From IMG/VR virus record IMGVR_UViG_3300047497_000280, positions 1-41,092 of that record: a stretch of DNA of 41,092 nucleotides. The stretch is one strand, 5' to 3'. Positions within the stretch are counted from its first letter, which is position 1. Each line of letters opens with the position of its first letter. Below the pieces are notes generated by a model. The model had not been told where the DNA came from and did no database searches. It saw nothing but the letters and a program-made list of their open reading frames with translations. Made by a program: the position numbers and the translations under genes. The stretch is from a virus. Shown here one piece after another: positions 1-41,092 of the stretch.

Positions 1-447
1 TTAGCGTTGCCCCGCCGTGGACAGAATTGCGGTCAAAAATCCGAAGGCCGAAGTCCGACGGCCGAAAGAAATCCGAAATCCGAGGTTCCGAAATCTCAGA
101 TTCGAAACCTGCCGTCTAAAACCCATGCCCGATTCGGATTTCGGCCTTCGGGCTTCTTTCGGATTTCGACCTTCGTCCTTCGGATTTATTCGAACCCGTC
201 CGCCACCCGGCTTCGTTTCTTCGTTTCTACGCCTCGGTAGAAAAAACGAGGAAACCAGCTCGATGCCGGACCCATTTCTCCGAAACACAGATCGTCGACT
301 TATCCCGGAGGGATTTTGGAAATTAGCCGGCGGCAAGACGCTCAAAGCGTCGCGGCCACCGGTCACCGGCAAAATGAATTTCCCGCCCCGGATGGGGCGG
401 CGGAATGGATCGCAGGATATTCCCCGTGCCCCTGCCGGGGCACAAAA
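1..447. other. Probable host flank next to the phage right end
   Basis: No convincing gene lies here. The stretch holds an imperfect inverted repeat (about 36-197) and three short hairpins: arms GACGCT/AGCGTC at 337-351, CCGCCCC/GGGGCGG at 383-400 and GTGCCCC/GGGGCAC at 426-443. The last hairpin ends four bases before the putative phage terminus at 448. Hairpin-rich, repeat-rich intergenic DNA of this kind differs from the gene-dense phage to its right, so I infer that it is chromosomal. A minus-strand open frame crosses it but reads as low-complexity Arg/Pro/Ser-rich translation of the repeats. Confidence 0.6.
36..197. repeat. Large imperfect inverted repeat built from ATCCGAA-like units
   Basis: The left arm (about 36-95) is made of ATCCGAA, GGCCGAA and GTCCGA units. 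The right arm (about 138-197) carries their complements (TTCGGAT, TTCGGCC, TTCGACC). The two arms could pair over roughly 50 bases with mismatches around a loop of about 40 bases. Dispersed repeats of this composition are, as I recall, common between genes in Verrucomicrobia and Planctomycetes; that link is an inference. Confidence 0.6.
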
Positions 448-527
448 TGCGGCCCGACGCGAAAGTTTGAAAAGGGTCTCGATATAGCCTGAAAAGGGTC
501 CGCAGTCGAAACTTCGAAAAGGGTCTG
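448..527 (+). other. Putative phage right end with three transposase-binding sites
   Basis: GAAAAGGGTC occurs three times in direct orientation at 469-478, 491-500 and 516-525, spaced 22 and 25 bases. Each copy sits in a roughly 22-base unit preceded by GCGAAAGTTT, a diverged version, or TCGAAACTTC. The right end of Mu has three direct 22-bp MuA sites with GAAA-rich cores and begins TG followed by a short GC-rich stretch. Here TGCGGCCCGACGCGAAAG begins at 448, which gives the same arrangement. The fibre gene stops at 564, so this is the only non-coding DNA left before the host flank. The exact terminal base is an inference. Confidence 0.65.
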
Positions 528-563
528 CATAGTGACTGCCGGCGCCCTGCAACACTACTGCAG

Positions 564-3500
564 CTAAAATAAAAGGAACACGGTCGCATTGGTGCTTGGA
601 GGAGGCGGCAGAACCCACCAGGCACTGTTAGTGTATGTGAATGTAACCGCTGTGTGGCCGGCGATGTTCGTAGAATAGGACAAGCCCGGATCCCGGAATG
701 GTGAAATCGTGGAAGACGTCTCATTTGTGAGCGTCAGCTGGGTTCCCGTGAGGGTCTGCGAATTGGTGTCGAAAACAAACACCTTGGTCGCGTTTTGCAG
801 CAACTGGAACCGGCCATAGCCAGCGCTAATCAGGTTTGTCGCCGCGTATTGACCGCCGTTTGGTGCAGCATGCGATGGCAGCAGCGGGAAAACCCAGGTA
901 TTGTCATTACTATCCACCATGAAATGACCACCAGCCTGCACGTTCGTCCCGTCTACGTCGTACTGCCCGTCATGCAACACGCCTGAGTTCTTGCCCAGGA
1001 ATATTCCATCCTTTATCCCGCCGTTCAGGTGGATCTGAACGTTGGTGTTTCCCAAAATAGTGACATTTGTCACCGAATAGCCGTCCATGCTGATAGGGTT
1101 AACACACAACGGATCGAAAGTGTTGTAACCGATATAAAAGTTCGTCATCGTCCCAATTTGCGTCCCGTCGTTCGGTTGAGTGCCAGCGGAGGTGAAGATC
1201 ACCGCTCCATTGACCCCCAAGAAATTATTGCTGGCAACGTTGACGTTCGCCGCGGAGGAAAACTGGAGGTCATTCATGTTGTTCACCCCGGCCATAGATG
1301 GAAACGTGCAGCCTATGATGTTGATCGGCGCCTCCGTCTCGTTGGTCGTAGCCCCCACGATGCTCAGGGAGTAGAAAGTATTCCCGTTCCCGTTCATGTT
1401 GGTAAATAGATCGTTTACGTACCACGTTGGCAGCGTCTCCTTTTGCTGGTAGTCCTCGCCGCCTTTCGCCATGAGGTTAATCAAGCAGTTCGTCACCCCA
1501 TGGCCACCATAGTAATTGAAAGCCGATGCATTCCCGTCGTAAAACGTGCAGCTCTGCGCCCACCAATAAGCATTCGTGGCCTTGGTCCCAATCCATTTCA
1601 ACATCTCCCCTCGCCAGTGCTGTAGCGTGCAATTCGTGAGGCCCATCATCTGAAAATTTGTCCCGGTCACTGTCGGATCCGTCTCCACGATCGCGTCGTG
1701 CGTCACGTCCCACCCCGACCCATCGCCCTGCTGAATGATGGCGTAGCTATACGACTGCCACCCATTCGTCACCCCGCCGTCCAACACCAGATTCGTATAG
1801 ATGAGCGGGAGCTGGCTAAACGCAGTCGGCGACTGGTTAAGGAACAGCCAACAGCGCATTGGCAATGGACTAGTGCCGCTTGCGACTGTGTGGTTCATGC
1901 CGGCGCCGAAGCAGAGGATCACCGACGATTGATTTGCACCATCTCCCATCCATGTGACGCCGCCGGTCGCGTTTGTGATCGCCGCCTGGGAATCTGAGGC
2001 CGTCGTCATCACATAGGATGGATTGAGCATGTTCGACGAGCCAACAAGGCTACTACCGGCTGGAACGTGGATATTCACGTTTGTCGCCCCGGCCGCTATG
2101 AGCGACGACGCTGCCAATGAGGCTGCCTGGAACGCCGGCGCATCGTATGTGCCGACCGTACAAAGGAACTTTCCGGTCCAACCGGCCGAGATTGTACCCA
2201 GCAAATTGGTGCCATTCGACACGTTGGTGATCGTGCAGATGATGTCCTGATTGGTTACTGTCGTTCCCACCCAGGGACCAGCCCGGAATACCTCCAGCAC
2301 CTTGCCAATCGTCGCGTTGGTGTTCCATGTGTATGGCGTTCCAATCGTCACACTGTTGCTCACCGTCGAGCCGGTGAAGTTAGTGGCGTCCGGGACGCAG
2401 CCGTAGTTTGTCAGGTATAGATCAGTGACCAGCACCCCTGGATTTGTATAGAGGCCCGAAAAGGTGTTCGCCAGGTTAGTCTGGAGCCAGTTTGCATATA
2501 TCTGGTATCCGGCGGCAGACGGATGAATAGAATCCGTTCCGCTGCCGGTCGGGTAAAAAGTGTTGTAGTTTCCGGCATTCTTCAGGTTCGCTGGTATTGG
2601 ATCAAAGCATGGCACCCCGACCGCAGCGGCCGCGTTAGTCATGGCCCATTCAAGTGCGTAATCGTTTGCGCCCGGCGATGTCTCTCCACCAGCCCCAAGC
2701 CAGTTTCCAACTAAAAAAACAGTGGCGGCCGGGCACAACCGTTCAAAGGTGCCCAGGACATTGGTCGCGTTCTGAAACACCGCGTTTGTCGGTTGTCCCA
2801 GGTCGTTTATGGTACCATTCGCACAAATGAAAATATGGCTATATAACCCGCTCCCCAGCGCATTAGTGTAGAGGGCACACACGTCGTTCGTGGTCCGTGT
2901 CCAGTATGGCAATCCTCCCGTCCCAGCGTTGGTTGTATAAAACCCTGTCCCACTCAATGCGCACGGAACCACAAATAAGTTTGGTTGGTTGGTCATCAAC
3001 TGCCACAGGAAACCGTCGAACCAAAATGAAGATCCGCCCTCCGACATGCTCACGGTTGGGTTAAAGCCCTCTCCGTATGAATCGCTCTCGTCTATCAAAA
3101 GGTTGGGTTTGACCGTTGGGGTCGTCGCCGCAAAGGTCCCGTTTGTGTAATTAATGCCAACAAAACCACCCTTTGCGCGTATGGTGATATGGTGAATCGT
3201 GTTGTTTGGAAACCTGATATAAGAGAACAGATTGGCGGAATTGTTCCTAGTGTAACGCGGCGAGTTGGTGTAGCTGACATTGGTCACCCCGTCACTGATA
3301 CTGAAATATGGATCGGTGTAATTACCGGAGCCGTTGCCGGGAAATCCATTGAAGACAATCTCAAAATTAGTCCCTGTGAAATCGAACGTGAATTGCTCAG
3401 GCGGACATTTGTCCATTTCAGCCGGAAGGCTGATGCCCCAGGTGTAAATCGTCCCGCTCTCGTTCGTGGTCCTGAGACCGTATTGCGTAAAAACCGAGTT

Positions 3501-3635
3501 GCTGCCGTATAAGAAGGTCGGGCTGGGCGTCGTGTATTCGGTGGCCCAGGCGTAATTTGTGACGACTGTTAACTGAGCATGAAGGCCGATGGTAAAAACC
3601 AAAAGCGCCATTAATATTGAGATCGACCTTTTCAT
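564..3635 (-). CDS. Secreted SGNH-hydrolase / beta-helix fibre- or spike-like protein
   Basis: 1023 residues, starting at the methionine of MKRSISILM; a longer frame adds nine residues that overlap the previous gene. Residues 1-21 are a clear Sec signal peptide (AHAQ-like end, cleavage near LHA/Q). Residues about 25-170 look like an all-beta domain. Residues about 178-385 carry SGNH-hydrolase blocks: DSYGEG with Ser186, an IND block near Asn277-Asp278, and DSIHP with Asp368 and His371. The rest, about 400-950, is Thr/Asn/Gly-rich with repeated short turns like a right-handed beta-helix. Phage tail spikes with esterase domains deacetylate surface glycans, and its place at the end of the tail module suggests that role. 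The signal peptide is unexpected for a virion protein, so a secreted or surface enzyme is the alternative. Confidence 0.8.
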   Translation of the reverse strand: MKRSISILMALLVFTIGLHAQLTVVTNYAWATEYTTPSPTFLYGSNSVFTQYGLRTTNESGTIYTWGISLPAEMDKCPPEQFTFDFTGTNFEIVFNGFPGNGSGNYTDPYFSISDGVTNVSYTNSPRYTRNNSANLFSYIRFPNNTIHHITIRAKGGFVGINYTNGTFAATTPTVKPNLLIDESDSYGEGFNPTVSMSEGGSSFWFDGFLWQLMTNQPNLFVVPCALSGTGFYTTNAGTGGLPYWTRTTNDVCALYTNALGSGLYSHIFICANGTINDLGQPTNAVFQNATNVLGTFERLCPAATVFLVGNWLGAGGETSPGANDYALEWAMTNAAAAVGVPCFDPIPANLKNAGNYNTFYPTGSGTDSIHPSAAGYQIYANWLQTNLANTFSGLYTNPGVLVTDLYLTNYGCVPDATNFTGSTVSNSVTIGTPYTWNTNATIGKVLEVFRAGPWVGTTVTNQDIICTITNVSNGTNLLGTISAGWTGKFLCTVGTYDAPAFQAASLAASSLIAAGATNVNIHVPAGSSLVGSSNMLNPSYVMTTASDSQAAITNATGGVTWMGDGANQSSVILCFGAGMNHTVASGTSPLPMRCWLFLNQSPTAFSQLPLIYTNLVLDGGVTNGWQSYSYAIIQQGDGSGWDVTHDAIVETDPTVTGTNFQMMGLTNCTLQHWRGEMLKWIGTKATNAYWWAQSCTFYDGNASAFNYYGGHGVTNCLINLMAKGGEDYQQKETLPTWYVNDLFTNMNGNGNTFYSLSIVGATTNETEAPINIIGCTFPSMAGVNNMNDLQFSSAANVNVASNNFLGVNGAVIFTSAGTQPNDGTQIGTMTNFYIGYNTFDPLCVNPISMDGYSVTNVTILGNTNVQIHLNGGIKDGIFLGKNSGVLHDGQYDVDGTNVQAGGHFMVDSNDNTWVFPLLPSHAAPNGGQYAATNLISAGYGRFQLLQNATKVFVFDTNSQTLTGTQLTLTNETSSTISPFRDPGLSYSTNIAGHTAVTFTYTNSAWWVLPPPPSTNATVFLLF

Positions 3636-3636
3636 G

Positions 3637-4413
3637 TCAGTAAAATCCTCCGTTGTACTCATTCTGGATGAACGCCTGTGTCTCGTTCGTAGGGTAAAGC
3701 CTGAATCCCTGCAGCCTGGCGTTCAAATATGCACTGCCGAAGAGCGGCTCACCAAAAAACCACGTCGGGGTCGAGTTCTGGATCATTGCGCCATTGGGCG
3801 CGACCTGCCCGTCAATCGCGCCGTTCACATAACCCACCGTCCCATTTACGGTATCGTAGGAGCAGGCGATGTGATAAGCCGTGTGCAACAACAAGGTGTG
3901 CGAGCCGGAACTATACGAGGCGAACCCGCCGGACGTCTGGATATTCACACCGATAGTGCCGTTCGAGTTGACTTGAATGTAGTCATTGTCGCCACCAGCC
4001 TGAAGATGGAAAACATCGGCTATTTTCCCGGTCGGTGGATATGAATCTAAATAGATCCAACCCATGAATGTGAAAGCGTTCGGAGGCCAGAGAGTGGCCG
4101 ATGTCGGAGAATTTACATAGTTCTGCACGCCGTCAATGTGGACCGACTGCGGTGAAGCCGCGCCCGTCACGCCGTTCGTGAAGTATGGCGCTGTCGAGCT
4201 GGATGTCGGAGAAGAAACCTGATTATTGGTGGAAAAGTCAGTGTAGACTCCGTTCCAAGTGTACCAGAACATTAGGCCATTCGTGCTATCCACATATCCG
4301 CCCCCACTCGAGACGGTCTGTTTGGCCGCATTCAGCCAGCCGGGATCATATAGATATTGGCCGTGTGCTGCGCAGGCCAGGCAAGCGGCCAAAATACAAA
4401 GAAAGTGTTTCAT
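3637..4413 (-). CDS. Secreted LamG-like (concanavalin A fold) protein
   Basis: 258 residues from the ATG at 4413, chosen because it opens a perfect signal peptide (MKHFLCILAACLACAAHGQ, cleavage before Gln19). Residues about 90-258 have the LamG/laminin-G-like jelly-roll signature: a FTFMGWIYLD strand, a DYIQVNSNG strand, an AYHIACSYDTVNGTVGYVNG hairpin split over about 195-214, and a final GFRLYP strand. Such domains bind carbohydrates, often as part of adhesins or fibres. It lies one base upstream of the spike gene (stop TGA 3637-3639, next start 3635) and 11 bases after the repeat-bearing protein, so the three are probably made together. Thr/Asn/Gly-rich like its neighbours. The role as a receptor-binding or surface protein is inferred. 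Confidence 0.75.
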   Translation of the reverse strand: MKHFLCILAACLACAAHGQYLYDPGWLNAAKQTVSSGGGYVDSTNGLMFWYTWNGVYTDFSTNNQVSSPTSSSTAPYFTNGVTGAASPQSVHIDGVQNYVNSPTSATLWPPNAFTFMGWIYLDSYPPTGKIADVFHLQAGGDNDYIQVNSNGTIGVNIQTSGGFASYSSGSHTLLLHTAYHIACSYDTVNGTVGYVNGAIDGQVAPNGAMIQNSTPTWFFGEPLFGSAYLNARLQGFRLYPTNETQAFIQNEYNGGFY

Positions 4414-4424
4414 GCTCGTCAGAT

Positions 4425-5831
4425 TTAAGGTTGAACCATTGTCGCCCGGATCAGATTGGTCCCAAACGACGAGATCGAGAGTAGAGCCGTGTTGGTCACG
4501 ATGGGGTTGCTCCCGCTCAACCAGGATACAGCTGGATTGCCAAACAGAGATCCGAACAGGTTGTTTGACTTGGTTATGTAGAATGAGGCGTCCCCATAGC
4601 CCGAGCCCCATGTGAGATAAAAATTCGGCGTATTTGTGACAACGAACTTCTGAACCGACCCATTCCAGGTCAAAGCCAGATTGGTCGTGGTTTGAATGGT
4701 CAGGGTCTCGGTATTCGTACCGTTTATGGCGTTGTAGCCGCCACTGAGGATAGGAGAGATCAGAGTCGGGCCATTATTTTCAACCACCGTTCCGGAACCC
4801 GTTGCCGTCCCCAAGTAGTTTGTAGCGCCAGCAGCGTTCCCGGTAGTATTGTTGGCCAGGGTCGTCGAACTCACCACGTTGCTCGAAGTCGTTGGCAAAA
4901 AAATGGTCCAGGTACTTCCGCTGATTGCGACCGATACCTGGGAAACATTGGTCTGAACTAAAACCAGGTTGGTGACAATGCCGGAAAGATTTTGGTTGAG
5001 GATTGGGATGTTTGTCAGCAAAGGCGCCAAAAGATTGAGCTGGGCCGTGGTGATCCCATTTAATGTCATGGTGACCAAACCAGTGCTGTTGGTCGTAAAG
5101 GTCGCATTCAAATTGGTGCCAATGATTGATGTTCCCTGAAGGTTTGTTGTGATCGGGAGGCTACCGGGAGGTACCGTGCCCGTTAGCTGTGCAGCTGGAA
5201 TTGTCGCGATGCCCAATAACGGATTCAGCTGGGCGGTCGTGATTCCATTCAAAGTCATCGTCACGACACCGCTGCCATTGGTCGCAAACGTCGCTGTCAA
5301 ATTCGTCCCAACAATCGGCGTGCCCTGCACGTTTGTCGTGATCGAGAGGCTGCCAGGGGGCACCGTGCCACTCAACTGTGCGGCTGGAATTGTCGCGATC
5401 CCCAATAACGGATTCAGCTGCGTTGTCGTGATCCCGTTCAACGTCATCGTTACCACCCCGCTCCCATTCGTCGTAAACGCCGCCGTCAAATTGGTGCCGA
5501 TCACTGGCGTGCCGAGAATATTACTAAAACTGAGGCCACCACCAGTAGGGACCGCATTGGTTGTGAGATGTCCGGATCCGTCGAGGCCGAGCATAAAGAT
5601 GGCCGCCGCTCCGTTGCTGCCTGTCAATGAAAGCCCCAGAGCCACCGTGCCGTTAGTACCGATCAAAGCCATAATGTAGTTGTCATTGGCATTGAGCTTC
5701 GCAAACGCCACACGCAGCGGGTCACCATTGCCAGCATTGGGTCCGGACCCGATGTTGACGTTTGTGATCTGCGACGAGGCCGCCAGCGTGATCAGTATGT
5801 AGAGATTAAATAAAAGAAGCAGTTTTTTCAT
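4425..5831 (-). CDS. Secreted Thr/Asn-rich protein with three 63-residue tandem repeats
   Basis: 468 residues from the ATG at 5831, which has the AATAATATG context used across the late genes. Residues 1-21 form a signal peptide (MKKLLLLFNLYILITLAASSQ). The N-terminal region contains GNGDPLRVAFAKLNAND, which resembles the head-proximal motif of phage fibre proteins (gDplrdAf.KvN.N). The middle has three near-identical 63-residue repeats with the motifs GTNLTA, VVTMTLNGITT and LLGIATIPAAQL. The C-terminal third resembles fibre-tip beta structure. The motif and position next to the gpJ-like tip gene make a tail fibre or collar fibre the best guess, with the signal peptide as the conflicting feature. 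Confidence 0.7.
   Translation of the reverse strand: MKKLLLLFNLYILITLAASSQITNVNIGSGPNAGNGDPLRVAFAKLNANDNYIMALIGTNGTVALGLSLTGSNGAAAIFMLGLDGSGHLTTNAVPTGGGLSFSNILGTPVIGTNLTAAFTTNGSGVVTMTLNGITTTQLNPLLGIATIPAAQLSGTVPPGSLSITTNVQGTPIVGTNLTATFATNGSGVVTMTLNGITTAQLNPLLGIATIPAAQLTGTVPPGSLPITTNLQGTSIIGTNLNATFTTNSTGLVTMTLNGITTAQLNLLAPLLTNIPILNQNLSGIVTNLVLVQTNVSQVSVAISGSTWTIFLPTTSSNVVSSTTLANNTTGNAAGATNYLGTATGSGTVVENNGPTLISPILSGGYNAINGTNTETLTIQTTTNLALTWNGSVQKFVVTNTPNFYLTWGSGYGDASFYITKSNNLFGSLFGNPAVSWLSGSNPIVTNTALLSISSFGTNLIRATMVQP
5030..5540 (-). repeat. Three tandem 189-bp coding repeats
   Basis: Corresponding bases are exactly 189 apart (for example the GATCG..AGGCT segment at 5151 and 5340). The units remain in frame and encode the 63-residue repeats of the overlying gene. 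The third unit has diverged and loses the LLGIATIP segment. Recombination between units would change fibre length. Confidence 0.85.
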
Positions 5832-5832
5832 A

Positions 5833-8259
5833 TTATTGTTGGTCTGCGGAGGGTTCAGAGCTGAATTGAGAGTCAACTGTCTGGGTGCTGCTGGCATCCT
5901 TGGAGAATGGCCAGTTGGTTCCGGCAAATGTGATATTGAACGCATTGACATCCACCGTGGTCTGGGTTCCGAGCGTGAGCTTAAATTCGGCGGTATTGCC
6001 TCCCAAAAAATGCGGGTGCTGCAGGGGATCCAGGTCTGCCTTTGCAATGACCCAGATGGCATCGCCGGCGTGGTGATCCACGATCGCAGTGCCGAAACGT
6101 CCGCGGATCACGGTCAAGGTATAGGCGCTGGCGGCCGTAAGCGTTGCCTCTGCGATGGACATGATCTCGGATCCACAAAACAAAAGGATGGTGTTCGCAA
6201 GGGCATCAAAATCGCAAACATCGGGCAGAATCAAATCGGGACCGGTCAGTTGCACTGCCAGTCCCGCGCAGAGCGGAAAAGGATTGTCGGTGGCCTGCGC
6301 CGGCAGCTGATTGGTGATTGCTACGAAACCAGTGCTTGCCAGGAAATCGGCCGTCAATGCGCCAGTCAAAGCAAAGATTGAAAATTTAGCCAGGAGCGAA
6401 TAACTCTCGGGAGGCACACCATTGAAAACAAAATTCCGTCCCAAGTATAGGGATGCCGTGAATGTCGAGACCTGGTCTCGAGCAATCAGCGCGGCGATCG
6501 CCGGCTTGTTGTTTGGGCAAAGCAGTACCGGCAGCTCGATGATGACCGAGGCCGTAGTTGGGATCGGATCCAAGGGCGGCACGATCGGATCCACAATCAC
6601 CAATGAGGCCTGCCCTTGGTCAATGGCGTGAGCGTGTGCGGCCGGCGTGGTTGCGGCACTGAGCGTCAAATTCAAATAGCTTTTGTCAGCGGCAAATTCC
6701 ACTTCAAAAACCGGTGTCGCCGACGCCTGAAAGGTGCGCCGTGTAACGCGGAAAACCCCATTTGAACGGGCGCAAGTTGGATCCGTGAAATTGTTAATGA
6801 ATAAATTTCCAGGCGACATCTCGGACCAGAAGACGGGATCAAACAGCAGCGACATTTTACCGGTACGGGTTGGTACCGCAGCGGCGCTGCCCTGGGCCTG
6901 CACCAATGCCAATGCCAAGTCTCGGCGGGTCAAAAAATCCAAATTAGTTGTTTGAGGCTGGGCGGCATTTTGAGCGCTCTGGATGGCCGAAAAATCCTGC
7001 CACTCGACAAAATCACTGTTCCATTCTGCATCTTGATTCGGAAACACCAGGCGTGTCTGGTTGAACGTGTTGCTCCAGTCCTCGTTTACCGGCTGGGGAA
7101 TGTCGGCGAGATTGGCATCCGCCAACTCGGTGAGGTCCGTATAATCCACCAAGCCAGTTTTGACATTAATGTTCGGCCGGATCAGAACCAGGCTGAGCAA
7201 GCCGTTGTCATCCAGGACCGGCAAAGCATCGACGGTTTGTAAAAGCTGCTGCACCAAGGCAAGCGCCGAATCGATGCGCGTGATGATCGGGCTCACGCCA
7301 AAATTCTCGGCATATAAGGTGTCAGCAACGGCCGCCAGGGCGGCCGTGTCGAAATCAGCGGCCGTCAGTCCAAGCCCAGCGCGGGGATGCGTCAGCAGCT
7401 CGTAATAGATTACGGCCGCATTTGCTTCATTGGAGATATTAGCATGCGCCGCGTTCGTGAGCCAAGGAGCGGTCGGACAGCGGGCCAGGGCGACTTCCAC
7501 ATTCTGAATATTCGTTTGATTGAGCCCGAGCCAGATTTTATAGAACACCCCGTAGCAGACGCCGCGATACGGCGGATGATTCGTGCCGCTCACCTGCAGG
7601 TAGTGATCCGCCGGCTGTGTTTCGGTGCCCCAAAACAGGCGCAGGATTCCGTAATTCGGAATCGTGATGTCCACATAATCCTCAGCCCCGCGGTAAATGG
7701 GAGCCAGCTTGATCCAGGCATGGATCTGACCGCTGGCGCTTTCAGTGGTCAGGGTAGTGCCGGGAATGGTGTATTGGAATTGCGTCGCGCTAATCACCGT
7801 AACCACATACTCGCCATTGAACTCGGGTTGATCCGCCCCGGTTACGACGACCGATTGACCGCTGGCAAGGCCGTGAGCATTGGCAGTCTGAAAGGTTGCC
7901 ACATTGTTGGTTTCCTTTAATGAGACCGGTGACAATGGTGTATTGCTGGTATAAACCGGCTCGCCGTTCAACCAGAGGTCACTGAAGACGTCCACCGGGC
8001 CCAAACAGAACGCGATCGCAAATCCGCAATAGTAGTTATATCCGGATCCGCCGCCGCCTTTTCCGGAATCCTTGCCGCCGCTCGCACTGGTCGCGCGTTG
8101 ATCAAAGGCATCCGTGATGAATGTGCCGGCGAAACGGCGCTGGCCTGCCAGATAAGGCAACGGGTTGCCCTGTTCATTCGTGGCCGTGTTGATGGTGTTC
8201 AGACCAAGCGCCTTCTGGTCATAGGCCGGAATACTCTTGGTGCCGAAGAGAAAACTCAC
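5833..8259 (-). CDS. Tail tip / host-specificity protein, gpJ-like
   Basis: 808 residues starting at a GTG (8259) whose GTGA overlaps the stop of the preceding NlpC/P60 gene. The N-terminal 40 residues and the Gly-rich GKDSGKGGGGSGYNYYCGFAIAFC segment (split at about 60-83) match the start of siphophage tip proteins. It continues through the region that in this family (pfam Phage-tail_3/GTA tail protein) builds the hub, including a VDYTDLTELADANLADIPQ segment and an interval of about 100 residues describing solvent-exposed loops. Order NlpC/P60 then tip protein is the same as in lambda (K, J), D3112 and GTA clusters. Unlike its downstream neighbours it has no signal peptide. Expected to form the tail tip that contacts the cell surface. 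Confidence 0.8.
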   Translation of the reverse strand: MSFLFGTKSIPAYDQKALGLNTINTATNEQGNPLPYLAGQRRFAGTFITDAFDQRATSASGGKDSGKGGGGSGYNYYCGFAIAFCLGPVDVFSDLWLNGEPVYTSNTPLSPVSLKETNNVATFQTANAHGLASGQSVVVTGADQPEFNGEYVVTVISATQFQYTIPGTTLTTESASGQIHAWIKLAPIYRGAEDYVDITIPNYGILRLFWGTETQPADHYLQVSGTNHPPYRGVCYGVFYKIWLGLNQTNIQNVEVALARCPTAPWLTNAAHANISNEANAAVIYYELLTHPRAGLGLTAADFDTAALAAVADTLYAENFGVSPIITRIDSALALVQQLLQTVDALPVLDDNGLLSLVLIRPNINVKTGLVDYTDLTELADANLADIPQPVNEDWSNTFNQTRLVFPNQDAEWNSDFVEWQDFSAIQSAQNAAQPQTTNLDFLTRRDLALALVQAQGSAAAVPTRTGKMSLLFDPVFWSEMSPGNLFINNFTDPTCARSNGVFRVTRRTFQASATPVFEVEFAADKSYLNLTLSAATTPAAHAHAIDQGQASLVIVDPIVPPLDPIPTTASVIIELPVLLCPNNKPAIAALIARDQVSTFTASLYLGRNFVFNGVPPESYSLLAKFSIFALTGALTADFLASTGFVAITNQLPAQATDNPFPLCAGLAVQLTGPDLILPDVCDFDALANTILLFCGSEIMSIAEATLTAASAYTLTVIRGRFGTAIVDHHAGDAIWVIAKADLDPLQHPHFLGGNTAEFKLTLGTQTTVDVNAFNITFAGTNWPFSKDASSTQTVDSQFSSEPSADQQ

Positions 8260-8720
8260 GTGGTCACCTCCATCGGCCGGAACACGGCCGTAATGCGGGC
8301 GCCGTAAAAACTTTCACGCAAATTGGAGATCATGGCCATGCGGGACGGCAAGGCATGAATGAAATTCCCATTGGTCAACATCAGGCCAACGTGATGCTCC
8401 ACGCGCCCAAGGTGAAAACAGAGCGTGTCGCCGGCGAGGAGGTCCACGCGGTCGGTTGGGATCCGCTCGAAATCTTTGCGGGCCGCGAACCAGGCCAATA
8501 CCTTGGAATTGACCAGGTGCTGCCCCTCATCGAGCGCATACCGTCCCGGCGTAAAATCCTTGAGAAAACCGCACATGCGGTAAATGCCGGCGATCAGATG
8601 CACACAGTCAGCGCCGGCGCCGCGGACCATGGCGCCCTTCACGAACGGGGTACCGATCCATTGATTGGCCTCCAGCTCGAGCAGGGCAACTTTTTCGGTT
8701 GAGTCAAAAAATGGATTCAT
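8256..8720 (-). CDS. NlpC/P60 tail-tip peptidase
   Basis: 154 residues. The NlpC/P60 cysteine peptidase fold is shown by GADCVHLIAGIYR with the nucleophile Cys39, EHHVGLML with the base His110, and FIHAL with His122 as possible third residue. GTPFVKGAM near 23-31 is the usual GxPf segment ahead of the nucleophile. In siphophages this enzyme (lambda gpK-like) sits at the tail tip and cuts peptidoglycan cross-links during DNA entry. The start at 8720 overlaps the stop of the BR0599 gene and its own stop overlaps the GTG of the tip gene, so all three are coupled. Confidence 0.85.
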   Translation of the reverse strand: MNPFFDSTEKVALLELEANQWIGTPFVKGAMVRGAGADCVHLIAGIYRMCGFLKDFTPGRYALDEGQHLVNSKVLAWFAARKDFERIPTDRVDLLAGDTLCFHLGRVEHHVGLMLTNGNFIHALPSRMAMISNLRESFYGARITAVFRPMEVTT

Positions 8721-10177
8721 TTGCCGCCTTGAGATACTTGGTTTGCGTTGACCGCACGGACCGTTGGGTTGCGCGGCGGGATTGCGATGAATCCCGTAAA
8801 ATTGACGTAATTATTGAAAACGTTTTGACAGGTCGCCGCCGTATGGTCGCACCCGGCAACCACCGTGACCTGCTCGCCCACGACCAGCTTCGCGGGTGCT
8901 TGGTTGACCGTGAGCGTGAGAACGCCGGCGGCAAAGCTGGAAGCCAGAACGGATCTGGATTCGTAACCCACCCCCTCGCCGCCCTCAATCAAACCATTGG
9001 CCAAAAAGTTAGCTGCCTTAAATTGGCCATCCAATGGACCACCAACGAAAGTGCAAGTGATCGTTGTTGGCCAACTCACGTTAATCGCCGTGATATTGAC
9101 GATGGTCGTGAACAGCGCCCGGCGAGCCCTGCATGTGTTCGGATCATACAAAATGTTGTTGCATGTCGGTCCCTTCAGAAACCGGGGAATCTTCCGCTTG
9201 AGAAAACCAAGGCGTGATTCGCAAGTGGCCTCAAGGTTCGAGCCCATGTCCTTAACGTTGACCACCCGGCCGCTAAACAGAGATGTCGTGTCGTTGAGAT
9301 CATTGAAATCCACCACGAAAATTTGCACATAAAGCGTGCCGCTGAAGGGAACCGGCTGAAAGAGGACCAGCGGCGAATTAGGATCGGGCTTGGCGGTCAA
9401 CTTCAGATCATCGGAACTGCCATCGGCCACGTGCTGCAGGTTGGTAAAATCAATCGGGAAGTTCTGATAGAGTTTCCCGTTGCTGACAACTGGCGCGGCA
9501 AAGCTGGTGAAATACCAATCCGTCTGGACCGGAGCCAAGGCCCAGAAATGATAAAGGTAGATCGGCCGGATTCCGGTTTGCGCCTCGGCATACTCCAAGG
9601 GCAGCTCGATTACGTCCACCGCGCGAGTCTGGCCGCATTCCTGGTAAAAATCGCCGGCTTCTTCGTCGTTAGCCAGGCGAACGAAATGCAGGAGACTAAT
9701 CGTCGTATGTGCGTCCGGAACTTGCGCCAGGGCAGCCGTCAAGGTGACGGTTTCTGTCGCGCCAGCGGCTACCACTGATTGAATCTTCGCGGCCGCTTGG
9801 GTGCCGTCACCAAAGGTGAATAAGAGATAGGTCGCCGGCCGGGCGTTCCAATAGGTCGAGAGGCTTTGGGCCGTAACGCTGAAGACGCTCGTGGAGGTCC
9901 CGGCCGTGATCGCCGCCGCTGCCACCGGTACCGGGAGCCAGAAACCGCTCAGACGGCCAACTAGCGCGGCCGTAAAGGCATCGTAGCTTGCCAGTGTCGG
10001 CGCATCCGGAAGATCCACGGAGAAAGACCACCCATTGACCGTCCAAGACTGGGTCGGCGTGAAAAACTCGATGCCGTAACCAATGTCTTCGGGCCGCAAT
10101 TCGAACTGGACGGAGCGCGTAACCGCGGTCCCCCAATCGGCATTAAAAAGGAATACTGGTTGGCCAAGAAAATTCAT
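8717..10177 (-). CDS. Tail protein with BR0599 C-terminal domain (distal tail/hub)
   Basis: 486 residues. The C-terminal part has the Cys pattern of the Phage_BR0599/DUF2163 family: CNNILYDPNTC near 339-349, then GCDHTAATC at about 442-450, followed by FNNYVNFTGFIAIP. The N-terminal half is beta-rich and has no motif I can name. In GTA and D3112-like clusters this protein lies between tape measure and NlpC/P60 and forms part of the tail hub, where paired cysteines bind an iron-sulfur cluster or disulfide in some relatives. The start ATGA overlaps the stop of the small secreted protein upstream. Confidence 0.75.
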   Translation of the reverse strand: MNFLGQPVFLFNADWGTAVTRSVQFELRPEDIGYGIEFFTPTQSWTVNGWSFSVDLPDAPTLASYDAFTAALVGRLSGFWLPVPVAAAAITAGTSTSVFSVTAQSLSTYWNARPATYLLFTFGDGTQAAAKIQSVVAAGATETVTLTAALAQVPDAHTTISLLHFVRLANDEEAGDFYQECGQTRAVDVIELPLEYAEAQTGIRPIYLYHFWALAPVQTDWYFTSFAAPVVSNGKLYQNFPIDFTNLQHVADGSSDDLKLTAKPDPNSPLVLFQPVPFSGTLYVQIFVVDFNDLNDTTSLFSGRVVNVKDMGSNLEATCESRLGFLKRKIPRFLKGPTCNNILYDPNTCRARRALFTTIVNITAINVSWPTTITCTFVGGPLDGQFKAANFLANGLIEGGEGVGYESRSVLASSFAAGVLTLTVNQAPAKLVVGEQVTVVAGCDHTAATCQNVFNNYVNFTGFIAIPPRNPTVRAVNANQVSQGGK

Positions 10178-10704
10178 GAACCAAAAATGGCAAAGGTGAC
10201 GTTGCTTGATACGCCTCCGCCCGGAGCGGTGCCGATATTAATTTGGAATCCGTTCGTAGTGACTGAGCTCGCATTGATCGCCGCATTGCCAACGTTGAAA
10301 TAAGCTGGATTCGTCACCGGATTATTGAAGGTCACAACCGCTACCCATTGAACTGAGCCACCCGCGTTGCTCGTGTACAGTGAGCATCCGGCCCAATTGG
10401 TCACTGAATAGCCGCGACTGGCACCCGCATTATAATTCTGAATAAGCCCCCAACAGCGGGGAGAAATGGCAGCCGCCGTCACGGCGTTGCTTGCGCTGGC
10501 CGCGGCCGCCTGGGCATTGGTGTAAGTCCAACCGATGTAATAAAACATCGTGTCAATGAACTCGTAATAGTCATTCTGCGTGGGAACCGATCCTGTGATG
10601 AAGTAGCTTTTGAGCACGGTCTGTGTTTGCGGGACCGTCTCAGCCCAAACGATCAGGCTGACCGCCAGAATTGCCAGGACGATGATGATGCTTCGATTTT
10701 TCAT
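10174..10704 (-). CDS. Small secreted protein with a tail-fibre-like linker motif
   Basis: 176 residues. Residues 1-22 are a signal peptide or N-terminal membrane anchor (MKNRSIIIVLAILAVSLIVWAE). Residues about 30-60 contain SYFITGSVPTQNDYYEFIDTMF, split over the motif (tGsvPTq...fiD), which resembles a segment seen in phage fibres of Bacteroidetes-type phages. It is followed by an Ala-rich helix (about 62-78) and a beta-rich C terminus with NAAINASS. It lies inside the tail-tip operon, between the tail protein at 10707 and the BR0599 gene, and is coupled to the latter by ATGA. A minor fibre or an exported accessory protein are both possible. Confidence 0.65.
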   Translation of the reverse strand: MKNRSIIIVLAILAVSLIVWAETVPQTQTVLKSYFITGSVPTQNDYYEFIDTMFYYIGWTYTNAQAAAASASNAVTAAAISPRCWGLIQNYNAGASRGYSVTNWAGCSLYTSNAGGSVQWVAVVTFNNPVTNPAYFNVGNAAINASSVTTNGFQINIGTAPGGGVSSNVTFAIFGS

Positions 10705-10706
10705 AA

Positions 10707-11363
10707 TTAGCCGATGGTGTTGGTGGATCCAATGACCTGGGCGCCGACGCCTGGCACGGTCGCCGGGGTGCTGCCCAATTGGGCATTACGTTCGGCAACC
10801 AGCTGCTGCACCGTGATCTTTAAGCCCGCATGCCAGGTCGTTAATTGATTCTGTTTTTTATCCGTCGAAAACATTCCGAAGAGGACCGGCCAGACCATTG
10901 AGCCAGCCGCCCAAGCGTTGACCAGGTTGCCCGCGAGCGTCAGCACGTTGCCCGCGATCCCAGTCACTTGCCAGGCATCGTAAACCGTGTCGTCATCACC
11001 GAGCAGCATGGCGTAGTCACCATTCGCCCAAGGCCACGCGTTGGCCACGTCCACGAGCGTAATGGTGTTTACGCCTGAAGCTGAATTGGCGGAAAGAGCA
11101 ACGCCACGGCCGCAGAAAGGAACGCATGCCAGGCCGGATTGGGTGGCTTGGTCGATCCTGGCATCGAGGCGGCCGCGTTCCTGCAGCGTCGTGGCCGTGA
11201 TTGTGTAGGTCAACGTATGGAGCGGCAACGCCCGCAGCGCAGCGCGTTGCTCGTTACCGGTGGTTCCCGTGCCGACGCCGGTTTTCCACTTTCGCTTCCA
11301 GGCAGGATTGACCGACCAATCGGCGGAATGCGGGAACAGGGTATAGCCGTTGATTGAGATCAT
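10707..11363 (-). CDS. Minor tail protein after tape measure
   Basis: 218 residues, coupled by ATGA to the tape measure stop. Begins MISINGYTLFPHSADWSVNP, the sort of antigen-like N terminus found in distal tail proteins, then a segment GTGTTGNEQRAALRALPLHTLTY resembling the 'RRA.R..P' region of tail proteins of the DUF2460/BR0599 neighbourhood. Middle part is beta-rich. Its position directly after the tape measure suggests a distal-tail protein. I do not recognise the family firmly. Confidence 0.6.
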   Translation of the reverse strand: MISINGYTLFPHSADWSVNPAWKRKWKTGVGTGTTGNEQRAALRALPLHTLTYTITATTLQERGRLDARIDQATQSGLACVPFCGRGVALSANSASGVNTITLVDVANAWPWANGDYAMLLGDDDTVYDAWQVTGIAGNVLTLAGNLVNAWAAGSMVWPVLFGMFSTDKKQNQLTTWHAGLKITVQQLVAERNAQLGSTPATVPGVGAQVIGSTNTIG

Positions 11364-13711
11364 GAGCGGATTCCAATCTTCGTTTTATTGTTCATCACGT
11401 GCTGCACCGTGACATGCGCGTAATCCGGACTCTGAAGCTCCCGCATGAGTGATTGACGGTCGAACACGGTGACGACCTTGGGTGGCAACACGCCTCCGGG
11501 CGCTCCGCCGCTGACCGCGGATCCTGCGGGTGCCGCCGTGCCATTGTGCATGGCCTCTAGCGTGCCAATGCCCACACGGTCCACCGCGGGAGCGCTGAAG
11601 ACAAATTCACCGCGATGAACGAAGCCAGCTACATCTGAAGGAGATCCATTCCCGGTATAACCGCCCTCGGAGAATCCTGCGGTCCCCAGAGTGGCAGCTT
11701 GGGCGATCGCAATCATTGCAGGCGCCTGCACGGCCGCTGCGCCGTAGCTGGCGATGGTTGCCAACGTCGCCGGCGTCGCCCAGATAGCTGCCTGCGCGGC
11801 AGCGATCGGCGCGGTCGCGGCCGTCGCGGCTGCCATGATGGCTCGGCCCATCGTTGCCATCATAATTTGAGTCAGCAACCAGCGGACGCCCATCTGGATA
11901 ATTCCCTGGATGATGCTGCCGACGACTGTCTGCGCAATATTGAGCAACGCTTTGTGCCAGTTTTCTGTACCTTCGATGACCTTGGTCAAATTCTGGCTGA
12001 TGCTGTTGATTGCGCCGTTGAAGACCGTCTGGAAAGTCTGCGCGGTCTCCTTGGCCAGGTTGTTCATGTTTTCCAGGGAGACCACCATGCGCGCCCAATT
12101 GTCCGAATAAGACGCTTCGCCTTCGGCCTGCTGAAGTTGACGGGTTAAATCAATGTTCTGGGCTTTGAGCTGGTTTATTTTCTCCAAGGCCGTGGCACGG
12201 GCCTCGTCACTCGTGTCTGGATTGGCTGCGATATTCTGCTGGGCAGTGATGTCGGAATTGTTAGCACCGATAAGCCGTTCGATCGGGTAGACGGAGCCAG
12301 CTGCTTTTTGTTTATCCGAAAGAAACGGCGAGTCTTGAACCTGCTTGAGCACCCCCTCCGCGTCGCTCCGCTGCAGCTCCATTTTTAATTGTGCCTGGCG
12401 CTCGAGCTGCGCGGTGTATTCCTTCTCGCCGGCGGCGCGCTCTTTCGCAGCGTCCAGCACCTTCTTTTTAAGCTCATCCTCAAGAATCAACCCTTGATCG
12501 TATTGATCCTGCGCCAGCATGATGCGTTGGCTGTATTCGTCCTTATACAAGGCAATGCTGACATCCTTGGTGCGTTCGCGGGTCGTCAAAATTTGTGCGG
12601 CGAGGTCTTCATCCTGCCCGAGGACGATCTTCCTATTATCATCCGCTGCCTTGGTGGCTTCCTCTTTGTCTTTGGCGAATGCCTGGTCCTGGGCTTTTTG
12701 TTGAATTTCGGCAATACTCTGGGCTTCGGCTGTTTTGCTCGCTAACAGCGTATCGTCATATTTCTTCTGGTCATCGGCCGTCCACTTGTGTGCAGCGACG
12801 GCCGTGTTACGAGTTTCCTCAAGCTCCCGGCGTTCGATGGCGTAACGATCCTTGATCCGATCAATTTCCTTGGTCGTGCCTAACTCGGCATCCCGTTGAA
12901 TTTTCAATTCCGCATCCGCCAGTTTTGCGCGAGCTTCATCGCCAGGATTATTCTCATCGTTGGCCATGGTGGCATTGCCACGCTGAAGCTGCTTAACGTA
13001 AGTATTGATGTCGGTCTGATTTGCCAACTGACGCGTGCCGACCACCTTTCCCGTGCGTGTATTGCGAATGAATGGATCGGTTGTAAGCTCAGGAAACGCT
13101 TCTCCGGTGAGGCCAAACAAACCATTTTTAACCGTAGCGGCATGTCCTCCGAATGCATCTGGTACGGTCGTCTGATTGTAGAGCGGGGTTTTCCCGCTCA
13201 GAAGATCCCGATATTTTTCCGCTTGCCCTGGACTAATGGATCCGCCTCGCTGGGCAGTCTCAATCTTTTTAAGGAGATCCGGGATGGCTCCAAGCGCATC
13301 AGCCAGTTCACGAGCCCGTTTGGTTGGATCTGTCAGGGCATCCCCGTAATAATGCCAAAGCACGGCGCCGGCCGTGACCGCAGCAGCAATGCCGCCGAGT
13401 GCCGGCAAGAAGGCCATCAACTTGGCCCGAAATTCTGCGGAGGCCTCACCGACAGCTTGGGTCAAGCGGGGAGCTTCCATCATCGCCAACCGCAGAGGAC
13501 TCATGCCGGCGGCCAAGCCATCCGCGATCGACCGCGCACTGTGCCCCATTTCCATCAAGGCCATTCGGTTTGCATTAAGACCGCCTGCTGCCCCGTGACT
13601 GGCCGCTTCCACTTCTGCCAGGCCGCCGGCCGTCTGCTTGACGAATGCCTGCAGCGCGGCTGCTGCCTGGGCGGTTTCGGCCGTAACAACGATTTTAATC
13701 GGTTGACTCAT
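11360..13711 (-). CDS. Tail tape measure protein
   Basis: 783 residues, the length that would set the tail length. Starts with MSQPIKIVVTAETAQAAAAL, typical of tape measure proteins. Hydrophobic segments occur near 92-117 and 590-690. A long charged, Gln/Glu/Lys-rich coiled-coil region lies between about 230 and 520. The C terminus has SEGGYTGNGSPSDVAGFVHRGEFVF split over about 700-725, the usual ending of this family. The start ATGA overlaps the stop of the frameshifted chaperone product, as expected for the order chaperones then tape measure. Confidence 0.92.
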   Translation of the reverse strand: MSQPIKIVVTAETAQAAAALQAFVKQTAGGLAEVEAASHGAAGGLNANRMALMEMGHSARSIADGLAAGMSPLRLAMMEAPRLTQAVGEASAEFRAKLMAFLPALGGIAAAVTAGAVLWHYYGDALTDPTKRARELADALGAIPDLLKKIETAQRGGSISPGQAEKYRDLLSGKTPLYNQTTVPDAFGGHAATVKNGLFGLTGEAFPELTTDPFIRNTRTGKVVGTRQLANQTDINTYVKQLQRGNATMANDENNPGDEARAKLADAELKIQRDAELGTTKEIDRIKDRYAIERRELEETRNTAVAAHKWTADDQKKYDDTLLASKTAEAQSIAEIQQKAQDQAFAKDKEEATKAADDNRKIVLGQDEDLAAQILTTRERTKDVSIALYKDEYSQRIMLAQDQYDQGLILEDELKKKVLDAAKERAAGEKEYTAQLERQAQLKMELQRSDAEGVLKQVQDSPFLSDKQKAAGSVYPIERLIGANNSDITAQQNIAANPDTSDEARATALEKINQLKAQNIDLTRQLQQAEGEASYSDNWARMVVSLENMNNLAKETAQTFQTVFNGAINSISQNLTKVIEGTENWHKALLNIAQTVVGSIIQGIIQMGVRWLLTQIMMATMGRAIMAAATAATAPIAAAQAAIWATPATLATIASYGAAAVQAPAMIAIAQAATLGTAGFSEGGYTGNGSPSDVAGFVHRGEFVFSAPAVDRVGIGTLEAMHNGTAAPAGSAVSGGAPGGVLPPKVVTVFDRQSLMRELQSPDYAHVTVQHVMNNKTKIGIRS

Positions 13712-13920
13712 TTCAGGATTTTTTGCAGTTGATCGCGCAATTTGCCCCAGCTCTTTTGATCACCCTGGCAGGCAATCATGAGTTCGAGCGTCTCACGCGC
13801 ATGCTTGCGGCGATGCGATTCGGCGGACAGGTTCAATAGTTCCCAACTCATTTCCAGCGCGTGGTTGATGTCCAATGCGCACAAGGCCGCCAGATCTGCT
13901 ACCGCTTCGGCGAGCCCGAC
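13708..13920 (-). CDS. C-terminal extension of tail assembly chaperone (GT-type, made by frameshift)
   Basis: An open frame in the -1 register runs from about 14103 to 13708 and ends exactly at the tape measure start. Its region past the chaperone stop (13899) encodes a sensible helical domain (residues such as ALDINHALEMSWELL and HARETLELMIACQ). No good start codon opens it. Siphophages make a G and a longer GT chaperone here by -1 frameshifting, so I treat this as the T part. Coordinates give the portion that is not covered by a credible zero-frame protein. Confidence 0.7.
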   Translation of the reverse strand, partial: VGLAEAVADLAALCALDINHALEMSWELLNLSAESHRRKHARETLELMIACQGDQKSWGKLRDQLQKILK

Positions 13921-14276
13921 TGTTTGTTTAGCACCCGCTCCAGGGCTTCCGGCGGGAGGGCGGCCAGATTCTCGGAGGCTCGTTTCATGGCGCGACCCGC
14001 AAATATAAAAAAACCGTTGGCATTCACCTCCTGCATCGCCTGGTGAACAGCCTCGTAACTTTGCGGCACCAACTCCTCGATGATTGCGCGCGGGCGATCG
14101 CACGCCAGAGCGACCAGCCCGATTTCATCGTCAATCAAACGAAAGGCCGTTTGATATTCCTTCACCTTGAACTGCCGGACCTTGAGCGTGTCCTGGCGCG
14201 TATCCGAGAACGCAACCGACAATTCCTTGCCGCCGAACAGCGTTTGAGCGTTTTGCGCGTGAGCGTGATCGTTCAT
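13899..14276 (-). CDS. Tail assembly chaperone (G-type)
   Basis: 125 residues, start in an AAATTATG context four bases after the previous stop. Sequence has the features of small tail chaperones: beta-rich N terminus (SVAFSDTRQDTLKVRQFKV), then helices with RASENLAALPPEALERVLNK near the end. It lies between the tube/secreted genes and the tape measure. G-type chaperones coat the tape measure during tail assembly. Near its 3' end a second frame continues (T part). Confidence 0.75.
   Translation of the reverse strand: MNDHAHAQNAQTLFGGKELSVAFSDTRQDTLKVRQFKVKEYQTAFRLIDDEIGLVALACDRPRAIIEELVPQSYEAVHQAMQEVNANGFFIFAGRAMKRASENLAALPPEALERVLNKQSGSPKR
14007..14013 (-). promoter_or_regulatory. Candidate -1 frameshift heptamer T TTT TTT
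   Basis: In the zero frame the codons are GGT TTT TTT ATA, giving the canonical slippery heptamer X XXY YYZ with seven T. A -1 slip continues as TAT ATT TGC into the frame ending at 13708. It lies upstream of the last 36 residues of the G product, earlier than is usual, so a later slip near CTA AAC AAA CAG (about 13919-13931) cannot be excluded. Confidence 0.5.
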
Positions 14277-14279
14277 AAT

Positions 14280-14840
14280 TTAAAAGCGTTGAACTATATT
14301 TGTGGTGATGGTGTAGGTTGAAAGACTCGGCACCGCAGTTGCACCCGCCAAAACAGAACCATTGAAATGAAGCCACGGGGAAGTTGGCGATGAATTGGTC
14401 GTATTGTATGGATCCTGAAGTCCGGTGTCGGGATAAAGTGTGCCCAGAATAAACGAATTCCCGATCGTGTTAGTCCAGTGCCATTCATTTAGCACCAGGT
14501 ATTTCAAACCCGAATTGTTGTTTGTGAACACCGTAGCCCCGTTGGTGGACAGCGGCGGGTCGATGACATAGAGCCCAAAATAGGCGTTGAGGAAACCGTT
14601 GGTCAGCCAGATCGCAGTGTAATTGGTCAAATACCCCAACAAAGCAAATCGAGCGGAACCCGGACCATTGGTGTTGTAATTGTACCCGTTGACAACGTTG
14701 GTGTCAGAGTTGTTGGTGTTAAAACCATAGGCCGATGTGATGTTCGTACCGGGTCCATTGGTGGTAAAGGATTGCCCCTGGCAGCCGGCTGTGAATGCCA
14801 GGACAAAGCAGGTGACCAACGAAAAGATGCTATTTTTCAT
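14280..14840 (-). CDS. Thr/Asn-rich secreted or lipoprotein-like protein in the tail module
   Basis: 186 residues from the ATG at 14840, chosen for the signal peptide MKNSIFSLVTCFVLAFTAGC. Cys20 follows T-A-G, a weak lipobox, so the protein could be a lipoprotein or a Sec substrate. The remainder is rich in Asn, Thr and Gly (NTNNSDTNVVNGYNYNTNG near 44-62) and ends in beta structure with a C-terminal Phe. It sits between the tail tube gene region and the tail chaperones, a place where no exported protein is expected. Function unknown. Confidence 0.6.
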   Translation of the reverse strand: MKNSIFSLVTCFVLAFTAGCQGQSFTTNGPGTNITSAYGFNTNNSDTNVVNGYNYNTNGPGSARFALLGYLTNYTAIWLTNGFLNAYFGLYVIDPPLSTNGATVFTNNNSGLKYLVLNEWHWTNTIGNSFILGTLYPDTGLQDPYNTTNSSPTSPWLHFNGSVLAGATAVPSLSTYTITTNIVQRF

Positions 14841-14874
14841 AATCAATGATGATTTGATTTGAGTAATGAGCGCG

Positions 14875-15048
14875 TCAGTTCGTCGTTTCCGTCTCACCCG
14901 GTGGCACCTTGGTCGGCGATTCGCCGGCGGCCAATGGCGCTGCCGGCTTTTCCGGCGGCAAGACACGAATGCCAGGAGGAGCGGACGTGAATTTGTGCGG
15001 ATGCGGTTTGCCTTCGTTGCCAGGCACCGAGGGATATTCGTTTTTCAT
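14875..15048 (-). CDS. Small Pro-rich hypothetical protein
   Basis: 57 residues, MKNEYPSVPGNEGKPHPHKF at the start, Pro/Glu-rich throughout and ending GETETTN. It fills the gap between the tube gene and the secreted protein, begins in the same ATTATG context as neighbours, and uses Lys/Glu/Pro in a way typical of small phage linker proteins. No family recognised. Weaker alternative: no gene in this gap of 230 bases. Confidence 0.55.
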   Translation of the reverse strand: MKNEYPSVPGNEGKPHPHKFTSAPPGIRVLPPEKPAAPLAAGESPTKVPPGETETTN

Positions 15049-15074
15049 AATTCAATATTGGGTTTCGGGGGCGA

Positions 15075-15641
15075 TCAGGAGTTATTCAGCAAACCGGTGT
15101 TGAGGGTGGAATAGAAGCAGTTCAGCTCCCATTGCGGCTTGATGATGCCGCCTTCCTTGGTTTCCCAGCCGCCGACGATCCGGAGCAGGCCGTATTGGTC
15201 AACCGAGCCGAAGAAGTTGTTGTTTTGGTCGTACAGCTCGAAATGCAACCAGCCGGTTTTTGGGGTAGCGGAGTTCGGATTGAACTGGCCGCCGGCGCTG
15301 GTCAAGGCCTGGGACGTGCGATACATCGTGGCCACGGCATAGGCAATAATCTCCTGCGTCGTCCACTTGTACATGCCATCCGCGCCTTTCTCAACAATGT
15401 TGTAGAGCACGCGCCGACCCGGAGCGGCCCGGTAAATCTTCTCGTCGCCATTCGACTTGAAATCGTCCGTCCAGTCGTCGATCGCACCGGTATCAATATA
15501 GAGCGGATCCGTGGGATCGGGTTTGTTCGTCCGGCTCGAGGCGCCGGCCACTGAGCCGGTACCGGCCGCCGGCACGGTGATGATCTGGCCGTCCGGATAA
15601 AAGAACGCGTGACGGCCGAGGGCGTAGGGACCAAGTTGCAT
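15075..15641 (-). CDS. Probable major tail tube protein
   Basis: 188 residues, starting in the AATATATG context. It has beta-rich segments and the motifs GWLHFELYDQNNNFFGSVDQYG split over about 126-147 and VGGWETKEGGI near 153-163. Position is right for a tube protein: after connector/terminator proteins and before the chaperones and tape measure. Tube proteins rarely share recognisable motifs, so the call rests mainly on position and size. Confidence 0.55.
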   Translation of the reverse strand: MQLGPYALGRHAFFYPDGQIITVPAAGTGSVAGASSRTNKPDPTDPLYIDTGAIDDWTDDFKSNGDEKIYRAAPGRRVLYNIVEKGADGMYKWTTQEIIAYAVATMYRTSQALTSAGGQFNPNSATPKTGWLHFELYDQNNNFFGSVDQYGLLRIVGGWETKEGGIIKPQWELNCFYSTLNTGLLNNS

Positions 15642-15644
15642 ATA

Positions 15645-15872
15645 TTATTGGGGTGGGGTTGTGGTTTTGGCGGCAATTTCAGTCAGCCGCACGTTTGCCG
15701 CCTTGGCTCCGCGCTGGCCGTTGGTGATCTCAAATTCGACGCGATCGCTCTTCTCCAGCTTCCGGCCGAAGCGAACGGCGGAAGCATGAACGAACACATC
15801 CGCCTGACCGTCATCGCGGACGATGAAGCCATAGCCTTTGTTCACATCGAACCATTTTACTGTTCCAGTCAT
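15645..15872 (-). CDS. Cold-shock domain protein
   Basis: 75 residues, of which 1-65 are a complete cold-shock domain. RNP1 KGYGFI (12-17) and RNP2 DVFVHAS (25-31) are intact, as is the opening GTVKWFD. These proteins bind single-stranded RNA or DNA and melt RNA structure in the cytoplasm. The gene lies three bases from the tail tube gene, in the same operon, and is an odd guest in a tail module. It may be a host-derived moron that helps late mRNA translation; that is inference. The C terminus (AAKTTTPPQ) is a short tail. Confidence 0.95.
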   Translation of the reverse strand: MTGTVKWFDVNKGYGFIVRDDGQADVFVHASAVRFGRKLEKSDRVEFEITNGQRGAKAANVRLTEIAAKTTTPPQ

Positions 15873-15895
15873 TGTTTGTTATGGGTTGCGGTTGA

Positions 15896-16450
15896 CTACA
15901 AAGTGGCGCCCGGTCCGGTATTGGCCGTGATCGTGCCGCCGGTGCATTGCAGCTCGAGGGCAATCGCACTGCGGCCGGGAAGGTTCTGTTGCATCTTGTC
16001 CTTCACGACGAAAACCGAGGCGGACTCGGGTGAAACCACGACCTTGGGATTGGCGAGCAAAGTTCCGGTCACCATTGGTAGAACAAGTTCCTTCAGGGCA
16101 TCCGCGCCATAGATCGGCGGATTGACGGTGGAATCACCGTAGAGCGCTTTCATTCGGTCCCCGACCACGCGATCGCTGATGAGCAAACAAATCGGCACGA
16201 TGCGGGTGATGAGCAGCTTGGTGGATCGTTCCTTCTCAACAAATTTCTCATCCAGGGCAATCACCACACACACGCGCGATTGGACCAGGTGCAAATACCG
16301 AAATGCCTCGACGAGCGATTCCTCGTCAAATTGCTTCACTTCACCAAAGGCGGCGCCGGCGTTGTTGGGTAACTGCACGGCTTTTATGTTCGCCACGAGC
16401 TGCGTGACGATCGCCGCAACCGATGCGCGGGTTATGGTGGCCGGGTTCAT
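15896..16450 (-). CDS. Tail terminator / Mu gp37-like protein
   Basis: 184 residues, start in a GAATATATG context. Sequence SVAAIVTQLVANIKAVQLPN at 10-29 and the alpha/beta pattern fit small connector or tail-terminator proteins of the Mu gp37 (DUF1834-like) type. It follows the gp36-like gene as in Mu-like phages. I see no diagnostic motif, so the family call is by position and length. Confidence 0.5.
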   Translation of the reverse strand: MNPATITRASVAAIVTQLVANIKAVQLPNNAGAAFGEVKQFDEESLVEAFRYLHLVQSRVCVVIALDEKFVEKERSTKLLITRIVPICLLISDRVVGDRMKALYGDSTVNPPIYGADALKELVLPMVTGTLLANPKVVVSPESASVFVVKDKMQQNLPGRSAIALELQCTGGTITANTGPGATL

Positions 16451-16472
16451 ATATTCGGTGCCGCTCAGCGGC

Positions 16473-17219
16473 TCATGAGCTTGCGCTAACCACGGGTTCC
16501 CAGGCGGCGCCGGTCCAGTAGAACTGGGCCCAAGCCTGGTTGGGGACGACTGCTAGGTAATTCACCGGCGCGCCGGCCGGGAGATTATTGGTAACGGCCG
16601 CCTCGACTTGCAGCCATTGGCCAGGGACGCCGGCGAGGACGCAGGTAAACACAGCCCGTTGTGAATCAATCCACGTATCATTCAAATTCCAGGGACCGCC
16701 CTGGGCGTTGGAGGTTGGCGGACCAACAACGGTATTGGGCAAACCATTGACCAGCGTGGGAGTGCGACTCATATCGTTGTTGCTTGAGGGTTGGGCACAA
16801 GGTGTCCGGCCGCCCAAGCCCGGACGCAACCGGCCGTGCAATCGATGACTGCCACCGAATGAACCACCAATGAGCGCCTGTGCCGGAACGGGAATCTTTG
16901 GGAGATTCGGGCGTTTCCCCTGGCTGATCTCGGTCAGCTCTTTCCAGGTCGAATCAAAGTTCTTTTCAATGTCCGGTTGAACCGGGCCGATCAAGCCGTA
17001 AGCGCGATAGGTGGTGATGATCTTGGTCCAGTTGGTAAGGCTGGTTTGATCAATCACGTAACCCATCGTCAGGCGCGCCACGTCGGCCGCCGCGGCATCG
17101 CACAGATTTTGCAAAGGATCACTGCCATCAACCGGCGTTCCCAGCGCGGCGAGGACCTGGGCGGCGATGTCCGCCGTCATTGGCAGTTGATCTTTGGTAA
17201 AATTAAATGCGTTGCCCAT
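16473..17219 (-). CDS. Mu gp36-like head-tail connector with a C-terminal extension
   Basis: 248 residues. Residues about 15-100 fit the gp36/DUF1320 connector family (LQNLCDAAAADVARLTMGYV, then a helix-rich segment with WTKIITTYRAYGLIG). Residues about 110-150 are a Gly/Pro/Arg-rich linker. Residues about 150-248 form a separate all-beta part beginning MSRTPTLVNGLPN. Normal gp36 proteins are about 140 residues, so the C-terminal 100 residues look like a second protein joined in frame. Start in AAATATG context without an SD. Confidence 0.6.
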   Translation of the reverse strand: MGNAFNFTKDQLPMTADIAAQVLAALGTPVDGSDPLQNLCDAAAADVARLTMGYVIDQTSLTNWTKIITTYRAYGLIGPVQPDIEKNFDSTWKELTEISQGKRPNLPKIPVPAQALIGGSFGGSHRLHGRLRPGLGGRTPCAQPSSNNDMSRTPTLVNGLPNTVVGPPTSNAQGGPWNLNDTWIDSQRAVFTCVLAGVPGQWLQVEAAVTNNLPAGAPVNYLAVVPNQAWAQFYWTGAAWEPVVSASS

Positions 17220-17264
17220 ATTTCAGGAGGCACGGCGGCCGGAACCGCCGTGCCTGATCAATCG

Positions 17265-17474
17265 TCAGGATTGCGTTTTCTTCTTTTTGCCGACCGGTTC
17301 GTCCGTTTCATCTTCCTTGCCGCCCTTGGATTTCACCTCGGTGGCATGGCCTCGGTTAACCAGGGAATCTGCCACCTTGTCTTCCGCTTCCAGGGTGTCG
17401 CCGGCCTTGTAATGTTTAGAGATGCCAGTTTCGCCGGCATGAACCACCGCCGTTTTCAATTTAATCGTTTTCAT
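17265..17474 (-). CDS. Small basic protein, gp35-like
   Basis: 69 residues. N-terminal 45 residues with HYKAGDTLEAEDKVADSLVNRGHAT resemble the 'G.tl...ea..Lv..g.a' domain at the start of Mu gp35/FluMu-type head proteins; the C terminus is a Lys/Glu-rich tail ending KKKKTQS. It lies between the capsid-region secreted protein and the connector gene, the same slot as gp35 of Mu. Begins in a CAATATG context. Confidence 0.55.
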   Translation of the reverse strand: MKTIKLKTAVVHAGETGISKHYKAGDTLEAEDKVADSLVNRGHATEVKSKGGKEDETDEPVGKKKKTQS

Positions 17475-17506
17475 ATTGGATGTGCGTTTGGAAGGGGAGG
17501 TGCGGT

Positions 17507-18034
17507 TTACTGGCCGGAGTACGAGTACCAGAATTTGGTTACAACAACGGTGTTGGTATTGCCGGTGCCCACCGCCTTGTTGGTGGATGTCGTCATCTGA
17601 AACGTCCGAACATTGTTCAAATACGCCCGGTCAATGTTCGTCCAATATGTATTGGTTCCGATGAAATTGGACGGCAACGTCCAGGTGATGGGCTCCGTCG
17701 TGGTGGCATTGGTGCCATCCGGCGATGTATCAAACCCAAGCACAACGCCAGAGGACGAGGAGTTGGTGCTGACCACAGTGGCAAACAGGGAAACGCCGGT
17801 CCCTTGCCGGACCGTCAATTTCAAACTGTTCGTCGTAAATGTCGCCGCCCCGGAATTGGTGAGCGTCATGGGAAACGCATTGGTATCCTGCCGATAAAAA
17901 TTCGGCTGTTGGGGAGCCAGGTTGTAGGGCGAGGATTGCGCCATCGCCGGTAATGTGAGTGCCGCGAGCAACGCAAGGGCGGCGGTAACCAGGAGTAGTT
18001 CCGCGAGACAGAATTTATAATTCAGGAATTTCAT
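17507..18034 (-). CDS. Pilin-like N terminus on a Thr/Asn-rich protein next to the capsid gene
   Basis: 175 residues. The N terminus FCLAELLLVTAALALLAAL (8-26), followed by LPAMA, matches the hydrophobic helix of verrucomicrobial pseudopilins (F-T-L-I-E-L-L pattern), including Glu at position 5 of the motif, but the residue before Phe is Lys rather than the Gly needed by prepilin peptidase. It could also serve as an ordinary signal peptide (cleavage after AMA, before Gln33). The body is beta-rich, Thr/Ser/Asn-rich with TNS repeats. It lies directly after the capsid gene, where decoration proteins are found. Role unknown. Confidence 0.65.
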   Translation of the reverse strand: MKFLNYKFCLAELLLVTAALALLAALTLPAMAQSSPYNLAPQQPNFYRQDTNAFPMTLTNSGAATFTTNSLKLTVRQGTGVSLFATVVSTNSSSSGVVLGFDTSPDGTNATTTEPITWTLPSNFIGTNTYWTNIDRAYLNNVRTFQMTTSTNKAVGTGNTNTVVVTKFWYSYSGQ

Positions 18035-18076
18035 ATTTGGGTGATTTGGATGTTTGGATTGTTAACCGTCAATGGG

Positions 18077-19066
18077 TCAACCGAGGCAACCGTTCAGGTA
18101 ATAACCGGCTTTGGCTGCCACAATCTTTTCCACGACATACTGGTCGCCGCGGTGAATGTCCGAGCTGACCGTTTCGTCCCGGTAAGTGAAGATGCTCATC
18201 AGGTCCGGACCGCCACCGGTGGCCGTCATGGCCGGCCCGGTACCCCCGGTACTGAGCGTGACTTCGCTGGTAAAGGCCGACCAGGCGAACGTGCGGCCGA
18301 ATGTAGGCACTTCCAGGTCTTGCGCGCCATTGACGGCACCGAGCCAGCAGATATTCCCCCAGATGTCGGCCGGGCTGAAGACCTGGCCTTCGTTGTTGGT
18401 CGCCTGAACATTGTAGGCCACCCGGACTTCGCGGACACCAAAGTAAGCCGCCAGCTTTTGCTCGTTCAACACGCCAGCCGTGGTGAACTTGAAGAGATCC
18501 ACCAACTTTGGATGATATTGCAGCGTCAGGAACGTCGGCTCACTGATGACCATCACCAACGCCATGCCGCGCATGCCGGATTGCCGGCGAATGATTTCCT
18601 TGGCGGCATCGATGTCGCCCTTCGGGTTGGAGGACGGATCATTCCAGGGAATCGCGATCGCCGCGCTGGAAACGGCGGCGTTGGTCGCCAAACCGTAGGC
18701 GCGAATTTCGCGATTAATGCGCTGCGTGTCCACGATCCGGTTGACTTTCAATTTGTCCAGGTCGAAGAACGTGGCGTACTTTTTACGCTCTTCGTCCGGC
18801 GCCGGCGCTTCCACCCGATAATTTTCGCAGGCGTAATTATCGTTGGATATTTTGGTCTGGATGCGCGTTGAAGGCGTGCCCGGCGCGCGCGGAGTGAGCA
18901 GCGGAACGTTATTAATGTCGCCCGGTGCAAACACGTAATAATTTCCCGCCTGCATCGGAGCGTCGAACTTCGGCAGGATGAAGTCGGCCACGAAACCGGC
19001 GGGGTCGCTCTGGAACTGATTGGCGATCACCGTCAGGATCGGGTTAAGAGTTGCGGTCGTAATCAT
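18077..19066 (-). CDS. Major capsid protein
   Basis: 329 residues, in the right position (after scaffold/protease and decoration protein) and of the size of HK97-fold capsids of B3/D3112-like phages. Residues about 85-105 (PDEERKKYATFFDLDKL) and the stretch GMRGMALVMVISEPTFLTL near 170-188 look like the spine helix and P-domain region. No N-terminal delta domain is obvious, consistent with a separate scaffold. Start in an AAAAATATG context. Confidence 0.8.
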   Translation of the reverse strand: MITTATLNPILTVIANQFQSDPAGFVADFILPKFDAPMQAGNYYVFAPGDINNVPLLTPRAPGTPSTRIQTKISNDNYACENYRVEAPAPDEERKKYATFFDLDKLKVNRIVDTQRINREIRAYGLATNAAVSSAAIAIPWNDPSSNPKGDIDAAKEIIRRQSGMRGMALVMVISEPTFLTLQYHPKLVDLFKFTTAGVLNEQKLAAYFGVREVRVAYNVQATNNEGQVFSPADIWGNICWLGAVNGAQDLEVPTFGRTFAWSAFTSEVTLSTGGTGPAMTATGGGPDLMSIFTYRDETVSSDIHRGDQYVVEKIVAAKAGYYLNGCLG

Positions 19067-19103
19067 ATTTTTTCAGGGGTCGGATATTTCAGGGGGTGAC
19101 GCA

Positions 19104-19481
19104 TCAAGGCATGATGCAATCGGTTTGGATGTAACTGACGATGTCGTTTTGCGCGGCGGCAAACGGATAGATGGCAATGCCACACGCCTTGTCGCCGCTA
19201 TTGGCAGCGGCCAGCCCGCCGGCCACCATTTTTACGTAGGCCGGCGCATTGATGGCCGCGCTCGCGATGCATTTGCGGATCGGTCCGCGGAGATTTACCC
19301 GGAACGATTGCGAACCTTCCAGCCGTTCGTAGGTTGTGCCGATATAGATGCCGGCGTTCAGGGCCTGGATATTCAAAGTTCCAGCCACCAGCTCGACCGG
19401 CGTGTTTTCCAGACCGACCAAGGCGTCGGTGACGTTTTCCTTGAAGGAAAAAACAGATAACTCGGTATAAATACTTAACAT
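19104..19481 (-). CDS. Probable head decoration protein
   Basis: 125 residues, between protease/scaffold and capsid genes. Beta-rich with segments such as VELVAGTLNIQALNAGIYIG, typical of DUF2190-like small decoration proteins that stabilise capsids. Contains a Cys-rich centre (KACG). The family is judged by position, size and beta pattern only. Confidence 0.5.
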   Translation of the reverse strand: MLSIYTELSVFSFKENVTDALVGLENTPVELVAGTLNIQALNAGIYIGTTYERLEGSQSFRVNLRGPIRKCIASAAINAPAYVKMVAGGLAAANSGDKACGIAIYPFAAAQNDIVSYIQTDCIMP

Positions 19482-19517
19482 AGAGTTTTAGTTTGTAGGG
19501 GGCGTTTCAGTCGTGGG

Positions 19518-20069
19518 TTATTTCTTGTTGGCAACTTCCACCTGCAGGAGGCGGTCCTTGGCGGCGCCGGTGACCACATCGTCGCGGAACTGTTGGTAAG
19601 CAGCGCTGCCATCGCTGGTCCGGAGGAACGCCTCCAACGCGGCGGCGTCGGTCTTGAACACTTCCGGCGAGGCTTTCCGCGCTTCCTTCGCGCTGGCCAG
19701 GATTCGCACTTCAGGATCCACGGCCGAAGTCGCCGTGCTGGTTCCACCATTGCCAGGCTGGCGGATGATTTGCTTTGGATTTTTCCGAGGGAGTCGGTCC
19801 AACTGGGAACGGGCATCCGTGGCGCTGGCCAGGACCGCCTTGGTCCAGAAGTCGATGGCTTTGATGTCCTCGGGCGCGATCGCGCCGTAACCCACGTATT
19901 CCATCACCACTCCTTTGGCGGATGCCTGCACGGCATCTTCGCGATCCTTTTTAAGGGATGTCAGTTCCGTCTTTAACGGATTGAGCATCGCTTCGATCTG
20001 GGGCATGAGGGCTTTAACGGCAGCCTCACCGGCCTTTGCCGATACAACGGCAATTTCGTCATTAGTCAT
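19518..20069 (-). CDS. Nested scaffold protein (internal start)
   Basis: 183 residues in frame with the protease gene. Met298 is preceded by AAATAAATCAAAATATG, the same AT-rich start context as the stand-alone late genes, and begins MTNDEIAVVSAKAGEAAVK. Its product is helical and Ala/Lys/Glu-rich (IEAMLNPLKTELTSLKKDRE), as scaffolds are. Mu and its relatives express the scaffold this way. Only protein evidence would prove it. Confidence 0.6.
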   Translation of the reverse strand: MTNDEIAVVSAKAGEAAVKALMPQIEAMLNPLKTELTSLKKDREDAVQASAKGVVMEYVGYGAIAPEDIKAIDFWTKAVLASATDARSQLDRLPRKNPKQIIRQPGNGGTSTATSAVDPEVRILASAKEARKASPEVFKTDAAALEAFLRTSDGSAAYQQFRDDVVTGAAKDRLLQVEVANKK

Positions 20070-20960
20070 ATTTTGATTTATTTGGGGGTTGTCTGCTGCC
20101 GCCTCAGCACTCGCTGTTGCGGAAAGTGTTTTCTTGGCGATGGCCATCGCGCTGCCCTTGTGATATGCCGCCATTTCTTTATGCATGGCCGCTTCATCTG
20201 CATTACCTGCAGTCTTGTTGGCAGTCATCGCAGCCAGGTGCGCCTTGTGCGCGTCGGAGTGGGCTTCAAATTCATCCGAGCCGGCCGTCATCGCCTTGGC
20301 GCTGAGTTTGTGGGCGGCGGTGGAAAGTTGCTCGGGAGCGCAAGCTTCATCAGGATCCGGATCGCCATCGGCCGCATGGGCGGTTCCCAGGGCCCAGTTC
20401 ACCTTGCCGGCATCGGCCGCGCTCAGAATCGGGGCGATGCTTTTGAACGCGGCCCGATTCACCAGGCCGCCTTGATTAACCGGCAAACCCAATGGCTCGC
20501 CCGTCTTCATGCTGAACACCCACTGCGGACTAAAACGTGCGAAGTCGCCGCCTTTCAGGGCCGTTTTGCCGCTGCCGGTGGTTTTTGTTTCCACCCGCAC
20601 GCCGCCAGTCTTCGGATCTTCGCCGCCCCAGAAATACCGCAGCGGCCGGGAGGACGCTTCGCGGTCCTCATGGTTGAAATCCGTGAACGGTTCATCGCCG
20701 GTACCCGCCTTGGCCTTGGCCAGCAGTGCCTCATGGGCGCGTTGAAAGACATCGGCATATTGAGCATTGACGATGATTTCCATTTCCTTGGCCTCTTTGG
20801 TCCCGTCCTGCTTGGTGATGAACGGCGTAATCTTCTGGCGGCCGGGGGGCATGAACTGCCATTCCATCACATCGGGTAATTCTCCGTTGGGAAGCGCCAC
20901 ACTGATCGGTGCGGCCAGGATGGCGGAAGCAATGGCGGCGGAATCAAATTTGGTTTTCAT
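19518..20960 (-). CDS. Phage protease with fused scaffold (Mu gpI/Z-like)
   Basis: 480 residues. Residues about 20-200 match the Mu I protease family, with DFNHEDREASSRP near 94-106, FARFSPQWVFSMKTGEP near 142-158 and a GGLVNRAAF segment. Residues about 215-290 are an Ala/His/Lys-rich linker. The rest is a helical scaffold-like part. In Mu the scaffold Z is made from an internal start in I. Here the nested ATG at 20069 (Met298) fits. It begins right after the gpG-like stop with no gap. Confidence 0.85.
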   Translation of the reverse strand: MKTKFDSAAIASAILAAPISVALPNGELPDVMEWQFMPPGRQKITPFITKQDGTKEAKEMEIIVNAQYADVFQRAHEALLAKAKAGTGDEPFTDFNHEDREASSRPLRYFWGGEDPKTGGVRVETKTTGSGKTALKGGDFARFSPQWVFSMKTGEPLGLPVNQGGLVNRAAFKSIAPILSAADAGKVNWALGTAHAADGDPDPDEACAPEQLSTAAHKLSAKAMTAGSDEFEAHSDAHKAHLAAMTANKTAGNADEAAMHKEMAAYHKGSAMAIAKKTLSATASAEAAADNPQINQNMTNDEIAVVSAKAGEAAVKALMPQIEAMLNPLKTELTSLKKDREDAVQASAKGVVMEYVGYGAIAPEDIKAIDFWTKAVLASATDARSQLDRLPRKNPKQIIRQPGNGGTSTATSAVDPEVRILASAKEARKASPEVFKTDAAALEAFLRTSDGSAAYQQFRDDVVTGAAKDRLLQVEVANKK

Positions 20961-21557
20961 TTAGTTGTTCTGGTTTTCGTTGATCACTACGGAATTGGCG
21001 CGGGCGATGATGGCCGCCTCGAGAGCGGTCTTGTCCGGCAGGGCGTCCGTGTCGGCCTGCTGATTTACCGACTTTGTCAGGATATATTCCACCGTCAGAC
21101 CTTTCCCTTCCTTGACCGCGAGAATCGCATGCTCAAAATTGCCGGTGCCGGTCCGGATCAAAATCAAGGTCAGGCCCGTCTCGGCCTCGAACGTTTTTGC
21201 GCTGCGGCCGTAAGCACGCTCCTCGACCGGGATGGTAAGAGCCCCGGCGAGTTTGGCGCGGATCGGACCGCCGAAAAGTTTCTGGGCGAACCGTGGATCA
21301 TTGATGCTGACACTGACGGTGTAATCGGATTCGACGACCGGGTTTTGCACGGACCGGGCCACGGCCAGCCAGAAATGTGTGCGCCGATCGCTGAGGCGGT
21401 TGGGCTCGGAAGAATCCTTATCCCGGAAATGCGCCTTCAGGCGGTTGGCCACTTCGCGGCCGGCGACACCCAACAGAGCCCGCGGCCGCTTGGTCCGCGA
21501 AATAATGGCACTGAAGCTGGATTGAAACTTCGCGTCATTGAATTGGAGCGTGATCAT
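20961..21557 (-). CDS. Virion morphogenesis protein, Mu gpG-like
   Basis: 198 residues with the family pattern near the N terminus: LLGVAGREVANRLKAHFRDKD at about 28-48, followed by SDRRTHFWLAVARSV, the aromatic and Thr-His motif of gpG/tail-completion proteins. It follows the portal gene (ATGA overlap) and precedes the protease gene, matching the Mu order except that the F gene is missing between them. Expected to act in joining heads and tails or in tail completion. Confidence 0.8.
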   Translation of the reverse strand: MITLQFNDAKFQSSFSAIISRTKRPRALLGVAGREVANRLKAHFRDKDSSEPNRLSDRRTHFWLAVARSVQNPVVESDYTVSVSINDPRFAQKLFGGPIRAKLAGALTIPVEERAYGRSAKTFEAETGLTLILIRTGTGNFEHAILAVKEGKGLTVEYILTKSVNQQADTDALPDKTALEAAIIARANSVVINENQNN

Positions 21558-23392
21558 CGCCGGCCTCCGCGGTTGAGATAGGAGCCGACAGCGCCATTCA
21601 CCAGGGCGGCGCCCAGGGAAGCTTCAACGGCCGAGGCCAGGGCGGCCGGATCCAGTTTGTGAAATAATTCAGGCATCTCCTTGTTTGCGCTCTCCAACGC
21701 CTGAATAAAATCTGCGTCGCCGACCTGTTTTGATTGCGCCAGGGCAATCAACCGGTGGAACGTCGGCTTAAGGCCGCCAAGCCATTTTGCGCTGACACCC
21801 GTCAAACCTTCCAACACATGGTTCGCGAGCTGATCCGTGGCCTCCGCGGCGGAAGCTACCGCGGCATGGCTGCTGCAGCCGCAAGGCAGAATGGTTGCCG
21901 GCCGGGCCGAGGCCGTCTCCTGGGACAATTGCTTCGAATCGTTTTCAGCGCCCGAAGACTGTTGGGATTGCCCGACCAGGACATCGGAATCATTGTCCGG
22001 CGAGGACAGCTCGTTATCCTCGTAAAATTGCTGTTTACTGATCGTGACGCCGGGAATCTGCAGCAGGATCTGGTACCGCTGGGCTTGTTCGACCAGGTTC
22101 TTGTTGGCTTTGGTGACGACGATCAGCTCGGGACATTCGGTGTCATCATTGAAGTTAAGCCGGCAAAACGCGCGAATAAGCTGTTCGCTGATCGTCTTTG
22201 CCCCGGCATTGGCCACCGTCTGGATCCGTTCGGTCCGTTTATCCTGGCCAACGACGGCTTGACCCTGTGTGCCACCGGCCCGGCCGCCGGCACCCCCATG
22301 TTCGCTCGTCATGGATTCCCAAGAGACAACCAGGTCACAAATCAGGTCCGCTGCATCCAGGAGCATCTTCTGGGGATTGTCCGCCCCGGACTTCATGGCT
22401 TCCTTCAGCTCCAATTGCGTTCCGGTCGGGAATGCCGCCCAGCCCATGCTGCCCATGTATTGCAGCATTTGCTCGATCAGCTTGATGGTTTCGCCGTTCG
22501 CGGTCGCCGGATCGTAAGTCGCCCAGCGGATCGGCATACCGAAGATCTGGGCAAAGTTCAGGAACCATTCCCAGGTGAAATTACTCATCGCCCACCAATA
22601 CCCAAGGATCCGCAGCATGGAGCCATTCACTGGATGGCCGGTCTTTTGGGACATCATGCTGACGATGAACTCATCCTCCGGAATGGGCATCCAAAGATCG
22701 TTAATTTGGCCAAAGTCGGGATTGGTCAGTGCGACTTCCCGAGTATTCAACATCAGCTCATCCTCATAGCTGGTGCCAGGCGGATAGCCGTAAAAACGCG
22801 GATGCACCCATTGCGTTGACCGGGGGCACCACAAGGTCGTGGTACTGGTCCCGATCCGCATCGGCCGCTTTTCCCAGGCGATCTGGGAAAGCTCGATGCC
22901 TTTCCCCAGGGAATCCAGGACATCATAGAATGTGCCGTCCAGGTCCCGTTCATTCCGCTTCGGATTGGGTCGCATCGTCCGCAGGGCCTTGTCCGCCAGC
23001 TTGGCGCGGCGGATTGCTTCCGTGGTTGGCTTCTCGTCTTTATCCGCGAACGGTTTGACGATCCGGTTCAGCCCCACGGCCGAAAGCTTCAGTTCATTCA
23101 GGTTTTTGGAGAGACGCGGCCAAGTCTGCTCCATCAAGTCGAACATCATCCATTGCGAGACCAGGTTCCCGCTCATGGCGCTGCGGGCGATATTCTCGAC
23201 ATTGGTCGGCGTGTAATACGCCAGGGTGGAAGACATCCACCGGTCCCGCGCAGACGGACGAATCAAACGCAGGATGGTATCCGCCCCGCTATTGCCGGTT
23301 TGGGTCGCGGCTGGCGCCGAGGTTGCCGCCTGGGGAGGCTTGGAAGGACCGGCTTTGGACTTCGGACCGGCTTTAAGGGTGGCCGCACTCAT
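21554..23392 (-). CDS. Portal protein, Mu gp29-like (DUF935)
   Basis: 612 residues from the ATG at 23392, chosen because GGGAGG lies six bases upstream; a longer frame from 23518 is rejected. Matches the DUF935 portal family: LDGTFYDVLDSLGKGIELSQIAWE split over about 188-210, MLRILGYWWAMSNFTWEWF near 270-290, an AFPTGTQLELKEA segment and ERIQTVANAGAKTISEQLIRAF. The N-terminal 45 residues are a Pro/Ala/Lys-rich linker and the C terminus a separate helical extension with a CGCSSHAAV stretch. The ring through which DNA enters the head. Confidence 0.88.
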   Translation of the reverse strand: MSAATLKAGPKSKAGPSKPPQAATSAPAATQTGNSGADTILRLIRPSARDRWMSSTLAYYTPTNVENIARSAMSGNLVSQWMMFDLMEQTWPRLSKNLNELKLSAVGLNRIVKPFADKDEKPTTEAIRRAKLADKALRTMRPNPKRNERDLDGTFYDVLDSLGKGIELSQIAWEKRPMRIGTSTTTLWCPRSTQWVHPRFYGYPPGTSYEDELMLNTREVALTNPDFGQINDLWMPIPEDEFIVSMMSQKTGHPVNGSMLRILGYWWAMSNFTWEWFLNFAQIFGMPIRWATYDPATANGETIKLIEQMLQYMGSMGWAAFPTGTQLELKEAMKSGADNPQKMLLDAADLICDLVVSWESMTSEHGGAGGRAGGTQGQAVVGQDKRTERIQTVANAGAKTISEQLIRAFCRLNFNDDTECPELIVVTKANKNLVEQAQRYQILLQIPGVTISKQQFYEDNELSSPDNDSDVLVGQSQQSSGAENDSKQLSQETASARPATILPCGCSSHAAVASAAEATDQLANHVLEGLTGVSAKWLGGLKPTFHRLIALAQSKQVGDADFIQALESANKEMPELFHKLDPAALASAVEASLGAALVNGAVGSYLNRGGRR

Positions 23393-23577
23393 GCCGCACC
23401 TCCCAAGAAAAAGGGTGTCCGGATACCGTGGCAAAAAAATCGATTCAAAACCTCCGGAGCATCGAAAATTTTGGCAGGTGCAGCGCAATGCAGCGTCGCC
23501 TGAGCGTCGGAGCTGCACTCGGGAGTCTTCATACCCCCGAAAACGTCCTGGACGAAGCTAGAGCGTTTCCCGGTCAT
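23389..23577 (-). CDS. Small Cys-containing protein between terminase and portal
   Basis: 62 residues, MTGKRSSFVQDVFGGMKTPE... with four Cys. It is real by layout: its ATGA overlaps the terminase stop, AGGAGG lies five bases ahead, and its own TGA overlaps the portal ATG. No family recognised and no counterpart in Mu at this place. Sequence composition is ordinary. Possible accessory to packaging or portal assembly. Confidence 0.6.
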   Translation of the reverse strand: MTGKRSSFVQDVFGGMKTPECSSDAQATLHCAAPAKIFDAPEVLNRFFCHGIRTPFFLGGAA

Positions 23578-25169
23578 GTCAGCCTCCTAGGGACGAACGC
23601 CGGCCGGATCGTCGAGTTTTGCCCCATCCGGATCTGTCCCATGACTTCCCTGGTAATCGCACCACTGGTGGATTCAACCGCCCAGTCCGCCAACATCCCC
23701 GAAGAGAAGGTGTCACCGTGCCGCCCTTGTGCGTCCGGTTCACATACGAACAAGCCGCGATCCTTTTTGACCAGGCGATGATCGTCCTTGATATAACGCT
23801 CTGGCGGCAGCGTCAGATGATTGTCTTCCAGTTCGCCAACGTACCGTGAGGAAAGATGCGTCTTATAGTTGATCGGCTTTTCATTGCCGGGGACTTCGAT
23901 CCCTTCGCTCATGACGACGATGTCCACCGGGATTGCGCCAGCCAGGGCGCGCGACAGGGAAATGGCGTAGTAACGTTCATTGGTTCCGTCCGTCGCCAGT
24001 CGGCGTGCACGGCCGCCATCCGGACGGCGATAGACGCAATCCACGATCCGCTCGATGCGTTCGGTGGCAATGTCCGGATCCCAGGTCTTCCAGGTAATGA
24101 CCAGGCGTTGGATCTTCTCGACACCAATCTTTTCCGTCACCGTCACGCCGGTCGGGTTGCTGGTCCCCTTGGTCGTCGTCGCAATGTCAACGCCGATGCC
24201 AACCGGGCCGTTGGTCAGGTGAGCGCGCAGGAATGCCAGGGCAATATCGAAACTCAGATCATTGTCCACCTGGACAAATAGGCATTGGCCAATGCCGCGT
24301 TGTTGGGCCGTGTTCAGCAACATTAACGAACAGGCGGCCGTGCCACCGAAAACGAAATGGCAACCGTAATTGCGGTCCCAGGCATCCTTGTCATTCGACC
24401 GGGCACGGGATTCAGCCGGCGAAATTGGCTGGCCGGTGTCGTCGTCATAGAGCATGACCCCATCGGCATAGGCGTCTTCGGCCGTGATGCGCAGCACCCA
24501 GACACCGAGATCTGAGCGATACCAATTGCCTTTGGGATTAACCGGCAGCTCCGCGTCGATCGGGGGTGCCAGCAAATCAAACGAAACGTGCGTATCATCC
24601 GGCGGCGGCGTGGTAGTATAGATGCAGCGGAAATCAGGATTGGCGGCAATGATCGGCATTACCGCTTCGAGTACGTCCCCGAAATGTTTGGCCCGGCCGA
24701 TTTCATCCAGGATCAGGTCGCCGGTTTCACCCACCGCATCCGGCGTCAACGCCACAACCTTGGTGCGCGAATAGACCGACCGGGAATGAAACAATCGAAA
24801 CTCAAGCCGGCTGTGCTCATAGAGGTCCGCCCAATCGTCGGCACTGACTTCGGTCACCGTTTTATTGCCGGTGGTTTCAACGGCTTCCAGCTTGGTCTTG
24901 GCTTCCGCTGCCTGCTGCGCGAGCAAGGCGAAGACGCGCTGCAGGGCATCGGCTTCCTTGCGCACGATTTCCCGGCCGAGATCCAACTTAACGCTGCCGA
25001 AAATGACCGTGTGACCGGCGACCTTCATCATCTTCTTGAGCGCGATCCTGGCCGCGATCGTCGTCTTACCATATTGCCGGCGAGCCAGGAGCCCGCTAAT
25101 CCGGTGCTGCTCGACGCCCCGCTCAAACTCGCGCTGACCAGACCGGACCTTGAATTTCGGCAGGCTCAC
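23574..25169 (-). CDS. Terminase large subunit, Mu gp28-like
   Basis: 531 residues starting at GTG 25169, whose GTGA overlaps the small terminase stop. A longer open frame to 25766 is out-of-frame translation of the small terminase. Walker A variant RRQYGKTT at 30-37; Walker B GDLILDE with Asp155-Glu156; coupling motif TTTPP near 185-189; nuclease segment GVGIGVDIA with Asp328. Packages DNA headful-wise into the capsid, for Mu-like phages from transposed copies. Fused N terminus PKFKVRSGQREFERG is typical of gp28. Confidence 0.92.
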   Translation of the reverse strand: MSLPKFKVRSGQREFERGVEQHRISGLLARRQYGKTTIAARIALKKMMKVAGHTVIFGSVKLDLGREIVRKEADALQRVFALLAQQAAEAKTKLEAVETTGNKTVTEVSADDWADLYEHSRLEFRLFHSRSVYSRTKVVALTPDAVGETGDLILDEIGRAKHFGDVLEAVMPIIAANPDFRCIYTTTPPPDDTHVSFDLLAPPIDAELPVNPKGNWYRSDLGVWVLRITAEDAYADGVMLYDDDTGQPISPAESRARSNDKDAWDRNYGCHFVFGGTAACSLMLLNTAQQRGIGQCLFVQVDNDLSFDIALAFLRAHLTNGPVGIGVDIATTTKGTSNPTGVTVTEKIGVEKIQRLVITWKTWDPDIATERIERIVDCVYRRPDGGRARRLATDGTNERYYAISLSRALAGAIPVDIVVMSEGIEVPGNEKPINYKTHLSSRYVGELEDNHLTLPPERYIKDDHRLVKKDRGLFVCEPDAQGRHGDTFSSGMLADWAVESTSGAITREVMGQIRMGQNSTIRPAFVPRRLT

Positions 25170-25762
25170 TTCCAATCCTCCCCGAACATTGCCTGGCCAA
25201 GCTTCTCGATTTTGTCCGCATGCGACAGGTTGCTGGAGGCAATATCCTTGGCCGCCTTGCTCTCGTACCAATCCAGAAAGTTTTTCACCGCCAGGCGCTG
25301 GAACTTCTGACGATCCAAATTGAGTTTGGCTTTCTTCAGCTCGAAGTTGCCCCGCATGCCCTCTTCGTTCTGCTGGAGCTGAATCAGTTGAATCCGGTGT
25401 TGCTCGGACAAGTTGGAAAATGCCAGTTCGAATTTGTGCTGCGCGATCCGGTCCTTCGTCGCCTGTTCGATGTCGGTCGGCAATTCGCTCTTGGCGGTCT
25501 CCGCCGATTGTGCCGCCTGCAGGGCTGCAAAACGCAGCCGCGTGTCCATCGAGTTGTAGAGCCCCTGCAGCGCCTTGACCGAAGCTTTTATGCCGTAATC
25601 CTCCAGCCATTTCTTGGCTTCCTTGTACGTCATGTCCCCATTGAAAAACATCGAACCAAATTCCAAGCCCAAGGGCTGCGCACGTCGCTGCAGCTGCTCC
25701 CAAAGCGCATGCCGCGGCAGTTTGGAACCGACGAGCAAATCTGGTCTTTGTTCGGTGCTCAT
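25166..25762 (-). CDS. Terminase small subunit, Mu gp27-like (DUF3486)
   Basis: 198 residues with the gp27 features: MTYKEAKKWLEDYGIKASVKAL near 44-65 (HTH-type segment), a long helical coiled-coil middle (residues about 95-165 rich in Gln/Glu/Lys), and a C-terminal FGEDWK. Recognises phage DNA for packaging together with the large subunit. Order gp26-like, gp27, gp28, gp29 is as in Mu. Confidence 0.85.
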   Translation of the reverse strand: MSTEQRPDLLVGSKLPRHALWEQLQRRAQPLGLEFGSMFFNGDMTYKEAKKWLEDYGIKASVKALQGLYNSMDTRLRFAALQAAQSAETAKSELPTDIEQATKDRIAQHKFELAFSNLSEQHRIQLIQLQQNEEGMRGNFELKKAKLNLDRQKFQRLAVKNFLDWYESKAAKDIASSNLSHADKIEKLGQAMFGEDWK

Positions 25763-25766
25763 TCAT

Positions 25767-26066
25767 TTAGCCTCGTTGGTCGATGTAGGCGATTCCGTCC
25801 GTGGTGATCCGCCAGGCGCGATTGTCTTTGCTGACCGATTTAAGCGCTTCTTCGATCAGACATTTATCGGTCAGGTATTGGATTTCATCCGCGATCGCAT
25901 CGTGGAATGCCTGGTCACCCCCAAAGTTTGCGGCCGTAAAACTGAACTGGCGGATATGATGTGCGATCGACACGATCCCGAGGCCCCAACGAGTGCGGTT
26001 CAGATCCAGCACGCGGAGCAGCGCCAGGCGAAAGAGTTCTTTTTGTTCAGGTGACATATGGCTCAC
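25767..26066 (-). CDS. Mu gp26-like small winged-helix protein
   Basis: 99 residues from the GTG at 26066, whose GTGA overlaps the previous stop; an ATG at 26057 is an alternative start. Sequence is a compact winged-helix type: LFRLALLRVLDLNRTRWGL, then IADEIQYLTDKCLIEE and AWRITTDGIAYIDQRG. In Mu-like phages a small protein of this type sits just upstream of gp27. Function is not established in the family. Confidence 0.65.
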   Translation of the reverse strand: MSHMSPEQKELFRLALLRVLDLNRTRWGLGIVSIAHHIRQFSFTAANFGGDQAFHDAIADEIQYLTDKCLIEEALKSVSKDNRAWRITTDGIAYIDQRG

Positions 26067-26419
26067 GGCGTTTTGCGTTCGATCAGCCGATCCAACTTCG
26101 AATCCATGCTCGTCAATTTTTGGTTTTGCAATTCGTTGGATTTCTCCAGGCCCGCTACCTTGCGGTCCACGCCATTTATTTTTTCATGCAGATCACCCAC
26201 ATCCTTTTTTCGCTCGGCAGCCAGGCTGAGGACATCGCGCTCGATGCGCTCCAACTCGTGTCGATGCGCGAATTGTTCTGCCGCTTTTACGCGAAGTGGA
26301 TCCGGCGACACAATGACGCGGCTTCTCGAAAAATAGGTTGCCACGGCCACGCCGGCACAGGTGATGCCGGCCAAAATACCGATCTGGTCCCAGTTGATCG
26401 AAGCTTCAGCAATTATCAT
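26063..26419 (-). CDS. DUF2730-like membrane-anchored coiled coil (gp25-like)
   Basis: 118 residues: a membrane segment at about 10-29 (IGILAGITCAGVAVATYF), then a basic loop and a long heptad-patterned coiled coil (about 50-113, ending KLDRLIERKTP). This architecture fits DUF2730 of Mu-like phages (gp25 region) and also small spanin-like lysis proteins. Coupled by ATGA to both neighbours. A lysis role, as an inner-membrane spanin subunit, is inferred. Confidence 0.7.
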   Translation of the reverse strand: MIIAEASINWDQIGILAGITCAGVAVATYFSRSRVIVSPDPLRVKAAEQFAHRHELERIERDVLSLAAERKKDVGDLHEKINGVDRKVAGLEKSNELQNQKLTSMDSKLDRLIERKTP

Positions 26420-26733
26420 TGTTTGGCTGTTGGTTCAGGTTCAGGACCGACTGGCTTACCGACGATCGGGGGAATTATTGGAATGGCCGGCAGCAACTCG
26501 GTGATCGGATGCGCGTCCAGGTACGCCAGAATTGCACGGGCAAAAATGAACAAGGCGAACACCAATAGCTGCGGAAGCGAGATCGCGGGGATCATCCCCA
26601 GCCCCGGCAGTTCCTCCGAGACGGTATGGGCGGCCGCCGATGAAAGGAACAAATTCACCGAATGAACCGTGGTCTGAAATGCACTGGCATTCATGGCCAG
26701 CCAATAGCGCAAAATGGAAGGGGGAATTTTCAT
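26416..26733 (-). CDS. Small membrane protein, holin candidate
   Basis: 105 residues from the ATG at 26733, which overlaps the previous TGA as ATGA. A hydrophobic stretch at about 50-70 (LPQLLVFALFIFARAILAYL) forms a strong membrane helix; a weaker one lies near 20-35. The C-terminal third is Pro/Ile-rich (LLPAIPIIPPIVGKPVGPE). It follows a peptidoglycan-type peptidase and precedes a second membrane protein, so a holin or holin-like pore protein is likely. Confidence 0.55.
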   Translation of the reverse strand: MKIPPSILRYWLAMNASAFQTTVHSVNLFLSSAAAHTVSEELPGLGMIPAISLPQLLVFALFIFARAILAYLDAHPITELLPAIPIIPPIVGKPVGPEPEPTAKQ

Positions 26734-27236
26734 GTCAGGGAGGACGGCAAATAACAGGGCGATATAAACAGGTCCCGCGGGGCCACCCAATCGCCGCCGT
26801 TGATCGTGCCGTCCGGTAGCTGCTGCTCGGCGCCCATGCAGCGGACCAGCGGCCACAGTTCCGGCGGACAAATGTTCATGGTCGTGTGCATGACCAGGCG
26901 TGAACAAAACGTATGCTTTTCGTCCACGTTGGGCTGGTTGAACAGAAACTTGAACAGATCCTCACCCGAATATTCCGGAGGCGCGGCCAGCAGCCGGTCA
27001 AATTCCGCTTCGAACGCCGCATCGAGTTCTGGCGTCATTCCCCGCAAAACAAATGGACGGATGAAAGGTTTCTCGGCTTCCAGGACGGCCCGCTGGCGAA
27101 CCCGCGGCCAATAGGCTTCGACGATCAGACCGTTCTGACGTTGAAAGCCCGCATGCTGCGCGGTTCCATGCGTGAGAAAATCAATCGCTTCGCCCAGCCA
27201 GTCGGCGGGATGATGGGTCCAGATGAGAGTTTTCAT
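26730..27236 (-). CDS. Permuted papain-fold peptidase (YiiX-like), endolysin candidate
   Basis: 168 residues. The permuted NlpC/P60 order is visible: His first (THGTAQHAGF, His28), then GLIVEAYW with Glu40, and the Cys late (HTFCSRLVMH, Cys111). These enzymes cut peptide or amide bonds, in phages often in peptidoglycan. It has no signal peptide. The preceding lipoprotein ends TAATG on its start and the next gene starts on its stop, so the three form a lysis cassette by layout. Confidence 0.7.
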   Translation of the reverse strand: MKTLIWTHHPADWLGEAIDFLTHGTAQHAGFQRQNGLIVEAYWPRVRQRAVLEAEKPFIRPFVLRGMTPELDAAFEAEFDRLLAAPPEYSGEDLFKFLFNQPNVDEKHTFCSRLVMHTTMNICPPELWPLVRCMGAEQQLPDGTINGGDWVAPRDLFISPCYLPSSLT

Positions 27237-27334
27237 TACCAGTCAGTTCCATGCCCCTTGTGCCATCCGCAGCCGGCGATCAGCAAAGCCAGCGCGAACC
27301 AAGAAAGCAGACAAAGCACTCGGGTGATTTTCAT
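27236..27334 (-). CDS. Tiny lipoprotein, outer spanin candidate
   Basis: 32 residues (MKITRVLCLLSWFALALLIA then GCGWHKGHGTDW). Lipobox LIAG-C with Cys22; the mature part is only 11 residues, His/Gly/Trp-containing. Its TAA overlaps the next start as TAATG. Small lipoproteins beside a peptidoglycan enzyme and membrane coiled-coil protein recall Rz/Rz1 spanins, though 11 residues is short for bridging the periplasm. An entericidin-like peptide is an alternative. Confidence 0.65.
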   Translation of the reverse strand: MKITRVLCLLSWFALALLIAGCGWHKGHGTDW

Positions 27335-27342
27335 GGGATGAA

Positions 27343-28026
27343 TCAAAAGGCGTAGCTGATTCCGCCACCGATCAGCAGGCCGCGATCGTTGGCGCTCGGT
27401 TCGAAGCAATAGATGGCGTCGATCCATTCGCCCAGGTGAGGATTCTGCCGATACTCCAATCCGCCTTTTACGCCGCCGAAACCCTTATGATTCCAGTTGT
27501 CGTAGCCGCCAAGGACGCCACCGACCGCAGCCACATCTCCGATCGGCTTTCGATAAACTGCCTCGGCATAACCACCAGCGGTGCCGGATTTCCCTCCGTT
27601 GTTGCCTTGGATCAAGCCAGCGCCAAAGCCGACGTTCGACCAACCAAAGGTTCCATACTTGTCCACGGACAAGACGGCGACTGCTTGACCGCTGTTCTGC
27701 AGGTACGCTGCACCCAAACGGGCGTCAATTTCGTTGGTGCCGTAATAGCCTTTGTTCGCCGGATTGTTGGCATTGATCCAAGCCGTGGCGACGGCCATTG
27801 CCTGATCCGGATTGGAAGGCACCAGGATCGAGTTGGTTCCCTGGACGCCAAAACTGGAGACTTGCAGGCTGCCATCGCCATTCGTCGAAATCAGGAAGTT
27901 CTGCCCCTGATAGGAAACGACATGGCCAATGAGATTTGGCACGGTGATCGACTGCGCCCTGACGGCGGTTACAATGGTTACCGCCGTCAGGGCGGCAAGA
28001 CCGAGGAGCCATTTATTGAATTTCAT
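27343..28026 (-). CDS. Secreted outer-membrane beta-barrel-type protein
   Basis: 227 residues. Signal peptide at 1-25 (cleavage after VRA, before Gln25). The body is Gly-rich with alternating polar/hydrophobic strands, especially from about 125 on (AVAGGVLGGYDNW, FGGVKGGLEYR) and it ends GGGISYAF: a C-terminal Phe with alternating hydrophobic residues, the signal for outer-membrane barrel insertion. It is the first gene after the putative late promoter region. Possible roles are lysogenic conversion, superinfection exclusion or host surface change; nothing in the sequence decides between them. Confidence 0.7.
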   Translation of the reverse strand: MKFNKWLLGLAALTAVTIVTAVRAQSITVPNLIGHVVSYQGQNFLISTNGDGSLQVSSFGVQGTNSILVPSNPDQAMAVATAWINANNPANKGYYGTNEIDARLGAAYLQNSGQAVAVLSVDKYGTFGWSNVGFGAGLIQGNNGGKSGTAGGYAEAVYRKPIGDVAAVGGVLGGYDNWNHKGFGGVKGGLEYRQNPHLGEWIDAIYCFEPSANDRGLLIGGGISYAF

Positions 28027-28356
28027 ATTTTTTATTAGGTTTGAGGTTGAGCGTTAACTGCGAAAAAATCCGCCGAGGCCGGCTGAAACATAAAAACGCC
28101 AACCTTCCGCGCCGTTGGATTCGGCGCACATTTGCGGCGGATAAAAAGAATGGCGACCGATCACCCGGAGTCGTGAGATGAAGCACGAGGTTAAAAGGGA
28201 AAACCGGCCGCCAAGGCGCCCTGACGGGCAAAGTTTAAAATGGGATGCCGAACTTCTGCTGGGCGAGCTTGATTTAACCGCGGCGTTCATCTCGCCGTGA
28301 TTGAATCAAAGTTCCACGTGGAAGTATCAGTCGCGGCGACCGATTTCGGACAGAAG
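28027..28356 (-). promoter_or_regulatory. 330-base gap, probable late promoter/operator region
   Basis: This is the longest non-coding stretch within the phage and lies between a HTH protein and the first secreted/lysis genes. It contains TTCCACGTGGAA, a perfect 12-bp palindrome at 28312-28323, shortly after the HTH gene, suitable as an operator. The start of the next gene lies in a TAATAAAAAATATG leader. I could not name -35/-10 boxes. Short open frames cross it but lack support. Confidence 0.4.
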
Positions 28357-28806
28357 TCAGGAAAGTCGGCGGTTTCGGAGAAAAGTTTCGATGCTGGACC
28401 GGGAAAAAACCGTGAAACTGTTCGGGCCATCCGCCTGGCGCGGCTCACGCGTCACCTGAAAATATTCTTTTAACGTGTGAACATGCTGGTGACTACAGGC
28501 CAGAATCCTCTGCAGTTCGGTGGACCGAAGATCCCGCAGGGGCAAAATCAGCCGGTAAACCTCATCTTCGGTTACTTTCGGCATCTCGCGCTGATAACAA
28601 AACGCCCAGGCGGATGGAGCATAGATCCGGATTTCCCGGCGGCCGGCGCCGGTCATGGCAATATCCCAGGCAAATTTGATAACCCGGTTTTCGACGTCGG
28701 CAACCAGTGTGTCATAGTCCCGGTCAAAAAAATCCGCGCACGCTTCCAACGCGAGGGTTGGCTTCGTGCGCGGCAGTTCAACGAGATTTGAGAAGTCCAG
28801 TTGCAA
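28357..28806 (-). CDS. HTH_17/excisionase-like regulator, late-activator candidate
   Basis: 149 residues from a TTG start; no ATG fits because a stop lies upstream. The C-terminal 50 residues match the MerR/excisionase-type helix-turn-helix with wing: STELQRILACSHQHVHTLKEY, split at about 95-115, then SFTVFSRSSIETFLRNRRL. The N-terminal half is unknown (FDRDYDTLVADVENRVIKF). Location is the slot of Mu Mor/C: the last middle gene before the late genes. It could activate the late promoter in the adjacent gap. Confidence 0.6.
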   Translation of the reverse strand: MQLDFSNLVELPRTKPTLALEACADFFDRDYDTLVADVENRVIKFAWDIAMTGAGRREIRIYAPSAWAFCYQREMPKVTEDEVYRLILPLRDLRSTELQRILACSHQHVHTLKEYFQVTREPRQADGPNSFTVFSRSSIETFLRNRRLS

Positions 28807-28833
28807 TGTCAGCGGCCATTTTAGACCGCCGTG

Positions 28834-29031
28834 TCAATTCCCTTTGGCAAACATCCGGAGCGGCTTCAGCGTGGCGACGATCTTACCGTCATCCATTACC
28901 ACAATGTGGCCATCGTCGTCCTTGATCGGACAGTCGCCAATCAGAACGGCATAATCGGAAGCCGTGGCTTCGTCATAACCTTGGGCCATAATCTGCCCGG
29001 TCAACTCGGTCAAAAATGTTTCTTCGTTCAT
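28834..29031 (-). CDS. Small acidic hypothetical protein
   Basis: 65 residues from the ATG at 29031 (ATGA overlap with the MuF-like stop). Acidic, with IGDCPIKDDDGHIVVMDDGK, a small beta-turn segment. No family recognised. It is coupled to the MuF-zincin gene and might be its partner or immunity protein, which is speculation based on position only. Confidence 0.55.
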   Translation of the reverse strand: MNEETFLTELTGQIMAQGYDEATASDYAVLIGDCPIKDDDGHIVVMDDGKIVATLKPLRMFAKGN

Positions 29032-30503
29032 GGCATCCACCCCAGTTTTTTAAACAACACTTCGATGGCTTCGGCCACCGGTTTAAAATCGTCGGTTTCC
29101 CACTGTCGGAATTTTAAGTCATCCCGGCATGCTGCCAACTGTTTTTGCAGCATTTCGGATCCGGAGCGCTCCGCAATAAATTGCGCGTAGGCCCGAGCCC
29201 AAATTTCCCAGGGAGTCAAAAAGTATTTATAGGCCCGGATCTGCTCAAAGCCTCGGGATTCAGCCAGCTTTGCGCGCAGGCCCTGAACGGCCGCTGTGCG
29301 CTCGGCGGCTTCCAATACGCGTTTCATGTCCGGATCCCCGCGCTTGGTGGAAAAATCGCCTTTGGCGCCGATGGCGTCCAGGTCCAGAAAATGCCCGATC
29401 TCGTGAACGGTCGTTAACGCCGGCCAAGTGCCACTGGCACGTACGGCGATATTCCCGGCCGTGATGCCGTTACCGCTCAATACCGGCTGCAGGCAGCCCA
29501 AATAACTGGCCTTGGTTGAACGGATCGGAATCACCGGAAGGACTCCGTCGTCATGCACCTGGTCAATGGTTTCGATCGCTGCCTTGACCTGGTCACGTAA
29601 TTTGCCGGCGACGCGGATTTGCAAAGCGTCCGAAACCGGGCTTTGATTTGCAGCCGCAACGACCGGCACCGGCGCCGCCGGCAATTCCACCTGGGGCGGA
29701 CCACCGGCCGCCCAGCGGACCGTATCGCCTTCAAAAATGACCTGCTTGCCAAAAGCCTGCTTGAGCTTCTCGATCAGATCCGGATCCAAACGCTTGGTGC
29801 TCGCCTGCAAACCGCGGTTAAACTTGTAGTCCATCGGCTGAACCGTCTGCCCCGGTTTCAGCACTCCAAGCTTGCGTGCCTCGTTCTGGTCCACGTCCTC
29901 CACATCATGACCACAACCCCAGCCCCAAGGGCCCCAGGGCACTCCAAAGTCAGCGTTGATGACACGCGCCCAGATGGGATCATTCTTCAGGAATACCTGG
30001 TCTTGGTAGATCGCATGGTTCTGCCGCGGCTCTTTCACGTCAATCACCCGGATGAAACGCTGGGCCGGAAATTCCTTCAGGACCGCCGGATCCTGACCTT
30101 GCTTCCAATACCCGAAGTCATGCGCCTGGCGCGTCTGGGTGTCGAAGATCAGGCCGAGCCGGCGTTCACTGGTAATGTCCCTGACGCCGCCAGTGGAACG
30201 CTCAAAGCCATTGGCCGTAAGAAACGTTTGCATCTGGTCCACGAACGCGGCCCGGCTGCCGGTGGCCAGCAACGTCTCGCCATTATCGGAGGTGATTTTG
30301 TTGCCGGATAGAAAATCGTTGATCGCATCGCGGGCACGCTGCAGCACCTGGATGGATTCGACCTGGGACGAAAAGAAAGCGCGATCGCGCAGCTCGACCG
30401 GAACATCCTGCCATTCCGCCGATGTGAGCTGAGAGCCGATGATGGATTTCTCACCGAGCTTTTGGACGGCTTCGTCAAACGGGATGGGCTGGATAAATTC
30501 CAT
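29028..30503 (-). CDS. MuF-like head protein fused to a zincin metallopeptidase-like domain
   Basis: 491 residues. N-terminal half is MuF-like: WQDVPVELRDRAFFSSQVES near 31-50, RLGLIFDTQTRQAHDFGYW near 115-133 and the signature PWGPWGWGCGHDV at 189-201. The C-terminal half (about 300-491) carries a zincin motif, HEIGH at 367-371, and a possible third ligand E433 in PWEIWARAYAQFI, as in large polyvalent-protein zincin domains. In Mu, gpF is a minor head protein; MuF proteins with C-terminal effectors are known to be injected toxins in other phages. It sits upstream of the terminase, among early/middle genes, not in the head module. Confidence 0.8.
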   Translation of the reverse strand: MEFIQPIPFDEAVQKLGEKSIIGSQLTSAEWQDVPVELRDRAFFSSQVESIQVLQRARDAINDFLSGNKITSDNGETLLATGSRAAFVDQMQTFLTANGFERSTGGVRDITSERRLGLIFDTQTRQAHDFGYWKQGQDPAVLKEFPAQRFIRVIDVKEPRQNHAIYQDQVFLKNDPIWARVINADFGVPWGPWGWGCGHDVEDVDQNEARKLGVLKPGQTVQPMDYKFNRGLQASTKRLDPDLIEKLKQAFGKQVIFEGDTVRWAAGGPPQVELPAAPVPVVAAANQSPVSDALQIRVAGKLRDQVKAAIETIDQVHDDGVLPVIPIRSTKASYLGCLQPVLSGNGITAGNIAVRASGTWPALTTVHEIGHFLDLDAIGAKGDFSTKRGDPDMKRVLEAAERTAAVQGLRAKLAESRGFEQIRAYKYFLTPWEIWARAYAQFIAERSGSEMLQKQLAACRDDLKFRQWETDDFKPVAEAIEVLFKKLGWMP

Positions 30504-30505
30504 GG

Positions 30506-30751
30506 TTAATTCAGGTAAAACGCATTCACCGTAACGCGGTGGTCCATTTCAATTTCGGTCGCCCCTTCAAAGGAATAAGACACATACATCATCATTCCCG
30601 TCCCCAAGGGGATTGTTTCATGACAAATGTCTAATTTCCCTTTCGTCTCTGAAAGGAAAAACTCCGGCCGCGGATTGGGAAAGGCGACGCCGGTCGCGTT
30701 TTCAATCTGCCTTTGAATGCCCCACAATTCCAATTCGGTGAATTTTTTCAT
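30506..30751 (-). CDS. Small hypothetical protein
   Basis: 81 residues from the ATG at 30751, which has a TTAATATG context directly after the previous TAA. Sequence MKKFTELELWGIQRQIENAT then beta-rich with VSYSFEGATEIEM. No family recognised. A longer frame from 30796 overlaps the preceding gene and is not needed. Confidence 0.6.
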   Translation of the reverse strand: MKKFTELELWGIQRQIENATGVAFPNPRPEFFLSETKGKLDICHETIPLGTGMMMYVSYSFEGATEIEMDHRVTVNAFYLN

Positions 30752-30752
30752 A

Positions 30753-31094
30753 TTAACTGATTTTCCGATGCGCTGCGCGTCGTAGCCGGCCGGCACGCTG
30801 GCTCATCTCAAACGCCTGGCTCTCGAGCGTATTGGCGCACCGGTTGATTTCCTCAATGGTGCAATGTTCCACGTGGCGATAACCTTTTTGCCCCGAGATG
30901 ATCCAGTGGCTCTTGTTCGCCAACTCCCGCAACTTCCGTTTGTTTTTCTCATCCGCCGGTCGCTGCAGGGAAAGTAAAATGTCCTCCGCCGTCATCCAGA
31001 CCTGGCCGCCCTGCAGCAGCTTCTCGAACCAGGCCACATCCGCTTCCGCGGAATGTCCTGGCTGGGCAAAAAGGTCTGGTTGGATCGTGTCCAT
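30753..31094 (-). CDS. Conserved-looking winged-helix type phage protein
   Basis: 113 residues from the ATG at 31094, which overlaps the previous stop as TGATG. The middle has a winged-helix-like layout: WMTAEDILLSLQRP, RKLRELANKSHWIISGQKGY and a basic C terminus with LESQAFEMSQRAGRLRRAAH. I believe small proteins of this form occur in Mu-like and other phages, but I cannot name the family. DNA-binding role inferred. Confidence 0.6.
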   Translation of the reverse strand: MDTIQPDLFAQPGHSAEADVAWFEKLLQGGQVWMTAEDILLSLQRPADEKNKRKLRELANKSHWIISGQKGYRHVEHCTIEEINRCANTLESQAFEMSQRAGRLRRAAHRKIS

Positions 31095-31684
31095 CAAAAA
31101 GGATTTCCTGCTGTGCGTCTCGCCGGCCGGCCGTTGCGGACCTGTTTCGACATCCAGCGCAGCTTGCTGAAGTCGAGACTTTGATAATCGCGTGTATCGA
31201 ACGCGTTCATGGCGATCCGGATCAAGACAGCCTCCGGAGCCTGACGGCGCAAAAATTCCAAAAAGCTTTTCCGCTCGGCAATCTGGGGATCCAGCCATGC
31301 TTGGATGCTGGCCAGATCTTCGGGATCCATGAACAGGCCCTTGGGTTCACCTGGTTTGTCAAAACCCAGCAGCAGCAGCACTCGGTTCAATTCCTGATTG
31401 GTCAGGTCCTTCGAGCTGCTCGTGCGGCCCTCTGTGGCCACGATGTTGCAGCCATACCGCAGATGGTCTGCAGTAACCGCGCAGTGTGCCTGGGCTGCCA
31501 GAGCCTCGGCGGCATCCAGGACGCGTAGTGCCAAAGGACCGGCCGGCTCGGGCCACGCGGCGAACATCCCGCGCTGTTCGTCGATCGCGGCCAACAGCCG
31601 GCCGCCGACCATCTGCCAGCCGTAAGTCCGCGCGCAACGCGACCAGGCGGGGAAATAGAGATGCTTTTTTTGGGAATCGGTCAT
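31094..31684 (-). CDS. GemA/DUF1018-like hypothetical protein (tentative)
   Basis: 196 residues. The segment SSKDLTNQELNRVLLLLGF at about 89-107 resembles the 'Lt..el..vl..l' stretch of GemA-type proteins (Mu gp16), which lie in the same part of the middle operon. The N terminus has CARTYGWQMVGGRLLAAIDEQ and the C terminus a basic end. Two flanking genes overlap its ends, so it is well placed. Family call is weak. Confidence 0.45.
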   Translation of the reverse strand: MTDSQKKHLYFPAWSRCARTYGWQMVGGRLLAAIDEQRGMFAAWPEPAGPLALRVLDAAEALAAQAHCAVTADHLRYGCNIVATEGRTSSSKDLTNQELNRVLLLLGFDKPGEPKGLFMDPEDLASIQAWLDPQIAERKSFLEFLRRQAPEAVLIRIAMNAFDTRDYQSLDFSKLRWMSKQVRNGRPARRTAGNPF

Positions 31685-31890
31685 GACGGTAGAACGGGTT
31701 GGCTGGGCGCACTTTCTCGACGCTGACGACAGACCTCAGTCAGGATCGTGCTGCACATGCTGTCCATGTTCAGATCCGGAATTTTCAGGACCGCCTCGGC
31801 CAGCATGGATTCCAACAATTCGTAATCACCCTTATGAAAGGTCAGGACCATGATCTTTCGCGTCAGATCTGTTGGAGCGACATTGCTCAT
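31681..31890 (-). CDS. Small hypothetical protein
   Basis: 69 residues from the ATG at 31890, chosen because the junction ATATGA overlaps the previous stop; an ATG at 31902 adds four residues. Sequence MSNVAPTDLTRKIMVLTFHK then helices with LESMLAEAVLKIPDL. No motif recognised. Confidence 0.6.
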   Translation of the reverse strand: MSNVAPTDLTRKIMVLTFHKGDYELLESMLAEAVLKIPDLNMDSMCSTILTEVCRQRRESAPSQPVLPS

Positions 31891-32243
31891 ATCAACTTCC
31901 ATTTACATTTCGGGCAAGTCATCGACTGCATGGTTCCCGCCCCGTTAAAAACTGCCACCTCGACAAAATCCTCGAATAGGATCTTTGTCTGGCAATTCCT
32001 GCAGAGAATCGCAGGCGTACCTTTCGCCGTCGTCACATTGACGGCGCCTCCGCCAACGATTCCGAGGGCATTGAAAAACGCCGTCTCTGAAATATTCTGG
32101 CGCCGTTTTTCCGCCCTCAATTTCAAAACCTCCAGGCGTTTCTCCATCCGCTTGATGGATCGGGCGATCGTTATATCAGTTTCCCACGGAGCGTGCGTCC
32201 GAACCGCATCCAGAAGTGTCTCTGTGGCATCGAGGAGGTTCAT
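31887..32243 (-). CDS. C-terminal zinc-ribbon protein
   Basis: 118 residues. The N-terminal two thirds is helical and charged; the C terminus is a zinc ribbon with CRNC near 81-84 and CPKCKWKLI at the end. Between them lies LFEDFVEVAVFNGAGTMQSM. The N terminus contains SIKRMEKRLEVLKLRAEKRR, coiled-coil-like. Probably binds nucleic acid. Coupled to both neighbours by ATGA. Confidence 0.65.
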   Translation of the reverse strand: MNLLDATETLLDAVRTHAPWETDITIARSIKRMEKRLEVLKLRAEKRRQNISETAFFNALGIVGGGAVNVTTAKGTPAILCRNCQTKILFEDFVEVAVFNGAGTMQSMTCPKCKWKLI

Positions 32244-32980
32244 AACAACGCGATTTGTCCAGGGGGAGGCGGCAGCGCTGCGCGTTTTGGCTCATCCGCC
32301 TTATTCAGACCTGACCGGATCTCTGTGTTACGGCCGGCAATGATGCCGGCATGTTTCGCCGCCCAGGCGTCAGAATCATCTGACTCCAATTTCTTGTCCT
32401 TGGCGTTGGGTAGGAGTTTGGCCAAATAATCATTCCGGAGCTGGACCGCGCGATCCAACACCATGAGGCCAACACCAACTTCTTTTTTCTTGGCCTCCTC
32501 CAGCTTCGTGGCCAGACCGAGGAACATCCCATGTAGAAACGCTTCACGGTTTTTGAGGCGCTTATTCTGGCGATGGTTCCAGCTGTAACGAAAGTGGCGC
32601 TGCAGAAACACAAACACATACCGCGCGACCTGAATGTCCCAATCCGTGCCGATGAAAATCATTGAATGGTTGAACTTATATTTGATGTAACCCTCGCGAT
32701 GGGTGCCACCATGCATGTGGCAGATCTGGACGTTGAAAAAGTTCACCAGGATCGCGGCCGCAAACTTTGCCTCGAGGGGCAAGCGCAATTTCAGGACTTC
32801 TTCAAAATGCGTGATGGTCTCACTTTTCGACTCATCATCCGGATTCACGGAATTGAGATCGATGCCGTGCTTGCGCGCCAACTCCGCCGCCATCGCCAGG
32901 GCGTTCTCGATTTCACCCGGCGTGCCGCCGCGCTTCATGCGGAGCAGCTTCTTAATTTTCTCGATAATGGGGTCGATCAT
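32240..32980 (-). CDS. DUF2786-family protein
   Basis: 246 residues. The N terminus has the DUF2786 pattern KIKKLLRMKRGGTPGEIENA near 8-27, then ALAMAAELARKHGIDL. Further on LPLEAKFAAAILVNFFNVQI, VARYVFVFLQRHF and a C-terminal Pro-rich tail. DUF2786 proteins are frequent in Mu-like and other phages; function unknown. Start in an AAAAATATG context and ATATGA overlap. Confidence 0.8.
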   Translation of the reverse strand: MIDPIIEKIKKLLRMKRGGTPGEIENALAMAAELARKHGIDLNSVNPDDESKSETITHFEEVLKLRLPLEAKFAAAILVNFFNVQICHMHGGTHREGYIKYKFNHSMIFIGTDWDIQVARYVFVFLQRHFRYSWNHRQNKRLKNREAFLHGMFLGLATKLEEAKKKEVGVGLMVLDRAVQLRNDYLAKLLPNAKDKKLESDDSDAWAAKHAGIIAGRNTEIRSGLNKADEPKRAALPPPPGQIALL

Positions 32981-33420
32981 ATTTTTACCAGGTGAAGAGC
33001 TTTACCCATCCGTTTGCAGCCGATGATGGCCTTGTCCGCACACGTCTGGCAGTACCGGAAACCATTGGTCAACTGCCATACGGCCGGCTCATTGCAGGGC
33101 GTCTGCCGGCCGGAATCACGTTTGACCAGGTATATGCAGCAGCCCGGATCCGCGTCGGGAATCTGAACCTTCGCCGGCTGGTGGTCCACGTTGTCGTCGG
33201 GATGCGGCATGTTAATCTCCGGTTCGCCGCCATATTTCATGCGGAGCCGGTCAGCCCAAAGCGCACGGCGTTCGCTAAACCAGCGCGTGCCCTGGGAGCT
33301 GGTCCGGAAGTTGCTGACGAAATCGTTTTCCCACTGCTCAACGATCAGGCCGTTCTTTGCCCGGATCGCCTCGGCAAGTTTATTCATGAACGTGAAACGG
33401 TCGGCATCGGTGATATTCAT
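32977..33420 (-). CDS. Cys-rich zinc-binding hypothetical protein
   Basis: 147 residues from the ATG at 33420 (ATATGA overlap); a longer frame to 33450 is not used. The N-terminal half is helical (FTFMNKLAEAIRAKNGLIVE). The C terminus has PGCCIYLVKRD, TPCNEPAVW and YCQTCADKAIIGC, a pattern of paired cysteines that resembles zinc ribbons. No family recognised. Confidence 0.6.
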   Translation of the reverse strand: MNITDADRFTFMNKLAEAIRAKNGLIVEQWENDFVSNFRTSSQGTRWFSERRALWADRLRMKYGGEPEINMPHPDDNVDHQPAKVQIPDADPGCCIYLVKRDSGRQTPCNEPAVWQLTNGFRYCQTCADKAIIGCKRMGKALHLVKI

Positions 33421-33716
33421 ATAATTTGGGTTCGGATTTCGCTCAGGCACTTTTCCAACGCCAGGGCTCGAGTTTTGCCATCAGGCGACATATCGCTCCA
33501 GTGTCGGCTAATCGCTCGGGCCAGATCGTCAATCTGAGATTCCAGGAGGAACGCATCGGTCCGATGGATCACGTAAAACTTGCCGGTCGGCTTTACGAGC
33601 TTCGTGTCGATTTGTGTGACGCTGTTGTCCCGCGGATGCCTGCTAAATCGTTTGGCGATGCGGGCGACCGAAGCCTGGTCAAGTTCAAGGCGGGATAATT
33701 CTCGGGTGGCATTCAT
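33417..33716 (-). CDS. Small basic hypothetical protein
   Basis: 99 residues, MNATRELSRLELDQASVARI at the start, then a beta segment with GKFYVIHRTDAFLLESQIDD and helices with LARAISRHWSDMSP. Ends TQII, where the ATA-TGA of the stop makes the start of the next gene. Unknown function; small early/middle phage protein. Confidence 0.6.
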   Translation of the reverse strand: MNATRELSRLELDQASVARIAKRFSRHPRDNSVTQIDTKLVKPTGKFYVIHRTDAFLLESQIDDLARAISRHWSDMSPDGKTRALALEKCLSEIRTQII

Positions 33717-33724
33717 AACCTGTT

Positions 33725-33940
33725 TTATTTTCGCCTGGGGATTGCGTTCGCAGCCTTTTTGTGTTTGGCCACAATAAGGCAGCCGTGGAAACTGCCATTC
33801 TCATTGGCAAAGGCATCAGCGCTCCGCACCTCGTTCGTGCGATTCATGCCGAACCGGGTCAAGAGAGCCGCATCAGCCATGGTTTCAGCAACCAAATCGA
33901 AAGCAAAGCAGCCGGCATGTTCAGCAAAGGTAATTTTCAT
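33725..33940 (-). CDS. Small hypothetical protein
   Basis: 71 residues from the ATG at 33940, coupled by ATATGA to the DGQHR gene; the longer frame to 34024 is rejected because it runs through that gene. Contains FAFDLVAETMADAALLTRF then SFHGCLIVAKHKKAANAIP. No recognised family. Confidence 0.55.
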   Translation of the reverse strand: MKITFAEHAGCFAFDLVAETMADAALLTRFGMNRTNEVRSADAFANENGSFHGCLIVAKHKKAANAIPRRK

Positions 33941-35055
33941 ATCACTCCGAACTTTGCCGTCCTCCGATAAAGGTTCATCGCCACCACGTCGATCCAGCCT
34001 TGGTTCTTCCAGATTGCCAGCCATTGACCAGCGTTGCCGTCGATGCGCGCCATCAGATCAGTAGAGGAAAACGTTTCACTCAACGTTTCGCCGATCTTGG
34101 CCGCTTCCGTACTGAGTGGTCCAAACTTTTTGACCGCTACCGGCTTGTCATCCGCCGATCGCAAAAAATCTGGCAGCGGCTGGGCATAAATTGCGCAGAT
34201 CTTTTCCACCCGGACCTTGTGTAACTTCATTATCCGGATATAAGCCTTGTCTGAGTTCACAATCACCTGGGGCGTGTTCTGTCCATCCACAAACGCTGCC
34301 ATGTGATGGAATGTCACCTGGCGGACCAGCGCATTATCTTCACGACTACCGGGCCCCATAAGCCAGTTGCGCAATGGAAGGATCGGATTTCCCGCGGCAA
34401 GGTTTTCGCCCGTCATCAGACGATTCAGAAAATCGCTCGTCTTGTCCGCCCATACCGCCCGGCCCATGGCAATGCAGGCAATCACCGTCGATTGCTTGAT
34501 GCCATGCTCCTTGATCGGATTGGCCAACACCCATTCCAATTCCTTTTTATAGAGCGCAAACACCGCAAGGATCGTGTCCGTCGAGGACTTACGCACCCGG
34601 CTCAACCCAAAACTGATTGCCGCCAGAGCGTTACAAATTTGCACCACGCGGCCGGCGTCGCGTTTGTCCACGTCGTGCTGCACGTGAAGTTGGTCCGCTA
34701 GCGTGCGAGCAGCACCACGGTCCACGGCGTCCATCGTCTTGCGCTTGTCAGTCGCGGCTGGCCATCCAGAAGTCACCAGCATCAGCACGGGCGACTTGGC
34801 TCGCACGATTGCCTGCAGACGATGCTGACCATCGATCAGGTTCTCGTCGGCATCGAAGGCAATCCCCTGGTGAGTTGTCATCCATGCGCCGTTCCGCATA
34901 TCAATCGTGTAGCCCTCAACCATCGCATCCTTCAACCGGCGGTTCTTACGGTTGTGATGTAGCCAATCCGCCGCCAGCTCCGGCGTCACTTTCACGAACG
35001 TGAACTTGACTGCCTCAAAGGGCGTTTTTTTTAAATCGGCGCTGGGGATTTTCAC
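33937..35055 (-). CDS. ParB/Srx-like DGQHR-motif protein
   Basis: 372 residues from GTG 35055. The fold signature IDGQHRLQAIV (Asp75-Gly-Gln-His78-Arg) marks a ParB/sulfiredoxin-like domain; DGQHR proteins are common in phages and some are nucleases. The rest is helical. Its real start may lie further upstream: an ATG at 35100-35102, two bases after the Gam stop, opens a frame into a 13-base G tract and would join this gene if the tract had 11 or 14 bases. With 13 bases only the GTG start is in frame. Confidence 0.75.
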   Translation of the reverse strand: MKIPSADLKKTPFEAVKFTFVKVTPELAADWLHHNRKNRRLKDAMVEGYTIDMRNGAWMTTHQGIAFDADENLIDGQHRLQAIVRAKSPVLMLVTSGWPAATDKRKTMDAVDRGAARTLADQLHVQHDVDKRDAGRVVQICNALAAISFGLSRVRKSSTDTILAVFALYKKELEWVLANPIKEHGIKQSTVIACIAMGRAVWADKTSDFLNRLMTGENLAAGNPILPLRNWLMGPGSREDNALVRQVTFHHMAAFVDGQNTPQVIVNSDKAYIRIMKLHKVRVEKICAIYAQPLPDFLRSADDKPVAVKKFGPLSTEAAKIGETLSETFSSTDLMARIDGNAGQWLAIWKNQGWIDVVAMNLYRRTAKFGVI

Positions 35056-35062
35056 GATTCTA

Positions 35063-35075
35063 CCCCCCCCCCCCC
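35063..35075 (-). repeat. 13-base poly-G tract upstream of the DGQHR gene
   Basis: Thirteen G on the coding strand, seven bases before the GTG start and 24 bases past an upstream ATG at 35102. Long homopolymers are prone to slippage. The upstream ATG is placed just after the preceding gene, and the frames join only with 11 or 14 G. It could also act as a ribosome-binding G-rich stretch, or be a sequencing artefact. Confidence 0.9.
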
Positions 35076-35104
35076 GATTTTTTCAGAAATGTGATTTGGC
35101 ATGA

Positions 35105-35659
35105 TCAATTAAGTTCGGGTTTTTCCGCCTTCTTGCTAAGTTTGTCCGCCTTGACCTCGAGGGGCTTGACGCTGAATTTTTCCTCGGTCTTGCGCACGAT
35201 GCCCAGCGAAAGCAGGACCGCGTCGTCGAGCTTTTCCAAAGCTTCAAGGTTCGGCTCCTGGCGAGTGCGCGTCAGTGATTCCTCGGTGAAGGCCGGCGCC
35301 TCTTCGGTCTTGTTTGCCCGCTTGAGTTCCTTCTCGCAGGCCAGCTTGATTTTCAGGATCACCTTTTCCTCGTCGTCAAAATCCAGGGAGGTGGACTTGC
35401 GGAACGAGATCGAACCAAATGGCGTGGCGTGCGTTTTGCGATCGTCGGGAAATAGCTCCGGGTTGCTTACCGCAATTTCCCGCAGCTTGGATTCGATGTC
35501 GCCCAGGCGAGCCTTGGTGTTGGCATGCTCGGGCAGCAGCGGCCGGGCAGCAAAGATCTGGCTGCGGTTTACTTCGGCCTCGATGGTCTGGAGTTGGGCG
35601 GCCAGATCGCTGAACTCAGCGAGCAATTCATTCAGGTTATTGTAACGTGTTGGTGTCAT
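35105..35659 (-). CDS. gam: Mu Gam-like DNA-end-binding protein
   Basis: 184 residues fitting Phage_Mu_Gam: helical N terminus (LLAEFSDLAAQLQTIEAEV), the core FGSISFRKSTSL near 82-93, then KLACEKELKRANK and the tail LSLGIVRKTEEKFSVKP. Gam binds double-stranded DNA ends like Ku and blocks RecBCD-type exonucleases, protecting phage DNA. It lies in the early operon as in Mu and starts in an AAAATATG context. Confidence 0.85.
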   Translation of the reverse strand: MTPTRYNNLNELLAEFSDLAAQLQTIEAEVNRSQIFAARPLLPEHANTKARLGDIESKLREIAVSNPELFPDDRKTHATPFGSISFRKSTSLDFDDEEKVILKIKLACEKELKRANKTEEAPAFTEESLTRTRQEPNLEALEKLDDAVLLSLGIVRKTEEKFSVKPLEVKADKLSKKAEKPELN

Positions 35660-35683
35660 ATTTTGGTTGTTGATGGTTGATGG

Positions 35684-35911
35684 TTAAAAATTGCTGAGGT
35701 GGAAAATTGCGTTCGCGAACTTGAAGCCGGCGCGGAATATTTGTCCCAAGAAATTGACCAGCATGCCGGCGCCGAAGAAAGATCCAACCACGGCGGAAAA
35801 TACCAGGAGGATATTATACCAAGGGAAAGGCTTTGGGGATGGTAGCTTCTTATCCGCCTCGTTGATGCCACTGGCTTCGCCACGTAATGGGATATGATTG
35901 ATGGTTCTCAT
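35684..35911 (-). CDS. Small membrane protein
   Basis: 75 residues. A hydrophobic segment at about 34-56 (ILLVFSAVVGSFFGAGMLV) forms one membrane helix; the C terminus is amphipathic and aromatic. It starts with its ATGA on the stop of the zinc-motif gene. Located ahead of gam where Mu has kil, but no similarity is claimed. Could be toxic or modulatory to the host membrane. Confidence 0.6.
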   Translation of the reverse strand: MRTINHIPLRGEASGINEADKKLPSPKPFPWYNILLVFSAVVGSFFGAGMLVNFLGQIFRAGFKFANAIFHLSNF

Positions 35912-36183
35912 GGGTTTTGTTGTTGGGATGCAACGTCACGTTGCCGTTTCTGAATTGCCAGGCAGCGCCGGCAATCCGGTTCCAGGAGGACTTCCTGCCA
36001 TTGCGCGCTGCGCGCTGAATTGCCGCCGCCGCAGATCGGGGCGTGGTTGGCGTTCACGGCGTGGACCCGATGCCGGCCGGGCTTCGTGTTTTTCGTGATC
36101 GCGTTCACGACGCCCCCCCCCCCGGAATTTACCTGGTTGACCAGGGCGCGACTTGTGGGCGAAATGGCTTCCAGGAGAGTCAT
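35908..36183 (-). CDS. Small zinc-motif phage protein containing a poly-G tract
   Basis: 91 residues from the ATG at 36183 (ATGA overlap); a longer frame to 36258 runs through the previous gene. It has a His/Cys set HRVHAVNANHAPICGGG and a later CRRC, the pattern of a common small phage zinc protein (H...CG...C.kC). The GGGG at residues 21-24 comes from an 11-base G tract. Change of tract length would cut off the whole zinc motif. Function unknown. Confidence 0.6.
   Translation of the reverse strand: MTLLEAISPTSRALVNQVNSGGGGVVNAITKNTKPGRHRVHAVNANHAPICGGGNSARSAQWQEVLLEPDCRRCLAIQKRQRDVASQQQNP
36113..36123 (-). repeat. 11-base poly-G tract inside a coding region
   Basis: Eleven G on the coding strand, in frame, encoding GGGG. 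One base more or less would shift the frame and end the protein early, so this looks like a slippage-prone switch. The same early region has the 13-base tract at 35063. Confidence 0.9.
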
Positions 36184-36356
36184 GGTTCGCCTCCGCTGGG
36201 TTTCTTGGAGCCAGCTATCCAGCGTTTTCTTTCGGCTGGTGTCATGCAGGCTGAACACAAATCGCGTTCAACCCAGCAACAAGATGTTCCCGACCGATCC
36301 ACACAGGCCTTGTGGTAGGTACAACCGCAGCGCCGACATGCGCGAGTTTTGCTCAT
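36180..36356 (-). CDS. Small zinc-ribbon protein
   Basis: 58 residues from the ATG at 36356 (ATGA overlap). Cys-rich: ACRRCGCTYHKAC then CCWVERDLCSACM. This matches the common phage pattern 'CR.CGC...AC......C.WVe.DLCS.C'. Probably coordinates zinc. Function unknown. Confidence 0.75.
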   Translation of the reverse strand: MSKTRACRRCGCTYHKACVDRSGTSCCWVERDLCSACMTPAERKRWIAGSKKPSGGEP

Positions 36357-36901
36357 GGCTTTACCTCCAACGATTCGAGCCATGCGACCGCGATCGCCGC
36401 GACCTGGATGAGTTCCTTGTAGAGATGCCTTCGACGCATAGTGATGTCCTGGTCGTCAACCATGTCCACGGCTTCGGCCACTTCGCCCAGCTCCTCGACC
36501 AGGGCACGATGCTTGCGCTTCGGATCCACGTCCGGAGATGAGCAGTCGAACAAAATTTCACCATCCCGGTATAACTGCATTTGGTGAGCGCGTTCCTTGA
36601 GGATCGACGCATAGGCGGTTTCGCCTTTGACCTTCAACGAATCCGCCCAGCCCATGGCAAACGCCGCAGTCTGTTTCAACAGGCTGCTATAATGAAATGG
36701 CGGGTTTTTCGGGTTTAAGTTCCACACAACTTTGCCGCCAATGAACCCGACACCGGCGGACAAATCCGCCAGAGCCAGGTCAAAATCGCTGGTGGTCATA
36801 CCGAGCAATCGGCATCGGTGTTCAGCCAGGGATTTCATCACATCCTGCCGGGACGGCCGTGTGCCGGCAGAAGTGCGTCCAATAATTTCAGTCATGCTCA
36901 T
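36353..36901 (-). CDS. MazG-like nucleotide pyrophosphohydrolase
   Basis: 182 residues. The C-terminal half has the all-helical NTP-pyrophosphohydrolase pattern EELGEVAEAV (136-145) and HLYKELIQVAAIAVAWLES at 159-177. CSSPDVDPKRK near 120-130 is the usual phage-type lead-in. The N-terminal half (about 1-90) is extra and unrecognised. Such enzymes hydrolyse NTPs or lower ppGpp signals. AAGGAGG lies five bases before the start, one of the few clear SDs. Confidence 0.75.
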   Translation of the reverse strand: MSMTEIIGRTSAGTRPSRQDVMKSLAEHRCRLLGMTTSDFDLALADLSAGVGFIGGKVVWNLNPKNPPFHYSSLLKQTAAFAMGWADSLKVKGETAYASILKERAHQMQLYRDGEILFDCSSPDVDPKRKHRALVEELGEVAEAVDMVDDQDITMRRRHLYKELIQVAAIAVAWLESLEVKP

Positions 36902-36910
36902 ATGCCCTCC

Positions 36911-37978
36911 TTAAACGCCACATGCCTCGCGCACGTGATCGATGGTTAGTTTTGATTTCAGCGATTCAGCTTCGATCTTCGCATCCTGCAGGACCTCGAA
37001 CAGCCGGCGGATCCGGCCTTCCTCGTGCGCGATCGCAACCAGTTCGCTGGAATATTTTTTCACATCCAATAATCCGAATGCCTGGGCGATCATCACCACA
37101 TCCTCTTCCGGCGGGAACGGCGGCAGACGCAAGAAGGTTCTGCGACCACCGGCCCGGCCCTCGAACTGTTCGAAGAACATCCTCGCCGCACCGCCAAGCA
37201 GCGTTTGTTCAAAGGTGGGAGTCAGTGAAAGGATGATCGTGCAACCCGTGTCCTCCTGGAGCTTTTGGAGGAAGGAAAATACCGGCTGCTTATCGCCGGC
37301 TCGGGGATCGTAAAGGCGCTGGATGTTTTCCAGCATGATCGTCCGCTTGTGGTTTACCACGCGACGGATGTACGCCTTCTTGCGCATCATGCCGCCTTGG
37401 GAGCTGTTGGTGTAGATGGCAATCAGGTCATCCATGAACTGATTCATGCTCGGACTTTCAGCGGCTTCGATCAGTCCACAGATACCGTGATTGTTGAGCC
37501 GGCAGTATTCCCGCATCGAAGCGCCCTTCTGCGTGCCAGTTTCGCCGATAATGAGACCAAACTTGTTGATCCGGTCCGGAGCGCGTTTCTTGTCGATGTA
37601 ATGCCAAATGTCCTGAGAGGTGGGAGTCTTCACAAATGGCACTCGCCCGCCCAATTCCTTGATCCGCGTGTCATTCCGCAGCGCAGTGACGGCCTTGATG
37701 AATTTGTCTTCGGCCAGACAGGGCGACGCCGTTTTATTGCCGTGCGCGTCCTGCTGCCACATGCCACGCAAGATCCGGGACCACGTCGTCTTGTCGTGGT
37801 GAATATTAATCGCCTTGAATTTGTCGGCCAGGATGTCGATGTCTCGGCCGCATTCCTCACGGCAATAGCAGCCTAACCAGACAAACAGCTCGCGCATGGA
37901 TTCGGGCAAATGCTCTGCCCGCTGATCCAAGGTGTGTGCGTCCAGCCGGGCTCGTGTCGTATCGTTGTTTTCGCTCAT
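36911..37978 (-). CDS. MuB-like transposition ATPase with a degenerate Walker motif
   Basis: 355 residues. P-loop at 145-152 reads GETGTQKG rather than GxxGxGKT; Walker B near 212-218 is TIMLEN with Glu217 in place of Asp. AAA-type layout continues with SLTPTFEQTLLGG near 251-263. N-terminal 110 residues contain a DNA-binding-type region (WSRILRGMWQQDAHG). MuB selects targets and activates MuA. It follows the transposase by one small gene and begins after an ACCCGGAGAAATAGATG leader. The motif changes raise the question of whether it still hydrolyses ATP. Confidence 0.8.
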   Translation of the reverse strand: MSENNDTTRARLDAHTLDQRAEHLPESMRELFVWLGCYCREECGRDIDILADKFKAINIHHDKTTWSRILRGMWQQDAHGNKTASPCLAEDKFIKAVTALRNDTRIKELGGRVPFVKTPTSQDIWHYIDKKRAPDRINKFGLIIGETGTQKGASMREYCRLNNHGICGLIEAAESPSMNQFMDDLIAIYTNSSQGGMMRKKAYIRRVVNHKRTIMLENIQRLYDPRAGDKQPVFSFLQKLQEDTGCTIILSLTPTFEQTLLGGAARMFFEQFEGRAGGRRTFLRLPPFPPEEDVVMIAQAFGLLDVKKYSSELVAIAHEEGRIRRLFEVLQDAKIEAESLKSKLTIDHVREACGV

Positions 37979-38007
37979 CTATTTCTCCGGGTTAAAGGTG
38001 GAATCGG

Positions 38008-38337
38008 TTAGCGGCCAAGGATGGCATTGATCTGCTCGATCCTCTGCGGATCCCGGATGGTCGAGTCATCCATGACGGACTTGATTTGTTCGATCACTTT
38101 GGCGTGGGGCTTATACTTCAGCTCCGTACCAAAGCAGTATTCTTCCACCGTGTCATCGGTCACGTCATGAAACGCCATATGAGCTTCCTTGAGGCATTCG
38201 AACGTCTCGGTAAACGCTCCCATGTGATAGCGAATATTTTCGTCCTCACGGACACGCTTCAGTGCTTTTGCGATCGCGACTTTGGCGAGTTCCAATTTTT
38301 CGGCATCGGTCTTTGGTGTGGCATTTTCTGTGCTCAT
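38008..38337 (-). CDS. Small hypothetical protein between transposase and ATPase
   Basis: 109 residues, helical and charged: MSTENATPKTDAEKLELAKV then REDENIRYHMGAFTETFECL. Start preceded by ACCCGGAGAAATAAGATG, the same leader as the MuB-like gene. No family recognised. Its place between A and B is not occupied in Mu. Confidence 0.65.
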   Translation of the reverse strand: MSTENATPKTDAEKLELAKVAIAKALKRVREDENIRYHMGAFTETFECLKEAHMAFHDVTDDTVEEYCFGTELKYKPHAKVIEQIKSVMDDSTIRDPQRIEQINAILGR

Positions 38338-38376
38338 CTTATTTCTCCGGGTGTTGTGTTGTTTGTTTAGTCCCCG

Positions 38377-40554
38377 TCATTGGCCGGCACTGCCAAGTGC
38401 GTTGGCCAGCTGGGCCTGACGGGAAAGTCTTGCGCGGCGTTTTGCCACTTCATCCGCGGTCGGTGCCGCGAAGATATTCGGGCGCTGCGGAGCGGCTGCA
38501 GCCGGCATGCGCGGTTCCGGCAATGGCCCAGCGGTCGGCGTGCCGCCGATCTGGACCTTGTTCACGCCACTGCTATTGCGCGCCTCAACCGCCTTGATCG
38601 CCGGCTGACCTGGTGGCCGGCCGGTGAACGCCGATCGCACAAAGATGCGAGCGGCTTTTTGCTGTTGCTTCATCAGAGCGCCGCCGTCCGCCTGGGCGCC
38701 GGCGCCGTAGAGCTGCTCGACGGAATAGCGCGGAAGATCATCCGGGACATTGGCGGCGTAGGTGGTGGAAGCTGGCACATCGAACTCGGCGAAACCCATG
38801 AAGTCGCCGTCCTTGAGGCCATCATGATTGGAGCTGTTCAAACCTTCGCGGTTATAGATCGCGGCACCGAGTGATGGCTCCGTTTCATCGAGTTTGACGT
38901 ACACTTTGTAACCATCGCCAAGCTGGGCAAAATTAAGGGCCCGGAAATCAAAGTCACGGGCGGCAACTGTCACGGTCACAAAGCCCCCGCGAATTGTTCC
39001 CGATCGCAACGTCGGCAGGAATGCCGCCAGATCATGAGCTGACAACGGAGTTAGCTGCCACTTCTGAGTATCACGGGTCCAGATCTCGTCGAACGTCCCA
39101 TCCTTGCGTGGCAACGAATTTACGAAGTCGAACGTCTTTTGGATCCGCTCCAGCAGTTCGTTTTGGTGGGGAAACCCGAGATCCCGCGGATGATGACTGC
39201 CGGCCCGGACCCGGCGCAGCTGCTTGGCCGCCAATTCAAATTCGCCGGCATGACGGCCGATGTTCAGAAAGTCTCGAGTGAAGCCGGCTAAATACGTCTG
39301 CAATGGATGGAACGATCCTTCCAGATCTGCTTTGCCGCGGGCGCTGTAACAGTATTCAACCTCGACGCCGATCGCGGTCAGGCCGTCCGTCAGGTTCTGG
39401 CGCTCCTCGGCAGCCATTGCCGGCCGTTCGTAATGGTCCTCAGTCCACAAATCGCCCTGCAACTTGAATCCAGCGATGTTGTGTGCCGCCCAAACGCTGC
39501 GTTCGATCCGGACCTTGCGCGGCTTGCCGTAGATCTGACAGAAGCGACGGAGGAAACGCAGGATGTCTGCCGACGTGTAAGACTCCCGCGGGCGGGCAAT
39601 CAGTTCCACCGCTCGCCAGCCGCCCTTGAGACACCGGGCGTACAGTCCTTGCCGTGATAAAATTGCGCCAGCCGCGGCGTCAGCCGCATTGAGTCCAGAC
39701 TCCGTCTGGCACCAGAACGGCTGGTTGACGCTCATGTCGTCCAGCTCGATGACCCAGCCGGCCGGCAGATACGCGCGGCTGCCATCGGGCAATCCGATCG
39801 TCTTGTCGCGCTTGCCGGAAAATCCGTTCAACTGGAAATGTTTCGGCCCGCGGATAAGCGCTTCGATTTCCGGCGTGAGCTTCCCAAGGAACCTGGTCAA
39901 ACAAACCGGAAATTTTCCGGCCAATAATTTCGGCTTCAGGGTTTCCGGGCATTCGGGCTCGAGCGTGAACATCTTCAGCGTCGCCGCCATATTGCCGGTC
40001 CGCCGATCGTTGGTGGCTGAATCGTTTCTGGCCGCCATCGTGGCGACGTGGATCTCCCGGAGCTTTTCCTTCACACCCGGAATCAGCAGGAGTGATTCCC
40101 AGGCACCGGTACGGCCGCTATTGTGTGTTTGATCTACCAGCTTTGACCGAATTGCCGGGTATTGGGTGGCATCGTCCAGATCATGGTCGGCAACGCGTTT
40201 CTGCCAGCGCCATAAAGTTACACGTGGAACACCGAGTTGCTCGGCCGCTGCCTTGGGATTGAGTCCTTGGCCCAGCAACGCGGCAAATGCCCGTAGCTGC
40301 ATCAACCGGCGGTCCGCCTCGGCGTAATTGCCGACGCCAGGCGAATTGAGTCCAGACACCGTCTGGGAAATTTTAGTGGCAGCCCTGGGGGTCACCACAG
40401 GGCTGCCTACGCAATGAACCGATTGCGGGCGTTGCGCGCGCTCCGCAGAAGTGGAAACCACGGAACTCGGGTCGGTGGCTCGTGGTTCCCCTGGCCCGGA
40501 ACTGCCAGTGTTTATGCCGCCACCGAAATTGGTGCTCTCAACTGAATCAATCAT
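38377..40554 (-). CDS. MuA-like DDE transposase
   Basis: 725 residues. A helix-turn-helix lies near 95-120 (AAEQLGVPRVTLWRWQKR). RNase-H-like core: first acid Asp272/273 (WVIELDDMSV), second position Glu351 (KVRIERSVW), last acid Glu412 (GKADLEGSFHPLQ). Spacings 79 and 61 are close to MuA (67 and 56). Beta-barrel region near 480-570 and a Pro/Ala-rich C terminus follow, as in MuA. It cuts and joins phage ends to target DNA. The start ATGA overlaps the preceding gene. Confidence 0.93.
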   Translation of the reverse strand: MIDSVESTNFGGGINTGSSGPGEPRATDPSSVVSTSAERAQRPQSVHCVGSPVVTPRAATKISQTVSGLNSPGVGNYAEADRRLMQLRAFAALLGQGLNPKAAAEQLGVPRVTLWRWQKRVADHDLDDATQYPAIRSKLVDQTHNSGRTGAWESLLLIPGVKEKLREIHVATMAARNDSATNDRRTGNMAATLKMFTLEPECPETLKPKLLAGKFPVCLTRFLGKLTPEIEALIRGPKHFQLNGFSGKRDKTIGLPDGSRAYLPAGWVIELDDMSVNQPFWCQTESGLNAADAAAGAILSRQGLYARCLKGGWRAVELIARPRESYTSADILRFLRRFCQIYGKPRKVRIERSVWAAHNIAGFKLQGDLWTEDHYERPAMAAEERQNLTDGLTAIGVEVEYCYSARGKADLEGSFHPLQTYLAGFTRDFLNIGRHAGEFELAAKQLRRVRAGSHHPRDLGFPHQNELLERIQKTFDFVNSLPRKDGTFDEIWTRDTQKWQLTPLSAHDLAAFLPTLRSGTIRGGFVTVTVAARDFDFRALNFAQLGDGYKVYVKLDETEPSLGAAIYNREGLNSSNHDGLKDGDFMGFAEFDVPASTTYAANVPDDLPRYSVEQLYGAGAQADGGALMKQQQKAARIFVRSAFTGRPPGQPAIKAVEARNSSGVNKVQIGGTPTAGPLPEPRMPAAAAPQRPNIFAAPTADEVAKRRARLSRQAQLANALGSAGQ
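39688..39709 (-). repeat. 22-bp dyad repeat, copy 1 (inside transposase gene)
   Basis: ATTGAGTCCAGACTCCGTCTGG on the plus strand. Contains inverted arms CCAGAC / GTCTGG with a three-base spacer. The same 22-mer, with one base change, occurs at 40345-40366. Confidence 0.8.
40345..40366 (-). repeat. 22-bp dyad repeat, copy 2 (inside transposase gene)
   Basis: ATTGAGTCCAGACACCGTCTGG, matching the copy at 39688-39709 except one spacer base and keeping both dyad arms. Lies in the N-terminal linker of the transposase. Possible protein-binding site. Confidence 0.8.
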
Positions 40555-40751
40555 GTTGAACTTTGGGTTGTGAGCGGTTTAAAGCTTTTCAGAAAATCAG
40601 CGACCGGCGAATACCAGATGAACGAATCGTTGCCGAACATCGTCCGCTTGATGACGGTCGTCGCCACGACGCCTTCCGGATCCACGTCAATCACCTTGTA
40701 CGGCTGTCCGTTTTCATAGGACTGCCAGAAAGTATTGAGCTTCACGCTCAT
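40551..40751 (-). CDS. Small early protein ahead of the transposase
   Basis: 66 residues, MSVKLNTFWQSYENGQPYKV then DVDPEGVVATTVIKRTMFGN. GGAGG is five to six bases ahead of the start (AGGAGGTCAACGATG). Coupled to the transposase by ATGA. It occupies the slot of Mu Ner but has no helix-turn-helix that I can see. Unknown function. Confidence 0.65.
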   Translation of the reverse strand: MSVKLNTFWQSYENGQPYKVIDVDPEGVVATTVIKRTMFGNDSFIWYSPVADFLKSFKPLTTQSST

Positions 40752-41092
40752 CGTTGACCTCCTGAATTGACTTGGATGCCCCAGCGATTCCGATAATTTG
40801 GCGCCTGCTTATGGGCGATAAATCCGAGAACGAGATACATTTCACGCGTACACTTGATGTACTGAAGGCGGCGGGGTGGATTACCGGTTACTCCATGATT
40901 ACCGATCCCTGGGTCGTCGATTGGACGCCCCTCGGGCGTGAGCGGGCAAGGCTGTTCCTCTCCCTCGCGGATGAACTTGATCTCAACGATGTCAACTGGC
41001 CCTGTCTTGAGGCTATCTGCAAATTTCTGCGTCCGCCCCCTGAGAAAAGCCCAAAGACGAGCCTGAACTGACTTGTTTGCGGTGACTCTCAT
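40748..41092 (-). CDS. Early hypothetical protein, possibly truncated by the window edge
   Basis: 114 residues from the last ATG in the window; the true start may lie further right. Its stop overlaps the next start as ATGA, as elsewhere in the operon. The sequence is basic at the N terminus (RLWAFLRGRTQKF) and contains CPLTPEGRPIDDPG. A plus-strand frame at 40772-41071 covers the same DNA and also reads like a protein, so this call is not secure. Confidence 0.5.
   Translation of the reverse strand: MRVTANKSVQARLWAFLRGRTQKFADSLKTGPVDIVEIKFIREGEEQPCPLTPEGRPIDDPGIGNHGVTGNPPRRLQYIKCTREMYLVLGFIAHKQAPNYRNRWGIQVNSGGQR

Follow-up and report, generated by a model that had tools for sequence, protein, structure and literature searches.

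The 41,092-base IMG/VR virus record IMGVR_UViG_3300047497_000280, which we analysed over its whole length and refer to as the window, carries a Mu-like early region on its minus strand, where a MuA-like transposase gene is followed by MuB, small genes, Gam and then a gene for a 372-aa DGQHR protein. MuB and Gam have Pfam matches, and the putative MuA role of the gene at 38377-40554 rests on its position, an HTH_23 match and kin in L005 and L011. The latter, a prophage-bearing Verrucomicrobia subdivision 3 MAG, was reached via MuA (66% identity); MuB as a query against IMG/VR found no relatives. The early region thus brings together homologues of MuA, MuB and Gam, as in a Mu-like transposable phage; the phage belongs to uncultured Verrucomicrobia-type bacteria. 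The features considered here are as follows.

38377..40554, minus strand: MuA-like transposase gene (context), 66% identical to that of L011
36911..37978, minus strand: MuB-like gene (context), Pfam match
35908..36183, minus strand: small CxxC (zinc-finger-like) gene running through a G11 tract, 91 aa; its LLEAISPT N-terminus is common to L005 and L043
36113..36123, minus strand: second tract, G11, in frame in the small CxxC gene; orthologous G8 in L011 at 13863-13870
36106..36108, minus strand: GTG 4 nt past G11; the orthologues in L011 and L006 have their ATG start at this point of the alignment
35105..35659, minus strand: Mu Gam-like gene directly upstream of the DGQHR gene, Pfam match
35063..35075, minus strand: G13 homopolymer with G on the coding strand, read directly; at this place L043 has G10, L011 G8 and L184 C9
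35056..35062, minus strand: 7-nt spacer TAGAATC between G13 and GTG; TAGAGAC in L043, and TGCAATC after GGAGG in L187
35052..35102, minus strand: leader ORF as it stands with 13 G, MPNHISEKIGGGGVES, whose TGA overlaps the GTG start; L043 and L011 have a leader built alike (M..N.SE..)
33937..35055, minus strand: DGQHR gene (ParB/Srx-like, phrog_5931, E 1e-42), 372 aa from GTG
33937..35102, minus strand: potential long form by in silico translation, only if the number of G (n) is 2 mod 3; 388 aa at 14 G

Read along the minus strand, the Gam stop TGA (35107-35105) is followed by TC, an ATG (35102-35100), a 27-nt leader, ATGCCAAATCACATTTCTGAAAAAATC, and the G13 run (35075-35063), after which the spacer leads to the GTG at 35055-35053. 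This direct reading bears out the first-pass annotation, which had described a 13-G tract and an ATG at 35102 two bases past the Gam stop, although the length comes from an assembled consensus and the true number may differ from 13 by one base or several. When translation begins at the leader ATG, the product has 13 aa at n=12; at n=13 it has 16 aa and ends on the TGA overlapping the GTG; at n=14 it has 388 aa, in frame through the DGQHR gene, with n=11 in the same class. The TAG within the spacer would end translation in the phase with n = 0 mod 3. The annotation's predictions that the G13 frame ends at the overlapping TGA, and that 11 or 14 G would enter the DGQHR/ParB-like gene in frame, are thus reproduced by translation. 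A change in length alters the leader-initiated product in silico, and the GTG start stays available in all phases.

The G13 run is not a chance feature of the window. Apart from G13 and G11 the longest G or C run in its 41,092 bases is 6, and the observed count of GGGGGGGG positions was reached in 0 of 100 dinucleotide shuffles. Both tracts have G on the coding strand and lie at gene starts, each 4-7 nt before a GTG, so that a mutable repeat stands at or near the 5′ end of the coding sequence, as in contingency loci.

A tract occupies the same position in four of the five close orthologues: G13 in the window, G10 in L043, G8 in L011 and C9 in L184, the sole poly-C case among only four tract-bearing orthologues. 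The annotation had named an identical length in all relatives as evidence against its reading; the lengths differ, in a comparison drawn among distant relatives at 41-66% amino acid identity. The run is in frame in L011 and L184 and out of frame in the window and L043, which share a phase, 13 and 10 both being 1 mod 3. In L011 the gene begins ATGAGTCTTAATAACTCTGAAAATCC-G8-TA-ATG, in frame, giving 380 aa. L043 (66% identity) and L184 were both reached by DGQHR alignments; the former reads ATGCAAAATAATTCTGAAAAAATC-G10-TAGAGAC-GTG, and the latter, a prophage in a genome of the same order, reads ATGAGCAAAACCAAAT-C9-AGAGCGCC, in frame. The fifth orthologue, L187 (58% identity), has no tract: the last bases of its upstream gene, TCGTGA, overlap the GTG, and GGAGG with a 7-nt spacer stands ahead of this start. 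The window and L043 share the flank TCTGAAAAAATC-Gn-TAGA without a difference, have 68% DNA identity over the gene and differ in the type of upstream gene, and the leader pattern M..N.SE.. is kept in three phages (the window, L043 and L011) with different upstream genes. Judged from these relatives, the tract is conserved and not an accident.

Among 89 homologues inspected, only L043, L184 and L011 had a G or C run longer than 6 at the start besides the window, and the 86 more distant ones had none. In a tree with modest supports of 82-95, the tract-less L187 falls inside the tract group and L184 is outermost; L187 being nested there, the simplest history would be a single loss of an ancient tract, made of G in one lineage and of C in the other. 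The tract is not accounted for by local run density, since the related Mu-like records L187, L006 and L005 contain no run of at least 7 G or C anywhere and the tract at the DGQHR start is the sole G8+ run in the L043 record. Searches of IMG/VR returned no near-identical record with the window's flank apart from that of L043 itself; DGQHR as a single-sequence query found no relatives there, whereas alignment queries did.

These comparisons bear on the reading of the tract as an assembly or homopolymer sequencing error, or as a functionless chance run. The exact length of 13 in an assembled consensus is uncertain, and long G runs abound in Verrucomicrobia genomes, with an estimated 120 or so G8+ runs in G001, the genome of L011, and 40 in another, G528. 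However, the tract recurs at the same place in independent assemblies, which leads us to reject a pure sequencing artefact and answers, for the relatives, the annotation's concern about homopolymer error; moreover, the window has no other G or C run above 6, and three related records have none of at least 7. The reading was already disfavoured, and we regard it as highly improbable. A host-wide habit of placing poly-G before starts was likewise rejected, as the G8+ runs sampled in G001 were not enriched at starts. In a sample of viral loci, G7+ preceded starts in 7 of 49 and C7+ in 1 of 49; the sample was partly selected for G runs and is therefore not used as evidence. G001 itself, a 5.3 Mb Verrucomicrobia MAG, has roughly 120 separate G8+ runs including G13 and G18, and may hold many contingency tracts.

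We also considered a mobile DNA motif, GAAAAAATC-Gn-TAG, which matches 53 viral stretches, and rejected it because the G10 cases outside L043 reduce to one phage in triplicate (L147, L164 and L170, 99.98-100% identical, all G10) plus a contig end (L131). In these four records GAAAAAATC-G10-TAG lies just 5′ of a start codon, the phages are unrelated to the window, and the gene upstream of the motif in L147 ends in KKKSGGG.

The main rival that remains is a pure ribosome-binding role, in which a GGAGG-type Shine-Dalgarno (SD) sequence became GGGGG and was lengthened by slippage, the length being neutral, the leader dispensable and any five G able to pair. In silico, the energy of pairing with the anti-SD is -11.8 kcal/mol for poly-G and -13.4 kcal/mol for a GGAGG control, which places the G13 start third, and the two tract starts third and fifth, among the 37 starts of the window. 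The tract precedes the start codon by 2-7 nt in the window, L043 and L011, and the 7-nt spacer of the window is a proper SD spacing. In L187, where the Gam stop overlaps the DGQHR GTG, the same gene has the same GTG and the same 7-nt spacer as the window, and differs in having no leader ORF and a canonical GGAGG exactly at the tract's place; this points to the GTG as an authentic start and to the tract's site as an SD position, where an SD role alone could keep a G run. Against this explanation, the C9 of L184 pairs with the anti-SD at only -2.1 kcal/mol and cannot serve as an SD, so that slipperiness is kept and ribosome binding lost, the two properties coming apart there. Furthermore, runs of 8-13 exceed what an SD needs and cost stability, yet are kept across large divergence; the leader is retained in three phages despite their different upstream genes; and the tree topology suggests that the tract predates the GGAGG of L187. 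We therefore consider a ribosome-binding role alone possible but rather unlikely.

The same pairing data reshape the switch that the first-pass annotation had proposed. Its wording of two distinct products is not clearly right, since the GTG offers the core protein a start whatever the phase, as indicated by the canonical SD at that place in L187 and by the poly-G pairing energy; the contingency-locus pattern itself holds in position, kept in four of five close orthologues, and in length, which varies between these relatives. With the core available from the GTG at every tract length, a change of length in the window is expected to alter the N-terminus, long or short, or the dose, and not to silence the gene. 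In L184 the upstream ATG is a plausible start with no good internal one, and the gene would be closer to on/off.

A further possibility is that RNA polymerase or the ribosome slips on the G run and makes both forms from one DNA, whose length need not vary. G13 is long, the window and L043 share a phase, and polymerase slippage on poly(A) tracts in Buchnera yields in-frame mRNAs, a precedent according to a citing passage in PMC2831843. On the other side, L011 and L184 differ in the length and phase of the tract and even in its base, and we hold this explanation improbable.

The second tract, absent from the earlier annotation, has a comparable arrangement. G11 preserves the frame between the LLEAISPT N-terminus and the CxxC part, which in L005 and L043 are fused without a tract. 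In L011 the corresponding gene reads G8-TAAA-ATG, out of frame, and in L011 and L006 the CxxC part begins at a Met aligned with the window's post-tract GTG, so that the G11 gene has the layout of the DGQHR gene, joined where the latter is split.

Collectively, the G13 run is probably a slippery switch, putative as it stands, that decides how the protein begins. The explanation we favour, at about even probability, is a slippery homopolymer, kept by selection, that stands 5′ in a gene of the Mu-like early region and acts as a long/short switch. Slipped-strand replication would add or remove G bases within a population, and n mod 3 would set whether the leader ATG reads into the DGQHR core, giving the leader plus a Gly linker (388 aa at 14 G). 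At n=12 or 13, leader translation would end just short of or on the GTG, and in the out-of-frame states the core would be made from the GTG by stop-start coupling, with poly-G as the SD, so that both starts may be used and the two forms may differ in function. The window, at G13, would be in the short-form state; in this phage the switch would be long/short and probably also one of dosage, and in the C9 relative nearer to on/off. Such a switch is favoured, on comparative grounds, by the C9 run that may retain slipperiness and not SD function, and by a second tract in the same cluster with the same layout and an L011 orthologue; counted against it are that L187 manages without a tract and that the window and L043 are in the same phase. 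More tentatively, and with somewhat less confidence, Verrucomicrobiota Mu-like phages may share a conserved contingency module, in which one or two early genes carry, where they start, a slippery run of G or C that gives each population a long/short (or high/low) mix of a ParB-like protein and the run is also the ribosome-binding site.

The protein itself fits its family assignment, D75, Q77, H78 and R79 being invariant in 35 homologues. A structure model has a mean pLDDT of 86.9; in it, residues 13-112 resemble the N-domains of PadC, Srx and ParB with a modest Z of about 6, the best Foldseek E being 0.15, and residues 308-372 resemble a winged helix, also at modest Z; a sequence search of solved structures with the DGQHR profile gave chance matches only. 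The first residues are poorly determined in the model, so a leader and Gly linker look tolerable there. For some ParB-fold fusion proteins in prophages an anti-defence or phage-host interaction role has been suggested (PMC12704722). The DGQHR gene sits behind different types of Gam gene in the window, L043, L011 and L187, as a movable module might.

Most known phase variation concerns surface and restriction genes of bacteria. The unusual features here are the phage early gene, the retention across large divergence and the overlap with a ribosome-binding site. The window tract resembles the poly-G and poly-C contingency loci of Campylobacter and Neisseria in its homopolymer near the 5′ end, its length variation between relatives and its n mod 3 frame logic. 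In contrast to those loci, the gene that holds it belongs to the early region of a Mu-like phage and is not a surface gene, the tract also stands in the SD position so that no phase is clearly off, and it is known from lengths that differ between relatives. In Haemophilus lic genes, tetranucleotide repeat number selects among start codons and gives graded expression; the window likewise combines a repeat tract with several start codons, but its repeat unit is a single nucleotide and an internal start follows the run. As in Campylobacter contingency loci, where a coding-strand G tract is read as poly-Gly (PMC539331), the G stands on the coding strand. Akkermansia muciniphila, a verrucomicrobium, has long G runs, and phase variation has been proposed for its capsule genes (PMC3048395). 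Within the limited literature that our search covered, no phage-encoded homopolymer switch of this kind was found, an absence that proves little. If an early gene of a transposable phage does keep its run through such divergence, phages would be hedging their own replication, defence or lysogeny functions, and the tract illustrates a simple route by which one element could be both ribosome-binding site and frame switch.

Length differences and dense runs were also seen elsewhere. Two contigs of an unrelated phage, 99.83% identical, carry a G run flanked by a TGA stop and an ATG start; it is G9 in one (L168:5564-5572) and G8 at the corresponding site of the other (L175), a difference due to natural slippage or assembly error. 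A contig end (L047:1-190) holds G11, G23, G9, G13 and G16 within 190 bases, the last followed by TAATG.
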